Shown: one piece after another, positions 1 to 64,000 of the stretch
Numbering within the stretch: the first letter of the stretch is position 1
How the letters are laid out: each line of letters starts with the position of its first letter
Source: Dyadobacter luticola
GTDB taxonomy: Bacteria > Bacteroidota > Bacteroidia > Cytophagales > Spirosomataceae
Direction of reading: 5' to 3'
Assembly: GCF_005860805.1 (NCBI RefSeq)
Contig: NZ_VCEJ01000004.1
Span: forward strand, 1-64,000
Length of the DNA stretch: 64,000 nt
Notes under the pieces: generated by a model
The model's input: only the letters and a program-made list of their open reading frames with translations
What the model was told of the DNA's origin: nothing
Database searches by the model: none
Position numbers and translations under genes: made by a program

Positions 1-102
1 TATTGGCCTGGTGTTCACCTCTTCCCATCCCGAACAGAGAAGTTAAGCCCAGAACCGCCGATGATACTTGGGTCAAACCTGGTAAAGTAGGTAGTCGCCA
101 CA
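1..102 (+). rRNA. rrf: 5S ribosomal RNA, 3' part
   Basis: The window opens inside a 5S rRNA gene. The conserved 5S core CACCTCTTCCCATCCCGAAC is visible near 16-35, followed by GAGAAGTTAAGCCC and the 3' domain ending in GTAGTCGCCA near 100. About the first ten bases of the gene lie outside the window. It should be the last gene of an rRNA operon extending to the left, and a strong terminator follows at once. Confidence 0.93.
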
Positions 103-114
103 ATTATTAACATC

Positions 115-145
115 AAAAGCCCCGTAGCAATACGGGGCTTTTTTG
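115..145 (+). terminator. Rho-independent terminator of the rRNA operon
   Basis: An 8-bp perfect stem (GCCCCGTA at 119-126, TACGGGGC at 131-138) with a GCAA tetraloop is followed by six T residues. It lies 17 bases after the 5S gene. Confidence 0.92.
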
Positions 146-181
146 CGTTTTATGCGGTAGAGATGTCCAAATGTCATTTAT

Positions 182-218
182 AAAAAAGGCCACCAAGCAT
201 TTTTGCTGAGCGGCCTTT
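182..218 (-). terminator. Terminator downstream of dxs
   Basis: On the minus strand AAAGGCC pairs with GGCCTTT (212-218 with 185-191), with an inner AGCA/TGCT stem and a run of T residues at the end. It sits 19 bases beyond the dxs stop codon. Confidence 0.75.
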
Positions 219-236
219 AATTTTTAACTAAATGGT

Positions 237-2177
237 TTAAAACTTCATAAGCTCTTTTTGAATAACGCTTAAAAACTCCTGAGCAGATTGAGCGATTCCA
301 ATTGCATCGATGCCACACTCACGATATAGTTCATTAGGCTCACCATGCTCAACGATTGTATCAGCAATACCAAGTCTCTTGATCTTGTTGGAATAGCCAT
401 TATCTGTCATAAATTCAAGGACAGCAGTTCCAAATCCTCCTTGTAAGCAGCCGTCTTCAACAGTAAGGATGTGAGAGTAGGAAGAAAGAATTTCGTGCAG
501 CAAAGACTCGTCTAATGGCTTTGCAAAGCGCATATCATACAAACCGGCGGAAATACCTTGCTTCTCCAATTTCTGACAAGCTTCTAGTGCAAAGTTTCCA
601 ATAGGTCCAAAGGAAAGAATTGCTAAATCTGATCCACCTTTGATTTTTCTGCCTTTTCCGATCTGAATTTCTTCAAAATTAGTTTTCCAATTTGGCATCA
701 CACCGGTTCCACGCGGATATCTTATTGTAAAGGCATATTTTCCGGATTGAAAAGATTCCAATTGAGCAGTATACATCATGTTCCTGAGTTCTTGCTCATT
801 CATTGGAGATGCAACGACCATATTTGGAATGCATCGCATAAATGCAATGTCATATAAACCATGATGTGTTGGTCCATCTGCACCAACCAATCCTGCCCGG
901 TCCAGGCAAAATATTACGGGCAATTCCTGAATACAGACATCATGGATAACCTGGTCATACGCGCGCTGCATGAATGTTGAGTAAATGTTGCAAAACACAA
1001 CATCACCTCTGGTTGCCATGCCGGCAGAAAAGGTCACTGCATGCTGCTCTGCTATTCCAACATCAAATGCACGATCAGGAATTTCTTCCATCATGATATT
1101 CAGTGAAGATCCAGAGGGCATTGCGGGTGTGACGCCAACAATCTTTGGATTTTTCTTTGCCAATTCGACAATCGTATGTCCAAAAACGTCCTGGTATTTC
1201 GGTGCTTGGGGAGTGGTATGCGTTTTCTTCTTTATTTCGCCGGTAATCTTATCGAAAACACCTGGCGCATGCCATATAGTCTGATCTTTTTCGGCCGGGC
1301 CATAACCCTTTCCTTTTACAGTAAGGCAATGTAAAAGCTTCGGACCTGGAATACTTTTCAAATCCCGCAAAACCTCTGTCAAATGGCTGATATCATTGCC
1401 ATCAATGGGCCCAAAATATCGTAAGCCAAGCGATTCAAACAAATTGCTTTGTCTGAGAATGGCGGTTTTCATCACCGTCTCCACTTTCGAGACAATTTCC
1501 TGAGCGCTTTTTCCGAAGTTGCTCATTTTGCCCAGAAGATTCCAAACCTCGTCTCTAAACTTGTTGTAAGTCTGAGAAGTAGTGATATCCGTCAGATATT
1601 CCTTCAAAGCACCTACATTCGGGTCGATCGCCATGCAGTTATCATTAAGGATAATCAGCAAGTTGGAATCCGTCGCTCCCGCATGATTCATCCCCTCAAA
1701 TGCCAAACCCGCAGTCATAGCACCGTCGCCAATTACTGCGATGTGCTGGCGTTGGAAATTTTTCTCTAAGGCAGACGCGATTGACATGCCCAGTGCAGAA
1801 GATATAGATGTAGAAGAATGTCCTACACCGAAGGCGTCATAGATACTTTCCTTTCTTTTAGGAAAGCCTGATAATCCTCCGTAAGTTCTGTTTGAATGAA
1901 AATTATCCCTTCTGCCAGTGAGGATTTTATGACCGTATGCCTGATGTCCGACATCCCAAACCAGCTGGTCATCGGGCGTGTTAAACACATAATGCAGGGC
2001 AACGCTTAATTCTACAACACCCAGGCTGGCTCCAAAATGACCGCCATAAACGGAAACATTATCAATGATAAACTGGCGCAATTCATTGCAAACTTGGGGT
2101 AATTGTGAAATGTCCAGTTTGCGAAGATCCTCGGGAGAATCGATCTTGGCCAGTAATTTTCCAGGTGTTATAAGCAT
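237..2177 (-). CDS. dxs: 1-deoxy-D-xylulose-5-phosphate synthase
   Basis: First enzyme of the MEP isoprenoid pathway: it condenses pyruvate and glyceraldehyde 3-phosphate with thiamine diphosphate. At 646 aa it has family length. The thiamine/Mg motif starts at GDGAMT (residues 150-155) and ends with Asn in NDN (178-180). The N-terminal DVGHQAYGHKILTGR block is present. The catalytic Glu is in GIAEQHAV (about 377), and a transketolase C-terminal domain follows. The start is ATG. dxr, the next enzyme of the pathway, is in the same window at 27,372 but in a separate unit. The rhomboid genes lie upstream on the same strand, 85 bases away, so cotranscription is possible. Confidence 0.97.
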   Translation of the reverse strand: MLITPGKLLAKIDSPEDLRKLDISQLPQVCNELRQFIIDNVSVYGGHFGASLGVVELSVALHYVFNTPDDQLVWDVGHQAYGHKILTGRRDNFHSNRTYGGLSGFPKRKESIYDAFGVGHSSTSISSALGMSIASALEKNFQRQHIAVIGDGAMTAGLAFEGMNHAGATDSNLLIILNDNCMAIDPNVGALKEYLTDITTSQTYNKFRDEVWNLLGKMSNFGKSAQEIVSKVETVMKTAILRQSNLFESLGLRYFGPIDGNDISHLTEVLRDLKSIPGPKLLHCLTVKGKGYGPAEKDQTIWHAPGVFDKITGEIKKKTHTTPQAPKYQDVFGHTIVELAKKNPKIVGVTPAMPSGSSLNIMMEEIPDRAFDVGIAEQHAVTFSAGMATRGDVVFCNIYSTFMQRAYDQVIHDVCIQELPVIFCLDRAGLVGADGPTHHGLYDIAFMRCIPNMVVASPMNEQELRNMMYTAQLESFQSGKYAFTIRYPRGTGVMPNWKTNFEEIQIGKGRKIKGGSDLAILSFGPIGNFALEACQKLEKQGISAGLYDMRFAKPLDESLLHEILSSYSHILTVEDGCLQGGFGTAVLEFMTDNGYSNKIKRLGIADTIVEHGEPNELYRECGIDAIGIAQSAQEFLSVIQKELMKF

Positions 2178-2262
2178 ATGGCAAGCTACTAAATCAAATA
2201 TTAAGCAATTGCTTGCTTTTAAAACATAACAAAATTAAGCAAATAGCAACTAAGTCTGCTTT

Positions 2263-3177
2263 TTATTTTCTCTGGCTAGCTTTGAACAATTTTTGCTTTT
2301 CCTCCCTGGTCAGGCTCTCATAACCGGATCTTGAAATCTTGTCCAGAATGGAATCAATTTCCATTTGGTCGGGCATTTCAATGGTATTTGAAGACGATGA
2401 AGAATAAACACTTGTGCTGCGGTACACTTGTCTTTCACGATAAGTTACCTGCATGGAAGGTCTTTTTCTAAACAATCTAGACCAGGCTGTTACGATAGCG
2501 TAAATAGGCTTGCCAAGGTCGGTACCATTTTGAAGAGATTTTATAAAAATATACCCGATAAATGCACCACCTAAATGTGCCAGATTACCACCGGCATTGG
2601 GTCCTACGGTCTGCGCAAGTGAAAGGATAATGTAAAATAACGCGATAAACTTGATCCTGATCGGACCTAGAAAAATGAGGTTGAATGTATAATTGGGAAG
2701 CAAAGTCGACGCACCGACTGCCACAGAAAAAGCAGCTGCGGATGCTCCCAACATTCTTGAACCTTCAATGTGCGCTTGAAAATAGGGTAGCACATTATAA
2801 AGTACAATGTAAATCAAGCCGCCGGCGATTCCGCCCAGCATATAAAGTGCAATAACCCTTTTCGCTCCCAGATATTCGTCTATCAGTTTTCCAAACCAAT
2901 AGAGAAACAGCATATTAAAGAGAATGTGAAAGATATCGTCGTGTGTGAAGAAGTAGGTAAGCAGCGTCCAGGGTTTGTAGATAAATTCATCTGTCGCGGC
3001 GGGCAGTTGAAGCATATTAATAACTGCCAGGTAGGTACCTGAAGATTGAGACAGGGTAAGCACAATCTTCATCAGCAGCAATACCAAAAATATCGCTGTA
3101 TTTATTAAAATAATCTTTACGAGTGCATTTTCCGATTTAGCAAACTCCCTTTTTACATCGTCAACAATATTGCTCAT
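2263..3177 (-). CDS. Rhomboid family intramembrane serine protease
   Basis: Predicted polytopic protease that cleaves membrane proteins within the bilayer. The serine motif GASAAAF (residues 144-150, Ser146) and the His of NLAHLGG (His201) form the expected dyad. The FNMLFLYWFG segment matches the rhomboid helix-2 region. The C-terminal third is cytoplasmic and polar, with a Ser-rich stretch and a short helical domain that resembles the tail seen on many Bacteroidota rhomboids. I use the ATG at 3177, four bases after the stop of the upstream rhomboid; a longer frame to 3234 would overlap that gene. Target proteins cannot be inferred. Confidence 0.88.
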   Translation of the reverse strand: MSNIVDDVKREFAKSENALVKIILINTAIFLVLLLMKIVLTLSQSSGTYLAVINMLQLPAATDEFIYKPWTLLTYFFTHDDIFHILFNMLFLYWFGKLIDEYLGAKRVIALYMLGGIAGGLIYIVLYNVLPYFQAHIEGSRMLGASAAAFSVAVGASTLLPNYTFNLIFLGPIRIKFIALFYIILSLAQTVGPNAGGNLAHLGGAFIGYIFIKSLQNGTDLGKPIYAIVTAWSRLFRKRPSMQVTYRERQVYRSTSVYSSSSSNTIEMPDQMEIDSILDKISRSGYESLTREEKQKLFKASQRK

Positions 3178-3181
3178 CTTA

Positions 3182-3967
3182 TCAGTAGAAATTTGTTTTT
3201 TGCGTACCCCAGTAACGCAACAATATATATGCAAATAGCATTCCTCCTATATGCGCGAAGTGCGCAACGTTGTCTGACTGAGCATTTTGAATCCCTGAGT
3301 ACAACTCATAAAGCCCATAGAAGGCTACAAAATATTTTGCCTTTATGGGGAACGGAACAAAGAGCAAAAACAGCTCAGTATTTGGGAACAGTAATCCAAA
3401 CGCCATGAGAATGCCGAAAATTGCTCCCGAAGCACCTACCATGGGCGTGTTGATCGACCGCTCGTAGTAACTGTTGACAAAATTTATGCTATCCTGAATA
3501 TAGCTGGAATTGGTTGGATTTTCTTCAAATTTATTCAAAAACTCAAGGTTGGCTTCGTAAATGCCTCTTGCGTGCTTGCTCATGAAGTCCACCAGCCCAT
3601 CGGGCGTAGGATTTTGTGTAAATATCTCAACAGCATCGCGCAAGTTGGTGTTCTCAAAATAATCAATTCCTGAAAACAGAAGACCAGCTCCGATACCAGT
3701 AAAAAAGTAAAAAATCAAAAACTTTTTCGGTCCCCACATTCTTTCCAGCAGCGGCCCAAACATGAACAAGCCGAACATATTGCTCAGCAAATGTGTGAAG
3801 CTTCCATGCAAGAACATGTAGGATACAAACTGATAAGCATGAAAATCTGGCGAGAGCGTCGATACCAGCGCAAAGTTGTGGCTCAGGTTGATAATGTTGG
3901 CGTCGACAATATAGAAGAGTACATTCAGGATCAACAGGTTTCTGACTGTTGGGGTTATGGCTAACAT
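3182..3967 (-). CDS. Rhomboid family intramembrane serine protease
   Basis: Second rhomboid, 261 aa, immediately upstream of and almost touching the first. It carries HGSFTHLLSNM (helix 2 region, residues 54-64), the canonical GASGAIFG motif (Ser180) and the His of HFAHIGG (His239), so the catalytic dyad is complete. A polar insert of about 70 residues (roughly 105-175) separates the early helices from the active-site helix. It probably lies outside the membrane and may be a substrate-recognition loop. The two proteins are paralogues rather than recent duplicates, since their sequences differ widely. The pair is probably cotranscribed with mutL 52 bases upstream. Confidence 0.92.
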   Translation of the reverse strand: MLAITPTVRNLLILNVLFYIVDANIINLSHNFALVSTLSPDFHAYQFVSYMFLHGSFTHLLSNMFGLFMFGPLLERMWGPKKFLIFYFFTGIGAGLLFSGIDYFENTNLRDAVEIFTQNPTPDGLVDFMSKHARGIYEANLEFLNKFEENPTNSSYIQDSINFVNSYYERSINTPMVGASGAIFGILMAFGLLFPNTELFLLFVPFPIKAKYFVAFYGLYELYSGIQNAQSDNVAHFAHIGGMLFAYILLRYWGTQKTNFY

Positions 3968-4019
3968 ATTTTTATATAATCAGGATTTACATTGAAGGCC
4001 GGGTAAAAGCCTTTTTATT

Positions 4020-5903
4020 TTAATTTTTAAAAATACTGGTAAGCTTATCCATCGTAAGCAGAACAATAATAGCCTCTCCACCAGGCGTCCTATTGGGATT
4101 ACTTGACGCAAACAGCTGGTCAATCAATGTGTGTATTTCGAGGTAAGACAATTTTACCGCATATCTCACTGAAAACCGCCTAGCAAGTGACCGGGACAGG
4201 CTTTCCGGTTTATTTAATTTCAGGTCGGAATAACTTTGCTTAAGTTGTTCGATCAGCTCCTCAAAAAGGTCCTGCTCACTTTCTTCCGGCAAATCGGCGG
4301 GGATACCGCGAATAATCAATTCATTAGATCCAAATTCATCAAACTCAAATCCCAGGCTGTGAATCTCTTTTTTGGTTTCATGGACCAGCTGCATATCCGA
4401 ATGTGTGAGCCGGATCCTTTTTGGAAAAAGTAGCTGTTGACAAGCACCATTTCGATTAATCAGCATCTTACGATATCGTTCGTACAAGATCCGTTCATAC
4501 GCGGCTTTCTGGTCAATCAACATTATTCCGTCTTTTACCTGAGAAAGAATATAGCGATTATGCAGCTGAAACAGCACTGCGTCACTTTCGGGTGCGGCAA
4601 TCACCTCAGAAGCCATCCTGTTAATTTTACTGGCCACGGTTTTAGATTGCTCCTGGTAAGCAGGTCTAGAAACGGTAGTGGAGCTCACTTCAAATGCTGC
4701 CAGCTCACGGCTGCGGTCTTCGGAATTTTGAAGACCTTCGAAAAGCTTGCTCCAATTTGTCAGGTTTGATCTCGACGGCTCTTTCTCCCCTTTTTTCGGC
4801 TGAGCTGCCCAGTCAGGCATGACTGGTCTTGGGATCAGATTGTTGTCATTTGATGGCGGCGGATTCAGGAAGTTAATGTTATCGTCAAAATCAATCGATT
4901 GGGATAGATTATAAACGCCTACCGCCTTTTTTACGGCCGCTAAAACAATCGCATAAACCGACTTTTCGTCGTCAAACTTGATCTCCGTTTTTGTAGGATG
5001 AATGTTAATGTCAATGTGTGAGGGATCGATTTCCAGGAAAAGCACATAAAAAGGGTGACTGCCCTCGGGGATTGTCCCGTCAAAAGCCGTGATCACCGCG
5101 TGATGCAGATAGCTGTGTTTAATGTAGCGATCATTAACAAAGAAAAATTGCTCTCCCCGCGTCTTCCTGGCAAACTCCGGTTTACCTATATAACCCTTCA
5201 CATTAATGTAGGATGTATCTTCCTGGCAATATGCAAGTTGCTCGCGGTAACTCTTTCCGTAAATGTCGATAATCCTGCGCACGAGCTTGCCCGATTGGAG
5301 ATTAAATACCTCCGTATCATTATGGTGCAGCGTAAAACTTACTTCCGGATGTGACAAAGCAATGCGCTGAAATTCATCCAGCACATGCCGCATCTCCACG
5401 GAATTGGATTTCAAAAAATTCCGGCGGGCAGGTACATTAAAAAACAGGTTTTTTACGGAAAAGTTGGTACCCTTCAAAGTAGCGACCGCTTCCTGGGTTT
5501 TGATTTCAGAACCATCGATGCGGATCAATGTACCAAGTTCGTCGGACTCCTGCCGGGTGCGGACTTCAACCTGGGCAACCGCTGCGATCGAAGCCAGTGC
5601 CTCTCCGCGGAAACCCATTGTACGGATCCGGAAAAGATCTTCTGACTGACGGATCTTGGAAGTGGCATGTCTTTCAAAACACATTCGGGCGTCTGTTTCG
5701 GACATACCCGAGCCGTCGTCTATAATCTGGATCAATGTTCTACCCGCCTCTCTCAGAATGACTTGTATATGCCTGGCACCAGCGTCAATCGCATTTTCCA
5801 GGAGCTCTTTCACCACCGACGCAGGGCGCTGAACAACCTCACCCGCTGCGATCTGGTTAGCAATAGAATCCGGTAATAATTGAATGATGTCCGATGACGG
5901 CAT
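4020..5903 (-). CDS. mutL: DNA mismatch repair protein MutL
   Basis: GHKL ATPase that links mismatch recognition by MutS to strand processing. The N-terminal ATPase motifs are intact: ELLENAIDAGA (Glu36 and Asn), DDGSGM and GFRGEALASI. A polar linker (about 340-445) leads to the C-terminal dimerisation domain. In that domain the endonuclease motif DQHA-x2-E reads DQKAAYE (464-470), and the CPHGRP metal motif is replaced by TPGGEA (606-611). The latent nuclease known in MutL of species without MutH is therefore probably lost. Length 627 aa is normal. The start is ATG. Confidence 0.95.
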   Translation of the reverse strand: MPSSDIIQLLPDSIANQIAAGEVVQRPASVVKELLENAIDAGARHIQVILREAGRTLIQIIDDGSGMSETDARMCFERHATSKIRQSEDLFRIRTMGFRGEALASIAAVAQVEVRTRQESDELGTLIRIDGSEIKTQEAVATLKGTNFSVKNLFFNVPARRNFLKSNSVEMRHVLDEFQRIALSHPEVSFTLHHNDTEVFNLQSGKLVRRIIDIYGKSYREQLAYCQEDTSYINVKGYIGKPEFARKTRGEQFFFVNDRYIKHSYLHHAVITAFDGTIPEGSHPFYVLFLEIDPSHIDINIHPTKTEIKFDDEKSVYAIVLAAVKKAVGVYNLSQSIDFDDNINFLNPPPSNDNNLIPRPVMPDWAAQPKKGEKEPSRSNLTNWSKLFEGLQNSEDRSRELAAFEVSSTTVSRPAYQEQSKTVASKINRMASEVIAAPESDAVLFQLHNRYILSQVKDGIMLIDQKAAYERILYERYRKMLINRNGACQQLLFPKRIRLTHSDMQLVHETKKEIHSLGFEFDEFGSNELIIRGIPADLPEESEQDLFEELIEQLKQSYSDLKLNKPESLSRSLARRFSVRYAVKLSYLEIHTLIDQLFASSNPNRTPGGEAIIVLLTMDKLTSIFKN

Positions 5904-6143
5904 GGGGAACGGGGATAAACTTTACTATAACAAATAAACAAAAAAAAATTTCACCCGCCTTTCTATTTTAATGTACGGAAATGAGTGAGCAGCGACATTT
6001 TTATTTTGTCATTGAGAAATAATTATATAAATTATTGAAATGATTAAGAATATGTGAACGAATCAACTGTCTTTTGTTGTTGGCTAGAAATAATTTGCAT
6101 ATCTTGTAAGACTAAACTCGTAAGTTGTTTAACCTATCTCGTT

Positions 6144-6308
6144 ATGAAAACGCCCATTTTTAAAAGATTTAATTTCACAATGGCCTTGCAGTGGCTGATT
6201 TTTCTACCGATCATTTTGCCTTTGTGCATTATCTTCGGCGCCATTCAGGGTGTCGTGAATATGGTTGAAAAAATGGCGCAGCGCATGTGGATGGACATGG
6301 AATTGTAG
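6144..6308 (+). CDS. Small membrane protein, unknown function
   Basis: A 54-aa frame beginning MKTPIFKRFNFTMALQWL, with one hydrophobic helix (about residues 14-32) and a short Met-rich amphipathic tail (NMVEKMAQRMWMDMEL). A longer frame from 6054 exists but its extra N-terminus looks untranslated. The gene stands alone, and a perfect inverted-repeat terminator follows 22 bases after the stop. This arrangement supports a real transcription unit. I do not recognise the family; the tail could interact with a larger membrane protein. Confidence 0.55.
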   Translation: MKTPIFKRFNFTMALQWLIFLPIILPLCIIFGAIQGVVNMVEKMAQRMWMDMEL

Positions 6309-6330
6309 CTAAGATTTTATTTTAAAACCT

Positions 6331-6380
6331 TTATAAAGCAAAAGAGCCAGGAGATTAATCCTGGCTCTTTTGCTTTATAA
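6331..6380. terminator. Bidirectional terminator, perfect 22-bp inverted repeat
   Basis: Bases 6331-6352 are the exact reverse complement of 6359-6380, with a six-base loop. The core is AGAGCCAGGA/TCCTGGCTCT, flanked by A-rich and T-rich ends, so it can terminate both the small plus-strand gene and the minus-strand nagB fusion gene. Confidence 0.9.
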
Positions 6381-6386
6381 CATTGC

Positions 6387-8363
6387 TTAGAATTTCCACC
6401 TTACAAAGGCTTCCATCGCCTCGTACTCGGCCAGACCCAGCGAATCGTACAACTTGGAAGTACCGCGGTTGCGCTCCTCGGCCCGCTGCCAGAATTCCCT
6501 CGAATCTTCTCCCTGGAACACCACACCATCTTTTTGCGATTGGTGTTTGAAAATTCCCTGACGTTTTTTCAAAACCTGGTCAGGGCTCATCGGTACCGCC
6601 ATTTCAATTTCGTAAATATCCCACTCAGCCCAGGCGCCGCGGTACAACCATACCCAGCAATCTTTCATGAAATTCTTGTGTTTCGAACGCTGCAATGCTG
6701 CCTCGATCGCATCCCAGCACACTTTGTGCGTTCCGTGCGGATCCGCGAAATCGCCTGCCGCGTAAATCTGGTGCGGTTTGATTTCATCGATCAGGCTTTC
6801 GATAATCCTTATATCTTCTTCGCCGATCGGTTTTTTCTGAACAGTACCTGTTTCGTAAAAAGGCATATTCAGGAAGTGCGCCTGGCTTGTCGGGATACCT
6901 ACGAAGCGGCAGGTAGCTTTTGCCTCGCCTCTTCTTAGTAAACCTTTTACCTTGCGTATTTCAGGGGTATCGATTTCGCTGTCTTTGGTATGTTTCAAAA
7001 ATTCCTTCGCGTCAAGAAACAACTTGTTTGTCTCAGGGCTATCGATCCCAAATCCTTTATTGAAATCCACTACAAAATCGATGAAACGCAAAGCTTCGTC
7101 GTCGGCAACCGCAATGTTACCGGAAGTCTGGTACGCCACGTGCACCTCGTGACCCTGATCTACCAGCCGCTGGAATGTTCCGCCCATCGAGATAATGTCA
7201 TCATCCGGGTGCGGGCTGAAAATCAAAACACGTTTTTTAGCAGGCTGCGCTCTTTCCGGACGGTGTGTATCGTCTGCATTTGGCTTACCGCCCGGCCAGC
7301 CCGTAATTGTATGTTGTAATTGATTGAAAACGTTAATGTTGATCTCGTAAGCCGCACCATATTGCGCTAGCAAATCGCTCATACCATTATCATTGTAATC
7401 CTTATCCGTCAGTTTCAGGATTGGTTTTTTCAATGTTAATGACAAATGCGTCACCGCTTTTTTGATCATTTTATTATCCCAGATCACCGAATCAACTGCC
7501 CAAGGCGTTTTAATGCGGGTAAGCTCCGAAGCAGCACTTTCGTCTACTACGAATGTTACATCCGGATGTGCTTGCAGGTAGGATGCGGGGTTCAATTCCG
7601 TCACCGGACCTTCCACAGCACCGTGGATTACAGAAGCTTTACGCTCACCCCAGGCCAGCAAAACAACGCGTCTCGCATTCAAAATCGGCGCAATACCCAA
7701 TGTGATCGCTTTGCGGGGAACATTGGCAAGACCACCGAATTCAGATCCTGCGGCAACCCGTGTAGAATGATCCAGTGTGATTAATCTTGTGCGGGAGTTG
7801 ATCAGCGAACCAGGCTCATTGAAACCTACGTGCCCATTTCCACCAATACCCAAAAGTTGAAAATCCAGCCCGCCAACCGCATTGATCTTGTTTTCATACG
7901 ACATACAGTAATCGCGCAGCAATGCTGGCGGAACGGTACCGTCGGGGATAAAGTAATTTTCTTTCGGAATGTCGACGTGATTGAAAAGCTGCTCCTTCAT
8001 AAACCGGTGGTAGCTATAAATAGAGTCTGGCTCCATCTGATAGTATTCATCCAGGTTGAAAGAAATCACGTTCTTGAAACTCAAACCTTCCTCTTTGTGC
8101 ATACGGACCAGGATCGCGTATACTGTTTTGGGAGAAGATCCGGTAGCAAGGCCCAGTACGCAAGGCTTTCCCTCTTTCTGTTTTTGCCGGATCAAATCTG
8201 CTATTTCTCTCGCAACCGCATTGGAAGCCTCTTTGGAATCGGCAAATATCTGAGTAGGTATTTTTTCGTAGGTGATCGGCTGACCTTTGGTACCGTTGGT
8301 ACCCTTTCCATTGTTTGAAGCTTGCATTAAAATTGTTTGAGAATTCACCGTTTGCTGGCTCAT
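6387..8363 (-). CDS. nagB: Glucosamine-6-phosphate deaminase fused to a PIG-L (LmbE-like) deacetylase domain
   Basis: Two-domain protein of 658 aa. Residues about 35-330 are a NagB domain: GLATGSSP sugar-phosphate loop, FNLDEY (Asp105, catalytic), GIGGNGHVGFNEPG (His178, Glu183). NagB converts glucosamine 6-phosphate to fructose 6-phosphate and ammonia. Residues about 385-620 are a PIG-L/LmbE domain with the zinc motif SPHPDDDIISMGG and a distal DPHGTH. Such domains remove N-acetyl groups from amino sugars, so the fusion may deacetylate and then deaminate. I start at the ATG at 8363; an in-frame TTG at 8390 would add nine residues. The N-terminal 30 residues are Asn/Gly rich. No nagA or transporter is adjacent. 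Confidence 0.9.
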   Translation of the reverse strand: MSQQTVNSQTILMQASNNGKGTNGTKGQPITYEKIPTQIFADSKEASNAVAREIADLIRQKQKEGKPCVLGLATGSSPKTVYAILVRMHKEEGLSFKNVISFNLDEYYQMEPDSIYSYHRFMKEQLFNHVDIPKENYFIPDGTVPPALLRDYCMSYENKINAVGGLDFQLLGIGGNGHVGFNEPGSLINSRTRLITLDHSTRVAAGSEFGGLANVPRKAITLGIAPILNARRVVLLAWGERKASVIHGAVEGPVTELNPASYLQAHPDVTFVVDESAASELTRIKTPWAVDSVIWDNKMIKKAVTHLSLTLKKPILKLTDKDYNDNGMSDLLAQYGAAYEININVFNQLQHTITGWPGGKPNADDTHRPERAQPAKKRVLIFSPHPDDDIISMGGTFQRLVDQGHEVHVAYQTSGNIAVADDEALRFIDFVVDFNKGFGIDSPETNKLFLDAKEFLKHTKDSEIDTPEIRKVKGLLRRGEAKATCRFVGIPTSQAHFLNMPFYETGTVQKKPIGEEDIRIIESLIDEIKPHQIYAAGDFADPHGTHKVCWDAIEAALQRSKHKNFMKDCWVWLYRGAWAEWDIYEIEMAVPMSPDQVLKKRQGIFKHQSQKDGVVFQGEDSREFWQRAEERNRGTSKLYDSLGLAEYEAMEAFVRWKF

Positions 8364-8458
8364 AGTTAACTTGAAATATTTAGGGTTCAAGAATCAACAG
8401 AAACTGAAATTTGTTGGATTTTTGTGCGAAGTGCTCGACCACGCAAGCATATCGGCCA

Positions 8459-8466
8459 CAAAAATA
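8459..8466 (-). promoter_or_regulatory. Promoter -7 box for the nagB fusion gene
   Basis: Minus-strand TATTTTTG matches the Bacteroidota -7 consensus TAnnTTTG. No well-spaced -33 TTTG is obvious. It would give a leader of about 90 bases. Confidence 0.45.
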
Positions 8467-8628
8467 CAAGGGAAATCCAATGTTATTAAAATAATTTAAA
8501 AAATAACTGTCATTAAAATTACTGCTTTTGGGAATATTAATACTACTACCGTTTGTTACTAAGACAGCGAGTGCCGGGTTTTAATACATAAAGTAAGACC
8601 TATTATTTTATTCCAAAAGAAATGGTCG

Positions 8629-8636
8629 TAATTTTG
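8629..8636 (+). promoter_or_regulatory. Promoter -7 box for glyA
   Basis: TAATTTTG matches the Bacteroidota consensus TAnnTTTG. A start about seven bases downstream would leave a leader of roughly 36 bases before the ATG at 8679. Confidence 0.5.
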
Positions 8637-8678
8637 CGGCTCAAATAAGAATCTTCACCATTTTTTCTGATACCATCC

Positions 8679-9983
8679 ATGTCTACACTCACAAGCGTTG
8701 AACGTGATACCACCATTTTCGATCTGATCAACAGAGAAAAATATCGCCAGGAATCTGGTATAGAGCTGATCGCCTCTGAAAACTTCACTTCACGCCAGGT
8801 GATGGAAGCTTCGGGAAGTGTGTTGACCAACAAATATGCCGAAGGTCTGCCGGGAAAAAGGTATTACGGTGGATGTGAAGTTGTGGATGAAATTGAGCAG
8901 ATCGCGATTGACCGCCTGAAAGAACTTTTTGGAGCAACCTGGGCAAATGTCCAGCCACATTCAGGCGCGCAGGCTAATACAGCTGTTTTCGTGGCTTGCC
9001 TTAATCCGGGTGACAAGATTATGGGTTTCAACCTGGCCCATGGCGGACATTTAACCCACGGTTCACCGGTTAACATTTCAGGAAAATATTTTCAACCTGT
9101 TTTTTATGGGGTTGATGCAGAAACCGGTTTGATCGACTGGGATAAAGTGGAAGAAACTGCTGTAAAAGAAAAACCAAAGCTTTTGATCTGTGGCGCTTCT
9201 GCATATAGCCGCGATTGGGATTATGAGCGTCTGCGCGCAATCGCCGATCAGGTAGGTGCCTTGTTGATGGCCGATATCGCCCACCCAGCTGGTCTGATCG
9301 CCAAAGGTCTTTTGAAAGATCCTTTTGATCATTGCCACATTGTTACTACGACTACACATAAAACATTGCGCGGCCCACGCGGCGGTGTGATCATGATGCG
9401 TAATGATTTCGAAAATCCATTTGGCATCAAAACACCAAAAGGCGCACTTCGTACCATGTCATCACTGCTCGATTCCGGTGTTTTCCCAGGAACACAAGGC
9501 GGGCCGCTGGAACATATTATTGCCGCAAAAGCAGTGGCATTCGGCGAAGCATTGAGCGAGGGCTACTATAACTACGCGACGCAGGTTGCTAAAAATGCGC
9601 AGGCGATGGCCAAAGCATTTGTAGAAAAAGGTTACCGGATCATTTCAGGCGGTACAGACAACCATTTAATGTTGATCGACCTGCGCACGAAAAATGGTGT
9701 TGATTCTGGATTGACCGGAAAACTGGCTGAAAACACTTTGATCAAAGCGGACATTACCATTAATAAAAACATGGTTCCGTTCGATGACAAATCGCCGATG
9801 ATCACTTCTGGTATCCGCGTAGGTACTGCTGCGATGACTACCCGCGGATTGGTTGAAGCCGATATGGAACGCATTGTAGACCTGCTGGATACGGTTTTGA
9901 GCAATCACGATAATGATGCTAAAATTGCGTCAGTGAAAGGTGAAGTAAACAATTGGATGAAACAATATCCATTATATGTTTAG
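8679..9983 (+). CDS. glyA: Serine hydroxymethyltransferase
   Basis: PLP enzyme that interconverts serine and glycine and charges tetrahydrofolate with a one-carbon unit. It has the full family length at 434 aa. Visible hallmarks are [10 protein letters not shown] near the start, the [15 protein letters not shown] substrate loop (51-65), [11 protein letters not shown] (90-100), [11 protein letters not shown] (197-207) and the PLP-lysine motif [15 protein letters not shown] (Lys228). It has its own promoter box and stands upstream of a TPR membrane protein that also has its own promoter box, so the two may be separate units. Confidence 0.98.
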
Positions 9984-9989
9984 TTTTCA

Positions 9990-9997
9990 TAACTTTG
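9990..9997 (+). promoter_or_regulatory. Promoter -7 box for the TPR membrane protein
   Basis: TAACTTTG fits TAnnTTTG and lies just after the glyA stop codon. The leader to the ATG at 10022 would be about 18 bases. Confidence 0.5.
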
Positions 9998-10021
9998 CAC
10001 TCCAAATTCGAAATATTTGAT

Positions 10022-10723
10022 ATGAGCAAGAAAAATACGGACCAGTCCGGATTTGAAATAATTGAAAATCCGGATGCATTAGCCGGCCAGATCAATAAAG
10101 CAGAGGTTTTTTTCCTTAAAAACCGTAAGGTGTTGTTTGGTATTGGAGGGGCGATATTGTTGGCAATTGTTGCTTTTGCAGGTTACCGTTTTTATATCGA
10201 CGGTCAGGAGGGAACAGCTCAGAATGCGCTTGCGAGTGTTGTTTATGATTTCGAAGCAGATTCACTACAAAAAGCGCTTAATGGTAGCGGCGGAAACGAA
10301 GGTCTTTTGTCAATTGCCGACAGTTATAAAGGAACCGACGCCAGCAATCTTGCAAACTTCTACGCGGGCGTAGCATTACTAAAACAAGGTAAATACGATG
10401 ATGCGATCAGTCACCTGCAATCTTTCAGCTCTTCGGATTTGTTAGTTCATGCACGTGCACAATCTTTGATCGGTGACGCTTATCTTGAAAAAAACCAGCC
10501 GGCAGAAGCAATTTCTTACTATCAGAAAGCCGCTGACTACGAAAAGAACGAATATTTTACTCCGGTATATTTAATGAAATTGGCTTTGGCCCAGGAAAAA
10601 GCGGGTAAGCCTGCTGACGCGGTGTCTTCCTATAAACGTGTGATCGACGAGTTTCCACTTTCCTCGGAAGTGGTAAACGCGAAGAAGTACATGGGATTAT
10701 TGGAAGGACAGGTCGGCAAATAA
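10022..10723 (+). CDS. Tetratricopeptide-repeat membrane protein
   Basis: A 233-aa protein with a cytoplasmic N-terminus of about 36 residues, one membrane helix (about 37-57, VLFGIGGAILLAIVAFAGY) and TPR repeats outside. Repeat-like segments include FYAGVALLKQGKYDDAISHL, ARAQSLIGDAYLEKNQPAEA and LAQEKAGKPADAVSSYKRVI. The layout resembles YfgM-type proteins that assist the Sec translocon and periplasmic folding, but that role is only an inference from topology. I start at the ATG at 10022 rather than at an upstream in-frame start inside glyA. A terminator follows. Confidence 0.8.
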   Translation: MSKKNTDQSGFEIIENPDALAGQINKAEVFFLKNRKVLFGIGGAILLAIVAFAGYRFYIDGQEGTAQNALASVVYDFEADSLQKALNGSGGNEGLLSIADSYKGTDASNLANFYAGVALLKQGKYDDAISHLQSFSSSDLLVHARAQSLIGDAYLEKNQPAEAISYYQKAADYEKNEYFTPVYLMKLALAQEKAGKPADAVSSYKRVIDEFPLSSEVVNAKKYMGLLEGQVGK

Positions 10724-10744
10724 TGGTTTAACCATTCTGTTCCT

Positions 10745-10780
10745 AAAAAGGATAAAGCCGACAAAGGTTTTATCCTTTTT
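10745..10780 (+). terminator. Terminator after the TPR protein gene
   Basis: AAAAAGGATAAA (10745-10756) pairs with TTTATCCTTTTT (10769-10780) and ends in a T-run. It separates the TPR gene from ribH. Confidence 0.82.
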
Positions 10781-10825
10781 TTATGATGTGTTTTCAAGAT
10801 TTCAAAACCCCAAATACGAATCGAA

Positions 10826-11332
10826 ATGTCAAGCGCAGATAAAAATTTGAGCGTTTTCAAAACCGACGGTCTCCCTGATATCAGTTCAAGAAAATTCGCC
10901 ATCCTGGTGGCCGAGTGGAATTCGGAAGTGACCGAAAAATTGTTCGAAGGAGCTTACAATACCTTGATTCAATACGGTGCCGAAGCAGAGAACATTGAAA
11001 GAGGAAATGTTCCCGGAAGTTTTGAACTGACAACCGGCTCATTGTGGTACGCACTGCGCCGCGACATCGATGCCGTGATTGCACTGGGCGTAGTAATTCA
11101 AGGCGAAACGAAACATAATGATTATATCAATCATGCAGTAGCGCAGGGATTAACCAATGTTAGCCTAAAAACTGAAAAGCCAGTCATCTTCGGCGTACTA
11201 ACCCCAAACACCATGGAGCAAGCACTGGAAAGGGCCGGAGGAATTCACGGCAACAAAGGCGACGAAGCAGCCATGACAGCAATTAAAATGCTGGGGCTTT
11301 ATTCGGAGGTTGCTAGGCATGGGAGTCATTGA
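10826..11332 (+). CDS. ribH: 6,7-dimethyl-8-ribityllumazine synthase
   Basis: Penultimate enzyme of riboflavin synthesis: it joins 5-amino-6-ribitylaminouracil with 3,4-dihydroxy-2-butanone 4-phosphate. At 168 aa it is typical. Motifs seen are NVPGSFELT, LGVVIQGETKHNDYI (with the active-site His), FGVLTPNTMEQALERAGG and HGNKGDEAA. No other rib gene is near, so it is a stand-alone unit here. Its last codons already belong to the GTCATT repeat array that fills the gap to lysC, so the array has been placed directly at, or has grown into, the end of the gene. Confidence 0.96.
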   Translation: MSSADKNLSVFKTDGLPDISSRKFAILVAEWNSEVTEKLFEGAYNTLIQYGAEAENIERGNVPGSFELTTGSLWYALRRDIDAVIALGVVIQGETKHNDYINHAVAQGLTNVSLKTEKPVIFGVLTPNTMEQALERAGGIHGNKGDEAAMTAIKMLGLYSEVARHGSH

Positions 11333-11485
11333 TTGTCATTAGTAGTCATTAATTGTCATTAGGTCATTGGTTGTCATTTGTAGTCAGGTATTGTCAGGTG
11401 TTGTCTTTAATTGTTATTATGTTTTTAGCCCAATAAAAAAACAATAAATGACCACACTTGACTACAAATGACCATAAATGACAAG
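11324..11485. repeat. Snap-back array of about 10-nt GTCATT units, copy A
   Basis: Tandem units of roughly ten bases with core GTCATT (GATTGTCATT, AGTAGTCATT, AATTGTCATT, GGTTGTCATT, then TAGTCAGG and TTGTCAGG variants) run from the ribH stop to about 11420. After a short spacer near 11421-11440 the same units return in inverted orientation (AATGACC, TTGACTAC, AAATGACC, AAATGACA) up to 11485. The arms can fold back on each other. A second copy lies at 57141-57270 and shares the exact string GTCAGGTATTGTCAGG. Confidence 0.85.
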
Positions 11486-11518
11486 TATACATTTTCTAAA
11501 AAACCCATATTTAAAATT

Positions 11519-12877
11519 ATGCAAGTCTGGAAATTTGGCGGTACTTCGGTAGGGAAGCCTGAACGCATGCACTCGATCCGCGAACTTCTTAATGGTGATC
11601 CGAACCGGAAAATTGTCGTTTTGTCGGCGTTATCTGGTTCGACAAATGCATTGATTGCAATTGGCGAGGCAGCCAAAGCATTTGACGATACAAAAGCAGC
11701 GGCGCTGATTGAGGATTTGCGGACACATTATAATCTCTTCATTAAAGAATTGTATACGACCGAAGAGGGATTGTCGCAAGGCCAGCAGATTGTAGATAAT
11801 GAATTTAGCTACATTAAATCGCTGGTGGGCATCAAGCCTTTTACGATCAAACAGGAAAAAGAGCTCGTTGCAGAGGGGGAAATATTAAGTACCAAAATGT
11901 TCCAGGCTTATCTGGAAGAAAAAGGCGAAAGTTCAGTCCTGCTATCTGCACTCGATTTTATGCGCATTGATGCCGACGGCGAACCCGAGCTGGCAACGAT
12001 CGAGGAAAAGCTGGTGACGATCCTGAACCAATATACAGACAAGCAAACTATCATTACCCAGGGTTTTATCTGCCGCAATCCGCGCGAGGAAGTAGATAAC
12101 CTGAAACGCGGCGGCTCAGATTATACGGCTTCGCTGATCGGCGGCGCAATACGTGCGGATGAAATTCAGATCTGGACGGATATCGACGGAATGCATAACA
12201 ATGATCCCCGGATCGTAAAACGTACATTTCCGATTCGCGAGTTAACATTTGAAGAAGCTGCTGAACTGGCTTACTTCGGGGCGAAAATTTTGCATCCAAG
12301 CACAATTACGCCAGCAAAGTTACGCGGCGTGCCGGTTCGTCTGAAAAATACGATGCAGCCCGAAGCGCCCGGAACATTGATCGCCAATCAAACTTCCGAT
12401 CGCGAGATCAAGGCGATTGCTGCGAAGGACAACATTACGGCCATTTACATACACTCAACCCGTATGCTAAATGCTTACGGCTTCCTTCGTAGGGTGTTTG
12501 AAGTGTTTGAAAAATACAAGACGCCGGTGGATATGATCACAACCTCCGAAGTTTCGGTATCTGTGACGATCGACAACTCAGAAAACCTGGATAAGATCAG
12601 TGCTGAACTTCGGGAATTCGCTGATTTGGAGGAACATGACCGCGATCAGAATATCATTTGCATTGTAGGAAATTTCAGTGCAGACAAGGAAGGAATTGCC
12701 CTAAAAGTATTGGATGCATTGAAACATATTCCTATACGAATGATTTCGTATGGCGCTTCGGAGCATAACCTCTCGCTGCTGATCCACTCGAAATATAAGT
12801 CGGAAGCATTGAATGTGCTCAACGAGCGACTTTTCTATTATGAGGATGCGATGAAAGATATTTTCACGGCGCCCTGA
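11519..12877 (+). CDS. lysC: Aspartate kinase (monofunctional)
   Basis: Phosphorylates aspartate, the first step towards lysine, threonine, methionine and diaminopimelate. The kinase domain begins with the signature VWKFGGTSVGKPERM, and the FGAKILHPSTI segment lies late in it. Two ACT domains follow, as expected for feedback control by an end product (TSEVSVSVTIDN and IRMISYGASEHNLSLLI). The length from the ATG at 11519 is 452 aa, typical for a monofunctional enzyme; no homoserine dehydrogenase domain is attached. An in-frame start at 11468 lies inside the repeat array and is unlikely. Confidence 0.95.
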   Translation: MQVWKFGGTSVGKPERMHSIRELLNGDPNRKIVVLSALSGSTNALIAIGEAAKAFDDTKAAALIEDLRTHYNLFIKELYTTEEGLSQGQQIVDNEFSYIKSLVGIKPFTIKQEKELVAEGEILSTKMFQAYLEEKGESSVLLSALDFMRIDADGEPELATIEEKLVTILNQYTDKQTIITQGFICRNPREEVDNLKRGGSDYTASLIGGAIRADEIQIWTDIDGMHNNDPRIVKRTFPIRELTFEEAAELAYFGAKILHPSTITPAKLRGVPVRLKNTMQPEAPGTLIANQTSDREIKAIAAKDNITAIYIHSTRMLNAYGFLRRVFEVFEKYKTPVDMITTSEVSVSVTIDNSENLDKISAELREFADLEEHDRDQNIICIVGNFSADKEGIALKVLDALKHIPIRMISYGASEHNLSLLIHSKYKSEALNVLNERLFYYEDAMKDIFTAP

Positions 12878-12923
12878 TAGCATTTCTTTCATATTTATTG
12901 CTAAAAGCGACTAGCTAAGCCAG

Positions 12924-14216
12924 ATGTTACAAACGAATTTCATTCGAGAAAACCGCGATCTGACGATTGCCGGATTGATAAAAAAACATTTCAAGGACGC
13001 TGAAAATGCGGTGGATCGGATCATTGACCTGGACCGCAAACGCCGCGAAGTGCAGCAGGCATTAGACGAAACATTGGCCGCCTCCAACAACAAAGCCAAG
13101 GAAATCGGCGCATTGATGAAGGCCGGACAAAAAGCCGAGGCAGAAGCTGCCAAAGCAGACACCGCCGCTTTGAAAGAAAGATCCAAATCGCTTGACGAAG
13201 AACATAAAGTGATCGAAACCAGCTTGCTGGAGGAGCTAGTAAAACTGCCAAATTTACCGCACGAAAGTGTACCAGAAGGCCGCGCTGCCGAGGATAATGT
13301 GACCGTCGAGGAAACCGGCGAAAAGCCAACATTACCGGCTGGTGCATTGCCGCATTGGGATTTAATCAAAAAATTAGGGCAAAACCAGGCTCCGATCATT
13401 GATTTTGAATTGGGTAACAAAATTACCGCGGCTGGTTTTCCGGTCTATAAAGGAAAAGCCGCAAGATTGCAGCGTGCGATGATCTCTTTTTTCCTGGATG
13501 AAGCCGGAAAAGCAGGTTACACAGAAGTGCAGCCGCCGATTGTAGTGAATGCTGATTCTGGTTTTGCCACCGGCCAGTTACCCGACAAAGAAGGTCAGAT
13601 GTACCACGATGCCGCTGATGATTTGTATCTGATCCCGACTGCCGAAGTTCCGGTCACAAACTTATATCGCGATGTGATTGTCGCAGAAAGCGAGTTACCT
13701 GTTAAAAATGTGGCTTACACGCCTTGTTTTCGTCGGGAAGCTGGGAGCTGGGGGGCTCATGTAAGAGGATTGAACAGGCTGCACCAGTTTGATAAAGTGG
13801 AAATCGTGCAGATCAATCGTCCCGAAGATTCTTACAAAGCCTTGGACGAAATGGTGAATCACGTGAAAAACCTGCTCGGGAAACTGGAATTACCTTATCG
13901 CATTCTCCGTCTCTGCGGCGGCGATATGGGTTTTACGTCTGCGCTGACTTACGATTTCGAAGTTTGGTCCGCTGGTCAGGAGCGCTGGCTGGAATGCAGC
14001 TCAGTTTCCAATTTTGAAACTTACCAGGCGAGCCGTTTGAAATTGCGTTACAAAAATGCTGATAAGAAAACACAGCTGCTGCATACATTAAACGGTTCGG
14101 CGCTGGCATTGCCCCGGATTTTGGCTGCATTGTTGGAAAATAACCAGCAGGCGGACGGTACCGTAAAAGTGCCGGCTATTTTGGTGCCTTATTGCGGTTT
14201 TGATGTGATTGAGTAG
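12924..14216 (+). CDS. serS: Seryl-tRNA synthetase
   Basis: Class II synthetase that charges tRNA-Ser. The N-terminal 110 residues form the long helical arm: charged, Ala/Glu/Lys rich, with DLDRKRREVQQALDE. The catalytic domain shows class II motif 2 (CFRREAGSWGAHVRGLNRLH) and motif 3 (LNGSALALPRILAALLE). The TAEVP segment (LIPTAEVPVTNLY) of the active site is present. 430 aa is the usual length. The start is ATG, 46 bases after lysC, so the two may share a transcript. A terminator follows. Confidence 0.97.
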   Translation: MLQTNFIRENRDLTIAGLIKKHFKDAENAVDRIIDLDRKRREVQQALDETLAASNNKAKEIGALMKAGQKAEAEAAKADTAALKERSKSLDEEHKVIETSLLEELVKLPNLPHESVPEGRAAEDNVTVEETGEKPTLPAGALPHWDLIKKLGQNQAPIIDFELGNKITAAGFPVYKGKAARLQRAMISFFLDEAGKAGYTEVQPPIVVNADSGFATGQLPDKEGQMYHDAADDLYLIPTAEVPVTNLYRDVIVAESELPVKNVAYTPCFRREAGSWGAHVRGLNRLHQFDKVEIVQINRPEDSYKALDEMVNHVKNLLGKLELPYRILRLCGGDMGFTSALTYDFEVWSAGQERWLECSSVSNFETYQASRLKLRYKNADKKTQLLHTLNGSALALPRILAALLENNQQADGTVKVPAILVPYCGFDVIE

Positions 14217-14243
14217 ACGCTGGTTTTCAGAAAAATACAAGGT

Positions 14244-14273
14244 TAGCCTTCACATTTTGTGAGGGCTATTTTG
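14244..14273 (+). terminator. Terminator of serS
   Basis: TAGCCTTCACA (14244-14254) pairs with TGTGAGGGCTA (14258-14268), with one G-T wobble and a three-base loop. TTTTG-TT follows. Confidence 0.8.
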
Positions 14274-14392
14274 TTATAAAAGCTTAACCCACATTTGCCT
14301 AGCGTGAAAGCTCATATTCAGGGAGTCGCCGTTTAAAAAATGATTTCAGCCGAAGAATAAACAGAATCCTTAAAATAGATAATGCGGGGCAT

Positions 14393-14405
14393 ATTTGAAT
14401 CAAAT
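14393..14405. promoter_or_regulatory. Small palindrome upstream of the orphan gene
   Basis: ATTTGA-A-TCAAAT is a perfect 6-1-6 palindrome 12 bases before the ATG at 14417. It could be an operator, though such short AT-rich dyads also arise by chance. Confidence 0.3.
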
Positions 14406-14416
14406 GCACTTAGGAA

Positions 14417-14878
14417 ATGAACAAAGTCTTTGATCAAATTGCGTATAGCTTATCTTCTCACGGCAAACAAATAAGGTCCGATACTATAAAACGTCTCATA
14501 AGAGAGGGTGATCCTGAAACGTTGTCATTTGTCCTTAATTTGCTAAAACAGACCGCTGTGCCTAATGGATATCCATTAATTATCCATGCTATGGGTAAAT
14601 CCCGTAATCCAATTTATACCGATGCACTGTTGAATGTTGAATACAAAAATTACGAGTTGACAATAAATGCGTTAATAAAACTGGGAGTTTTTGATCAATA
14701 TGCCTGCTTTTTTTTATCACGAAAAGATATGAAAATGAAGTTACGTTATGCGGCGAAATTTATAAGTCCCAGGCTAATATTAGAACTCTGTCAGGTAGGA
14801 AAGCTTGATGACATCTTGAAAGCCAAATCGTTGTATGCCGCAATTTGGAAAGTAATGGTGGCCAAAGCAAATTTCTAA
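14417..14878 (+). CDS. Hypothetical protein, HEAT-like helical repeats
   Basis: 153 aa, not recognised. The sequence is almost all helical. Its paired amphipathic helices resemble short HEAT repeats: RSDTIKRLIREGDPETLSFVLNLL, TDALLNVEYKNYELTINALIKLG and LRYAAKFISPRLILELCQVG. There is no signal peptide or membrane helix. The gene and its flanks are visibly richer in A and T than the neighbours, and the gene stands alone between serS and the converging glycosyltransferase genes. This would fit a recently acquired gene, for instance an immunity-type or orphan protein, but nothing in the sequence proves this. Confidence 0.6.
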   Translation: MNKVFDQIAYSLSSHGKQIRSDTIKRLIREGDPETLSFVLNLLKQTAVPNGYPLIIHAMGKSRNPIYTDALLNVEYKNYELTINALIKLGVFDQYACFFLSRKDMKMKLRYAAKFISPRLILELCQVGKLDDILKAKSLYAAIWKVMVAKANF

Positions 14879-14976
14879 AAATGAGTAGGCTATTAGATAA
14901 TAATTCTTCTGCCTATCATATTGAAGGCAATAACCTGCCAAATAAAATGCAGCAGATTTGGTTTACCCTGAGAAAG

Positions 14977-16218
14977 TTAAACAGCCAGTTTCTTCGGAAA
15001 TGCCAGCCAGATAAAATACCCCGTCAAACCAACAATGCTTACCTGCATCAGATAGTCAATCAACAAATCCGAAGAGGCGAATGTATCGCCTGGCGTCATG
15101 TAGCAGGGCATGCCCAGGCGCCACCAGAAGGAGGGGTGGATGACGCAGAGGAGATTGAAAATGAAAAGCAGCGAAATCTGGGTTTTGTTTTTCCAGTTGA
15201 TCACATCAAAAACCAGCGGTATCAGGAAAAGGAAAATGTAATTGCTGTACGCACTTTGCTGGACGATCATCATGGTCGCGTAAAGTACGATCCAGACGCG
15301 GGAAAGCATTACCCTGAAATCAGCATTACGAAGGCGCCAGGCTGAAAGACAAGCCAGCCCGACGGAAATGGTCAGTCCGACCCAGTTCCAGAATTTCTCA
15401 CCGACGCCAATGTTGTTCAAAAACCAGGGATTGATCACAGACTGAATGTTTGGCGCGCGCAATGTTTTGGCTTCGTCCAGCGGCTGCATAAATTCCCAGC
15501 CGACGATCGGGTACAAAATAGCCAGCGACGCAACTCCGATAATCGCAATCGGAATCAGGAAGCGGATTTTTTCTTTTTCAAGAATAAAAAGCGGGAGGAA
15601 GATCAGGATAAAAATGGCCTTGGTCATCAATAGCCCGATCGCCAGGATGGCAGCATACCATTCGACGCGCAATGTCCGCTCTCTGGCCCAATAAGCAAGT
15701 GTCACGAAAAGCCACATCCAGACATCTTCCTGAGCGCCGATTACGCATAGTACCAGCGAGCCGGGCAGCAGCAGATAAATGATCGATTTGACCAACATTG
15801 CCCCTTTTGATTGGAACGGCCGGAAAAAATGGTAGGATATCAGCAGCGCGACGCCGTCCATGATCGCCATCGTGAGCACGATCATTTTCGGATCATACCA
15901 GAGTTTGACAAAAATCCCCAGAAAATAGGCGTATAAAGGCGAGTAAGGTGACCAAAAGTCGCGGTAAACCGCCTGGCCCTGAGAGGCTTTGCTGGCTTCG
16001 TCCCAGAATCCGTTTACATCGGAAGTCGGCTGCAATCCTGCAATAAGATAAGTCGCAATAAATGGTAACAAACGCAGCAGAATCCAGCTTACCGAAAGTA
16101 CCGTAGTGACCGATTTACCTTCCAGCCAGCGGGTTAATGTTTCTTTTTTGAAAAGAATGAGCGCCGTGCCAAGTAGGCACAGCAGGCTGATGGCCAGTTT
16201 TGCGATTACAATGCTCAT
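14977..16218 (-). CDS. Polytopic membrane glycosyltransferase-like protein
   Basis: 413 aa with about ten membrane helices. The first extracytoplasmic loop carries DVNGFWDEASKASQGQAVYR followed by DFWSPYSPLYAY. That layout is typical of GT-C type polyprenyl-phosphate sugar transferases of the GT87/GT39 kind, with acidic residues for metal or substrate binding in loop 1. The gene is paralogous to its upstream neighbour, which has the same YRDFWS-PLYAY signature, and the two overlap by four bases (ATGA), so they are translationally coupled. Substrate unknown; lipid-linked mannose or a similar sugar is a reasonable guess. Confidence 0.75.
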   Translation of the reverse strand: MSIVIAKLAISLLCLLGTALILFKKETLTRWLEGKSVTTVLSVSWILLRLLPFIATYLIAGLQPTSDVNGFWDEASKASQGQAVYRDFWSPYSPLYAYFLGIFVKLWYDPKMIVLTMAIMDGVALLISYHFFRPFQSKGAMLVKSIIYLLLPGSLVLCVIGAQEDVWMWLFVTLAYWARERTLRVEWYAAILAIGLLMTKAIFILIFLPLFILEKEKIRFLIPIAIIGVASLAILYPIVGWEFMQPLDEAKTLRAPNIQSVINPWFLNNIGVGEKFWNWVGLTISVGLACLSAWRLRNADFRVMLSRVWIVLYATMMIVQQSAYSNYIFLFLIPLVFDVINWKNKTQISLLFIFNLLCVIHPSFWWRLGMPCYMTPGDTFASSDLLIDYLMQVSIVGLTGYFIWLAFPKKLAV

Positions 16219-17486
16219 GCTGGCCGCAGGTTTTCGGAGAGGACTACTTTCCGATATGTTTCACGTAAGATCCAGAGGAAGCATAGCACATTCAGGATCT
16301 GCAAAATGTATTCGAAAAGGAAAGACGGGTCACCGAACACGACCAGCGATTTGTAGGCGGGCTGTTTAATATAAACCCAAACAAAAGGCTGCACGACCGT
16401 AAGCCAGTTCAATGCCAGCAGAACTGCAACGTGCCACGTTTTACGAATGTCGATGATTTCAAAAAGAAGCGCCATTAAATAGGCAATCACATACGCGCCC
16501 ATCGCGCTGGCCTGGAAAATCATCATGCAAACAAAGCAGGCAATAAAAAGTCCCGGCAAAACCTGGTTGACGTGTTTGTGTCGCGCTTTGAATGCAAAGT
16601 AAGCAGGAATGAAAACGGTGAAGAGCAAACCGATCCAATTGATCAATGTTGACTTTTTCTCATCGATCGGGAATATCATTTCAACAAACGGCCGGCTTAC
16701 TGAAAACAAATTGGGTGTCATCAGTTGCTCGGTATGCTGGATCGGCATTAGGAAAAGGTCGCCGATTTGCCAGTATAGAAATCCCACCGCAGGTAACCCG
16801 ATCGCTGCCATTACGAGCAGCATTTTAACCGGTTTTTTGACACTAATTAATAATGCCGGCAGCAGAAAAATGAATGTTACCTTAATAGTCAGCAAAGCGA
16901 GCGCGTACAAAATACCGGCGCCAACTTCGTAATTGACGGTTTGTTTCAATGTATACCGCCAAATCAGCAGCGCCGCGCCCCAGAACCAAACTTCCTCCTG
17001 GCCATCGACCAGAATGTACATAAATGCTGCGGGCAGCATGAGGTAAATGATTGCCAGCTGCAATGCCCGGGTAGAGCGCTTCTTATAGGTTTGATAAGTC
17101 AACCATAAAATCCCGCTTTCCATCAAAACCATAAAAAGTACGATCGCGCGCGAATTGTGCCAGATCCAGACAGGGATACTTATAATGTAGGCATAAAGTG
17201 GCGCGTGGTACGACCAGAAATCACGGTATACAAAACCGCCGGCTTTCGCGGCTTCGGCTTTGTAAAAAAAGAAAGGTATATCGCCGCGGGGATCTTCGTT
17301 AATGATGAGGAAAATGCCGATCCAGGGAATCAGGCGAAGTAAGACAAAACCAAGTCCAAAGACCAGCTTTTCATTTTCCTGCTGCCACTTGAAAAAAAGG
17401 TCGGTTTTGCTGATAGTCCATACGATTCCGAGCGTTAATCCAAGGTTAATGAAAAGCTTAATGTAAAAAATAGTGAGTATGGGCAT
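16215..17486 (-). CDS. Polytopic membrane glycosyltransferase-like protein
   Basis: 423 aa from the ATG at 17486; a TTG at 17513 in the same frame would add nine residues but overlaps the promoter box. Hydrophobic helices fill the protein. Loop 1 holds DIPFFFYKAEAAKAGGFVYR then DFWSYHAPLYAYI, matching the downstream paralogue. QEEVWFWGAALLIWRY also matches the paralogue's QEDVWMWLFVTLAYW. Together the two look like a duplicated pair, perhaps acting in sequence or as a heteromer in lipid-linked sugar transfer. The stop overlaps the next start by four bases. Confidence 0.75.
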   Translation of the reverse strand: MPILTIFYIKLFINLGLTLGIVWTISKTDLFFKWQQENEKLVFGLGFVLLRLIPWIGIFLIINEDPRGDIPFFFYKAEAAKAGGFVYRDFWSYHAPLYAYIISIPVWIWHNSRAIVLFMVLMESGILWLTYQTYKKRSTRALQLAIIYLMLPAAFMYILVDGQEEVWFWGAALLIWRYTLKQTVNYEVGAGILYALALLTIKVTFIFLLPALLISVKKPVKMLLVMAAIGLPAVGFLYWQIGDLFLMPIQHTEQLMTPNLFSVSRPFVEMIFPIDEKKSTLINWIGLLFTVFIPAYFAFKARHKHVNQVLPGLFIACFVCMMIFQASAMGAYVIAYLMALLFEIIDIRKTWHVAVLLALNWLTVVQPFVWVYIKQPAYKSLVVFGDPSFLFEYILQILNVLCFLWILRETYRKVVLSENLRPA

Positions 17487-17510
17487 GGACAAATTTGTCG
17501 TAACGAAGCG

Positions 17511-17518
17511 CAAACTTA
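17511..17518 (-). promoter_or_regulatory. Promoter -7 box for the glycosyltransferase pair
   Basis: Minus-strand TAAGTTTG matches TAnnTTTG, about 24 bases before the ATG at 17486. Confidence 0.45.
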
Positions 17519-17582
17519 AGACAAGTTTTCTTGAAAATGAGCAGCAAAACCCAAAGTTTTAATCGGTTAGCAAATTGTATGC

Positions 17583-17613
17583 TTGCATACCTTTTGCCAA
17601 AAACCTATTTTTG
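17583..17613 (+). promoter_or_regulatory. Promoter of the acyl-CoA dehydrogenase gene
   Basis: TTG (17583-17585), 20 bases, then TATTTTTG (17606-17613). Both the sequence and the spacing match the Bacteroidota -33/-7 promoter. The leader would be about 53 bases. Confidence 0.6.
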
Positions 17614-17672
17614 ATTTAAGTCATCCACCACATTCCATGCTGTTTACAGCATGAGCTGCATCGAAAACCATT

Positions 17673-18812
17673 ATGGATTTTAACCTCAGCGAAGAACATC
17701 TGGCAGTGCGGGAAGCAGCCCGCGATTTTGCACAAAATCAACTTTTCCCTCAGGTTATCGAGCGGGATAATGCTCAGAAATTCGACACGGAACTGCTCCG
17801 ACAAATGGGCGAGCTGGGTTTCATGGGAATGATGACATCGCCGGAATACGGCGGCAGTGGAATGGATACGCTCTCCTATGTGATCGCGATGGAGGAGATT
17901 TCGAAGGTGGATGCTTCGGCGGGTGTGATTATGTCGGTAAATAACTCCTTGGTTTGCTGGGGGTTGGAGCAATTTGGAAATGAAGATCAAAAGCAGAAAT
18001 ACCTGACCCAGCTGGCAGCCGGGAAAATCATCGGCGCATTTTGTCTGTCTGAGCCGGAAGCAGGCTCGGATGCCACTTCGCAGCACACGACGGCCGTGGA
18101 TATGGGCGATTACTATTTATTAAACGGTACAAAAAACTGGATCACGAGTGGCAACACTTCGTCAGTTTGTCTGGTAATAGCTCAGACACACCCGGAAAAA
18201 GGACATAAAGGAATCAACGTTTTTATCGTCGAGAAAGGCTGGGAAGGATTTTCGGTTGGGAAAAAAGAGGATAAGATGGGCATACGGGCTTCGGACACAC
18301 ATACTTTAATGTTCTCGGATGTGAAGGTTCCGAAGGAAAACCGGATCGGCGAGGACGGCTTCGGCTTCAAGTTTGCGATGGGAACATTGAATGGCGGGCG
18401 CATCGGAATCGCGGCGCAGGCGCTGGGAATCGCCGCCGGAGCGTTTGAACTATCCTTAAAATATTCCAAAGAGCGGAAGACATTCGGAAAGCCGATCAGC
18501 GAACATCAGGCAATTCAGTTCAAGCTCTCTGAAATGGTTACAAAAATACAGGCGGCGAGGCTCTTGGTGTATCAGGCGGCCCGGATGAAGGATGAGCATA
18601 AGGATTACATTCAGGCGGCGGCGATGTCAAAGCTATATGCATCCGAAGTGGCGATGTGGGTTACAACAGAAGCCGTCCAGATTCACGGAGGCTACGGTTA
18701 TGTGAAAGAATACCATGTGGAACGTATGATGCGCGACGCAAAAATTACCCAGATTTATGAGGGTACCTCTGAAATACAAAAACTTGTAATTGCCCGCGAA
18801 CTCCTTAAGTGA
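17673..18812 (+). CDS. Acyl-CoA dehydrogenase
   Basis: FAD enzyme that introduces the alpha-beta double bond in acyl-CoA. 379 aa is standard for the short/medium-chain group. Family signatures are clear: FCLSEPEAGSDATSQHTTA in the middle domain and VQIHGGYGYVKEYHVERMMR near the end. The catalytic base is Glu363 in YEGTSEIQ, as in short-chain (butyryl-CoA type) enzymes. It has its own promoter. No electron-transfer flavoprotein or enoyl-CoA hydratase gene is adjacent, so the physiological acyl chain (fatty acid or branched-chain amino acid) stays open. Confidence 0.93.
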   Translation: MDFNLSEEHLAVREAARDFAQNQLFPQVIERDNAQKFDTELLRQMGELGFMGMMTSPEYGGSGMDTLSYVIAMEEISKVDASAGVIMSVNNSLVCWGLEQFGNEDQKQKYLTQLAAGKIIGAFCLSEPEAGSDATSQHTTAVDMGDYYLLNGTKNWITSGNTSSVCLVIAQTHPEKGHKGINVFIVEKGWEGFSVGKKEDKMGIRASDTHTLMFSDVKVPKENRIGEDGFGFKFAMGTLNGGRIGIAAQALGIAAGAFELSLKYSKERKTFGKPISEHQAIQFKLSEMVTKIQAARLLVYQAARMKDEHKDYIQAAAMSKLYASEVAMWVTTEAVQIHGGYGYVKEYHVERMMRDAKITQIYEGTSEIQKLVIARELLK

Positions 18813-18891
18813 CCAACTTTTTGGATAAGGAATCCTTTTTATTCTAAATCTAGGATTAAAATGATATGAAAATATCACTTTTTTTTACTTT

Positions 18892-18920
18892 TTTGTCAGT
18901 ATATTCTTGTATTAGTTTTG
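18892..18920 (+). promoter_or_regulatory. Promoter of the AraC-family regulator gene
   Basis: TTTG (18892-18895), 17 bases, then TAGTTTTG (18913-18920). A second -7 match, TAGATTTG, lies at 18931-18938. Both boxes overlap a TTGTACAA palindrome. Confidence 0.55.
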
Positions 18921-18943
18921 TACAATTTATTAGATTTGTACAA
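18918..18943. promoter_or_regulatory. Twin TTGTACAA palindromes, candidate operator
   Basis: The self-complementary octamer TTGTACAA occurs at 18918-18925 and again at 18936-18943, 18 bases apart. Each overlaps the end of a -7 promoter box. The arrangement suggests a repressor-type operator, possibly for the product of the gene itself. Confidence 0.5.
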
Positions 18944-18987
18944 AATTAGAAACATAGGTCCGGGCAGACCCTTTAAATATATCAGGT

Positions 18988-19917
18988 ATGGAAGATTATA
19001 ATAAGATTATCGAGTCGCTGGGGGTAAAATTTGTCAAAGCGAGACATATCCGGATTTTACAGCCCATCACCATCAAAAATTTTTATGACGTTCAGAACAC
19101 GCTAAATATTTTGTACGATGGGGAAGTGTCTTTCGGAGCTGAGGAGTCGCACAAGGTAGAAGAGGGGGATATGCTTTTCATACCAGGTGGTAAGCATGCA
19201 ACGGTTACATATGGAAATACCCAGACAGCAAAAACTGTTTCCAACGAAGAGTTCATGACCAACCGCGATAATTACATCGACGCCGGCCATGATCCTGCAT
19301 TGATTGGAAAGCTGCCCAATTCTTTCGGTCTGATATCTTTTGAAGCCAAAGTTTTTGATACGGTCAACTTTTTTACTTCTCTTGACGTACCTCCATTCCT
19401 GATCAAAAGAGACGATCAGATCGCTGCGACGATCAACCAGATCCTGACGGAAGATATGCTGGATACGCCGGGTAAAGGCCGTATCATCAAGATCAAGACG
19501 GAGGAAGTTGTGATCGAAATCATTCGTTATATCCTGAAAAACAAGTTGTTTGTTGAGCAGCTTGTAACAAATAGTACTTATTTCAAAGATCCACGTCTGA
19601 TCGACATTTTCGCTTACATTAAGGATAACCTGGGCGGCGATTTGTCAAACAAAGTATTGGCGAATGTCGCGAATGTATCCGAGGATTATGTTGGCCAGTA
19701 TTTCAAAATGCTGACAGGTATCAACCCACAGGATTACATTGAATATCAGCGCATGGAAAAAGCAGTGGACCTGCTCCGTACTTCCAAGAAAAGTATCCGC
19801 GCGATCGGTTCGGATGTGGGCTATAAAGATACCGCGTATTTCTGCCGCCGCTTCAAAATGATGTTTGGTATCCCGGCTGGTAAAATGCGCCGTCGTGAAT
19901 CACTGATGAACGTATAG
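18988..19917 (+). CDS. AraC-family transcriptional regulator with N-terminal cupin-like domain
   Basis: 309 aa. Residues about 20-75 resemble a cupin sensor fold (YDGEVSFGAEESHKVEEGDMLF followed by IPGGKH). Residues about 205-305 are an AraC/XylS DNA-binding domain with two helix-turn-helix units: LSNKVLANVANVSEDYVGQYF and KSIRAIGSDVGYKDTAYFCRRF. The IPAGKMRR tail is the usual end of the family signature. The effector is unknown. The upstream region has a doubled palindrome at the promoter, which points to autoregulation. No catabolic operon is attached, so its targets are probably elsewhere. A terminator follows. Confidence 0.9.
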   Translation: MEDYNKIIESLGVKFVKARHIRILQPITIKNFYDVQNTLNILYDGEVSFGAEESHKVEEGDMLFIPGGKHATVTYGNTQTAKTVSNEEFMTNRDNYIDAGHDPALIGKLPNSFGLISFEAKVFDTVNFFTSLDVPPFLIKRDDQIAATINQILTEDMLDTPGKGRIIKIKTEEVVIEIIRYILKNKLFVEQLVTNSTYFKDPRLIDIFAYIKDNLGGDLSNKVLANVANVSEDYVGQYFKMLTGINPQDYIEYQRMEKAVDLLRTSKKSIRAIGSDVGYKDTAYFCRRFKMMFGIPAGKMRRRESLMNV

Positions 19918-19940
19918 AGAAATACGAAAGATTTTAAATG

Positions 19941-19975
19941 CAGAAAGGAGCTCATTCTGGGCTCCTTTTTCTGTT
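19941..19975 (+). terminator. Terminator of the AraC-family gene
   Basis: AAAGGAGC (19944-19951) pairs with GCTCCTTT (19961-19968), and T-rich sequence follows. Confidence 0.75.
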
Positions 19976-20003
19976 TTAAATCAATGTTTGTATCAGGATA
20001 ATG

Positions 20004-20438
20004 TTACCGGTTCGGTGAAAGCTGTACCGCCACTACTTTCCATTTCCCACCTGATCTGACGCAAACGGTCATATAAGAAAGTTCGCCCTGGTAGCTGCTA
20101 TTTTCAATCTTTGCAGCAACATCCCACTTGCCGGTGACAATCGCTACGTCACCATAATTTCGGGTATTGGTGCCGGTTAGTATTCCGGATTCAATGTTGA
20201 TATGTCCCTGCGAAATCGCTTGCTGCAAAAATTGCGCATCGATTGTCTGCCCCTGAAAGCCTGCCATCGTAAAATCATTGGAAATCAGATTGGTGACATT
20301 ATTTACATCTTCTTCCAATAATGCCCTGAAAAACAGATTTGAGCAGTCGGTGCCGTCCAAAGGCTGCGCAATGTTATTTTGCCCAAAAGAAAACGCCACG
20401 AAAGCGAAAAACAGGAAACATGACAAGATGAATTTCAT
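20004..20438 (-). CDS. Exported NTF2-like (DUF4440/SnoaL fold) protein
   Basis: 144 aa from the ATG at 20438. Residues 1-19 are a classical signal peptide (MKFILSCFLFFAFVAFSFGQ). The mature part has the small cone-shaped NTF2-like pattern: LFFRALLEEDVNNVTNLISNDF, then strands ending in YMTVCVRSGGKWKVVAVQLS. Such domains bind small molecules or act as simple enzymes, but no catalytic set is visible, so the function is unknown. It is divergent from the lipoprotein gene at 20546. Confidence 0.75.
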   Translation of the reverse strand: MKFILSCFLFFAFVAFSFGQNNIAQPLDGTDCSNLFFRALLEEDVNNVTNLISNDFTMAGFQGQTIDAQFLQQAISQGHINIESGILTGTNTRNYGDVAIVTGKWDVAAKIENSSYQGELSYMTVCVRSGGKWKVVAVQLSPNR

Positions 20439-20545
20439 TGGCCGGCAAGTTTTGGTCGAAGCTAAATTATACATTCATTTTTATCTCCTAAAATTATATA
20501 CTTAGATTCGCCCCGTTGTTTCAAACAGCTTCGAACTCGATCAAA

Positions 20546-20947
20546 ATGACCTATACATTTAATAAGAAACTTGTCATATTCTGCATTATTGCCCTCACAG
20601 CCTGCTCCACGCCGCCGGATAAGCTGGGCAGTCTCGACCTGAAAAAATGGCGCTCAGATCGCAAAGGTTGTAATAATGTTCGTGTGGGACTGGAAAAGGA
20701 TTTTAAAGCCGCACAAGGTCAGTTGATGGGAAAATTTGCGGATGAAATCGGCGATTTGCTAGGCCGGCCTGACATTCACCAGCTCGGTGAGCGGAATTTG
20801 AAGTACTATGTTTATTTCTTGGAGAAAGGCCCGCAGTGCGACAACATTCAATCCAAATCCGAAGCGGAGAAAGTGATTCTGAAATTTAATGCGGTGGGGT
20901 TACTTTCTGAAATTACTTACCAGAAGCTGCCGCTTTCGGAATTATAA
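20546..20947 (+). CDS. Small putative lipoprotein
   Basis: 133 aa from the ATG at 20546. The N-terminus has a signal peptide with lipobox ALTAC, so it should be lipidated at Cys near residue 20. The mature part has helical, charged character with DFKAAQGQLMGKFADEIGDL and two further Cys (NNV-side CN and PQCD), which could form a disulfide. The family is not recognised. Its stop TAA directly abuts the nadD stop on the other strand; the coding regions overlap by six bases and no terminator lies between them. Confidence 0.65.
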   Translation: MTYTFNKKLVIFCIIALTACSTPPDKLGSLDLKKWRSDRKGCNNVRVGLEKDFKAAQGQLMGKFADEIGDLLGRPDIHQLGERNLKYYVYFLEKGPQCDNIQSKSEAEKVILKFNAVGLLSEITYQKLPLSEL

Positions 20948-21514
20948 ATAAAACTTCTTGATCCTAATCAGTTGCTCCACAGCCTCAGGGACCATATACC
21001 GGATCGATTGGCCTTTTTTCAGGCAGGCCCTTAGAAACGTGGCGGAAATATCCAGCAGAGGCGCTTCTACAAATTTTACCTGTGGATGATTTCCAAAAGC
21101 GTGGGATTTTGAATTCGGCCGCGGGTACACATACAAGCCGGTGTATTCGAGGATTTTTTCGTAGTTCTTCCAATTCGGAAATTGTGCCAGGTTATCTTCT
21201 CCCATGATCAGCTTGAACTCGTGCTGCGGAAATTTTTCCTGCATTCGGATCAGCGTATCAATGGTGTAGCTCGGCTTCGGCATGTGAAATTCCACGTCCG
21301 TGACTTTCAATACCGTATTATCAGAAATAGCCCGCTGTACGAGATCGTAGCGATCGAATTCGTGCAGCAGGCTATTATTTTTTTTAAAGGGATTTTGAGG
21401 ACTAACAACGAACCAGACTTGTTCCAGGTCCGTAGTGGTCGCCATGGTGTTGGCGATGATCAGATGCCCGATGTGGATGGGATTAAATGATCCGAAAAAC
21501 AGCCCGATTTTCAT
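20942..21514 (-). CDS. nadD: Nicotinate-nucleotide adenylyltransferase
   Basis: Transfers AMP from ATP to nicotinic acid mononucleotide in NAD synthesis. Nucleotidyltransferase motifs are GLFFGSFNPIHIGHLIIAN (HxGH at the active site) and, late, ISATFLR (the ISxTxxR motif). 190 aa is normal. It begins four bases after gmk and is the last gene of a sigma factor/anti-sigma/gmk/nadD run on the minus strand. The start is ATG. Confidence 0.96.
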   Translation of the reverse strand: MKIGLFFGSFNPIHIGHLIIANTMATTTDLEQVWFVVSPQNPFKKNNSLLHEFDRYDLVQRAISDNTVLKVTDVEFHMPKPSYTIDTLIRMQEKFPQHEFKLIMGEDNLAQFPNWKNYEKILEYTGLYVYPRPNSKSHAFGNHPQVKFVEAPLLDISATFLRACLKKGQSIRYMVPEAVEQLIRIKKFYL

Positions 21515-21518
21515 GGTA

Positions 21519-22088
21519 CTATGACGCGATGAAATCCATAACGAGCTGCTCAGCTTTTACCAGCGTTTCTTCGAGGTTATCATTCACGAGCGATACATCG
21601 AATTTATCTTCAAAGCTCAGCTCGTACCGGACTTTTCCGAGACGGGTTTCGAGCGACTTTTCCGTCTCTGTGCCCCGGAATGTCAGCCTTCTTATAATTT
21701 CATCTTCGGAAGAAACTTTGACAAAAACAGCCAGCGCATCGTCGCGATAAATTTCTTTTAATTTAAGTCCGCCTTTCACATCTACGTCAAAAAGCACGTG
21801 TTTGCCTTCGTCCCAAAGCCGCTGTATTTCAGTCTTGAATGTGCCGTAATAATTGCCGGCGTAAACTTCTTCCCACTCTGCAAATTCATTATTGGAAATG
21901 CGTTCGCGAAAATCTTTTTTGGCAAGAAAATAATAATCCTTTCCATCGACCTCATGATCACGGCGCTCACGGGTCGATGCGGATACAGAAAAAGCCAGGA
22001 GCTCTGGAAATTTCTTCAATAAATGTCTGACAATAGTTGTTTTTCCGGAACCGGAGGGGGCAGAAAATATGATAAGCTTACCTTTCAC
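21519..22088 (-). CDS. gmk: Guanylate kinase
   Basis: Phosphorylates GMP to GDP. The P-loop is [17 protein letters not shown] near the N-terminus, and the GMP-binding region [20 protein letters not shown] follows. 189 aa is typical. The initiation codon is GTG (22086-22088), nine bases after the anti-sigma gene, consistent with translational coupling. nadD follows with a four-base gap. Confidence 0.96.
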
Positions 22089-22097
22089 AAAAACAGA

Positions 22098-22385
22098 TTA
22101 ACTGTTAATTTTTGATATAATCTTATCCATAATACTTTGAGGGCAAGGTTTTTTCTCAATTTTCATATTAAGAGAATCCTTAATGCATTTTTCCAAACGA
22201 TAAGCCTCGATACAAGGAATGCATTTGTCCATGTTTTCGCGAAAGTGATTTTTCTCAGCTTCGCTCGCCTCGTCGTCCAGGATAGCCTGAATGATCTTCA
22301 TACACTCCGCATGGTGCTCGCAGGTATGCTTCATGATTGGTTGTTGCGCTCCTTCTGTAACAGAAGGCGTTATTGATGCATTCAT
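22098..22385 (-). CDS. Zinc-binding anti-sigma factor, RsrA-like
   Basis: 95 aa, soluble. Its Cys/His pattern (CEHHAEC near 22-28, then an H...CIPC segment near 46-57) with flanking helices is like the RsrA/ChrR-type anti-sigma fold. There a zinc-bound Cys cluster holds an ECF sigma factor and releases it on oxidation. The gene sits 81 bases after the sigma gene on the same strand, as in known sigma/anti-sigma pairs. Spacing of His and Cys differs from the classical HxxxCxxC (seven residues between His and the first Cys), so metal binding should not be assumed. Confidence 0.75.
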   Translation of the reverse strand: MNASITPSVTEGAQQPIMKHTCEHHAECMKIIQAILDDEASEAEKNHFRENMDKCIPCIEAYRLEKCIKDSLNMKIEKKPCPQSIMDKIISKINS

Positions 22386-22466
22386 TACTTAAAATGAAAT
22401 AAGAATAGTGGAAATAAGTACAGTTGTACCCTATAACCGAATAGGTTGCAAAAAAAGTTTCACAAC

Positions 22467-23054
22467 CTATGAATCGTAACCCATTGAGGCTGCGTAACTC
22501 TTGAGTTTTTCTTTCAATAAGTTACGCGCACGGTGTAGTCTTGATCTTACAGTACCGATCGGAATGTCCAGGATTTTGGCCATTTCTTCGTAAGTAAAAC
22601 CTTCGATATCACAAAGGATAATCACCGTCCGGAAGTCAACAGGCAATGCATTGAGCGCATTTGCAACCTCATCACCAATCAGCTCCTGAACTGCGTCAGC
22701 CCGTAAATCGACCGTGTAAGTAGTGTCAGAAGCTTCCTCGGAATTATAGGTTGTTTCAACTTCCTGATAATCTACTTTGGATGGTTCTTTGCTCTTCTTA
22801 CGATAATCGTTGATGAAGCTGTTTTTAAGAATCCTGAAAAGCCAGGCTTTCGCATTAGTACCCTGCTCGAAAGAAGAAATAAAACGAAAAGCTTTTAAGT
22901 ATGTGTCTTGAACCAGGTCATTTGCATCGTCTTCGTCCATGGTAAGACGGAAAGCGAAGTTGTACATGGAGTCGATGTGTGGCATGAACTCACGATTAAA
23001 TACTTCATAACGAAGATCATCCGTGTATTCATTAGTCGTGAGCGTTTCTGACAT
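22467..23054 (-). CDS. ECF-type RNA polymerase sigma factor (SigH/SigR-like)
   Basis: 195 aa from the ATG at 23054; another ATG at 23066 would add four residues. Region 2 is YNFAFRLTMDEDDANDLVQD followed by TYLKAFRF. Region 4 is ALNALPVDFRTVIILCDIEG with FTYEEMAKILDIPIGTVRSR as the helix-turn-helix. A zinc-type anti-sigma gene follows, as in redox-responsive pairs. The association with gmk and nadD downstream would tie nucleotide supply to this regulon if the genes are cotranscribed. No autoregulatory promoter could be identified by eye. Confidence 0.92.
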   Translation of the reverse strand: MSETLTTNEYTDDLRYEVFNREFMPHIDSMYNFAFRLTMDEDDANDLVQDTYLKAFRFISSFEQGTNAKAWLFRILKNSFINDYRKKSKEPSKVDYQEVETTYNSEEASDTTYTVDLRADAVQELIGDEVANALNALPVDFRTVIILCDIEGFTYEEMAKILDIPIGTVRSRLHRARNLLKEKLKSYAASMGYDS

Positions 23055-23202
23055 GGCAACTAACATAGGAATGCTGAATTTACAAAGATTAACAACAGCT
23101 CCAAACCGTACAAATTAAAAATTGATGAATGGCTTTTGAAGCACTTTCCATGTATCAACATCAAATTCCGAGCCAATAACCGGCATCGGCCAAAATGTCA
23201 TA

Positions 23203-23706
23203 CTAGCGTTTGGAAAAAAGTTCCAGGAGGATAATAAGTAGCGTGGTGAACAATGTGCTGGCACCAATGCGGATCAGCGTGTAAAGGATCATTCCAAAAT
23301 TGTTCATTTCCATTAAAAAAAGCATGGAATGATGCAGAAGTATCAAAGGCAGTACGTATGACAGGAACGCGCCAAGCCCCTGCGCCCTGATCCCGACCTC
23401 TGCTCGCTCGGCCCCGCGCGACTTCATCTGGTAATGTATCAGGAAAGGCCGGAGGTAAGCAATAAGTACGGTCGCAGAGGCGTGCATCCCGAAGGTATTG
23501 GAAAAAACATCCACCGTGAAGCCGATAGCGAAGGCAATCAGCAGCAAATACATTCTGTCAATGTCAGCGGGAAGCAGCAGCACGCCGGCAATGTAGATGA
23601 AACAGAATGCATAATTGAACAAGACAATGTTGCGCATGAAGAAGATCTGCAAAACCAGGTAGAGCAGGATCATCAGGGAATATTGTATTGCTTCGCGTAA
23701 ACTCAT
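23203..23706 (-). CDS. mreD: Rod shape-determining protein MreD
   Basis: 167 aa, five or six membrane helices, in the position and size expected for MreD, the membrane partner of MreC in the cell-elongation complex. MreD sequences are weakly conserved; the call rests on topology and on its place directly after mreC, with a four-base overlap (ATGA). No mrdA (PBP2) or rodA gene follows, although those often complete this operon in related bacteria. Confidence 0.85.
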   Translation of the reverse strand: MSLREAIQYSLMILLYLVLQIFFMRNIVLFNYAFCFIYIAGVLLLPADIDRMYLLLIAFAIGFTVDVFSNTFGMHASATVLIAYLRPFLIHYQMKSRGAERAEVGIRAQGLGAFLSYVLPLILLHHSMLFLMEMNNFGMILYTLIRIGASTLFTTLLIILLELFSKR

Positions 23707-24542
23707 CGCTTTTCCAGGGTACGTGCCTTCAAATCTTCCTGCTCCACAAGTTGTTGATTTTGCACCACATACACGTAAGAGAGATTCCGGAAATCCGTCG
23801 CCAGGCGCAAGGTAATGTTGTAAAAGGTCTGATTAGGGTGAACCGCCACATTCTGGACCTTTCCAACCATAATACCCGGAGGAAATACAGAGTTCTGGTC
23901 GGATGTTACGGCGGTATCTCCTTTGAATATTTTGGTATACTTCGAGACGTCGATAAGATCGATCAGATTAGGATCTTTTCCAGGCCATTTGGCATAGCCG
24001 ATCTCTTTGCTCCTGACAAGCTTGGTCGAAACCATAAACTGTGAATGCAGGATGGAAGTCACTACTGAATAGTTTGCAGAACAAAAACGTACCTTCCCTA
24101 CCACGCCCGTAGCCGAAATGACACCCATACCCGGTTTTACACCATCGACGGCCCCTTTGTCAATCGTGAGCACATTGTTGGCTTTGCTGGTTTCATTATC
24201 CACCACTTTCGCGATGGTATAAGTAAAACGCGAGGCAAACGCAGAATCTGGCACATAGCCCGCCGGAGCGTCGAGCGGCTGTCTTTGTGTGAGCGAGGTA
24301 ACCTGTGCGTGCAAACGTGCATTTTCAGCTGCCAAATCCGCATTGATTTCGTCCAGTTTGGTGAATTCCCTGGCGGAATTCGAAAATGCCAGGGTTTTAG
24401 CCACATAGTAATTGGACGTATTGAAATAAGTCGCGCCCCAATAAGTATTGCTACGCACAATAAGCCACACACTGAGCACTTCCAGCAATACAAAAACCAA
24501 AAAGAAACGATTCCGGACTACGAAATCAACAAGTTGGAGCAT
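23703..24542 (-). CDS. mreC: Rod shape-determining protein MreC
   Basis: 279 aa. One N-terminal membrane helix (RFFLVFVLLEVLSVWLIV), then a coiled-coil stretch (about 65-90, EFTKLDEINADLAAENARLH) and a beta-rich periplasmic domain. That domain carries the family segments VLTIDKGAVDGVKPGMGVIS and PPGIMVGKV. It bridges MreB filaments and the wall-building enzymes. The start is ATG. It lies 106 bases after mreB and overlaps mreD. Confidence 0.94.
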   Translation of the reverse strand: MLQLVDFVVRNRFFLVFVLLEVLSVWLIVRSNTYWGATYFNTSNYYVAKTLAFSNSAREFTKLDEINADLAAENARLHAQVTSLTQRQPLDAPAGYVPDSAFASRFTYTIAKVVDNETSKANNVLTIDKGAVDGVKPGMGVISATGVVGKVRFCSANYSVVTSILHSQFMVSTKLVRSKEIGYAKWPGKDPNLIDLIDVSKYTKIFKGDTAVTSDQNSVFPPGIMVGKVQNVAVHPNQTFYNITLRLATDFRNLSYVYVVQNQQLVEQEDLKARTLEKR

Positions 24543-24648
24543 GGGCTAAAATGTTCACACACAGTTCATCAATCGGCACACGATGTGCGGCGTCCGACGC
24601 ACATTGCGTAAAAATAAAAAAATCAGCAAACTGTGAATGAGCTGAATC

Positions 24649-25674
24649 CTAAGAAATCAGGACAGGCTTGTAAAGTTCAAGATTTTTCAGGACCTCGCCG
24701 GTTCCTTTTACTACCGCTTTCAGTGGATCGTCGGCAATGTGTACCGGCAATTTGGTTTTCTGGGCGATACGTCTGTCGAGTCCGTGGATAAGCGCGCCGC
24801 CGCCCGTCAGGTAAATTCCGTTTTTGAAAATATCCGCAGAAAGCTCAGGAGGAGAAATTTCAAGGGCTTTCATGACACCCTCCTCAATTTTTGAAATAGA
24901 CTTATCAAGAGAGTACGCTATCTCACTATACGTTACACGAATTTCCTTTGGAATACCGGTCATCAAGTCACGTCCGCGAATCTGGTAATCGTCGAGCGGA
25001 ACTTCCAGCTCAGGAGAAGCAGATCCAATCGCCATCTTGATCAGCTCAGCAGAACGCTCACCGATCAAAAGGTTGTGCTCACGACGCATATAATCGACGA
25101 TATCTCTTGTAAAAACGTCACCCGCAATACGTACCGACTGCTCGCAAACAATGCCTGACAGCGCTATAACCGCGATTTCCGTGGTTCCACCGCCAATATC
25201 CACGATCATCACACCATTTGGCTGGGTAATGTCAATGCCGATACCGATTGCCGCAGCGATGGGTTCGTGCACCATATATACTTCTTTCGCGCCGGCATGC
25301 TCGCAGGAATCTTTTACAGCACGTTTTTCAACTTCGGTGATCCCGGAAGGGATACAAACCACCATGCGGTGGGAAGGGGTAAAAAAGCGGCTACCGGTGT
25401 CGATCATTTTGATCATTCCCCGGATCATCATTTCGGCTGCCGTAAAGTCAGCAATTACGCCGTCTTTCAGTGGTCGGATTGTCTTTATATTCTCGTTTGT
25501 CTTCTCGTGCATCTGCATCGCCGTGTGGCCGATGGCTAAAACTTTGCCAGTGGTTTTGTCCATGGCAATGATCGAAGGCTCGTCAACAACTACTGTATCT
25601 TTATGAATGATGAGGGTATTTGCAGTACCCAAATCGATTGCTATATCGCTAGTCAAAAAATCAAACAATCCCAT
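24649..25674 (-). CDS. mreB: Rod shape-determining protein MreB
   Basis: Actin-like ATPase that guides lateral wall growth. 341 aa from the ATG at 25674; the frame could extend to 25740, but MGLFDFLTSDIAIDLGTANT is the usual family start. ATP-site motifs are DLGTANTLI (phosphate 1), MIVDIGGGTTEIAVIAL (phosphate 2) and YLTGGGALIHGLD (adenosine). A promoter of Bacteroidota type lies upstream. First gene of mreB-mreC-mreD. Confidence 0.97.
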   Translation of the reverse strand: MGLFDFLTSDIAIDLGTANTLIIHKDTVVVDEPSIIAMDKTTGKVLAIGHTAMQMHEKTNENIKTIRPLKDGVIADFTAAEMMIRGMIKMIDTGSRFFTPSHRMVVCIPSGITEVEKRAVKDSCEHAGAKEVYMVHEPIAAAIGIGIDITQPNGVMIVDIGGGTTEIAVIALSGIVCEQSVRIAGDVFTRDIVDYMRREHNLLIGERSAELIKMAIGSASPELEVPLDDYQIRGRDLMTGIPKEIRVTYSEIAYSLDKSISKIEEGVMKALEISPPELSADIFKNGIYLTGGGALIHGLDRRIAQKTKLPVHIADDPLKAVVKGTGEVLKNLELYKPVLIS

Positions 25675-25715
25675 ATAATTTATTAAAATTTGCGCTCCCT
25701 TTGATTTCAGGTTGG

Positions 25716-25745
25716 CAAAATTACAGATTATATCCCACAAACAAA
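25716..25745 (-). promoter_or_regulatory. Promoter of the mre operon
   Basis: On the minus strand TTTG (25745-25742), 18 bases, then TAATTTTG (25723-25716). This leaves a leader of about 35 bases before the mreB ATG. Confidence 0.6.
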
Positions 25746-25833
25746 GGCATTTAAAAAATTTCGGCCTGTGCCCTAAAATGCCCCAAAATGCCCGCTCTGA
25801 GGCTTATTGGGCAAAGAAATTACAAATACTGCG

Positions 25834-25841
25834 TACCTTTG
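25834..25841 (+). promoter_or_regulatory. Promoter -7 box directly before the GH3-family gene
   Basis: TACCTTTG matches TAnnTTTG. Only seven bases separate it from the ATG at 25849, so the transcript may have little or no leader. Confidence 0.5.
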
Positions 25842-25848
25842 GTTTACT

Positions 25849-27351
25849 ATGGGAATCAGATCACTATTGAGTCGGCCGCTGGCAAAATACATTGTGCAGC
25901 AGCAAAGAGAATGGATGGCGCGGAGCGTCGAAGTGCAGGAAAAATGGCGCCTCGAACTGGTGGCAAAAGCGGCCGGGACCGAGTTTGGAAAAGACCATTT
26001 TTTCAAGGATATCCAGACCTACTCCGACTTTCGGCAGGCAGTTCCTGTCAGCGATTATGAAGACCTCAAAGGGTATGTAGCTAAAATTAAAGAAGGTCAA
26101 AATGACATACTTTGGCCGGGCAAACCCCTCTACTTTGCTAAGACTTCGGGAACTACTTCGGGTACCAAGTATATCCCTATTTCGAAAGACTCCATCTCCA
26201 ATCACATCAACTCGGCGCGCAATGCCATTTTGACGTATATTGATGAAACCGGAAAATCGGCTTTCCTGGACAAGAAGCTCATATTTTTGTCCGGCAGCCC
26301 GGTACTGACAGACACCGGCGGCGTACTGACAGGTCGCTTGTCAGGTATTTCGAACCACCACGTGCCCGCATACCTGCGTTCCAACCAAATGCCCAGCTAT
26401 GAAACTAATTGTATTGAAGACTGGGAAACTAAGTTGGACAAGATCATTGATGAGACATTGCACCAGCCGATGTCGCTGATCTCTGGGATTCCGCCCTGGG
26501 TGCAAATGTATTTTGACCGAATCATTGAGCGTACCGGAAAGAAGGTCAAAGACGTTTTTCCGGACTTTTCACTCTTTATATATGGTGGCGTAAATTTTGA
26601 ACCTTATAAAGCCAAACTGTTCGAATCGATCGGAAAAAGAATTGATTCGATAGAGCTATATCCAGCGTCGGAAGGCTTTTTTGCTTACCAGAATGTGCAG
26701 GATGATGAAGGACTTTTACTTCTTCTGAATACCGGTATATTTTATGAATTTATTCCGGTCGAGCATTTTTTTGACGAAAACCCGCCAAGATTGTCAATCG
26801 GGGAGGTGGAAGTCGGGAAGAATTATGCGGTGATCGTGAATAATAATGCAGGTTTGTGGGGATATTCTCTTGGGGATACCGTCAAATTTGTTTCTACCAA
26901 TCCTTATAAAATTCTGGTAACCGGCCGGATCAAGCATTTCATCTCAGCATTTGGCGAGCACGTGATCGGTGAGGAAGTGGAAAAAGCCTTGCGCTACGCG
27001 CTGGAAAGGCATCCGGAGGTCGAGGTCATCGAGTTTACCGTCGCGCCCATGGTAAATTCCGCAGATGGCGGACTTCCTTATCATGAGTGGCTGGTCGAAT
27101 TTGCCAAAATGCCCGTAAATATGGAAGCATTTCTGGCCGACATTGACAGAAGGCTGACCGAGCTCAACATATATTATAAAGACCTCATTCAGGGCAGCAT
27201 TCTGCGGCAGTTGCAGCTGGTGCCGTTGCGCAAAAATGCTTTCATCGACTATATGCGGGCAAATGGTAAATTGGGAGGACAAAATAAAGTACCCAGGTTA
27301 TCGAACGACCGGAAGATCGCGGATGAACTCATAGCATTGAATAGGTCGTAG
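25849..27351 (+). CDS. GH3-family acyl-adenylating protein
   Basis: 500 aa, member of the GH3 branch of the ANL adenylating superfamily, known in plants for joining amino acids to acyl acids and common but uncharacterised in Bacteroidota. ATP motif 1 is KTSGTTSGTKYIPISKDS (about 101-118). Motif 2 is ELYPASEGFFAYQ. Motif 3 begins LWGYSLGDTVKFVST, followed by VTGRIKHFISAFGEHV. The substrate is unknown. The start at 25849 is preferred over a frame extension to 25807 because the promoter box lies between them. dxr follows after 20 bases. Confidence 0.9.
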   Translation: MGIRSLLSRPLAKYIVQQQREWMARSVEVQEKWRLELVAKAAGTEFGKDHFFKDIQTYSDFRQAVPVSDYEDLKGYVAKIKEGQNDILWPGKPLYFAKTSGTTSGTKYIPISKDSISNHINSARNAILTYIDETGKSAFLDKKLIFLSGSPVLTDTGGVLTGRLSGISNHHVPAYLRSNQMPSYETNCIEDWETKLDKIIDETLHQPMSLISGIPPWVQMYFDRIIERTGKKVKDVFPDFSLFIYGGVNFEPYKAKLFESIGKRIDSIELYPASEGFFAYQNVQDDEGLLLLLNTGIFYEFIPVEHFFDENPPRLSIGEVEVGKNYAVIVNNNAGLWGYSLGDTVKFVSTNPYKILVTGRIKHFISAFGEHVIGEEVEKALRYALERHPEVEVIEFTVAPMVNSADGGLPYHEWLVEFAKMPVNMEAFLADIDRRLTELNIYYKDLIQGSILRQLQLVPLRKNAFIDYMRANGKLGGQNKVPRLSNDRKIADELIALNRS

Positions 27352-27371
27352 ATTCTCAACATTGATTTGAA

Positions 27372-28532
27372 ATGAAAAAAAATATAGCGATCCTCGGCTC
27401 TACGGGCTCCATCGGGACACAGGCCCTGGAAGTAATTGAGGCAAATCCGGAGGTTTTTTCGGTTTCTGTCCTGACTTGCGGCGATAATGCTGACTTACTG
27501 ATTGAGCAAGCTGCCAAATTTCAACCGCAGGAAGTGGTGATCTGCAATAGTGCTCATTTTGAAAAAGTAAAATCTGCGCTTTCTTCTTATGAGATCAAAG
27601 TGTACCACGGCTCCGAAGCATTGGTGTCGGTTGTAGAGTCTGACTCGGTGGATATTGTTTTGACGGCGATGGTAGGTTACGCCGGACTTCTGCCAACAAT
27701 CCACGCCATTAAAGCTGGAAAGAACATTGCGCTTGCGAATAAAGAAACATTGGTGGTAGCCGGTGAGCTGATCACAGCTTTGGCTAAACAATACAATGTC
27801 AGCATCTATCCGGTTGATTCTGAACATTCAGCCATATTTCAATGTCTGGCAGGCGAAGAAAATAACCCGATTGAAAAAATTATCCTGACGGCTTCCGGCG
27901 GACCATTTCGCGGAAAAGACCGCGCATTTCTGGCCGGGGTAACTAAGCAACAGGCTTTAAAACATCCCAATTGGAGCATGGGCGCCAAGATCACGATCGA
28001 CTCGGCCACATTGATGAACAAAGGTCTGGAAGTGATCGAAGCCAAGTGGCTTTTTAACCTGAATGCTTCTCAAATCGACGTGATCGTGCATCCCCAGAGT
28101 ATTGTACATTCTTTGGTGCAGTTTGAAGACGGTAGCATGAAAGCGCAAATGGGCTTGCCAGATATGAAATTGCCAATCCAGTATGCGCTGCATTATCCGT
28201 ACCGTCTGAAATCAACATTTCCGCGATTCAATTTCATGGATTACCCATCACTGACATTTGAAAAACCGGATCTGGAAACATTCCGAAACCTGGCGATTGC
28301 TTATGAAGTGCTGGAAAAGGGCGGAAATGCCGCCTGTATCGTAAATGCCGCTAATGAAATTGCAGTCGATGCCTTCCTGAAAGATAAGATAGGATTTCTG
28401 GACATTTCGGACGTTATTGTCGAAAGCCTCGCCAAAATAGCTTACATCGGGAATCCTTCATATTCCGATTATGTTGAAACCAACGAAGTTACGCGGCGCT
28501 TTGCCTCAGAATTGATCCAGGTTAAAGTATAA
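27372..28532 (+). CDS. dxr: 1-deoxy-D-xylulose 5-phosphate reductoisomerase
   Basis: Second step of the MEP pathway, giving 2-C-methyl-D-erythritol 4-phosphate with NADPH. 386 aa. The NADPH loop is LGSTGSIGTQALEV (8-21). Metal and substrate residues lie in YPVDSEHSAIFQCL, ASGGPFR, SATLMNKGLEVIEAKWLF and VHPQSIVHSLVQFEDGSM. The ATG is 20 bases after the GH3 gene, and the next gene starts directly after the stop (TAA then ATG). The usual Bacteroidota partner, the RseP-type site-2 protease, is not next to it here. Confidence 0.97.
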   Translation: MKKNIAILGSTGSIGTQALEVIEANPEVFSVSVLTCGDNADLLIEQAAKFQPQEVVICNSAHFEKVKSALSSYEIKVYHGSEALVSVVESDSVDIVLTAMVGYAGLLPTIHAIKAGKNIALANKETLVVAGELITALAKQYNVSIYPVDSEHSAIFQCLAGEENNPIEKIILTASGGPFRGKDRAFLAGVTKQQALKHPNWSMGAKITIDSATLMNKGLEVIEAKWLFNLNASQIDVIVHPQSIVHSLVQFEDGSMKAQMGLPDMKLPIQYALHYPYRLKSTFPRFNFMDYPSLTFEKPDLETFRNLAIAYEVLEKGGNAACIVNAANEIAVDAFLKDKIGFLDISDVIVESLAKIAYIGNPSYSDYVETNEVTRRFASELIQVKV

Positions 28533-28982
28533 ATGAAAACCATCTTTCTAAAATACTTGTCTGTTGCCCTTGCCAGTACCTTAAAGTTTTTCGGAGGACC
28601 CATCACGGGTGTTATTCTTAAACTGACCTGGATTGAAACGGCGATTTGCTCGGCTATCGGCATGATGGTGACGGTACTAACGCTAACGTATATAGGTGGA
28701 GGGATTCAGGCGCTTGTCAAAAAACACCGTAAGTCGACGCCTAAAAGATTCACGAGAACCAACCGGCTGGCGGTTAACATTTGGAGACGTTTTGGCATTA
28801 TCGGCATCGCATTTCTGACGCCGCCTCTGTTCACACCCATTTTCGGGCCAATTCTAGCAGTAGCATTTAAGGTACCACGACACGCAATTTTCCTCTGGAT
28901 GTCCATCAGCGCAATTACCTGGGGACTGGGTATTTCCTACATTGCCCACAAAGTGCATTTCATCCAGGATTGGATCAAATAA
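28533..28982 (+). CDS. Small polytopic membrane protein, unknown function
   Basis: 149 aa with about four membrane helices and a basic loop (KKHRKSTPKRFTRTNR). The stretch GIIGIAFLTPPLFTPIFGPI followed by LAVAFKVPR resembles the small multidrug-export/DedA-like family (COG2426), where such Pro-rich re-entrant hairpins occur; this is a weak resemblance. The gene starts on the base after the dxr stop codon, so it is translated from the same message. No Shine-Dalgarno is visible. Confidence 0.65.
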   Translation: MKTIFLKYLSVALASTLKFFGGPITGVILKLTWIETAICSAIGMMVTVLTLTYIGGGIQALVKKHRKSTPKRFTRTNRLAVNIWRRFGIIGIAFLTPPLFTPIFGPILAVAFKVPRHAIFLWMSISAITWGLGISYIAHKVHFIQDWIK

Positions 28983-29029
28983 TCAATGTTACGGCTGATC
29001 CTCAGCGGCTGTTCCAAAGTGGCTATTCC

Positions 29030-29794
29030 TCAGCGACTGACTTCTTTCTTAGGAGCCGAAGTTTTTTTCATGAAATCACCTTGTGAAAAGTATTTTTCGA
29101 TCAGGCAGTACATTAAGATAAAGAAGTACCGGCTTCCCATTTCCTTGATTTTCAGCTTGGATTCACCGTATTTCCGGTTTGTCCAGCTGTTTGGTACTAC
29201 CGCGTAATTGTATCCGCGCACCATGGCTTTGAGGGGAAGTTCGATGGTTAAATTGAAGTGTGGCGCCAGAAAAGGCTTAATGCCTTCAATCGTTTCGCGT
29301 TTGTAAAGCTTAAAAGCATTGGTTGTATCGTTGTACTTAATACCCATCACAATGCGGACAATGAAATTGGCAATACGGTTGATGAATTTTTTCAAGGCAG
29401 GATAGTCGATCACTTTGCCGCCTTTTTCCCATCTGGAACCGAACACGCAATCATAATCCCCTTCCAGCATTTTGAAATAATATTTCGCCAGATCCTCCGG
29501 GTCGTCGGACATATCGGCCATGAAAACGGCTACGCAATCACCTTTGAACCGCTCCAAACCATACCGCACCGCATAGCCAAAACCGTTCGGGCCAGGGTTT
29601 GTGTAGTAAACCAATGTTGGAATCCGTAAAGAAAGCTCGTCCAAAACCCGCAGCGTACCGTCTTTCGAATTATCATTCGTGACGCAAATCTCATGCGGGA
29701 TATTGTATTTATTTAATGTAGTGTGCAGCGAAACCAGGGTGTGGGTAATCGATTCTTCCTCGTTATAAGCTGGTATGACGACGCTTAACTTCAT
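29030..29794 (-). CDS. GT2 family glycosyltransferase (dolichol-phosphate mannose synthase-like)
   Basis: 254 aa, cytoplasmic GT-A fold. The nucleotide-sugar region starts LSVVIPAYNEEESITHTLVS, the DNSKDGT motif follows, and the DxD equivalent is in AVFMADMSDDP. The GSRWEKGG and NDTTNAFKLYKR segments match the polyprenyl-phosphate sugar transferase branch. There are no membrane helices after the catalytic domain. It ends a five-gene minus-strand run. It may load a sugar onto a lipid carrier for the neighbouring glycan genes. Confidence 0.88.
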   Translation of the reverse strand: MKLSVVIPAYNEEESITHTLVSLHTTLNKYNIPHEICVTNDNSKDGTLRVLDELSLRIPTLVYYTNPGPNGFGYAVRYGLERFKGDCVAVFMADMSDDPEDLAKYYFKMLEGDYDCVFGSRWEKGGKVIDYPALKKFINRIANFIVRIVMGIKYNDTTNAFKLYKRETIEGIKPFLAPHFNLTIELPLKAMVRGYNYAVVPNSWTNRKYGESKLKIKEMGSRYFFILMYCLIEKYFSQGDFMKKTSAPKKEVSR

Positions 29795-29831
29795 ATATCT
29801 GGATTGTTGAAACAGTACAAATTAAAGATTA

Positions 29832-30662
29832 TTAATTCGAACTGCCAATTTTTTCAAATGCGGCCAGGCGCTCATCGTAGCGGGCAATCGTCTTTTCAAT
29901 GGTGTTATGATATTTGTATTCGAGCCATTGATCTACGTTTTCAAACATTGCCCGGCGGTTGACCAAAAACTTTTGATTCGTGTTCGCATGTACATTGCTG
30001 AGTCCGGCACTGTGTTTGCGGTAAACCCCCATCACGTCGGACAGGTAACCGATTTTTCCTTTCGCCGCGAGCTGGATCATGATCGCCCAGTCGCCGGCAG
30101 CAGCGGTGGCGTGCCAGCCAGCGAAGTCTAATGTCAGGAAATGATTGCGGTACATCCAGCTGGCGGTAGCAAAAAACCAGTTGTCTTCCAGAATATCCTG
30201 GATCGTCGAAACTGCTTTTTGATCCGGTTTATTAAATGTATGCGAGGGAGAACCATCCTCATAAGTCACCAGCATATTGTGATGACAAACCGAAAAATCC
30301 GGGTGGCTATCGAGAAAATTGACTTGTTTTTGGAGTTTCAGCGGGTCCGTCCAGTAATCATCACCTTCACACATTGCGACGTACTCACCTTTACAGGCTT
30401 TCAAAAGTTGCAGCACATTATTTCTGCCAGCAAATTCCCGCGGCTCTTTCGGTCCCAGGTTTTCCTTATGTAAAAATGCCCTGATCTTACCCGGATATTT
30501 ATCAGAATACTCCTGAATAATAATAGGTGACGAGTCCGTAGAAGCATCGTCACCTATCACAATTTCAAAATCAAAATCCGTCTGCTGCATCAAAGCCCCA
30601 TCCAGCATCTGGGTAATGTACTGTTCGTGGTTGTACGTAGGGACGCAGACGGAAACTTTCAT
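29832..30662 (-). CDS. GT2 family glycosyltransferase
   Basis: 276 aa from the ATG at 30662; a TTG at 30668 would overlap the upstream stop. GT-A motifs: VSVCVPTYNHEQYITQML, IGDDASTDSS, and the metal/acceptor segment CEGDDYWTDPLKLQKQ. This type usually adds sugars to surface polysaccharides or O-antigen. The start is two bases after the stop of the PhyH gene, so the two are translationally coupled. Confidence 0.9.
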   Translation of the reverse strand: MKVSVCVPTYNHEQYITQMLDGALMQQTDFDFEIVIGDDASTDSSPIIIQEYSDKYPGKIRAFLHKENLGPKEPREFAGRNNVLQLLKACKGEYVAMCEGDDYWTDPLKLQKQVNFLDSHPDFSVCHHNMLVTYEDGSPSHTFNKPDQKAVSTIQDILEDNWFFATASWMYRNHFLTLDFAGWHATAAAGDWAIMIQLAAKGKIGYLSDVMGVYRKHSAGLSNVHANTNQKFLVNRRAMFENVDQWLEYKYHNTIEKTIARYDERLAAFEKIGSSN

Positions 30663-30664
30663 TC

Positions 30665-31483
30665 TCAACTAAAAACTTCTTTCAACTGGGCCACACTTGG
30701 AAAGTCGGGCGTCACCAGCTCAGTTTCAGGTTTGTAAATGTAGGCCATCGGGTAGCCGCGCTCGATGAATGTTGGCTCGTCGAGGTTGTTATATCTCAAT
30801 TGTACAGACCAGCGGATGTTGCGGGTAATGTTGTTGCCAGACTGGTGTATCAAAAATGCGGAAAAAATCAGGATATCGCCGACTTGAAATTCCGTTTGAA
30901 CAAAATCTTCATCCTTGATTGTAGAGGTAATCCCGCCCTGGTAACCCGAAGTACTCGATTCCTGTAAGCCGATCTTGTGACTGCCCGAAATCACTTGCAA
31001 AGCGCCGATATCCGCTCCCGCATCTACCATCGGGAACCAGATCACCGCGCTGTCCAGAGAACCCTGGCCGGTCCGCCAGTCCTGGTGTGCGTCCAGTTTC
31101 CAATGTTTACTGCCGTCTTTGGATAAAAACCGGCTGTTGAATTGCATCGCCGCGCGCGCTCCGATAATCGGATTGGCAAGACCAACATCCTTCAAAAGCT
31201 GCTCGATTTTCGGATCAAGTCCCAGCCTGTGCAGCGAAAATGTATGCTGAACTGTTTTGCCGGTATTGACAAATGCATTGAAATCCTTCTCAAAAAACTC
31301 AAACATGGCATTCTCAAAAGCATCGCGGTCATCGATATCCACCGATTTTCCGGTTACTCGTTTGATCTGCTTGTTGAAAATTTCCCGCGCGTCGCGGTAT
31401 ATGTTATTGATGACGTCCTTATCGAGAAAATCTCTCAAAAGGACATATCCCTCACTGTTGAACTGTTCCTGAAGTGTACTCAT
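30665..31483 (-). CDS. Phytanoyl-CoA dioxygenase (PhyH) family Fe(II)/2-oxoglutarate oxygenase
   Basis: 272 aa, double-stranded beta-helix fold. The iron ligands are probably HQD in LDAHQDWRTGQGS (near 150) and the distal His in IFSAFLIHQSGNN (near 214); a basic residue for 2-oxoglutarate follows in NITRNIRWSVQLRYNN. PhyH members hydroxylate diverse small molecules or sugar groups. Its place between a GH43-like gene and glycosyltransferases suggests oxidation of a glycan or its precursor. Substrate unknown. Confidence 0.86.
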   Translation of the reverse strand: MSTLQEQFNSEGYVLLRDFLDKDVINNIYRDAREIFNKQIKRVTGKSVDIDDRDAFENAMFEFFEKDFNAFVNTGKTVQHTFSLHRLGLDPKIEQLLKDVGLANPIIGARAAMQFNSRFLSKDGSKHWKLDAHQDWRTGQGSLDSAVIWFPMVDAGADIGALQVISGSHKIGLQESSTSGYQGGITSTIKDEDFVQTEFQVGDILIFSAFLIHQSGNNITRNIRWSVQLRYNNLDEPTFIERGYPMAYIYKPETELVTPDFPSVAQLKEVFS

Positions 31484-31566
31484 TGTAAGATCAATTTTTG
31501 ATTATGCTCAAAATTAATGCTCTCTGAAAATCAATGTCCTGATGTAAATCAGTGCATGAAAGGATT

Positions 31567-32502
31567 TTAGTCTTCCCAAACTGCATAAGCAAATCCGGCA
31601 GCGCCAAAACCGTTACCATTATATAGCAAATACTTTTTGCCATTATGCTGGTAGAAATTCGCGTAATCGATCATTTGATAATCAAAATCCTCCGGATTGT
31701 CGGATTTCTCAATTCCTACCAGGTGATCTTTTCTTTCCCAATTCGTCCCGTCAACTGACTCGGCGTAACCCAGGCGGTAGCTCTGGTTACGATCCGTGCG
31801 GTAGTCGCGGGTGTGGCGGTAGGAGTAATACATTTTATAAATACCATCTTCCTTGAACACGCTCGGGCGGCCTACTGCATGCAGAAAATCGTCGAAGTCC
31901 AATGTTGGAATGTCGCTGATTTCCCAGTGGATACCATCTTTGGAAGTAGCCGATTGTGCTCGGTAGTAAGGCTCGGGATAATCGTGGATGTACTCGCATT
32001 TGTGGCCGGAAATGTACCACATCCGCCAGGTTCCGTCTTCGTCGATCATCACCGAAGGCTGCGCTGCCCAGATCGGGTTTTGAATGCTGCGGTCCATGAT
32101 GGGGCCGGTAAACATTTTTTTGAATGATAAACCGCCATCCGTACTTACCGCAAGTCCCATCGAAAGCCGGTAGGAGTTGTGTGTCCGGTTCCAGCCGGTG
32201 TAATACAGCCAGATATCACCATTTGGGCGGTCTACAAACCAGGAAGGCATCGCGCCGGTTTCATCATATTCACCCGGGCCACCCAGTTCCAAAATGGGCT
32301 TGTCGTGGATGTAGAGGATCTTTTTCGGATCGTCGTAATCCACATCCAGGAATGTCGGGCGTGACTGGCCTTTTGAATCTCTGGAAGAAAAATAAATGCG
32401 AAGAAAATCTTTATGCTTGTAAGCGAAAGGTACCTGCGCGTGCGATAGACTGTGCGCCAATGTGCCGTCCGGCTTGTATACAACTCCTTTTTTAACCCAC
32501 AT
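31567..32502 (-). CDS. GH43/GH32-like beta-propeller protein
   Basis: 311 aa, no signal peptide, so cytoplasmic. Repeating propeller blades are visible as WLYYTGWN, WRMWYISGHK, KMYYSYRHTRDYR and LYNGNGFGAAGFAYAVWED, with SxDG(I/L)xW-type turns (SKDGIHWEIS, SVDGTNWERK). Related propellers appear inside surface-polysaccharide clusters rather than in degradation loci. Acidic residues for hydrolysis are not obvious to me, so it could bind or modify a nucleotide sugar rather than cleave glycans. It lies 36 bases after the methyltransferase and 83 before the PhyH gene. Confidence 0.8.
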   Translation of the reverse strand: MWVKKGVVYKPDGTLAHSLSHAQVPFAYKHKDFLRIYFSSRDSKGQSRPTFLDVDYDDPKKILYIHDKPILELGGPGEYDETGAMPSWFVDRPNGDIWLYYTGWNRTHNSYRLSMGLAVSTDGGLSFKKMFTGPIMDRSIQNPIWAAQPSVMIDEDGTWRMWYISGHKCEYIHDYPEPYYRAQSATSKDGIHWEISDIPTLDFDDFLHAVGRPSVFKEDGIYKMYYSYRHTRDYRTDRNQSYRLGYAESVDGTNWERKDHLVGIEKSDNPEDFDYQMIDYANFYQHNGKKYLLYNGNGFGAAGFAYAVWED

Positions 32503-32538
32503 GGATTTGAAAAATTAATGATTTGACAAAGCTAAAAT

Positions 32539-33420
32539 CTAGTCGACGGCCTTTTCGGCACGGATGCGCCAGGTATCGACGAAATCTTTTCCGGGAATCG
32601 GCAGATCAATGTCCACCTCCGGCGCTTTGGCAGTAACCCGGTATTCCATGATATAAAATGCATTTCCGAAAACGTAATGCAGCTTGAAGTTTTCAATGTT
32701 GGCCGGAACATCTTCAATAGGCACCTCTGCACGGAACAATGGATTTGCCTTTAAAAGCGTCGCGTAAGTAGGCGTATTCCGCAACCATGGCGCAACACTT
32801 TCGTCACCAACAACCACTTTTCCACCAGGACGGACCACGCGGGTCAACTCATCAAAAGCTCTTTTTCTCTCTGAAAACGTATTAATTCCACCAAAATGGA
32901 AAACAGCGTCGAACGTATCGTCAGGAAAAGGAAGGTAAGATCCGTTGCCCAGGAAATAATGCACATTCACATCTTCGGTGGACAATTTATCCTGCGCCAG
33001 TTTGAGCATATTGGGCGATAAGTCGGACAATACCGCAGTACCGCCAGGTCTTACCCGGTCCAAAATCAATGCGGAATCCTTACCGGTACCAGCGCCTACT
33101 TCCAGTGCCGTCATACCGGGTTTCAGCTCCATTAAATCAATAAAGAATTGTCTTGTAGAAGCTTCGTCGGAATGGTTGAGCGTTTCGAAAACCCAGGAAA
33201 CACCTCTGTCATATCTCAAAAATGCCTGATCATAAAGATATTGCTCGCGGGCATCTTCAGGCAGTAATTCCTTGGGATATAACATATTAACGATGCCGGT
33301 ATCGCCAATTTCGTAAACGGTACCATCCTGGCTAGTGAGTGTCTTGCCGTCGGCGGCCAATGTTAACGGGGTTCCAGTAAGCGGACAAACCAGCGATTCT
33401 AAAAACTCCTTTTGATCCAT
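32539..33420 (-). CDS. SAM-dependent methyltransferase with Trm112-like N-terminus
   Basis: 293 aa. Residues 1-50 look like a Trm112-type module (SLVCPLTGTPLTL...GTVYEIGDTGIVNML), but only one Cys remains of the usual four, so zinc binding is unlikely. The methyltransferase domain starts with MTALEVGAGTGKDSALIL (motif I), then AVLSDLSPNMLKLAQDKL, and FDAVFHFGGINTFSERKRAF. First gene of the minus-strand cluster, with its own promoter box. Probable target: a sugar or lipid of the same pathway; this is inferred from context. Confidence 0.85.
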   Translation of the reverse strand: MDQKEFLESLVCPLTGTPLTLAADGKTLTSQDGTVYEIGDTGIVNMLYPKELLPEDAREQYLYDQAFLRYDRGVSWVFETLNHSDEASTRQFFIDLMELKPGMTALEVGAGTGKDSALILDRVRPGGTAVLSDLSPNMLKLAQDKLSTEDVNVHYFLGNGSYLPFPDDTFDAVFHFGGINTFSERKRAFDELTRVVRPGGKVVVGDESVAPWLRNTPTYATLLKANPLFRAEVPIEDVPANIENFKLHYVFGNAFYIMEYRVTAKAPEVDIDLPIPGKDFVDTWRIRAEKAVD

Positions 33421-33451
33421 TTTGTGGTATAATGATTGATTCGTGTCTGGT

Positions 33452-33459
33452 CAAAATTA
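33452..33459 (-). promoter_or_regulatory. Promoter -7 box for the five-gene glycan cluster
   Basis: Minus-strand TAATTTTG matches TAnnTTTG. It is 31 bases before the methyltransferase ATG. No second box was found between the five genes by eye. Confidence 0.45.
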
Positions 33460-33561
33460 GTTTTTTTCTTTGGAAGAATATCCACCGCAATGTGTCTCTT
33501 TATCAAAAGGGCCGCGAAATGGCGGTTTAAGAACTCTCCGGCGAGCGATTCTATTTATTGT

Positions 33562-33569
33562 TACCTTTG
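33562..33569 (+). promoter_or_regulatory. Promoter -7 box for the M20 amidohydrolase gene
   Basis: TACCTTTG matches TAnnTTTG. The leader to the ATG at 33618 would be about 42 bases. Confidence 0.45.
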
Positions 33570-33617
33570 GGAGATTCAGTTCATCAAATGTTGGTCAGCG
33601 TTAGATTTTAGTTTGTT

Positions 33618-34811
33618 ATGTCCCAGCTTCAGGAAAAAATAAAGGCACTTGCCAAAGCCCAGTCCGCAGATATCATTGCCCACCGTCGCCACCTGCACAG
33701 TAATCCGGAATTGTCTTTTGAGGAATTCAAAACAGCCAAATATGTCGCTGCCGAGCTGACTGCAATTGGATTAAGCCCACAGGAAGGTATCGCCGGAACA
33801 GGCGTGGTAGCATTGATCGAGGGCCGAAATCCTGAGTCAAGAGTTGTCGGTTTGCGGGCGGACATGGATGCACTGCCGATCCTGGAAGCAAATGATGTTC
33901 CCTATAAATCGACGGTTCCTGGCGTGATGCATGCCTGTGGACATGATGTGCATACTTCATCCTTGTTGGGTACCGCGCGGATTTTGAATCAACTGAAAGA
34001 AGAATTTGAAGGAACCATCAAACTGGTTTTCCAGCCTGCCGAGGAAAAAGCGCCGGGCGGGGCATCTTTAATGATCCGCGAAGGTGTTCTGGAAAATCCA
34101 AGACCAACCAGCATGGTAGGCCAGCATGTGGCACCTAATATTCCGGTGGGAAAAATCGGTTTCCGCGAAGGAATGTACATGGCGAGTACCGACGAACTTT
34201 ATCTGACTGTCAAAGGAAAAGGAGGCCACGCCGCAGCACCGCATCAGCTAGTCGATCCGGTTTTGATGGCATCGCACATCATCGTGGCTTTGCAGCAGAT
34301 TATCAGCCGAAATAGAAATCCTGCAAATCCTGCTGTTTTATCGTTCGGGCGTTTTATCGCGGACGGGGTTACCAATGTGATTCCCAACGAAGTAACCATT
34401 CAGGGAACCTGGCGCTGCATGGACGAAGAGTGGCGGGAAGATGGTTTGAAACGAATGAAAAAAATGGCCGAGAACATTGCCGAGGCGATGGGCGGAAGCT
34501 GTGAATTTGAAATTTTAAAGGGTTATCCTTTCCTGAAAAATCACCCGGAACTGACCCGAAGAGTAAGAACCGCCGCGACAGGCTATGTAGGTGCCGAAAA
34601 TGTGATCGACCTGGATCTCTGGATGGCGGGGGAAGATTTTGCCTTTTATTCCCAGGTTGTCGATTCCTGCTTTTACCGGTTAGGGACCAGAAATGAGGCG
34701 CGCGGCATTATTTCCGGCGTGCATACCCCAACTTTCGACATTGACGAAGATGCGCTGGAAATTTCCACCGGACTGATGAGCTGGCTGGCAATTTCCGAAC
34801 TTAATGTTTAG
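33618..34811 (+). CDS. M20 family metallo-amidohydrolase (N-acyl-amino-acid hydrolase type)
   Basis: 397 aa, dizinc peptidase/amidase fold. Metal and active-site motifs: GLRADMDALPI, MHACGHDVHTSSLLGTARIL, FQPAEEKAPGGASLM with the catalytic Glu, and GEDFAFYSQVVDSCFYRLGT. The GGHAAAPHQLVDPV segment marks the dimerisation domain. These are hallmarks of the hippurate hydrolase/N-acyl-L-amino acid amidohydrolase branch. No signal peptide, so cytoplasmic. Its 3' end overlaps the converging Dpm1-like gene by 11 bases. Confidence 0.93.
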   Translation: MSQLQEKIKALAKAQSADIIAHRRHLHSNPELSFEEFKTAKYVAAELTAIGLSPQEGIAGTGVVALIEGRNPESRVVGLRADMDALPILEANDVPYKSTVPGVMHACGHDVHTSSLLGTARILNQLKEEFEGTIKLVFQPAEEKAPGGASLMIREGVLENPRPTSMVGQHVAPNIPVGKIGFREGMYMASTDELYLTVKGKGGHAAAPHQLVDPVLMASHIIVALQQIISRNRNPANPAVLSFGRFIADGVTNVIPNEVTIQGTWRCMDEEWREDGLKRMKKMAENIAEAMGGSCEFEILKGYPFLKNHPELTRRVRTAATGYVGAENVIDLDLWMAGEDFAFYSQVVDSCFYRLGTRNEARGIISGVHTPTFDIDEDALEISTGLMSWLAISELNV

Positions 34812-35538
34812 GAATGTAGCGTTTGAAGTAGCTATTCACTTTCAGGCTGATCACGCCGAAAATCGCTTCTTTAAAAATTCCGCGTGACATTTTCGATGCG
34901 CCTTTGGTACGGTCTGTAAAAATGATCGGTACCTCGGCGATCTTGAAGCCATATTTCCAGGAATTGAATTTCATCTCGATCTGGAATGCATAGCCGATGA
35001 ATTTGATGTTATCCAGGTTGATGGTCCTCAGTACTTTGGCAGTGTAGCAAATAAAGCCTGCGGTTGGATCCATGACTTGCATGCCGGTGATCATTCTTAC
35101 ATAATATCCTGCAAAATAGGACATTAAAACCCGGTTGATCGGCCAGTTAACCACATTTACACCCGTAATGTACCGCGAGCCGATCGCGACATCATTGCCT
35201 TCTTCGGCGCAGGAGCGATAGAGCCGCACCAAATCTTCCGGCGGGTGGGAAAAATCGGCATCCATCTCGAAAATATACTCGTAACCTTTTTCCAGCGCCC
35301 ATTTGAACCCGTGAATGTATGCTGTACCCAATCCCAATTTCCCCTGTCTCTCTACCAGATGCAGCTTTCCTTCATATTCTTTTGCCAAAGTTTTCACCAC
35401 ATTGGCAGTTCCGTCCGGCGAGCCGTCGTCAATAATTAAGAGGTCAAACGGATGATTCAGGCTGAATACTTTTCGGATGATGGCTTCAACATTTTCGATC
35501 TCGTTGTAGGTTGGGATCACTACAATACAATTATTCAC
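34801..35538 (-). CDS. Polyprenol-phosphate mannosyltransferase-like GT2 enzyme
   Basis: 245 aa. Close to the Dpm1/Ppm1 pattern: CIVVIPTYNEIENVEAIIRK, LLIIDDGSPDGTANVV, EMDADFSHPPEDLVRL (the DxD motif), GSRYITGVNVVNWPINRVLM and IIFTDRTKGASKMSRGI. It should make polyprenyl-phosphate mannose or glucose, the donor used by GT-C membrane enzymes such as the pair at 14,977-17,486. The initiation codon is GTG. The 3' end overlaps the M20 gene on the other strand by 11 bases. Confidence 0.92.
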   Translation of the reverse strand: MNNCIVVIPTYNEIENVEAIIRKVFSLNHPFDLLIIDDGSPDGTANVVKTLAKEYEGKLHLVERQGKLGLGTAYIHGFKWALEKGYEYIFEMDADFSHPPEDLVRLYRSCAEEGNDVAIGSRYITGVNVVNWPINRVLMSYFAGYYVRMITGMQVMDPTAGFICYTAKVLRTINLDNIKFIGYAFQIEMKFNSWKYGFKIAEVPIIFTDRTKGASKMSRGIFKEAIFGVISLKVNSYFKRYIPKH

Positions 35539-35586
35539 AAGCTAGGGCTGTTTTAAAGTTTTATGTGTGAAGGAATTAGTGCTTTT

Positions 35587-35946
35587 TCAAAGTTTAATGT
35601 CATTCTTTTTCTCCCGCGTCTCGATCTTCTTGTTCACCTTTTCATAAATGCGGGTCATCAGTTCCGGCCGCGTCATATAATACGCGTAACTTTCACGATA
35701 GGCCACGGTATCCACCTTATATTTCTTCCAGACGTCGTCTTTTAATTTGTTAAAAATCATTAAAGACGAATCCAGCGACCTTAATTGCAGCCGGTTTACC
35801 CGCGATTCTGCCAGGTGAATGTCTGTCAGGATCGTCGCCATTTGTTCTTCCGACAAAGTGTTTTTCGGAGGCTTCTCATCTTCCTTACAGCCAAAAACCT
35901 GCAAGCCAAGCGTCAGAAAAAGCATTATCCCATACCGTAAATTCAT
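35587..35946 (-). CDS. DUF4296 lipoprotein
   Basis: 119 aa from the ATG at 35946; the frame reads further upstream but overlaps the divergent DUF58 promoter. Signal peptide with lipobox (LGLQVFGC), so lipidated at about Cys20. The mature part is helical, with the DUF4296 pattern LSEEQMATILTDIHLAESRV and KKYKVDTVAYRESYAYYMTRP. This family is restricted to Bacteroidota and has no known function. It lies 48 bases after the Dpm1-like gene's start on the same strand, so the two may be cotranscribed. Confidence 0.82.
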   Translation of the reverse strand: MNLRYGIMLFLTLGLQVFGCKEDEKPPKNTLSEEQMATILTDIHLAESRVNRLQLRSLDSSLMIFNKLKDDVWKKYKVDTVAYRESYAYYMTRPELMTRIYEKVNKKIETREKKNDIKL

Positions 35947-35976
35947 GGTCGACCGCCGCATAAGTATCAAAATGCA

Positions 35977-35984
35977 TATCTTTG
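35977..35984 (+). promoter_or_regulatory. Promoter -7 box for the DUF58 gene
   Basis: TATCTTTG matches TAnnTTTG; a second match, TACATTTG, lies at 35991-35998. Leader about 33-40 bases to the ATG at 36031. Confidence 0.4.
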
Positions 35985-36030
35985 TTTGTATACATTTGAT
36001 AACAAAGGTTGCAAATTTTTCGCAAAACTT

Positions 36031-36921
36031 ATGTTTGAGCAGTTCCTGGGAAAGCTGAGAAAGTATGAAATAAGGATGCGGAAGGCGGTCACCAGCGAGC
36101 GGCACGGCAATTTTCACTCAGTTTTCAAAGGGTCGGGGCTGGAATTCGACGACCTGCGGCTCTATCAATACGGCGACGACGTACGGGCGATCGACTGGAA
36201 TACTTCTGCAAAAGGCCACGGCACATTCATCAAGATTTTTAAAGAAGATAAAGAGCAGACGGCATTTTTTATGCTTGATGTCAGCGCATCCCAGCAGGTA
36301 GGCGAGATCCGGCGGCTGAAAATCGACATTGCCAAGGAAATTTGCGGCGTACTTACACTTTCAGCCATCCAGGAAGCAACGCGCGTCGGGTTACTCTGTT
36401 TTTCTGATAAAAATGAAAGATATATCCGGCCTTCCGACGGCATGAAGCATGGTTACGGCCTCATTTCGGAGCTATACAAGCTCGTACCGGAATCTACCAA
36501 AACCAACATTGCCGACGCGATCCTGGTTACTTTAAACCTGCTGAAACGCCGGAGCCTGATTTTCCTGATTTCCGATTTCATCGACATCAATTACCAGCAT
36601 AACCTGAAAGCACTCGCCCGGAAACACGATTTGATCGTCATACATTTATACGATTCAAGAGAAGTGAACCTGCCCGGGCTTGGCATTATCCCGCTTTATG
36701 ACGCCGAGAAACAAAGTACTGTCTGGGTCAATACTTCTTCGAAACAATACCGCGAGGAAATGTCGAACCGGTTTGGAAACCGCAGTGCAGAATTGAAGAA
36801 GCTCTGCCACCAAAACCGGGCAAATTACATGGCGATCAACACCCAGGAAGATTATGTTCCGGCATTGATCCATTTGTTTAAAATCAGGCGTTATACCAAA
36901 AGTTCTGCTTCCCAGCCCTGA
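36031..36921 (+). CDS. DUF58 domain protein of the Bat cluster
   Basis: 296 aa from the ATG at 36031. The DUF58 core GLEFDDLRLYQYGDDVRAID followed by WNTSAKGHGTFIKIFKEDKE is clear. A VWA-like stretch follows (AFFMLDVSASQQVGEIRRLK, a DxSxS-type metal site). Such proteins work with MoxR AAA+ ATPases and VWA proteins. No moxR gene is next to it here; the upstream neighbour is a divergent lipoprotein gene. First gene of a run of four (DUF58, membrane protein, VWA, rnhB). Confidence 0.88.
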   Translation: MFEQFLGKLRKYEIRMRKAVTSERHGNFHSVFKGSGLEFDDLRLYQYGDDVRAIDWNTSAKGHGTFIKIFKEDKEQTAFFMLDVSASQQVGEIRRLKIDIAKEICGVLTLSAIQEATRVGLLCFSDKNERYIRPSDGMKHGYGLISELYKLVPESTKTNIADAILVTLNLLKRRSLIFLISDFIDINYQHNLKALARKHDLIVIHLYDSREVNLPGLGIIPLYDAEKQSTVWVNTSSKQYREEMSNRFGNRSAELKKLCHQNRANYMAINTQEDYVPALIHLFKIRRYTKSSASQP

Positions 36922-36926
36922 TATCC

Positions 36927-37853
36927 ATGACGAGTTTGAATGCAACATTGAGATGGCTTGCCGGCGTAATTTTTACGTCCGTCCTCTGCCTGAATGCTGC
37001 TTCGGGCCAGAATTTGAAACCATCAGGCGTATTTTTAACAGACAGCATTGAAGTAGGAAAGCCCGTTTATTTTGCCCTCAGTGTCCGCCACAGCCCCGCG
37101 ACCGAAATTTTTTTCCCGGATACTTTATTTAATTATTCGCCTTTTGAGCTGATTTCGCGCAAAAGTTTTGTTTCCAGCACCGACGGCAGAGGTACATTGG
37201 ATAGTGCGGTGTATCATTTGGTTTCATTTGATGTTTCGGCCGTACAATCACTGCGGCTGCCGGTTTACGTTTTTCACAGGAAAGATTGCACGGCTGTTTT
37301 TACACAAAGGGATTCTGTTTTCTTAGCAAAAAATAACATGATCCAATCGAAGGATAAAGCAGTCCTCGAAGCTGAGACGCGCGTGATGCCTCTGGCCAGA
37401 CAATTTAATTTTTCTATCCTGATCGGCTCTTTTGCATTAATAATTGGGATTGCAGGCAGCATTTACTGGGTTTTTGGGCAGGACATTTACAAGCAGTGGC
37501 AGCTGATCAAATTGCAGCGGCGGCATCTGGAATATTTGCGCTCATTTAACCGTCTGATGCGGAATGCGCGGGAAAGGAAGAACATTAAAGATGCTGAAAA
37601 AGCCATTATTGTCTGGAAAAATTATCTCGAAAGGCTTGAAAGAAAACCTTTTGCCACGTACACTACCCGCGAAATTATTGATAACATGCCGGACGACGAG
37701 CTGGCGGACGCCTTGAAAAACATGGACGGCATCATATACGGCGGACAGGGAAAATCCAAAAATATGGATGTGTACCTCGAAGTGCTCAAAACCGGCGCAA
37801 CCCGGATTTACAGGAACAGGCGCAGGTTTATTCTGGACAGCCCGGTGGTTTAA
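36927..37853 (+). CDS. Bat-cluster exported membrane protein
   Basis: 308 aa. Signal peptide (about 1-27), a periplasmic beta-rich domain (about 28-165), one membrane helix (about 168-190, FNFSILIGSFALIIGIAGSI) and a basic helical cytoplasmic tail with KLQRRHLEYLRSFNRLMRNA. The layout recalls BatD-type proteins, but I cannot recognise the family from sequence. It starts five bases after the DUF58 stop and ends three bases before the VWA gene. Confidence 0.72.
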   Translation: MTSLNATLRWLAGVIFTSVLCLNAASGQNLKPSGVFLTDSIEVGKPVYFALSVRHSPATEIFFPDTLFNYSPFELISRKSFVSSTDGRGTLDSAVYHLVSFDVSAVQSLRLPVYVFHRKDCTAVFTQRDSVFLAKNNMIQSKDKAVLEAETRVMPLARQFNFSILIGSFALIIGIAGSIYWVFGQDIYKQWQLIKLQRRHLEYLRSFNRLMRNARERKNIKDAEKAIIVWKNYLERLERKPFATYTTREIIDNMPDDELADALKNMDGIIYGGQGKSKNMDVYLEVLKTGATRIYRNRRRFILDSPVV

Positions 37854-37856
37854 AAA

Positions 37857-38873
37857 ATGGATAACTGGTTTTCACTTAAATGGTTTACCTACGAGACTTT
37901 CCGGTCTTATGACTGGGCATATCCATACCTGCTGTACCTGCTTCTTTTTGTACCGGTGCTTTTCTGGCTGCGGACTGCTTTTCACAGAAAACACAAGCAG
38001 CGGCTGGCGATCACCCATACCCGCGCCGGGGGACTGGCCGACTGGCTCACGCTACTGCGATTTGTGCAGCCGGTATGTGTCGGATTAGGGGTTTGCCTGA
38101 TCATTGTGGCCCTTGCGCGCCCGCAGGTCATTTCCGAGCGCCGCGACCAGTATTCGGAAGGAATCGATATTATGCTCCTGCTCGACATTTCGGATTCCAT
38201 GCTGGAAAAAGATTTGACGCCAAACCGCCTGGCCGCAGCGAAAAAAGTAGCCCGGAAATTCATTCAGGGACGGTTGCAGGACCGTATTGGGCTGATCATT
38301 TTTGCAGGCGAAGCCGTATCGCTTTGTCCGCTCACCACTGACTATGAGCTACTTTACGGGTTTCTGGATGAAGTAAATCCCAAAATGATCCCCACTGCCG
38401 GCACCGCGATCGGCAGTGCGCTGGCCGTGGCCGTAAACCGGATGCGCGATACGCAGGGCGAAAGTAAAGTGGCGATCCTGATCAGCGACGGTGATAATAC
38501 TTCCGGAAACCTCGGCCCTACGACCGCCGCGCAGCTTGCCAGCGCATTCGGGATGAAAGTGTACACCATTTCAGTAGGCCAGCCCAAGAAGGCAGCACAG
38601 GCAGATAGTACCCGCTCGACTGCATTATTCGACGAAGCAGAGTTACAGAATATTGCAGGTTTGGGCAATGGAAAGTATTTTCGTGCTACCGATAACTCTG
38701 CGCTCGAAACTGTTTTTAAACAGATCGATCAGTTGGAGAAAGTAAAATCAAAAGATATGCTGTCGCGTGATATCAAAGATTTTTACAGGATCTATCTTTA
38801 CTGGGCCGTGTCGTTTTTACTGATTGCCATCGGGACGAAAAGTACATTCATGGCAAATATTCTGGAAGATTAA
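37857..38873 (+). CDS. VWA domain membrane protein, BatA-like
   Basis: 338 aa. Membrane helices near 21-42 and 63-85 and again at the C-terminus (IYLYWAVSFLLIAIGTKSTF) flank a cytoplasmic-size VWA domain. The MIDAS motif DISDSML (DxSxS) is intact, with the TAGTAIGSALAVAVNR and ILISDGDNTSGNLG segments. BatA proteins are tied to stress or oxygen tolerance in Bacteroides. The stop overlaps the rnhB ATG by one base (TAATG). BatB, BatC and BatE are absent here. Confidence 0.9.
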   Translation: MDNWFSLKWFTYETFRSYDWAYPYLLYLLLFVPVLFWLRTAFHRKHKQRLAITHTRAGGLADWLTLLRFVQPVCVGLGVCLIIVALARPQVISERRDQYSEGIDIMLLLDISDSMLEKDLTPNRLAAAKKVARKFIQGRLQDRIGLIIFAGEAVSLCPLTTDYELLYGFLDEVNPKMIPTAGTAIGSALAVAVNRMRDTQGESKVAILISDGDNTSGNLGPTTAAQLASAFGMKVYTISVGQPKKAAQADSTRSTALFDEAELQNIAGLGNGKYFRATDNSALETVFKQIDQLEKVKSKDMLSRDIKDFYRIYLYWAVSFLLIAIGTKSTFMANILED

Positions 38874-39502
38874 TGCTGAGACCGTATTATAACATTGAGG
38901 TGATTGAGGCCGGGCTCGATGAGGTCGGGAGAGGGTGCCTGGCGGGGCCGGTGGTAGCTGCTGCGGTAATTCTGCCAAGAGATTACAAACATTCTTTTCT
39001 GAACGATTCCAAGCAGCTCACCAAAATTCAGCGCCTGGAACTGGAAAAGGAAATCATCCGCGAATCGCTTTGCTGGGCGGTGGCAGAAGTGGATAATGTT
39101 GAAATTGACAGGATCAACATTTTGAAAGCGAGCTTTTTAGCCATGCACCGGGCGGTGGACAAGCTAAGAATGAAACCGGAACATTTGCTGGTTGATGGCA
39201 ACCGGTTTACGCCTTACCCCATGATCCCGCACACCTGCATTATCAAAGGTGATGCACATTATTTGTCGATTGCGGCGGCTTCGGTTTTGGCAAAGAATTA
39301 CCGGGATGAATTAATGTCCCGGCTTTCCGCCCAATATCCGCATTATGGTTGGGAGCATAATGTGGGCTATCCTACTATCCATCATCGGAAAGCGATCGGT
39401 ACGCACGGACCATGTTCTTACCACCGGATGACATTCAGACTGATCAAAGAAGACGGCGATCAGTCGATTGAGGAAGAAGTGGAGGACTTGGGTTTTTTAT
39501 AA
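38873..39502 (+). CDS. rnhB: Ribonuclease HII
   Basis: Removes ribonucleotides from RNA-DNA hybrids. 209 aa. Catalytic motifs: GLDEVGRGCLAGPVVAAAVI (Asp and Glu), LLVDGNRFTPYP (Asp) and IAAASVLAKNYRDELM. The gene starts on the last base of the VWA stop codon, so it is translationally coupled to the Bat cluster. Its 3' end overlaps the converging DUF2480 gene by 43 bases. Confidence 0.96.
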   Translation: MLRPYYNIEVIEAGLDEVGRGCLAGPVVAAAVILPRDYKHSFLNDSKQLTKIQRLELEKEIIRESLCWAVAEVDNVEIDRINILKASFLAMHRAVDKLRMKPEHLLVDGNRFTPYPMIPHTCIIKGDAHYLSIAAASVLAKNYRDELMSRLSAQYPHYGWEHNVGYPTIHHRKAIGTHGPCSYHRMTFRLIKEDGDQSIEEEVEDLGFL

Positions 39503-39996
39503 ATGGGCACCGTACTGCAAGGCTCGCCGAACATTAAGCTTTGTACTACAGGTTTGAGTAACCGGCTGATTTCGACATAAGCCGAAACAGGCACAGGCAC
39601 TTTGCTGCAGCCTTTCACGACCACTCTTTTTCCTCTGAATTCTTCCACATTAATTGTTCGGATCGCATCTGAAAAAAGCTTGTCTTCCAGCGCATTAAGG
39701 TCGCCAAAAACAATGGAGTTAGCGTAAGGTTCCAGGTACACAGCCAGCAGCATATAAGCCCAGGTCGGCACGATTGCGTCTTCCGAGCAAATCACGGAAA
39801 TGTTTTTCCCCTGATATTGAGACCAGTCGTGTGCTTTCAAAAACTCTCTGAAATCTTTCTCACGCAGGATCATTCCCTGCCACAAGTTATCCTTGATATC
39901 ATAAACAATGCGCTCGCCGGGATGGTAAAGTTCTTCCAGATCCAATGATACGATCCCGCTACTTGCTACCCGGTTGACGATTTCCTCAGTTTCCAT
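39460..39996 (-). CDS. DUF2480 family protein
   Basis: 178 aa, soluble, no signal peptide. It follows the DUF2480 pattern found only in Bacteroidota: GIVSLDLEELYHPGERIVYD, then LREKDFREFLKAHDWSQYQG, and the C-terminal KGCSKVPVPVSAYVEISRLL. Function unknown. The last 43 bases are antisense to the end of rnhB, an unusually long convergent overlap; the Ser/Lys-rich tail (KPKSSTSSSID) corresponds to it. Confidence 0.85.
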   Translation of the reverse strand: METEEIVNRVASSGIVSLDLEELYHPGERIVYDIKDNLWQGMILREKDFREFLKAHDWSQYQGKNISVICSEDAIVPTWAYMLLAVYLEPYANSIVFGDLNALEDKLFSDAIRTINVEEFRGKRVVVKGCSKVPVPVSAYVEISRLLKPVVQSLMFGEPCSTVPIYKKPKSSTSSSID

Positions 39997-40069
39997 AAAA
40001 TCTTTTTTACAAAATGGCTAACACCATTTGAGCGCACTTTGTTTTGAATGTTAAGAGAAATTGACTTTT

Positions 40070-40762
40070 CTAGACCAGCGCGCTGGTTTTCTTCCGGGCA
40101 GGTGACATAAAATCTTTGAGATAGTAAGGCTCAAATGCGGCCACATCTTCAAATTGTTTTGCGTCAAATGCTTTCACAGCCAGCTCGCCGACAGTCCGGG
40201 CGGAAGGTTTGATGTTTTGCTGCAAAAAGATCGCATTCAAATGTTCGCCAAAAATGGGCTTGCATTTCGCCGAGCCATCGCCGAACAAGACGATTTTATG
40301 ATTTGCCAATAAATCCTGAAATGAAGTTTCATCAAGAATAACCGCCTCCGTTTGTCTGACAAATTGATTTTGATCGTCAAAAACAGCGCAATAAACTTCC
40401 ATCCGGCGCGCATCGATCATCGGGCAAAGCAAATGTCCCGGAAAAAAGCTGCCGACCTGCAAAGCCATCGCTTCCAGGGTGTTGATCGCAATCAACGGTT
40501 TGTCCAGTGCATAGCAAAGCCCTTTCGCCGTAGAAACACCCACACGCAGCCCGGTATAGGATCCCGGCCCTTTTGCAATCGCTACGGCGTCAATGTCATT
40601 CAATTGATAACCAGCATCGGTAATGCTGTTTTTAATCAACGTGGTCAGCATCGCCGACGAAGATTTGTCCGCAAAAAGATCGTATCCGGCAATCAGTCCG
40701 GCGTCATTGTGAACCGCGACTGAGCAGCCGCGGATGGAGGTGTCAATACTAAGTAGGAGCAT
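40070..40762 (-). CDS. tsaB: tRNA threonylcarbamoyladenosine biosynthesis protein TsaB
   Basis: 230 aa, ASKHA fold. It helps TsaD, TsaE and TsaC to make t6A37 of tRNAs decoding ANN codons. Motifs: LLLSIDTSIRGCSVAVHN, AIAKGPGSYTGLRVGVSTAK and INTLEAMALQV. The start is ATG. A terminator lies between it and the S41 protease gene upstream, so it has its own transcription or depends on readthrough. Confidence 0.94.
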   Translation of the reverse strand: MLLLSIDTSIRGCSVAVHNDAGLIAGYDLFADKSSSAMLTTLIKNSITDAGYQLNDIDAVAIAKGPGSYTGLRVGVSTAKGLCYALDKPLIAINTLEAMALQVGSFFPGHLLCPMIDARRMEVYCAVFDDQNQFVRQTEAVILDETSFQDLLANHKIVLFGDGSAKCKPIFGEHLNAIFLQQNIKPSARTVGELAVKAFDAKQFEDVAAFEPYYLKDFMSPARKKTSALV

Positions 40763-40772
40763 AAAAGCAAAA

Positions 40773-40792
40773 GCCCGTCTTCTTGGACGGGC
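40773..40792 (-). terminator. Terminator of the S41 protease gene
   Basis: GCCCGTC (40773-40779) pairs with GACGGGC (40786-40792), six-base loop. On the minus strand TTTTGCTTTT follows. It lies 11 bases before the tsaB start and seven after the protease stop. Confidence 0.75.
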
Positions 40793-40798
40793 TGGAAA

Positions 40799-42451
40799 TT
40801 ATTTCTTTTTCAAAATTTCATTGTAGCGCGCCGGCTCTTTGAACAAGGCCAGTGCCGCTTTCACTTCCGGATCTTCATTGAAAGAAGCTTCCCGCATCCC
40901 TTTTTCAAGGTAATAATGTTTGATGATTTCTTCTTCCAGGATTTGCTTGATCTCCGGTTTGAAAATCTGCAAATCATTATCCTTGCTGTGGCTTAGCTTG
41001 GATTTCAATGCTTTCAGCTGATCTTCAATAACTTCCAGCGATTTTTCTTTCTTGGCCGAAGCTTCCAGATCATTCAGGTCGCGCTCAACCTGGGTGGTAT
41101 AGTCATATTCTTTGTCACCCAGCCATTTTACAAAAGCAGCATAATCAGCGTCAGTCAAATGAAATTCTTTGGCCGGTTTAATAGTTGGGTGCTCAAAATG
41201 ATACCTGACGCCGTAGTCGAAAAACAACCGATTTCTTCCAAGCGAAGTAGCCAGAGGGGAATATGTTTCTTTTTCTGTCAGAATATCAGGTAAGATACCA
41301 CCTCCGTCGAAAACAGATCGCCCATTTTTCGTTTTGAATTCGGTCATCAGAGAATCCGCGATTTTACCGACGCTACCGTCATCATTGCGGTGGCTGTAAT
41401 CGATCGCCTGAATACACCTGCCGCTTGGAATGTAGTATTTGGCAGTCGTGATCTTCATTTTTGTATTGTAAGAAAGATCGCGGGTAGTTTGTACCAGCCC
41501 TTTTCCATAAGTCCGCTGCCCGATCAGCACGCCGCGGTCATAATCCTGGATCACACCCGAAACAATTTCAGCAGCAGAAGCACTGCGGTTATTCGTCAAA
41601 ACCACAACCGGAATGTCCGTATCCAGCGCAGGATTATAGGCGGTGTAAGTTTTGTTCCACTCACTTACCTTACCTTTTGTAGAAACAATCTCTTCACCTT
41701 TGGCAATGAATATGTTAGAAATTTCAATCGCCATATTCAGCAGCCCGCCCGGATTATCACGCAGATCCAGAATCACCGATTTCATGCCTTTGCCTTTCAA
41801 TTCCTGGAATGCATTTCGCACTTCGCGGGAAGCACTGGCCGTAAAATCTTTCAGGTCAATGTAGCCAACACTTTCATTGAGCATGCCATAATAAGGCACA
41901 TTGGTCACCTTTACAATATCGCGGTTCAGTGTAATATCCAGCGGCTTAGTGATGCCGTAGCGTTTTACGGTAAGCGTCACACTGGTTTGCGTCTGGCCTT
42001 TGAGCAATTTTCCGGTATCAAAATCCTCTCTCGTCGAAAGATCAATTCCATTGATTTTAGTGATTTCGTCGCCGAGCTGTAAACCCGCTTTTTGCGCAGG
42101 GGTATCCTCATACACCATCATCACCGTATGCTTGCCCTCCGCCGAGTTGATCATCGCACCGATACCATTATATTTCCCGGTGGTCATGGTCATGTAATCC
42201 TCAATGTCATCCTCCGCATAGTAAACCGTATACGGATCCAGCGACCGCAGCATATTATCTATACTAGTCTTGATCAGCAGGTTAGGATTAATTTCATCGA
42301 CATAATAAGCATTCAGCTCCTTAAAAAGCGTGGCATAAATGTCGAGGTTGCGGGCAATTTCAAAAAGACGGTCGTCTTGGCGAAAGGAAAAGAATGCAAG
42401 TCCGCCAATCACCGGGACAGCCAGCAGGACGGAGCGAAGGTATTTTTTCAT
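40799..42451 (-). CDS. S41 family C-terminal processing peptidase (CtpA/Prc-like)
   Basis: 550 aa. N-terminal membrane anchor or signal (SVLLAVPVIGGLAFFSF), a helical region, a PDZ domain (about 90-165, MVYEDTPAQKAGLQLGDEIT) and the tail-specific protease core. Catalytic Ser is in NNRSASAAEIVSGVIQ and Lys in GQRTYGKGLVQTTRDL. A long helical C-terminal extension follows. It should cleave proteins in the periplasm at their C-termini. The start is ATG, seven bases before the rnpA stop, so it follows rnpA closely. Confidence 0.93.
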   Translation of the reverse strand: MKKYLRSVLLAVPVIGGLAFFSFRQDDRLFEIARNLDIYATLFKELNAYYVDEINPNLLIKTSIDNMLRSLDPYTVYYAEDDIEDYMTMTTGKYNGIGAMINSAEGKHTVMMVYEDTPAQKAGLQLGDEITKINGIDLSTREDFDTGKLLKGQTQTSVTLTVKRYGITKPLDITLNRDIVKVTNVPYYGMLNESVGYIDLKDFTASASREVRNAFQELKGKGMKSVILDLRDNPGGLLNMAIEISNIFIAKGEEIVSTKGKVSEWNKTYTAYNPALDTDIPVVVLTNNRSASAAEIVSGVIQDYDRGVLIGQRTYGKGLVQTTRDLSYNTKMKITTAKYYIPSGRCIQAIDYSHRNDDGSVGKIADSLMTEFKTKNGRSVFDGGGILPDILTEKETYSPLATSLGRNRLFFDYGVRYHFEHPTIKPAKEFHLTDADYAAFVKWLGDKEYDYTTQVERDLNDLEASAKKEKSLEVIEDQLKALKSKLSHSKDNDLQIFKPEIKQILEEEIIKHYYLEKGMREASFNEDPEVKAALALFKEPARYNEILKKK

Positions 42452-42457
42452 CTATGG

Positions 42458-42874
42458 TCAGGAATTAGATGGATTTCTCTGATGCGAAGAGGGCAGCCTT
42501 TCAAGTCGTTTGAGCGTTTGCCTCATAGCCGTTTCAATAACGTCATATGAAGTTATTTCTTTTGCAAGATATAAAAAAGCGATATAGGAAGGTCTGGCTT
42601 CGGCAGACAGGGAAAGCAGGCTTTCTTTTTGGAGACGATAGGCCTCTTTGCAGCGGCGGCGCACAAGATTGCGGTCGACAGCTTTTTTAAAACTTTTCTT
42701 GGAAACAGAAAAAAGGACCTGGGGAAGCGGGGGAGGGGACTGTGTTTCGTAAATGTACAGTACCCTGAAAGGAAAAAGGTAGAACGTATGGATTTCCGTG
42801 CTACCTCGCTTGAAAAGCCTTCCGATTATTCGGGGGCTGCAAAGACGTTCATTTTTGCCAAATGTTTGTTTCAA
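42458..42874 (-). CDS. rnpA: Ribonuclease P protein component
   Basis: 138 aa. Protein subunit that helps the RNase P RNA cut the 5' leader of tRNA precursors. The signature is KKSFKKAVDRNLVRRRCKEA followed by YR (RNR core), with FGKNERLCSPRIIGRLFKRG at the front. The start is TTG at 42874: an in-frame stop lies about 47 bases upstream and no ATG or GTG lies between. Upstream is rpmH, as in most bacteria, but a terminator hairpin separates them. Confidence 0.92.
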   Translation of the reverse strand: MKQTFGKNERLCSPRIIGRLFKRGSTEIHTFYLFPFRVLYIYETQSPPPLPQVLFSVSKKSFKKAVDRNLVRRRCKEAYRLQKESLLSLSAEARPSYIAFLYLAKEITSYDVIETAMRQTLKRLERLPSSHQRNPSNS

Positions 42875-42883
42875 GTTCTTGTA

Positions 42884-42927
42884 GAAAAAAACGTCTGATA
42901 AGCTTGATGGTTACAAACTTATCAGAC
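42884..42927 (-). terminator. Hairpin terminator between rpmH and rnpA
   Basis: GTCTGATAAG (42893-42902) and CTTATCAGAC (42918-42927) are a perfect 10-bp inverted repeat with a 15-base loop. On the minus strand GTTTTTTTCT follows directly. The rnpA TTG start is only ten bases beyond the T-run. Confidence 0.75.
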
Positions 42928-42997
42928 TATGAAAAGACTTTGTCTAATGACTCGGCGTCCCCGACTTACGTCTCCTACTCAAACTTACAAACGCGGA

Positions 42998-43156
42998 TTA
43001 TTGCTTGTGGCGTTTTTCGTCAGAAACGGTCAGTTTCCAGCGGCCTTTTTTGCGACGGCCCGCTACTACTTTACGCCCGTTTGCCGTTGACATTCTCTCA
43101 CGGAAACCGTGCTTGTTTCTCCTCTTGCGATTCGATGGTTGAAAGGTACGTTTCAT
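42998..43156 (-). CDS. rpmH: 50S ribosomal protein L34
   Basis: 52 aa, too short to stand out but unmistakable: [20 protein letters not shown], then [20 protein letters not shown] and a short tail ending in KRHKQ. The protein is small, basic and part of the large ribosomal subunit. The start is ATG at 43156, the stop TAA at 42998-43000. It lies next to initiator tRNA-Met and upstream of rnpA on the same strand. A promoter box lies upstream, with a leader of about 47 bases. Confidence 0.97.
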
Positions 43157-43209
43157 CTCAGTATCAAATTATTGCGATATAAATCTCTTCTAGTCTCAAT
43201 TTCGGCTTG

Positions 43210-43217
43210 CAAAGGTA
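43210..43217 (-). promoter_or_regulatory. Promoter -7 box for rpmH
   Basis: Minus-strand TACCTTTG matches TAnnTTTG. A start near 43203 would give a leader of about 47 bases. Confidence 0.5.
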
Positions 43218-43277
43218 GACAAAAATTTTATTTATGAAAAAGATTGTAAAACTTTTTGTCTTCCATGCCGGGCAAAC

Positions 43278-43307
43278 AAAAAAGCCACTCGTTAAAGTGG
43301 CTTTTTT
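43278..43307. terminator. Bidirectional terminator after tRNA-Met
   Basis: AAAAAAGCCACT (43278-43289) pairs with AGTGGCTTTTTT (43296-43307), loop CGTTAA. It follows the minus-strand tRNA by five bases and separates it from rpmH. Confidence 0.9.
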
Positions 43308-43312
43308 CTCCG

Positions 43313-43385
<73 letters not shown>

Positions 43386-43404
43386 GTGTTGTTGAAATGG
43401 AGTG

Positions 43405-43435
43405 CAAACATACTGCGTCTATTTTAACAATGCAA
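43405..43435 (-). promoter_or_regulatory. Promoter of initiator tRNA-Met
   Basis: On the minus strand TTG (43435-43433), 20 bases, TATGTTTG (43412-43405). The predicted start is about 13 bases before the tRNA. Confidence 0.6.
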
Positions 43436-43496
43436 CCTTTTTGTTAAAAATTTCTGCCTGTTTTCTCTCGATAACTCGTATCATACTCATTATCAA

Positions 43497-43529
43497 TTGC
43501 AATTAGCTGGGCATAAAACCGTACTTTTG
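43497..43529 (+). promoter_or_regulatory. Promoter of era
   Basis: TTG (43497-43499), 22 bases, then TACTTTTG (43522-43529). The leader to the ATG at 43557 would be about 21 bases. Confidence 0.5.
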
Positions 43530-43556
43530 CAGAATAATTGAGAAGTAAGGGATTTT

Positions 43557-44483
43557 ATGGAAGAAAAAGAAGAATCGAAAGCGCCTGCCCTCCGCAATCA
43601 CCGCGCGGGTTTTGTCAGCATTATAGGTAAGCCCAATGTTGGGAAATCGACGCTGATGAATGTGCTGGTAGGAGAAAAAATGTCGATCATCACTTCAAAA
43701 GCACAGACAACGCGGCACCGGATTCTGGGTATATTAAATGGTAAGCACGAAGATATTCCGTTTCAGCTTGTGTATTCTGACACGCCGGGCGTGATCAAAC
43801 CTGCCTATAAGCTGCACGATTCCATGATGACTTTTGTAAAAGGATCCCTGGAAGATGCGGACGTGGTTTTGTTTGTGGTGGAAGTGGGAGAGAAGGTTTC
43901 AGATCACGAAGTTTTACCATTATTAGGCCGTGCAGATGCGCCTGTTGTGCTGGTATTGAATAAGATAGACTTGTCGAATGACGAGGAAGTGAAGCTGAAA
44001 ATGGGCGAGTGGGAAAATGAGATTCATCCCGCGGCAATTATCCCGATTTCGGCTTTGGAAAATGCCAACATTGAAACGCTTTTCGATGCGGTGATTACCA
44101 GGCTGCCGTTTCATCCGCCGTATTTTGATGAAGACGAACTTACCGACAAGCCGGAGCGTTTTTTCGCTTCCGAAATGATCCGCGAGAAGATTTTTCTAAA
44201 CTACCGCCAGGAAATTCCGTACAGCTCCGAAGTGGTTATCACCGAGTTTAAAGAAAAGGACGACATTATCGTCATCCGTGCCGAGATCCTTGTTGAACGC
44301 AAGAGCCAGAAAGGGATCATTATAGGTGAAAAGGGCGAAATGCTTAAAAAAGTAGGTTCGCAGGCGAGGCATGACCTGGAAGCGTTTTTTGGGAAAAAAG
44401 TTTTTCTGGAACAGCACGTCAAAGTGGAACCCGATTGGCGGAGCAAGGAAAACAAGCTGCGCCAGTTTGGATATCAGGAGTAA
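43557..44483 (+). CDS. era: GTPase Era
   Basis: Ribosome-assembly GTPase acting on the 16S rRNA 3' end. 308 aa. G motifs: [13 protein letters not shown] (G1), SDTPGV (G3) and LNKIDLS (G4), with SALENANIETLF (G5). The C-terminal KH domain holds the RNA-binding signature GIIIGEKGEMLKKVGSQARH. Its partner der follows after 60 bases. The N-terminus has a short charged extension (MEEKEESKAPALRNHRAG). Confidence 0.97.
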   Translation: MEEKEESKAPALRNHRAGFVSIIGKPNVGKSTLMNVLVGEKMSIITSKAQTTRHRILGILNGKHEDIPFQLVYSDTPGVIKPAYKLHDSMMTFVKGSLEDADVVLFVVEVGEKVSDHEVLPLLGRADAPVVLVLNKIDLSNDEEVKLKMGEWENEIHPAAIIPISALENANIETLFDAVITRLPFHPPYFDEDELTDKPERFFASEMIREKIFLNYRQEIPYSSEVVITEFKEKDDIIVIRAEILVERKSQKGIIIGEKGEMLKKVGSQARHDLEAFFGKKVFLEQHVKVEPDWRSKENKLRQFGYQE

Positions 44484-44543
44484 ATTTTAACAATGCATGA
44501 AGGGTGACATGTTGCCCGGACCACAATTAATAGTTAGTAAAAA

Positions 44544-45854
44544 ATGGCAAATATTATTTCAATTGTCGGCCGTCCTAATGTGGGCAAGTCTACATTATTC
44601 AACAGGCTGACAGAGAGTCGCAAGGCGATTATGGATAATCAGAGTGGCGTCACGCGTGACAGACATTATGGTTACGGAGAGTGGACAGATCAGTATTTCA
44701 CAGTTATAGATACAGGCGGTTATGTAGTGGGTTCCGACGATATTTTTGAAGGCGCGATCCGCGAACAGGTGGAACTGGCGATCGAAGAGTCGACGGTAGT
44801 TTTGTTTATGGTCGATACCATGTCGGGGCTGACAGATTTGGACAAAGATTTTGCGAATGTGCTCAGACGTTTTGACAAGCCGGTATATCTGGTAGCGAAC
44901 AAAGCGGAGACGACCGAGCGCTACCAGTCTGCCGCAGAATTTTATGAATTAGGCTTAGGGGATGAAATCTTCGCTATTTCTGCACAAACCGGTTTTGGTA
45001 CGGGAGAACTTTTAGATCAGGTTATCACGCATTTTGAAACCGCCGGCGTGGAAGATCCGGAAGCCGGTATTCCGCGCATCGCCATCATGGGACGGCCAAA
45101 TGTGGGTAAGTCGTCTTTTTTGAATGTACTGACCGGCACCGACAGAAGTATTGTGACCGATATCGCAGGAACCACCCGTGACGCGATCCATACGCATTAT
45201 AATGCTTTCGGGATGGAATTTATCCTGACCGATACCGCCGGGATCAGACGGAAATCCCGCGTAAAAGAAGATATTGAATATTATTCCACCCTGCGCTCGA
45301 TGAAGGCGATGGAGGAATCCGATGTTTGTATCGTTTTGCTGGATGCTACTTTGGGTTTGGAAGGCCAGGACCTCAACATTATCGGTCAGGCAGATAAGGC
45401 TAAAAAAGGGATTGTGATTATGGTCAACAAGTGGGATTTGGTTGAAAAAGACTCAAAAACTGCGGATGCCTATAAAAAAGCGCTTCTCGAAAGACTTGCG
45501 CCGATGAATTACATGCCAATTATTTTTGCCTCGGTAGTTGAAAAACAGCGTATTCACCAGGTAATGGAAAAGGCGATGGAAGTTTTCCAGAATAAAACCA
45601 GGAAAATCACGACTTCGAAACTGAATGATGTGATGCAGGCCGAAATCGAGAAGTATCCGCCGCCGGCGCACAGAGGAAAGTATATTAACATTAAATATAT
45701 GATCCAGCTGCCGACGCCCTCACCGACTTTTGTGTTTTTCAGCAGTAATCCAAAACATGTGAAAGAGCCTTATTTAAGGTATCTGGAAAACAGGATGAGA
45801 GAAAATTTCGATTTTTCAGGCGTGCCGATCACGATCTTTTTTAGGGAGAAATAA
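44544..45854 (+). CDS. der: Ribosome biogenesis GTPase Der
   Basis: Tandem-GTPase protein needed for 50S assembly. 436 aa. Two G domains: [16 protein letters not shown] at about 6-21 and [16 protein letters not shown] at about 179-194, each with its NKAE/NKWD motif, then a KH-like domain ([20 protein letters not shown]). The second domain carries [13 protein letters not shown] start. A terminator follows 24 bases after the stop. Confidence 0.97.
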
Positions 45855-45877
45855 TTTCTCAAACATACTTTATAGTA

Positions 45878-45912
45878 AATGCCGGGAGCGATCAGCTTCC
45901 GGCATTTTTCAT
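45878..45912 (+). terminator. Terminator of der
   Basis: AAATGCCGG (45878-45886) pairs with CCGGCATTT (45899-45907); further pairing in the loop (GAGC/GCTT) is possible. A T-run follows. Confidence 0.85.
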
Positions 45913-46085
45913 TTGATCTTCTCTCGCCGACATTTCAGGTACCAAAATCTGCGGTTCGTCTTTTTTAATTCCTCTGCAGCAACCTTTTATATTAACTTTA
46001 CATCTGTTAACTGATACATAATTGCCGTTTAAAATAGCCTTGTAAAAAATTTTCCTAAATTTTGTTAAAAACAAGGTACTATGTA

Positions 46086-46117
46086 TTGCAAGATACCTAA
46101 CAAAACATATATATTTG
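46086..46117 (+). promoter_or_regulatory. Promoter of the small exported protein gene
   Basis: TTG (46086-46088), 21 bases, TATATTTG (46110-46117). Sequence and spacing fit the Bacteroidota promoter. The leader is about 59 bases. Confidence 0.6.
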
Positions 46118-46182
46118 TAGAGTCAATTAGTTAACACGATTTCAACCCCGGTTATACCTGAACGACTGAAAAATCAAAAGCC

Positions 46183-46569
46183 ATGAAAACACTTAAACTG
46201 CTCATATTAACATTAACGCTTTTCAGCTACCAAGCTGGTGCAACCGGATACGCTCACAACATGTTTGTGGCACACAGAAAGTTGCAGACAGGTAAGGAAA
46301 CCGTCACTGAAAAAGTGGTGGTGAAAAAAGCGAAAACAGTTGTGAAAGCAAAAGCAACTGTTCAGGTAAAACAAGCTGCTTTCGTAAATGTCGATTTGAC
46401 AAACCAAGCGCCAGCAACTTCGACGCTTAATGAAAGAGTGCTGGAAGAAGGCCCAATGTCATTTTTCGACAGTGAAAAAAGCGACGATGGCGACGAATCA
46501 ATGGTAACCAAGCTGGTATCAATGGTTCGCTGCGTGATCTACACTTTCCTGGGGTCGCACCTGGGCTGA
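46183..46569 (+). CDS. Small exported protein, unknown function
   Basis: 128 aa. Signal peptide (MKTLKLLILTLTLFSYQAGA), then a Lys/Val-rich middle (TEKVVVKKAKTVVKAKATVQ), a Thr/Asn-rich patch and an acidic segment (FFDSEKSDDGDES). It ends in a hydrophobic stretch, MVTKLVSMVRCVIYTFLGSH. The C-terminal stretch could be a short membrane anchor. Nothing in the sequence reveals its role. It has its own promoter and terminator, so it is a single-gene unit. The alternating basic and acidic blocks suggest it may bind an envelope polymer or partner, but this is speculation. Confidence 0.7.
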   Translation: MKTLKLLILTLTLFSYQAGATGYAHNMFVAHRKLQTGKETVTEKVVVKKAKTVVKAKATVQVKQAAFVNVDLTNQAPATSTLNERVLEEGPMSFFDSEKSDDGDESMVTKLVSMVRCVIYTFLGSHLG

Positions 46570-46600
46570 GAAGTTTTAAAAACTAGCTACATACAAAACC

Positions 46601-46630
46601 AAAAACCCAAGGCTTATGTCTTGGGTTTTT
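46601..46630. terminator. Bidirectional terminator
   Basis: AAAAACCCAAG (46601-46611) pairs with CTTGGGTTTTT (46620-46630). It serves the plus-strand exported protein gene and the minus-strand FAH gene. Confidence 0.88.
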
Positions 46631-46657
46631 TATGTCCGTATTTTGAAATTGGCGTCC

Positions 46658-47494
46658 TCAACCAACTGTATTCGTCAATGTTCCGATTGGTTCGATGGTT
46701 ATATGCACCACATCGCCCTGCTTCAATGTAAAATCCGAAGGCGGAATGATGCCGGTCCCTGTCATGAGATAGGCGCCTTGTGGAAATGCCATTTCGCGGA
46801 AAAGATAATGCAGCAGCTCGTCCGGTTTACGCTTCATTTGGGACAAGGTTACCTCGCCATTGAAAACTTCCTCGCCATCGCGGATAATCGACAAGTCGAT
46901 CGTGGTATCATCTCCAAGCGGATATTCGGGAACATAAAGGCAGGGTCCGAGTGCTGCGCTTCCTGTATATGACTTAGCCTGAGGTAAATACAAAGGATTT
47001 TCACCTTCAATGCTGCGGGAGCTCATATCATTACCGATGGTATATCCTTGCAGCACACCAGCAGTAGAGGCAAAAAGCGTCAGTTCCGGCTCCGGCACAT
47101 CCCAGGATGAATCCCGCCTGATCCGCACGTCACCTTTGTGGCTTACAACCCGCCAGGCAGTCGATTTAAAAAATAATTCCGGACGCTCAGCTTCATAAAC
47201 CCGGTCATAAAAGCTTCCTCCACCGGCTTTTTCCGATTCTTCCATCCGCGCCGTGCGGCTCCTGAAATAAGTTACGCCCGAAGCCCACACTTCCTGCGAT
47301 CCGATCGGCGCGAGCACTTCCGGCATCGGAATGTCGTCGGTAAATGTCAGCGGGATTAGAGATTCGATCTGAATTTCGAGCCACTCGCGGAGGTTGTCCC
47401 GGTTCACGGCAAGGTCCCAGTCGGTTTCATGCAAACGATAAAAAACGTCCTCATTTTCAAGAAGAATGCCATTTTCTGTTTTATATAGCTTCAT
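46658..47494 (-). CDS. Fumarylacetoacetate hydrolase (FAH) family protein
   Basis: 278 aa from the ATG at 47494; an in-frame TTG at 47521 would add nine residues. The metal site ExExD/E is in VPEPELTLFAS. The substrate loop YTIGNDMSSRSIEGENPLYL and the late TGTGIIPPSDFTLKQGD segment match the family. The layout is closest to 2-keto-3-deoxy-sugar acid dehydratases (arabinonate type), though a general acylpyruvase-type activity is equally possible. No sugar-acid genes lie alongside. It is convergent with the small exported protein gene. Confidence 0.86.
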   Translation of the reverse strand: MKLYKTENGILLENEDVFYRLHETDWDLAVNRDNLREWLEIQIESLIPLTFTDDIPMPEVLAPIGSQEVWASGVTYFRSRTARMEESEKAGGGSFYDRVYEAERPELFFKSTAWRVVSHKGDVRIRRDSSWDVPEPELTLFASTAGVLQGYTIGNDMSSRSIEGENPLYLPQAKSYTGSAALGPCLYVPEYPLGDDTTIDLSIIRDGEEVFNGEVTLSQMKRKPDELLHYLFREMAFPQGAYLMTGTGIIPPSDFTLKQGDVVHITIEPIGTLTNTVG

Positions 47495-47577
47495 TGGATG
47501 CGGGTAATGTTTAGGCTTCAATAAGTCTCACGCAGATTTTCTCTACTGTGATATTACGGTTTCTGTGGATATTTGGG

Positions 47578-48057
47578 CTATTTTGACAATCTATTTACCC
47601 GCCACAGCCTTTCATCAATCGGGATTCTTTCCTGAGCAATCAATGTGATTTCCTCAAAAAGCGGGTGCCGTGGGTGGAGAATAATGTTTTGCGAGAAAGG
47701 GACGATGACGGAAGGCAATGCTACGGCGAGTACATCCGGTTTTAACAACCAATCTTTCAGCCAGTGCTGCGTCCGTTCGTAGGTTTTTTCCTGCCAGAAA
47801 TCAGGCATTTCCTTCCGTGAAAATGTGCGGATATCGTCCGGGATTTGAATGGAAGAAAGCCAGTACGCAGGCAAATCCTCATAACGCACACCAGGCGCGT
47901 GGGCCAATGTTTCTACCAAACCCAGCTCAGGAGAAGAAGTAGTGTACAAAACGCCGGTTCCTTTGGGATTCCACCGGGCGCCGTAAAGTCGACTTCCTTC
48001 GGTTGAAAGTGCTTGTGATTTGAATTTTTCCCTAACAATTCTGTAAACTACCGGCAT
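47578..48057 (-). CDS. RES domain toxin
   Basis: 159 aa from the ATG at 48057. RES-domain pattern: VVYRIVREKF, YGARWNPKGTGVLYTTSSPE followed by LGLVETLAH, and PFSQNIILHPRHPLFEEI. RES toxins of Xre/RES (MbcT-type) pairs degrade NAD+ with phosphate or water and stop growth. Downstream of the Xre gene, with its start five bases after that gene's stop. No signal peptide. The likely active-site Arg, Tyr and Glu are within the blocks quoted, but I could not fix each one. Confidence 0.85.
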   Translation of the reverse strand: MPVVYRIVREKFKSQALSTEGSRLYGARWNPKGTGVLYTTSSPELGLVETLAHAPGVRYEDLPAYWLSSIQIPDDIRTFSRKEMPDFWQEKTYERTQHWLKDWLLKPDVLAVALPSVIVPFSQNIILHPRHPLFEEITLIAQERIPIDERLWRVNRLSK

Positions 48058-48062
48058 GCATA

Positions 48063-48488
48063 TCAAGCTGGAAGACCATAATCCAGACGGCCCAAAACTT
48101 CATCGACCAATCCAAAACCGGTGATCGTATCCATTAATTGCAGCGGCGACTGATCATTCAGCTCGCGGACTGGCGTTCTCAGCCAGTAGAGCACCGTACT
48201 TTTTTTACCTTCAAAAGTATCCAGCGCGTGTGTCAGAATGTTTTTTAGCAGAATCAATCGCTCAGAAGCGTCGGTTCCTAGCTTTTTTTCCGATTGAATG
48301 CGGTGAAGATTGCGCGGCGTCATACCTAACACATAAGCTATTTCATTGTCGGTGAGGCCGACCAGCTTTGACACGTCATCAGCAGCGGAGCGCAAAACTC
48401 CCTCTCTTGATTTTTCAACAATGTGAAACCCCAATGCAGGTTTTGAACCATACGGAACAAGATCATCCTCAAACATTAATAGCGCCAT
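48063..48488 (-). CDS. Xre/MbcA/ParS-type antitoxin (DUF2384)
   Basis: 141 aa from the ATG at 48488; the frame extends to a TTG at 48542 that overlaps the uvrA stop. The N-terminal helix-turn-helix-like part (about 35-75, DNEIAYVLGMTPRNLHRIQS) is followed by the toxin-binding helical domain with LYWLRTPVRELNDQSPLQLM and TITGFGLVDEVLGRLDYG at the end. It should neutralise the RES protein and repress the pair. A short palindrome upstream may be its operator. Overlaps neither neighbour if the ATG is used. Confidence 0.85.
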   Translation of the reverse strand: MALLMFEDDLVPYGSKPALGFHIVEKSREGVLRSAADDVSKLVGLTDNEIAYVLGMTPRNLHRIQSEKKLGTDASERLILLKNILTHALDTFEGKKSTVLYWLRTPVRELNDQSPLQLMDTITGFGLVDEVLGRLDYGLPA

Positions 48489-48510
48489 AGCCCTCCCAAA
48501 GTGAATTCTG

Positions 48511-48526
48511 TCACTAAGATAAGTGA
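48511..48526. promoter_or_regulatory. Candidate operator before the Xre gene
   Basis: TCACTAAGATAAGTGA has matched arms TCACT/AGTGA around six bases, 22 bases upstream of the Xre ATG. Toxin-antitoxin modules commonly carry such sites. Confidence 0.4.
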
Positions 48527-48538
48527 CTTTATTCAAAA

Positions 48539-51400
48539 TCAAATCTTCTCCCGCAGAAATGTCGCCGTATAATTATCTTCCAGCTTCGTCATTTCCTCCG
48601 GCGTTCCGGTAAATGTGAGGTAGCCACCTTTGTCGCCGCCTTCGGGGCCGAGGTCGATGATCCAGTCTGCGGATTTGATGACTTCCATGTTGTGCTCGAT
48701 GATGATCACGCTGTCGCCTTGCTCTACGAGTGCGTTGATGGCTTTTAGCAACTTTTTAATGTCGTGGAAATGTAGTCCGGTGGTAGGTTCGTCGAAGATG
48801 AAAAGCGTTTTGCCTTTGTTGGAAGAACCTTTGCCGAGGAATGATGCCAGCTTTACGCGCTGTGCTTCTCCGCCGGATAATGTGTTCGAAGATTGCCCTA
48901 AACCGACATATCCTAATCCTACTTCCTGCAAAGGCATCAATTTATCTGCCAGCTTTGGCTCGGACTCTCGGAAAAACTCAATCGCCTCATCCACAGTCAT
49001 ATCCAGGATTTCAGCGACGTCTTTTTCCTGGTAGCGCACTTCCTGGATTTCCTGTTTAAACCGTTTTCCATTACAGCCTTCACAGGTCAGATAAATGTCG
49101 GCCATAAATTGCATTTCGATTTTTACCTGACCTTCACCCTGGCAAATTTCGCAGCGGCCGCCATCTACATTAAAAGAAAAATGGGAAGGTTTGTAGCCAC
49201 GTGCCTTGGAAAGCGGCAGGTCTGCCATCATTTGGCGAATATAATCGTAAGCCTTAATGTATGTTACCGGATTGGAGCGCGACGATTTTCCGATCGGATT
49301 TTGGTCAATCATTTCGATCGCCTCGATGCGGTCGGTGCTGCCGGAGAGTTCATCAAACTTCCCAACTTCCTCGCTGAATTCCCCTTTGAGGCGCATCATG
49401 GCGGGGTAGAGGATTTTCCGGATCAATGTGGATTTGCCCGATCCGCTGACGCCGGTTACAACTGTCAGATTATTAAGCGGGATTTTTACGTCCAGTTCTT
49501 TCAAATTATTTTCACGCGCACCCTTTATTTCAAGGTGATGCAGAGATTTGCGCCGGATTTTTGGCACTTCAATCGAATCATTTCCCAAAAGAAAATCAAG
49601 CGTATGTGACTTCACATCCTCTTCATCCGGGTCAAAACCACTGTCACGCAAACCCGCGATATCTTCCTGATTTCCCTGAAAAACTACGTGACCACCGCCC
49701 GTACCGGCCTCAGGACCAATGTCAATGATCTGGTCCGCCGCGTGCATCACTTCCTCTTCATGTTCGACCACGATCACGGTATTTCCCAAATCACGCAAAG
49801 ATTCCAGCACGCCTACCAGCCGCTGCGTATCTCTTGGGTGCAGCCCAATGCTGGGTTCATCCAGAATGTACATTGAGCCTACCAGCGCGCTTCCCAGCGA
49901 AGTTGCCAGCTTAATGCGCTGAAACTCACCACCAGATAATGTGCTCGTCAGTCGGTTTAATGTCAGGTAACCCAATCCCACGCGGATCATATAGTCCAGG
50001 CGGGTTTCGATTTCGGTTAAAACGCGCCGCGCAATTTCACGGTCGTGCTGGCTTACTTCCAGTTTTTTAAAAAATGTAGAAACATCCTGGATCGGCATTA
50101 AAACCAAATCCGTAATAGAAGCGCCGCCGATTTTCACAAAAGACGCATCTTTCCGCAACCGCGAACCGCGGCAATCGGGGCAAGTTGTGCGGCCGCGAAA
50201 ACGGGATAGCATAACCCGATATTGTATCTTATATGTCTGGGTTTCGATCTCGGCGATGAAATCATTGATACCTTGAAAATACTTGTTTCCAGTCCAGAGC
50301 AGCTCTTTTTGCTCGGCGGTAAGATCTTTAAAAGGTCTGTGGATCGGAAAATCAAACTTCGCGGCATTACGGACCAGCGGCGAAAGCCACTCATTCATTT
50401 TTTCGGTGCGCCAGGGAGCAATCGCACCTTCGTATACCGAAAGATTTTTATCAGGAATCACCAAATCAGGATCAATTCCCAACACTTTTCCAAAACCTTC
50501 ACACCTTTTGCAAGCACCGTAAGGATTGTTGAAACTAAATAAATTGACGCTCGGCTCTTCGAATGTGATCCCGTCCAACTCAAATTTGTCCGAAAAAACG
50601 CGCTTTTCCACATTCACTACCTCCACAATACAAACGCCCTCACCTTCAAAAAAAGCAGTTTGAACCGAATCCGAAAGCCGGTATTGCGTATCCTCGTCAT
50701 CATGCCTGATCCCCGCACGGTCAATGAGAATAAAGATTTGGTTGCCAGCCTGCGAATAGTTATCCGGATTTTCCAGCACGTCCTCAATTTGCACTACCTC
50801 ATCATTCAGCACAATCCGGTTATAACCTTTTGACAACAAAATCGTCATTTCTTCCTGCTGCGAGCGGCCTTCGCGCACCAGCAGCGGCGCCAGGATCATC
50901 ACCCGCGTGCCTTCTTCCTGGCCCAGCATGTAGTTGACCACGTCGGTCACCGAATCCTTTTTAACCAGATTCCCCGAGACCGGCGAGTAAGTATGGCCGA
51001 TCCTTGCATATAATAATTTCAGATAGTCATAGATTTCCGTCGAAGTACCAACCGTCGAGCGTGGATTTCTTGTATTGACTTTTTGCTCGATCGCAATCGC
51101 TGGGGAAATACCTTTAATGTACTCAACCTCAGGCTTTTCCATCCGGCCCAAAAACTGGCGGGCATAGCTGCTGAGACTTTCCACATACATCCGCTGACCT
51201 TCCGCAAATAAGGTATCAAAAGCCAGCGACGACTTGCCGGAGCCGGAAAGTCCAGTGATCACGACCAGCTTGTTGCGGGGGATGGCTACATCAACATTTT
51301 TAAGATTATTAACCCGGGCACCTTTGATCAGAATGTATTTTCGTGGATCCAGATCATCGAATTGGGAAGCCTCAATCCGCGGTACAGCTAAATGCATCAT
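48539..51400 (-). CDS. uvrA: Excinuclease ABC subunit A
   Basis: Damage-recognition ATPase of nucleotide excision repair, 953 aa. Two ABC ATPase halves with Walker motifs GLSGSGKSS (50-58) and GVSGSGKST, and two signatures ([12 protein letters not shown] and [12 protein letters not shown]). The second-half zinc module is intact (RCEICQGEG, then [11 protein letters not shown]), as is [11 protein letters not shown]. In the first module the expected N-terminal Cys pair near residue 273 is missing ([16 protein letters not shown]), while ACKRC (297-300) remains. YSPVSG near 138 has Ser where many UvrA proteins have Cys. The start is ATG. The Xre/RES pair lies just downstream. Confidence 0.97.
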
Positions 51401-51515
51401 AGGAAAAATTCAATTGAATATCCGGTACAAGTTTGTCATGCACCGATCTTAAGGTTAACCAAAACCGCAGTTATTTAGTTTGGCGTCCAGAGTCTGCAAA
51501 AGCTGGCGGGCTTCG

Positions 51516-52304
51516 TCAGAGAATGAGCGAACTAGCTTTCAAAAAAGTCATTCCTTTTTCTCTGGCTTCCTCAAAAATCGGGTCGGCAAGATAGCCGAAA
51601 TTTGTGACGTCGGACATACAATCCGAAAGAATTGTTACTTTGGGTATCAATGCAGGTGCACTTGTGAGTATCTGATTTATGCTAGTCGCAACGCAATGTG
51701 AGCGGGCCTCGCCGGCAACAAGTACGGTATCGAATGTTTCCAATGTTGCCAGAAATGCCGTATCCAGCTCTGTTTCGGGCGCTCCGGCCACCGGTACCTG
51801 CGCTTTAAAAACGCCGAAATGCTCGGTCAGCGGATTGATACCTTTTGAAATCGCGATATAATCACGACCCGTAAAATGTGTCCAGGCCAGGATTGCATGC
51901 ATTAAAGTTTCGTCGAGCGAAGCGCCTTTTGAGCCGACCAGGCAATGTTCTGGCCAGATGAAATGTTTGAATTCGCCCTGCGCCTCCAATTTTTCGAGAT
52001 ATTCGAGCACGTATTCTTTGTGGTACCGCGGCGTCCACTTTCCAGATTTCACAGCCGCGGCGGTAATCAATGTAAATGGCGCGACCGTATTTCCGTTTTG
52101 ATCTTCCCAAAAAAGCGGGTGCGCAATGTCGAGCACCTTATGCGTATCCAGCGTCACGAAAATGCTGTCGATCTTCGGCCCGTCCAGCGCGATCAGGTTG
52201 GCGATGCGCTCCATATCTTTTTCCGCGCCGGGTACATATAATGTTCCTTTTGGATTACAAAAATCAAATTGCGCGTCGATGATCAGCAGGGCGGTCTTTT
52301 TCAT
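51516..52304 (-). CDS. Isochorismatase-type cysteine hydrolase (nicotinamidase-like)
   Basis: 262 aa. The catalytic triad is visible: Asp in ALLIIDAQFDFCNPKG, a Lys in the middle region and Cys in VAGEARSHCVATS (about 198-210). This arrangement suits nicotinamidase or an amidase of related type. It is longer than bacterial PncA (about 200 aa). The His/Asp zinc motif of nicotinamidases is not clear to me, so the substrate stays open. The start is ATG. It stands alone between uvrA and the 183-aa unknown gene, 23 bases from the latter. Confidence 0.85.
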   Translation of the reverse strand: MKKTALLIIDAQFDFCNPKGTLYVPGAEKDMERIANLIALDGPKIDSIFVTLDTHKVLDIAHPLFWEDQNGNTVAPFTLITAAAVKSGKWTPRYHKEYVLEYLEKLEAQGEFKHFIWPEHCLVGSKGASLDETLMHAILAWTHFTGRDYIAISKGINPLTEHFGVFKAQVPVAGAPETELDTAFLATLETFDTVLVAGEARSHCVATSINQILTSAPALIPKVTILSDCMSDVTNFGYLADPIFEEAREKGMTFLKASSLIL

Positions 52305-52327
52305 ATGGATTTTTAGTTTGTATTACA

Positions 52328-52879
52328 TTAACCTTCCAGCTCCTGCGGCAGTTCGAGCTGGCGCGCGTACATTTTGGAACACAGGCTGTACACCGAAGCC
52401 AGCATCCGGTTCGCATCTTTCAGATAGTCCACGCGGTAATCTTCTTCCAGCTTATTAAACTGATTTACAATCGTCAGCGCTTTTTTGGCAATGTACAGTG
52501 CGCAGGTATCGGCGCGGGACGAGTACGTTTTCAGAATATCCGGATATTTCTCCATAAAAGTATTCAGGAGAAAAAGGTTAAGCTCCAATCCGCCGATCTT
52601 ATCCTTGGTCACTTTCACATGATACGCAATGTCACCGCTGAGGTTCCGCATATCCATCAAAATCCAGCCCGGCGTGTTCTGATTGAATTTTGAAGTCCGG
52701 ATAATGTTCGCGGTAATATCTTCGCGGCGCTCGGGAATGGTCGAGCTGTCCTCAATCAGCTCAAAATGAAGTCTGTCTGAAAGCGTTTTGTCTTTGGTAA
52801 TTAGCCTCAGCAGTAATTTATCCTTTTCTTTGACAGGCATATGTACGATCGCCTTCTTAAGTATGTCAGGTAAGGCCAT
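52328..52879 (-). CDS. Hypothetical protein, Bacteroidota-type
   Basis: 183 aa, soluble, no signal peptide. The protein is mostly helical: basic at the start (KKAIVHMPVKEKDKLLLRLI), then DILKTYSSRADTCALYIAKK and a long final helix ending in MYARQLELPQELEG. The family is not recognised. It is probably cotranscribed with the downstream hydrolase gene (23-base gap). It is divergent from the membrane protein at 52946, with 66 bases between the starts. Confidence 0.75.
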   Translation of the reverse strand: MALPDILKKAIVHMPVKEKDKLLLRLITKDKTLSDRLHFELIEDSSTIPERREDITANIIRTSKFNQNTPGWILMDMRNLSGDIAYHVKVTKDKIGGLELNLFLLNTFMEKYPDILKTYSSRADTCALYIAKKALTIVNQFNKLEEDYRVDYLKDANRMLASVYSLCSKMYARQLELPQELEG

Positions 52880-52945
52880 TCAAATGCGTTTTGTAACTTT
52901 AAAATTCGTTCGGGACCATTCAGGGGTCTAGCAAAAATATCAGAT

Positions 52946-54226
52946 ATGCGTAAATATCTTTCAATAGGTTTAAGCTTGGCTATCGTTTTAATCTTTCTAT
53001 ATACCCTTTTTAAAAACGCCCAAAACACGCCTTCCTTTGATGATTACGACACCACGCTGAATTTTATCCGCCGCTTTTATTTCGATAATAACCCTATAAA
53101 TGTTCAAAAAGATATCCTCCTGAGCCGGCACAACGAGCACAGGATCGTTTTTTCAAAAGCTGCTGCAGCGATTTATTTCTACATCTTTCATGAGATCAAT
53201 TTCAGACATCTTATATTGTTTCAAAATATTCTGCTAATTGCCTTTTTTGGATTATTGCTGGTTTTATTGAAACAAAAGAAATTGCTCGTGCCCGAAACCG
53301 TCCTGCTCTCCGCCGCCTTTCTTTTCAGCTTGGGTTTCTGGCAGGTAACATTTTACTATTGGGGAGGAATTCAGCATTATACGGTATTTTTCTGCTCCTT
53401 TCTTTGCCTGTTTTTGCTTAATCAAACAACCCATCCGGCGAGCTGGAATTTTTTATTTTCCGTCATCGCGGCTACGGTCGGCGTCATTTCTTTTGGCAAC
53501 GGTTTTCTTGCACTTTTTCTCGGAGGCTTTCTGTTGGCCGTCCATCGCCGGTGGAAGTTGCTGGCAGCCTGGACAATTATAGGTATTGCGCTGCTGACAT
53601 TCACCTTTTTCTACCAGCCTCCGGCCGAAAATGACGCGCTCGTAGGATTCAATGTGGAATGGATGGCGCGTTTGTTGTTTACGTTCCTCGGAAGTTTCCT
53701 GTATATCAACCCAGGTACCGGACAAAATATGAATATCCTGGTCTGTATGCTGGCAGGCTTGCTTGTCTTTCTGACCTGGATCTGGCTATTTTTCAAAGGA
53801 TATGCATTCAAAAATCCGCTGCTTTACAGTCTATTTTCCTTACCAGTGCTGACAGCGATCATCGTAGCGATTTCCAGGTTTGAAACAAAAGCAGCAGGCG
53901 GCATCGCTCCGAGGTATATGTTCTTTACAGCGACGATACCCGTTTTTTTGATACTGATTTTAATGGATTTAAAAATCCTGAAAACGAAACATTTGCAGAT
54001 CCTGGGTGCATTTGCTGCGCTGATCTGGGCGGGATCTTACTATTATAATGTACGTGCCCTGGAAAAGTCAAATACACAGATCGCAGCTACGCTTCGGAAG
54101 TGGGAAGCCAATCGGAGTACGTCTTTGATCGACGGTAATAAATCGGCCGAATTTTCGGAAATACTGACCTGGGCGGTGGACAAAAAGGTGGTCACATTGC
54201 CTGGCGGAGAGGTGGTTTCAAGATGA
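52946..54226 (+). CDS. Polytopic membrane protein, GT-C-like
   Basis: 426 aa with about ten membrane helices. After helix 1 comes a loop with SFDDYDTTLNFIRRFYFDNN and SRHNEHRIVFSKAAAAIYFY; acidic residues in this first loop are typical of GT-C glycosyltransferases and GtrC-type proteins. The long C-terminus is cytoplasmic or periplasmic (RKWEANRSTSLIDGNKSAEF). It is the first of three genes that appear to serve glycan assembly (followed by a GT2 and a DUF5672 gene). Specificity unknown. Confidence 0.65.
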   Translation: MRKYLSIGLSLAIVLIFLYTLFKNAQNTPSFDDYDTTLNFIRRFYFDNNPINVQKDILLSRHNEHRIVFSKAAAAIYFYIFHEINFRHLILFQNILLIAFFGLLLVLLKQKKLLVPETVLLSAAFLFSLGFWQVTFYYWGGIQHYTVFFCSFLCLFLLNQTTHPASWNFLFSVIAATVGVISFGNGFLALFLGGFLLAVHRRWKLLAAWTIIGIALLTFTFFYQPPAENDALVGFNVEWMARLLFTFLGSFLYINPGTGQNMNILVCMLAGLLVFLTWIWLFFKGYAFKNPLLYSLFSLPVLTAIIVAISRFETKAAGGIAPRYMFFTATIPVFLILILMDLKILKTKHLQILGAFAALIWAGSYYYNVRALEKSNTQIAATLRKWEANRSTSLIDGNKSAEFSEILTWAVDKKVVTLPGGEVVSR

Positions 54227-54306
54227 AGAGAATGTGAATGTTGCTTCCCGGCTTTTGAAAAAGGGGGCATTAAGTGTTAAATTTCGATTTTGTACTCAAA
54301 TTTTAA

Positions 54307-55293
54307 ATGCCAATTATGGTTTCAGTGGCTATGTGCACTTACAACGGGGCGAAGTATTTGCCCGAACAGTTGAAGAGCATTGCTGACCAGACAGTTTTGG
54401 TGGATGAACTAGTGGTGTGCGACGACCGGTCCAAGGACGATACGATCGCGATCATTCAGGCATTCGCCGCTACCAGTAAATTTCCGGTCCATATTCATAT
54501 CAACGAGCAAAACCTCGGCTCGACCAAAAATTTTGAAAAATGCCTCTCATTATGCCAGGGAGACATTATTTTGCTCACCGATCAGGACGACAGATGGCGA
54601 AATGACCGGGTGGAAAAGCAGGTAACTTATCTGAATCAAAACCCGGATATCGACGCAGTTTTTTCCGACGGAATGATCATGGATGATTACTCCGAACCCG
54701 TCGGCAAGACGATGTGGCAGGAAATTGAATTTGATAAAAACGGTCAGAACAGGTGGAAAAGCGGGAAACCCTACGAAATCCTGTATACCGGATTTGTAGT
54801 AACCGGCGCCACGATGGCTATCCGGAAATCCTGCCTCGAAAGGCTCGTACCATTTCCAACACACGTCCCCGACCTCATCCACGATGCCTGGATGGCCGTG
54901 GTGCTGAGCTTGCAGGGAAAGATTGATTTTATTCCGGAACCATTGATTTACTACCGGATGCATTCCACGCAGCAGGTCGGTTTTGGAAGTAAAATCGAGA
55001 AGGTGCAGCTGAAAGACCGTTTTGTGCGGGACCGCGAAAGAAAACTGGCCCCGCTGAGAGAAAAGGCTGATAAGCTGAATGAGCTATACCTGCTGCTCCG
55101 CGCCATCCCTTTTGTGCCGCGCGAAAAGTTGCTCAAACTGTATTTGTCGCAGAAACATTATTATACCCGCGCCTCGCTTCCCGGCAACCGGCTCCGCAGA
55201 TTAAGTCCGGTTTTGAACCAGGTACTGAGAGGTTATTACCGGTTTAGCAGCAAGGATTGGTGGCTGCCCGCGATGGGCGATTTGTTTGAATAA
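54307..55293 (+). CDS. GT2 family glycosyltransferase
   Basis: 328 aa. GT-A motifs: VSVAMCTYNGAKYLPEQLKS, VVCDDRSKDDT and the metal/acceptor segment LLTDQDDRWRNDRVEKQV. YRMHSTQQVGFGS follows, seen in rhamnosyltransferase-like enzymes of O-antigen synthesis. The C-terminal 90 residues are basic and helical and may touch the membrane surface. The ATG at 54307 is used; another ATG three codons later is possible. The DUF5672 gene follows after three bases. Confidence 0.9.
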   Translation: MPIMVSVAMCTYNGAKYLPEQLKSIADQTVLVDELVVCDDRSKDDTIAIIQAFAATSKFPVHIHINEQNLGSTKNFEKCLSLCQGDIILLTDQDDRWRNDRVEKQVTYLNQNPDIDAVFSDGMIMDDYSEPVGKTMWQEIEFDKNGQNRWKSGKPYEILYTGFVVTGATMAIRKSCLERLVPFPTHVPDLIHDAWMAVVLSLQGKIDFIPEPLIYYRMHSTQQVGFGSKIEKVQLKDRFVRDRERKLAPLREKADKLNELYLLLRAIPFVPREKLLKLYLSQKHYYTRASLPGNRLRRLSPVLNQVLRGYYRFSSKDWWLPAMGDLFE

Positions 55294-55296
55294 ATC

Positions 55297-56058
55297 ATGG
55301 GAAAAAGCATGCTCGACAAATCTTCTGTGGCTGTAGTTATACCGGTATACCAACCGTTTCTCACTGAAAATGAGGAGATTTCGTTGCAGCAATGTTTGAA
55401 AGTTTTGGCAGGATATCCGATCAAAATCATCAAGCCGCGCAGTCTCAGTGTTGACTTTATTACAAAAAAATATTCCTCAATCGAAGCCATCTCGCTGGAC
55501 AGCCAGCATTTTGAAGGCATTGCTGCCTACAACCGGCTGCTGATTTCCCTGGATTTTTACAAACAGTTTTCAGCATTCAAATTCATGCTGATTTACCAGC
55601 TCGATGCATTCGTTTTTCGTGACGAGCTGCTTCAATGGTGCCAGGAAGGATACGATTACATTGGCGCGCCGTCGCTGCATAATCCTGAATTTGACATATT
55701 ACCTGCCGCGTCTGCTCAGACTTTCGCGGATGCATTATCAAGCCGCCGGTTTGTTTTAAATGGCGGGCTTTCGCTGCGGCACATTCCGGCATTTATCCGG
55801 TATCTAAAAATTTACAATACATTTTATCCAGCCTGGGTCGGGAATGAGGATATGTTGTTTTCGCAGGAAGCTACGCGGCTCATTCCCATGAAATTATTCC
55901 TGAAAACGCCCTCCTGGCAGGAAGCGCTGCGTTTTGCTTTTGAAAAAAGTCCTGCTGCTACTTACGAGCTGACTGGCCACCAGCTACCTTTCGCCTGTCA
56001 CGCCTGGGAGCGCTACGATCCCGGATTCTGGTCTCGATTTATTCCTGAGAACCAGTAA
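55297..56058 (+). CDS. DUF5672 domain protein, probable glycosyltransferase
   Basis: 253 aa. The N-terminal strand AVVIPVYQPFLTENEEISLQ looks like a GT-A start. The core YQLDAFVFRDELLQWCQEGY and YIGAPSLHNPEF, then NGGLSLRHIPAFIRYLKIY and WVGNEDMLFSQEA, match DUF5672, a GT-like family common in polysaccharide loci. The LDAF segment occupies the place of a DxD motif. It starts three bases after the GT2 stop, so the two are coupled. Confidence 0.8.
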   Translation: MGKSMLDKSSVAVVIPVYQPFLTENEEISLQQCLKVLAGYPIKIIKPRSLSVDFITKKYSSIEAISLDSQHFEGIAAYNRLLISLDFYKQFSAFKFMLIYQLDAFVFRDELLQWCQEGYDYIGAPSLHNPEFDILPAASAQTFADALSSRRFVLNGGLSLRHIPAFIRYLKIYNTFYPAWVGNEDMLFSQEATRLIPMKLFLKTPSWQEALRFAFEKSPAATYELTGHQLPFACHAWERYDPGFWSRFIPENQ

Positions 56059-56145
56059 CTTAGATAGTTTAACAAATTTTAACAAACTATCAGGAATGTT
56101 CGGGCGTTCTTGCAGGTACTTATTTTTAACCATCGATTTAATACC

Positions 56146-57135
56146 ATGAAATTCAAATTGCTACTGGCATTTTCCGTCGCGATTATACTTTCATTCAAAG
56201 CCAGTTTTGGACAAATTACCGAGAATCCCAAGGTAGACGAGCAGTCGCAGCCTTATGTGAAGATCAAAAAAGTGGAGCTGACCGACAATTATACAATTGT
56301 CTATCTTCAATTTACGGAAACAAAATCCAGTCAGCCCCTTCCAAAACAATTCCGTTTTCCACTACCGCAAGGCCCCGATCAGCAATATAAATTTGGCGGC
56401 GGCAACGAAATCTGGCTCGATCCGGAGACAAGATTGTACAAGCCCGGTGAAATAGACAAGAAATTTAAATTCATCAAAGCCGAGAACATTCCGACCACCA
56501 AAAGAAGAGAAGTAACCTCCGGCGAAACCGTCGATTTTGTCGCGTATTTTGAGAGGTTAACGCCTGGTATTGAAGAGTTTGATTTTTACGAAGGTCGCAG
56601 TCAACAAGGCTCGCAATCATGGAATTTTTACGGGATACACGTTAAAAACCCTTTGAAAAAAGAGCAGGCTAAGACGCCAAAGCCGGTTGTAAAAACAACT
56701 GAGCCTGTTCAAAAACCGAAAGAAGAGCCAGTTGCGGTGGATACTTCAAATTCTGTCGCGGAAAAAGAAGAGCTGCGGGTTCCGAAAAAAGTAGGTGAAA
56801 CCATCGCCCTGCCGAACATTTATTTTGAAACTTCCAAGTTCACCTTATTGCCCGAATCCAACGCAGAGCTCGACCGGCTGGTGAAGATCATGGAAGAAAG
56901 TCCAACACTAAAAATCCGCGTGGAAGGACACACCGATAATGTCGGTGATTTTGACAAAAACCTGGAATTGTCCCGAAAAAGAGCCGAAGCCGTCAAATCC
57001 TATCTCACGGAAAAAGGCATCGAAGCCTCCCGCATCGAAGCCAAAGGCTACGGAGCCACCCGCCCCATCAGCAAAGGCAACGCAGAGGAAAGGAAGAAGA
57101 ACCGGAGGGTGGAGTTTGTGGTGACGGGGATGTGA
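56146..57135 (+). CDS. OmpA-family outer-membrane protein
   Basis: 329 aa from the ATG at 56146. Signal peptide ([20 protein letters not shown]), a beta-rich N-terminal domain (about 20-165), a Lys/Pro/Thr-rich linker (about 170-210) and a C-terminal OmpA peptidoglycan-binding domain. That domain shows [40 protein letters not shown] and the late [20 protein letters not shown] with RRVEF. It should tether the outer membrane to the wall. The GTCATT repeat array follows the stop. Confidence 0.93.
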
Positions 57136-57140
57136 TAGGA

Positions 57141-57270
57141 TAGTCATTTGTGGTCATTTGGTCATTTGTTGTCAGGTATTGTCAGGAGTAGTCAGATGTT
57201 GTAAAATTCTAAAAACAACACCTGACTATAAATGACAATCAATGACCACTAATGACTACAAATCACCCCT
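57141..57270. repeat. Snap-back array of about 10-nt GTCATT units, copy B
   Basis: Direct units TAGTCATTTG, TGGTCATTTG, GTCATTTG, TTGTCAGGTA, TTGTCAGGAG and TAGTCAGATG run from 57141 to about 57203. After a spacer they return inverted (CACCTGAC, AAATGAC, CAATGAC, CTAATGAC) to 57270. It fills the gap between the convergent ompA-like and tpiA genes and could act as a two-way terminator or boundary. Confidence 0.85.
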
Positions 57271-57272
57271 TC

Positions 57273-58034
57273 CTACCTCGCCTTAATAATATTCGTAAAC
57301 TCTCTGGATTTAAGAGAAGCTCCGCCTACAAGTCCACCGTCGATGTCTGGTGAGGCGAAAAGTTCTGGCGCGCTGGCGGCTGTGACGCTGCCGCCGTAGA
57401 GGATGGAGATTTCTTCGGCAACATTCGCGCCATATTTGGAAGCAATGTGCTGGCGGAGTGCGGCGTGCATTTCCTGGGCTTGTTCTGCGCTGGCAGTCAG
57501 GCCGGTACCGATCGCCCAGATGGGTTCGTAAGCAATTACTACTTTAAGCAATTCTTCTTCCGTCAGGTGAAAAAGGCTTTCGGTGATCTGGTTTTTTACA
57601 AATCCGATGTAGTCTTCATTCTGGCGCTGATCCAGCGATTCGCCGCAGCAGAAAATCGGAGAAACCCCATTTGCAAGCGCGGTATTCACTTTTTCTGCCA
57701 GCAATGCATTGGTTTCATTGAAATATTGGCGGCGCTCGCTGTGGCCGATCAGCACATATTCCACGCCGATGGATTGCAACATTTGAGCGGAAATTTCGCC
57801 GGTAAATGCACCGGAAACTTTGTCGGAGCAGTTTTGCGCTGCTAGCGAAAAGTTAGGTGCATCCTCAATATATTTTTTGATGGTAGTAAGGTAAATGGCA
57901 GGAGGGCAAAGGATGATTTTGGCGTCATTTTGAACTTCATCTTTTGCCATATTAACCAACTCGGATGTGAGCGCAACTGCTTCATCCATCAGTTTATTCA
58001 TCTTCCAGTTACCGGCAACAATTTTCTTGCGCAT
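57273..58034 (-). CDS. tpiA: Triosephosphate isomerase
   Basis: Interconverts dihydroxyacetone phosphate and glyceraldehyde 3-phosphate. 253 aa from the ATG at 58034 (MRKKIVAGNWKMNK). Active-site residues: Lys in GNWKMNK, His in LIGHSERRQYF, Glu in VIAYEPIWAIGTG, and the phosphate loop ILYGGSV. The frame could reach 58085 but the family start is clear. Monocistronic. Its 3' end lies three bases from the GTCATT array. Confidence 0.97.
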   Translation of the reverse strand: MRKKIVAGNWKMNKLMDEAVALTSELVNMAKDEVQNDAKIILCPPAIYLTTIKKYIEDAPNFSLAAQNCSDKVSGAFTGEISAQMLQSIGVEYVLIGHSERRQYFNETNALLAEKVNTALANGVSPIFCCGESLDQRQNEDYIGFVKNQITESLFHLTEEELLKVVIAYEPIWAIGTGLTASAEQAQEMHAALRQHIASKYGANVAEEISILYGGSVTAASAPELFASPDIDGGLVGGASLKSREFTNIIKAR

Positions 58035-58073
58035 GAGAAATTTTTTATTGTGAAAAAAGGTCTTTTTACGCAA

Positions 58074-58081
58074 CAAAAGTA
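58074..58081 (-). promoter_or_regulatory. Promoter -7 box for tpiA
   Basis: Minus-strand TACTTTTG matches TAnnTTTG. The leader would be about 33 bases. Confidence 0.45.
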
Positions 58082-58320
58082 CCATAATTTCATCATTTGC
58101 ATGATTTTACAACTACTATAAAAATATTTCTGAAAGTTTGTACTTATGAAGATTTTTTTGTGTTTAATTGAGAAGAAAAATATTATTTTTACTTAATTAA
58201 CCAAATGGGTGCAATTTGAATACTAACGTTTACACAAGATATAAAGACAGAGTTAAGCCATTTATAATCAGCGTGTTTTGTATTGTTAACGTAGCAACTT
58301 GAAAAATAGATTTTAAAGAA

Positions 58321-58326
58321 AGGAGG
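58321..58326 (+). promoter_or_regulatory. Strong Shine-Dalgarno of the aspartyl protease gene
   Basis: AGGAGG, preceded by AAAGA, lies five bases before the ATG at 58332. Such sites are rare in Bacteroidota, and I saw no other of this strength in the window. Confidence 0.75.
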
Positions 58327-58331
58327 CCACG

Positions 58332-59600
58332 ATGAAAACGTCTAAGTGGTTATTTTTAGCGATTATACTTTTTACTACCCGCGCAGCATTAGCCAACTCA
58401 TCAGACATTCCCCCGGTTTCAGAGGAGCGGTATGGCTACTTTTTAGAAAAAAACCACAAATCTGCACGCATTCCCTTTGAACTGCATTCCAACCTGATCC
58501 TCATTTATGTGAAGATCAACGACACTGATTCCCTGCGTTTTATCCTCGACACTGGCGTTAGCTCGATCATTGTTACAGACCCCTACATTCTCAAACCCGA
58601 CAAGCTGCGTTTAACCCGGAAGGTTAATCTCACCGGTGCCGGCGAGGGAAAATCTATTTCAGCGCATGTGGCCATCGACAATCGTTTTGCGATGGGCCGG
58701 CTCAGGGCCAATCACCAGAACATTGTGGTGCTGGAAGACGATTTTCTCAGGCTTTCCGAATATGTCGGCGTGCCGGTACATGGCATTTTTGGTTATGAAG
58801 TGTTCAACAACTTCGTGGTAACCATGGACTTTGCCAAAAAAGAGCTGATCCTGATGCGCCCCGAAAAATATCATTACAAATCAAACAAAGGCGACAAGCA
58901 TCCGCTGATCATTGAGGATACCAAGCCTTTTACAGACGCGGTAACCCTCTTCGCCGACGGTCGCGAGCACCCGATCCGGGTTTTGATCGATACGGGCGCG
59001 GGTCATGCGTTGCTTTTGAACAACACGCCCAAAGAATCTTTCCGACTGCCCGAAAAAGTGATCCGTGCACAGCTGGGCCGCGGTTTAAATGGTGTAATCA
59101 ACGGAAATCTTGGCCGGATCGACCGGCTTCGGCTCGGCAGGTTTGAGATGGACAACATTGTAGCCTCTTTTCCGGACAGTATTTCTTTTGGTTCAAAAAT
59201 AAAAGAGGGCAGCGAGCGGCAGGGTAACATTGGCTGCGAGCTGCTGCGGCGGTTTAGGGTGACGATGAATTACCAGGAACGCTACATGGTGCTGAAACCG
59301 ATCAAAAGCCGGTTGCGTGAAAAATTCGAGCACGATATGAGTGGGATGGAAGTGCGCGCCGAAGGCAGGGACCTGCATTCGTATTTTATCAACCACATTG
59401 CCGACGATTCGCCGGCTTTGCGTGCTGGTTTACTCGAAGGTGATCAGCTGCTTTTTATCGACGATCAGTCGGCTTCCGAGCTGAATATCAGCGACATTTA
59501 CAAATTGATGCAGCGCGGCGACGGCAAGAACATCGACCTGCTGGTAAAACGCAAGGGGGATATTTTCTTTACCCAGATTACCCTGAAAAGAATGATTTAA
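58332..59600 (+). CDS. Retropepsin-like aspartyl protease with PDZ domain
   Basis: 422 aa. Signal peptide (about 1-21). Two retropepsin-like halves, each with the catalytic triplet: FILDTGVSSIIV (about 73-84) and VLIDTGAGHALLL (about 218-230). A C-terminal PDZ domain (about 350-420) holds DDSPALRAGLLEGDQLLFID. The two DTG triplets could form one pseudo-symmetric active site in a single chain. The substrate is unknown. A strong Shine-Dalgarno precedes it, unusual here. Confidence 0.88.
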   Translation: MKTSKWLFLAIILFTTRAALANSSDIPPVSEERYGYFLEKNHKSARIPFELHSNLILIYVKINDTDSLRFILDTGVSSIIVTDPYILKPDKLRLTRKVNLTGAGEGKSISAHVAIDNRFAMGRLRANHQNIVVLEDDFLRLSEYVGVPVHGIFGYEVFNNFVVTMDFAKKELILMRPEKYHYKSNKGDKHPLIIEDTKPFTDAVTLFADGREHPIRVLIDTGAGHALLLNNTPKESFRLPEKVIRAQLGRGLNGVINGNLGRIDRLRLGRFEMDNIVASFPDSISFGSKIKEGSERQGNIGCELLRRFRVTMNYQERYMVLKPIKSRLREKFEHDMSGMEVRAEGRDLHSYFINHIADDSPALRAGLLEGDQLLFIDDQSASELNISDIYKLMQRGDGKNIDLLVKRKGDIFFTQITLKRMI

Positions 59601-59632
59601 CTACATTTAAGCCAAACTAAAAACTGGCTTAT

Positions 59633-60289
59633 TTGGAACGCCTTATCGTAACGGAAGACGGCTCGCATTCTTTGTTCAGCGCACAATTCAATCAGCAATA
59701 TCATTCGCTTCAGGGTGCTTTGAATGAGTCAAAGCACATTTACATTAACCTCGGTTTGAAACCTTTTCTCGAAAATGCCACGGAAACCGTGCATGTTTTT
59801 GAAATGGGTTTTGGGACGGGGTTAAATGCTTTTCTGGCCTGGCAACTGGCCGACGCGCTGCAAAAGCCGGTACATTATATTTCCGTGGAAGCTTATCCGG
59901 TAACATTGGAAGAAGCTGCAACATTGAATTATGAGGCCTTAATTGGCGGCAGCGGATTTTTGAAACTGCACGAAGCATCATGGTCTGAAACTCATCAGCT
60001 TTCCGAATTTTTTATATTCCAAAAGGAAAATACCCACATCCAGGATTTCACATCGGACAAAATGTTTGATGTGATTTTTTATGATGCCTTCGATCCGCGC
60101 GCCCAGCCGGAACTCTGGACAGAAGAAATATTTTCAAGCGTAGCGGCCCAAACGCATCCGGGCGGCGTATTGGTAACATATTCTTCCAAAGGAATTGTAA
60201 AAAGAGCATTGGCGGCGGCCGGTTTTAAGGTGGAGCGGCACAAAGGTCCTGGCCGAAAAACGCATGTTTTGAAAGCGATCAGATCCTGA
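59633..60289 (+). CDS. mnmD: tRNA 5-methylaminomethyl-2-thiouridine methyltransferase, MnmD-like
   Basis: 218 aa. Stand-alone version of the MnmC methyltransferase half: it methylates the wobble uridine of tRNAs with SAM. Motifs: VFEMGFGTGLNAFLAWQLA (SAM loop) and DVIFYDAFDPRAQPELWTEE, plus GGVLVTYSSKGIVKRALAAAG. The start is TTG at 59633: an in-frame TAA lies 15 bases upstream and no ATG occurs before the SAM loop. No mnmC-type FAD domain is attached. Confidence 0.88.
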   Translation: MERLIVTEDGSHSLFSAQFNQQYHSLQGALNESKHIYINLGLKPFLENATETVHVFEMGFGTGLNAFLAWQLADALQKPVHYISVEAYPVTLEEAATLNYEALIGGSGFLKLHEASWSETHQLSEFFIFQKENTHIQDFTSDKMFDVIFYDAFDPRAQPELWTEEIFSSVAAQTHPGGVLVTYSSKGIVKRALAAAGFKVERHKGPGRKTHVLKAIRS

Positions 60290-60355
60290 GAACACCGGCA
60301 TTTCGCGTAGCCAGCATAATTTTTTAAGAAGCGGTCAGCATTAACACATTCAAAA

Positions 60356-60937
60356 ATGAATTACCAGGAAATTATAAGCCAGGAATTGAAAGAAGCGCAA
60401 AATGTGCTGGATAACTTTCTGAATGATCCGGCTAACATTGAAAAAATAGAAAGCGCGGCAACATTGATGGCGGAGGCGATCAATAACGGAGGGAAAATCA
60501 TTTCATGCGGAAATGGCGGGTCACATTGCGACGCCATGCATTTTGCCGAAGAACTCACCGGCCGGTACCGTGATAATCGCCGCGCACTACCTGCTATCGC
60601 GATTTCGGATGTGAGCCATATCAGCTGCGTGAGTAATGATTTTGGTTATGAATATGTGTTTTCAAGATATGTGGAAGCATTGGGCCAGCCGGGTGACATT
60701 TTGCTCGGGTTAAGTACCAGCGGAAATTCGGCCAACATTATCCGCGCCGTTGAAGCTGCCAAGTCCAAAGGCATGAAAGTGATCATTATGTCCGGCAAGG
60801 ATGGCGGGAAACTCGCCGGAATGTCCGACATTGAGATCCGCGTCCCGCATTTTGGCTACGCAGATCGCATTCAGGAAATACATATTAAAGTGATACACAT
60901 ATTGATGTTGTTGATTGAAAAAATGGTAATCGCTTAA
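60356..60937 (+). CDS. gmhA: Sedoheptulose 7-phosphate isomerase (GmhA/LpcA)
   Basis: First step of ADP-heptose synthesis for the lipopolysaccharide inner core. 193 aa, SIS fold. Motifs: [59 protein letters not shown] and [17 protein letters not shown]. Followed by a NUDIX gene after two bases (coupled), not by other heptose genes. Confidence 0.95.
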
Positions 60938-60939
60938 AA

Positions 60940-61380
60940 ATGAACGTCCGCCCCTCCGCTTTGATCATTCAGGATAACAAGGTTCTGACCTTGCGCTATT
61001 GTTATGGCGACTCGGAAGTATATGCATTGCCGGGTGGTAATCCTGATCCCGGAGAATGTTTGTCAGAGGCACTTTCGCGGGAGCTTCATGAAGAATTGGG
61101 TATTAAGGCAAAGGTGAGCGGGATGATTTGTTCGGGCGAAGTGATTTGGCCGGAAATCAAAAAAGAAACACTTCACATGGTGTTCCAGGCAGAAATTGCA
61201 TCCGGTACGCCTGTTTTAAATCCGGAAGAAACGACTGCGCTTGAAATAGTCTGGCTACCAATAAATGAGCTTGTTTCCAAACAGTTATACCCAAATGTCG
61301 GTACACAAATCCAGGCTTATCTTGATAAAAGCTGGGCCCCGGCGCACATTGGTACGCTCGTGCAACCTTATGTGAGCTAG
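60940..61380 (+). CDS. NUDIX hydrolase
   Basis: 146 aa. The NUDIX box GX5EX7REXXEELG is intact (GGNPDPGECLSEALSRELHE then ELG, about 30-52). These enzymes hydrolyse nucleoside diphosphates joined to another group. LWLPINELVSKQLYPN follows. Starting two bases after gmhA, it may act on a nucleotide or sugar-nucleotide, but substrate cannot be told from the sequence. Confidence 0.9.
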   Translation: MNVRPSALIIQDNKVLTLRYCYGDSEVYALPGGNPDPGECLSEALSRELHEELGIKAKVSGMICSGEVIWPEIKKETLHMVFQAEIASGTPVLNPEETTALEIVWLPINELVSKQLYPNVGTQIQAYLDKSWAPAHIGTLVQPYVS

Positions 61381-61436
61381 ACGTTTTTGCGCGACCATAT
61401 ATTCCTGTTGAGTTTCTATAAAAGAGAAACATACCG

Positions 61437-61444
61437 TACTTTTG
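61437..61444 (+). promoter_or_regulatory. Promoter -7 box for the SNF2 helicase gene
   Basis: TACTTTTG matches TAnnTTTG, 23 bases before the ATG at 61468. Confidence 0.45.
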
Positions 61445-61467
61445 CATTTTAAACGGAAGCAGGGTAA

Positions 61468-64000
61468 ATGGAAAACGAAAAGAAGGAAAAGTTATCGAAC
61501 TTCTTGATTAAGCGGACGGAGAAAGATGTATTATCGAGAGGACGTTCCATTTATAGTAGCGGCGGCTTAAAAGTTTCTAAACTTGATTACAACGGCCCCG
61601 GGAATGCTGAATTCAAAGTCAAAAGCGACTATTCCATTCAGTTTTACCAGATCTACATCCGGGATTTTCTTACGCCCCAGATCACCACAGAATGTTCTTG
61701 TCCCGATAAAAACGGTCTCTGCAAGCACCGCGTCGCGGCGATCCTGTACATTCTCGATAAAATGCCGACCATCAAACAAGTTGTCCATGATATGGCCGAC
61801 ACGGTGGTGGATTTGCCGGAACTGAAAGAGTTTCAGTTGAGAAGCCTGGTGCAGGATGAAGTCTGGCGAAACCGCGCGGCGATTGACGAGGTGGAGATTG
61901 TTTCTGCCAAAGAAGGCGAGGCCGAATGTCTGGTGACAGAAAACGGTGTTGACTATCAGGTTGCTTTTCAACGCATTAAGAATACAAGACAAGTACATAC
62001 TTCCTGCACCTGCGGCCAAAAGTTGTGGGTACCGCTTTGCGAACATAAGCTGGCCGCATTGCTGAAACTCCGCGACGAGCTGGGTGAAAAAGCATTCGAG
62101 GTGATGCGGGATTTGACGGAAGAAAAAAATAACCTGCTCGCCGAATACGGTTATTCGCTGGAAGATCAGTATAAAGATAAATTCGATTTCCGGCTGGACG
62201 AAGAGGGCGGGTTAATGCTGATCAAGCTTGACCCGACGGTACAAAAAGTGGGGACTTACCAGGACTGGAAGTCGCTGAGAAAGCGGATCCTCCCTGCCCA
62301 GAATAACGGTTTCAACATTTCAATCAGTGAAAACGGTCAGGAAGACGAGGACCGGATTTCCATATTTGTGTTTTGGCCAAAAGGCAAAAATCATTTGCTG
62401 GACATTGGTTTCGGTGTTTTTTCCGTCAAATACAGCGCTAAATCCGAGAAGCTGACCAACATCCGGAACATTGCCGGCGGGTCGAGCAACTATTATTCTG
62501 CCGATGAAATCCCTGTTTTGAGTGAATCCGACGCCAGGTTGGTGCGTCTCGCCAAACATTGGGAGGAAGGTTTGCAGAAATTTGTGCGCAAGCAAGGCTG
62601 GGCCTATAATGCGTATCTGCATTTCGACGATGTGGGGGCGGACCAGCGTTATGAGGCAAGAAATTACGTTGGAAAGCAGCTTACCCGCGTTTTCAACGAC
62701 CTCGATCCCGAACGTTTATACCTGGCCGACGGCGATTACATTACCAGCAACAACCAGCTTGTGCAGCTTGAATTGAACCGCGAGCCAGTCAGGCTGTTTT
62801 TTGTTTTGACAGAAGACAAAGAATTTATCACCCTCAATCCGTACGTCGAGCTGAAAGCCGGTACGCCGCTGGAATTGCAGAAAGTCGTTTCGTTCGACAG
62901 TTTCTGGCTGGGGATTTACAATGAGAAATTGCTTTTCCGCTGGGCAGGGCTTAGTGAGGCTGAAATGGTCGCCTATCTCAGTCAGAACGGATTTAAAATA
63001 CGGGTTAAGAAAGAGTTTGCCGACAGTTTTCTGAAAGAGTGGATCATTCCGGTGACGGAGCAGTTTGATGTAATGTTCCAGACGCGTCACCAGGTCAGTT
63101 CCGGCCAGCTAACATTCAAGAAACCAAAGATTTACCTGAAAGAAGACGACGCGAATCTGCTGATCGTCCCTAGTTTTATATACGAGTCGGCGGACAGCGA
63201 AACTGGCGAAATCGAATTTTTGCACGATCAGCGGAGGTCGAAAACCAGTTTTGGTGAAAACCAGATAACCGTTCAGGAACGCGATTTAGCAGCTGAAAAT
63301 AATGTTTGGGAGTGGGTGAAATCCTTGCATCCGAATTTCAAACAGCAAGCCGGCCAATCATTCTTTTATGTGCCTTTTGACCAGGTAATGAAGGAGGGCT
63401 GGCTTTTCAATTTTGTGGACGCGGCGCGCAAGAAGCATTATGACTTGCTCGGGTTCAACGATTTGAAAAAGATGCGCTTCAACCCGAACCGCGGTACCGT
63501 GAAAGTTACCACTTCTTCGGGTATCGACTGGTTTGATATGAAGGTCGAGATCAATTTCGGTGATCAGGTGGTTTCGCTGGCAGATGCCAAAAAAGCGTTG
63601 CTGAAAAAGCAGAATTACGTGCAGTTGCAAGACGGTACACTCGGCGTGCTGCCCGATGAATGGATTGCCAAGCTGGAACCGCTGCTGCAATTCGGCCGCG
63701 TAAATGATGACAAAATCCATTTATCAAAAATACATTTCTCGCTGATCGACGAATTGGTTTCCGAGGTGGATAATGAGGAAGTGTTCCGTGAATTGTGGGA
63801 GAAAAAACAAAAGCTCCTCAATTTCAAGCAGATACCCAATGTTGCGCTGCCTGAGAACATTAATGCTACGCTTCGGCAATACCAGGAAGAAGGTTATAAG
63901 TGGATCCATTTTCTGGATGAATTCGGCTGGGGCGGTTGCTTAGCCGACGATATGGGTCTTGGGAAAACATTGCAGATGCTGACATTCTTGCAGCAGCAGA
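61468..64000 (+). CDS. SWIM zinc-finger SNF2-family helicase (5' part)
   Basis: Open to the window edge; 844 residues visible from the ATG at 61468. Two SWIM-type CxCxnCxH motifs: ECSCPDKNGLCKH (Cys76, Cys78, Cys85, His87) and SCTCGQKLWVPLCEH (Cys180, Cys182, Cys191, His193). A long region of about 600 residues without recognised motif follows. Then comes the start of the SNF2 ATPase, RQYQEEGYKWIHFLDEFGWG and CLADDMGLGKTLQMLTFL, with the Walker A Lys at 833. It should be an ATP-dependent remodeller acting on nucleic acid. The C-terminal helicase half lies outside the window. Confidence 0.93.
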   Translation, partial: MENEKKEKLSNFLIKRTEKDVLSRGRSIYSSGGLKVSKLDYNGPGNAEFKVKSDYSIQFYQIYIRDFLTPQITTECSCPDKNGLCKHRVAAILYILDKMPTIKQVVHDMADTVVDLPELKEFQLRSLVQDEVWRNRAAIDEVEIVSAKEGEAECLVTENGVDYQVAFQRIKNTRQVHTSCTCGQKLWVPLCEHKLAALLKLRDELGEKAFEVMRDLTEEKNNLLAEYGYSLEDQYKDKFDFRLDEEGGLMLIKLDPTVQKVGTYQDWKSLRKRILPAQNNGFNISISENGQEDEDRISIFVFWPKGKNHLLDIGFGVFSVKYSAKSEKLTNIRNIAGGSSNYYSADEIPVLSESDARLVRLAKHWEEGLQKFVRKQGWAYNAYLHFDDVGADQRYEARNYVGKQLTRVFNDLDPERLYLADGDYITSNNQLVQLELNREPVRLFFVLTEDKEFITLNPYVELKAGTPLELQKVVSFDSFWLGIYNEKLLFRWAGLSEAEMVAYLSQNGFKIRVKKEFADSFLKEWIIPVTEQFDVMFQTRHQVSSGQLTFKKPKIYLKEDDANLLIVPSFIYESADSETGEIEFLHDQRRSKTSFGENQITVQERDLAAENNVWEWVKSLHPNFKQQAGQSFFYVPFDQVMKEGWLFNFVDAARKKHYDLLGFNDLKKMRFNPNRGTVKVTTSSGIDWFDMKVEINFGDQVVSLADAKKALLKKQNYVQLQDGTLGVLPDEWIAKLEPLLQFGRVNDDKIHLSKIHFSLIDELVSEVDNEEVFRELWEKKQKLLNFKQIPNVALPENINATLRQYQEEGYKWIHFLDEFGWGGCLADDMGLGKTLQMLTFLQQQ

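Follow-up and report, generated by a model that had tools for sequence, protein, structure and literature searches.

Dispersed intergenic inverted repeats that are paired with one protein family, RAYT, are known from bacterial genomes as REP and BIME elements, and in cyanobacteria heptamers occur as short tandemly repeated repetitive units (STRR). Direct repeats of a further heptamer, TAACTGA, are found in Beggiatoaceae, Cyanobacteria and Bacteroidetes, for which a mechanism of transfer is, according to the paper, not evident (MacGregor 2015, PMC4679880). A different kind of element is represented by the IVS of 23S rRNA in Coxiella, Leptospira and Brucella, which carry an S23p ORF inside a stem and have been called selfish elements (PMC4990558). 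According to the same paper, tandem heptamers GACAGAT, variable in number between strains, lie just upstream of the S23p ORF in Coxiella, where the IVS is cut out by RNase III, and the production of S23p in vivo has been doubted (PMC4990558). The intergenic short tandem repeats of cyanobacteria and Bacteroidetes on the one hand, and the S23 protein of the rRNA IVS on the other, have each been without explanation so far.

Two snap-back arrays in the window

The window, by which we mean the whole stretch of 64,000 nt of Dyadobacter luticola DNA that was analysed, contains two arrays of inward-running GTCA units, each with its left arm on the + strand and its right arm on the - strand. Copy 1 (11325-11482) is composed of a left arm of eight GTCA units, six GTCATT followed by two GTCAGG (11325..11402, +), a loop with no strand of its own (11403..11446) and a right arm of four GTCA units (11447..11482, -). 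It lies between the ORF named ribH in the first-pass annotation (10826..11332, +) and an ORF at 11519..12877 (+; the longest ORF starts at 11468), which from a reading of its sequence we take to be aspartokinase-like. Copy 2 (57143-57266) has six GTCA units in its left arm (57143..57200, +), an equally strandless loop (57201..57220) and a right arm of four GTCA units and one degenerate GTGATT unit (57221..57266, -); an ompA-like ORF (56110..57135, +) precedes it and the convergent tpiA ORF (57273..58085, -) follows, both again named as in the first-pass annotation. The loops of the two copies hold no S23 gene or relic.

That annotation had reported two snap-back GTCATT arrays, and these are real: three spaced GTCATT units with at most three mismatches are matched 8 times in the window, far above chance (mean 0.10 and maximum 2 in 100 shuffles). 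The exact sequence said to be common to both copies, GTCAGGTATTGTCAGG, is indeed identical in the two, and copy 1 does start within the last codons of ribH, the stop codon of which, TGA within GTCATTGATT, lies inside the array and is supplied by the first GTCA unit of the left arm. A tandem repeat finder gives periods of 10 and 20 for the arrays. The unit of about 10 nt proposed earlier describes most spacings but not all, as one spacing of 8 nt is present in each copy.

A long hairpin formed by the arms, also proposed earlier, is borne out by folding predictions for both copies. Folded as RNA, copy 1 has a predicted energy of -45.5 kcal/mol (z -5.3) and copy 2 of -50.0 kcal/mol (z -8.4), with 0/200 shuffles equally stable in either case, and a hairpin is likewise predicted when copy 1 is folded as DNA (z -4.7). 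An Rfam search of 11200-11620 returned microRNA precursors as best matches, far below their gathering scores, and we take these to be chance hairpin matches.

A dispersed repeat family in Dyadobacter

The pattern GTCAN6GTCAN6GTCA has 65 matches genome-wide, compared with 1 for the reversed pattern, and these group into ~23 sites in the 6.4-Mb genome. Within the genus, 37/48 genomes carry array matches (1 to 836 each), while a single match in total came from 14 genomes that belong to the same order but to other families. The GTCA arrays are a real, dispersed repeat family and not an accident of two copies. The first-pass annotation knew no named family of this design, a statement which stands for the open-licence papers searched, most of them available in part: neither a name for the family nor an earlier description of its unit and arrangement was found there.

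The anatomy of the arrays was examined in 693 units from 92 Dyadobacter sites, a mixed sample with orthologous sites included, in which units were admitted by the presence of GTCA and by a spacing of 9-11. The consensus of the unit is GTCA-(T/G)(T/G)-N-(A/G)-T-N. Sites with arms on both strands (n=62) show a strong inward polarity, with the + arm preceding the - arm in 54, the reverse order in 7 and a mixed order in 1; arms on a single strand only were seen at 30/92 sites. Units two apart are more similar than adjacent units (0.579 vs 0.510), which corresponds to a 20-nt super-period. Arms belonging to one locus resemble each other no more closely than they resemble arms from elsewhere in that genome (523/2000 shuffles as high; 31 sites in five genomes), and an excess of likeness seen when all loci are compared (0.4996 vs 0.459) is lost once the arms are shuffled within each genome. 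Since there is no locus-specific likeness, and no nested order of units either (131/300 shuffles as high), an origin of the arms as recent inverted duplications of each other is not supported.

It had been suggested that the 10-base period places every core on the same face of the helix, as would suit a platform for a DNA-binding protein. Across the 92 sites this idea gains from the regularity of the arrays, as spacings are exactly 10 in 622/693 cases (11 in 54 and 9 in 17, with 9-11 only admitted) and T occupies position 9 in 89% of units. It is at odds with the 8-nt phase break in each window copy and with the units of 7 nt, 8 nt or greater length with hairpin spacers (by eye) that accompany, elsewhere, the GTCA-flanked S23 clade described below. 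In other Bacteroidota the GTCATT core recurs in units of 7, 8 and roughly 14-18 nt, often with small hairpin spacers (by eye), and the 10-base phase is therefore not a fixed property of these arrays. We regard the one-face platform as highly unlikely, and the original claim is not supported; S23 itself could be the binder, a version that overlaps with the S23 partnership discussed below.

In Bacteroidota outside the genus, as well as in some further phyla, AATGAC cores are often separated by mini-hairpins, e.g. GCGAAGC (L111, L083, L127, L106, L074 and the G159/G276 matches).

Genomic context and variation of the arrays

Classified by the surrounding genes, the 23 sites of this genome comprise 17 tandem, 4 convergent and 1 divergent gap and 1 site overlapping a called ORF, much alike the background of 135 tandem, 30 convergent and 20 divergent gaps between neighbouring genes, all gene calls being made by a crude longest-ORF scheme. 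The arrays fill short intergenic gaps of any gene arrangement and extend as far as the adjoining coding sequence, which at ribH they enter. The location after stop codons that was noted at the outset is true for both window copies, but is not a special attraction to 3' ends: with these crude calls, the 23 sites show no 3'-end preference beyond being intergenic.

The two gaps occupied in the window, ribH–thrA and tpiA–ompA, were each read in 30/48 Dyadobacter genomes. At ribH–thrA arrays are present in 11/30 loci and absent in 19, whereas tpiA–ompA holds arrays in 10/30, a different hairpin in 11/30 and neither in 9/30. This alternative hairpin is made of CTGAGCG palindromes and two variants, mostly with GTCA at the start and TGAC at the end. 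The presence of a different hairpin in this gap of other species (10 arrays, 11 palindromes, 9 neither, n=30), together with the stable predicted hairpin of both window copies, would be in keeping with a bidirectional transcription terminator or a 3'-end or boundary hairpin. The absence of an excess of convergent gaps, the position of the best-studied site between divergent genes, the small number of sites (only ~23 in 6.4 Mb) and the 11/48 genus genomes without any match speak against such a role, which we consider quite unlikely.

The alternative hairpin represents a second family, CTGAGCGNAGTCGAAGG..CCTTCGACTNCGCTCAG, in most cases with GTCA and TGAC as its boundaries, and in other species it fills gaps in which GTCA arrays are otherwise seen. 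It is found at tpiA–ompA (L205-L207, L212, L217-L219, L223, L224, L227 and L230) and, as the CTGAGCG palindrome, at lpdA–prfB in 11/18 loci that lack S23 (L404 and others), this genome included. Searching the open-licence literature, partly available, with the letters of the CTGAGCG palindrome surfaced only papers on unrelated subjects. At ribH–thrA, (TCATTCA)n-like heptamer arrays replace the GTCA decamers in L176, L177, L198, L200, L202 and L203.

Two sister genomes (G006 and G020), ~94.5% identical over the compared 200-kb stretches, allow the arrays to be followed over a short distance. They differ by exactly one unit (10 nt) at ribH–thrA, and at another site an arm has 4 units in one sister and 8 in the other. 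Of the four array sites of G006, three coincide with breaks of colinearity and the fourth lies inside a colinear block, and 7/10 of the breaks hold no array. MITEs are marked by a target-site duplication and a related transposase; in the same gaps the two genomes carry different hairpins and no clean empty site, and no insertion with target duplication was seen. A related decamer with the core GTTCG is located beside GTCA units, or replaces them, in G006/G020 near A 103817 (L307) and in L355 and L357; three spaced GTTCG occur in 10/48 Dyadobacter genomes.

Gain and loss of whole units is what would be expected of a neutral or selfish minisatellite that grows by slippage and hairpin-prone replication in tolerant gaps, with S23 genes sitting or inserting there by chance. 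The exact one-unit difference between the sisters and the 4 vs 8 units elsewhere agree with this explanation, as do arms that are not locus-specific and arrays that reach the ends of genes and extend into them. It leaves the inward polarity (54 vs 7) unexplained, and the same is true of two features of the S23-linked loci described in the next section.

The first-pass annotation had called for a search for an associated transposase. Repeats of the REP/BIME kind, mobilised by a Y1 (RAYT) transposase, would also take the form of dispersed intergenic hairpins, and there is one PF01797 (RAYT) gene in this genome. Among the 50 RAYT loci read, none (0/50) has an array of at least three GTCA units in its flanks, and four genomes (G008, G012, G014 and G016) possess RAYT genes with no array match at all. 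At the loci read no RAYT goes with the arrays, membership in the RAYT/REP family was rejected on this count, and movement by such an enzyme is extremely improbable. The RAYT gene of this genome (C3:401245-401586, L282) is flanked by its own CCGTCAGCTTAAGCTGACGG-type palindromes, which are distinct from the GTCATT arrays.

S23 genes between the arms in relatives

In the two sister genomes G006 and G020, one arm pair encloses a small ORF of the S23 / 23S rRNA IVP family, a four-helix-bundle protein family (PF05635/TIGR02436). Two array-linked S23 proteins that were tested scored 96.9 and 98.3 bits with TIGR02436 (cut-off 24), matches to PF05635 were above cut-off, and the sole solved structure matched by S23 was 2gsc (E 0.00065). 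Matches to S23 are widespread, occurring in 41/48 Dyadobacter genomes and in 231/296 sampled Bacteroidota genomes. The genome from which the window is taken has no PF05635 match, nor a relic of S23 at its 23 array sites, and for want of an S23 gene here this companion of the arrays was invisible to the first-pass annotation.

The best-studied array site is the gap between two divergent genes, presumably lpdA and prfB, as named from sequence motifs. This gap was read in 37/48 genomes, the other 11 being judged from coordinates (2 with a broken S23 and 9 without). An S23 gene is present in 19/37 of the genomes read; in 17 of the 19 it has GTCA arrays on both sides, and in the remaining 2/19 (G040 and G014) it is flanked by GTTCG-type decamers (by eye), while paired arrays occur in 0/18 of the gaps without S23. 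This joint presence and absence of the gene and both arms is the first of the two features that the minisatellite explanation does not account for. In predicted folds of 13 S23-enclosing elements, the left arm is paired across the gene over half of its length or more in 9/13. The median dN/dS for S23 at prfB is 0.069 (13/105 pairs with usable dS); judged from these coding sequences, the gene is under purifying selection.

Arrays are also more numerous in genomes with S23 at prfB, with a median of 97 vs 12 in those without (21 vs 27 genomes, p = 5.7e-5, a test that ignores relatedness). Exceptions are G010 (474 matches) and G052 (175), both array-rich without S23 at prfB as judged from coordinates, and this genome, with 65 array matches and no S23. 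An S23 gene is held by 8/114 of the loci collected with the GTCATT pattern and adjoins arrays in each of them; one of the eight, L092, matches weakly (E 1.3e-5) and is located where a contig ends. Two further S23 genes of L042 are not next to arrays.

A tree was built from 90 S23 proteins; the partial genes of L092 and L103 were left out, and the tool warned of few columns and long branches. One clade of 25 in this tree (support 100/99) holds the 22 GTCA-flanked rows (17 from Dyadobacter and 5 from Bacteroidota outside the genus) together with the 2 GTTCG rows; its 25th row is another S23 of L042. The converse search, which used no repeat criterion and compared a profile of this clade with 395 Bacteroidota genomes, gave matches at E <=1e-30 in 31 genomes, and 30 loci were inspected of 36 matches. 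The ten best of these loci (E <=1.6e-55, a cut chosen after looking at the data), none of them from Dyadobacter, have inward GTCA pairs in 10/10 cases, on both sides in 9/10 and as a single pair on one side in L445. Among the next 20, one of which has no left flank, 3 carry such pairs on both sides and 2 on one side; of 60 S23 loci from other branches, 0 carry them on both sides and 1 on one side. With decreasing similarity to the GTCA clade the unit changes, e.g. to GTTCATT. The GTCATT unit matches one S23 clade. A minisatellite that S23 meets by chance leaves this agreement across Bacteroidota unexplained, and we consider that explanation unlikely.

A link between the gene and arrays elsewhere in the genome was looked for in 35 genomes outside Dyadobacter, in which some array matches are the S23 locus itself. 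Array matches were found in 8/10 genomes with a close GTCA-clade S23, in 3/6 with an intermediate S23 (4, 13 and 143 matches) and in 5/19 genomes chosen from the same families without a close S23, one of which, G276, has 70.

S23 genes at large

Complementary flanks are not confined to the GTCA clade. The comparison covered the 30 best-matching S23 loci in Dyadobacter and the 30 best-matching in the phylum, one per genome, many of which are orthologous and hence not independent. Complementarity between the two flanks was above the 95th percentile of controls at 28/30 genus and 19/30 phylum loci, whereas shifted windows at the same loci exceeded it in 8/180 and 5/180 cases, respectively. The best lag within these flanks was 7 in 37/60 (genus) and 40/60 (phylum), 7 being the commonest period. 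When flanks of other loci served as the control, one confounded by orthologues in opposite orientation, 0/30 exceeded the 99th percentile in either set.

S23 genes on cyanobacterial plasmids were examined at 8 loci of 21 records with a match. Flank complementarity exceeds the best of 100 mononucleotide shuffles at 6/8 and does not at 2, and at 5/8 the S23 gene is clearly surrounded by inverted arrays whose short units are for the most part heptamers (e.g. GGGAACA and GGTGTAG). One candidate, L436, was rejected as a snap-back despite passing the shuffle test, as the match between its flanks is better in direct (73) than in inverted orientation (29). In both L434 and L436 the S23 gene is placed between cas6 and cas4 and is flanked by short tandem repeats.

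A model of the element

The fuller form of the element, as seen in relatives, consists of a GTCATT-type left arm, an S23 gene in the loop and a right arm of the same units inverted. The arms may pair, in RNA or in single-stranded DNA, into one long imperfect stem, and this predicted stem would be the functional unit. As all units are alike, the stem could re-form in any register, so that units might be gained or lost while the stem is kept. This structural part of the explanation is very likely correct. S23 would then be the cognate protein partner, with the stem or the units as the target of its recognition. Gene-less copies may be kept or spread in trans, or may have been left behind after loss of the gene. 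Recognition by S23, or its action in trans, is conceivable and we propose it tentatively; if the arrays and the gene were inherited together as a single element, with no recognition involved, this would explain much of the linkage.

On a broader and somewhat speculative reading, S23, a large orphan family, might supply the protein to a system of protein and repeat in which each clade recognises its own unit and maintains it, in snap-back arrays around its own S23 gene and elsewhere in the genome, and the IVS, the cyanobacterial heptamers and GTCATT would form one class. Our search of open-licence papers, some available in part, found no link between S23 genes and dispersed snap-back repeats, which is weak evidence of absence. 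A rule that places S23 genes, as a tendency, between snap-back repeats and ties the GTCATT unit to one S23 branch would join the puzzle of the intergenic short tandem repeats to that of the S23 protein; it would make both testable by naming the protein to be tried with each repeat.

Comparison with known systems

The GTCA arrays resemble TAACTGA repeats in being intergenic short tandem repeats scattered across phyla (PMC4679880). They differ in that the TAACTGA unit is a heptamer and that in the Beggiatoa genome direct orientation prevails among its repeats, most of which precede start codons; the available portion of the paper describes neither snap-back arms nor S23 for them (PMC4679880). 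Like REP/BIME elements, the GTCA arrays are dispersed intergenic inverted repeats with a proposed partner protein family; unlike them, their arms are tandem arrays and not single palindromes, and no arrays lie at 50 RAYT loci. With STRR they have in common that arrays of short units occupy intergenic gaps in many copies, and the units differ in length, 7 nt in STRR vs 10 nt here; no link between STRR and S23 was found in the literature searched. Taking STRR and TAACTGA repeats together, the intergenic, multi-copy tandem array is present in this genome (1/23 sites overlaps a called ORF) and the 7-nt unit is not (622/693 spacings = 10).

Closest are the IVS. Not all of these contain an S23 ORF. 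The GTCA arrays depart from them in being intergenic and not in rRNA, in their GTCATT decamer, in their many copies without a gene and in a unit type that is tied to an S23 clade. The window copies lie in the ribH / aspartokinase-like and ompA-like / tpiA gaps and not in 23S rRNA, and have no S23 ORF between their arms, an arrangement that does exist at lpdA–prfB in 19/37 genomes. As they lack these two defining features, place in rRNA and S23 ORF, we do not file them as IVS. The likeness lies in ends that form a stem, in the window copies a predicted one, and in the S23 ORF within the element in relatives. The window copies are probably S23-less, intergenic relatives of IVS elements, with S23 as the tentatively proposed partner of their stem or units.
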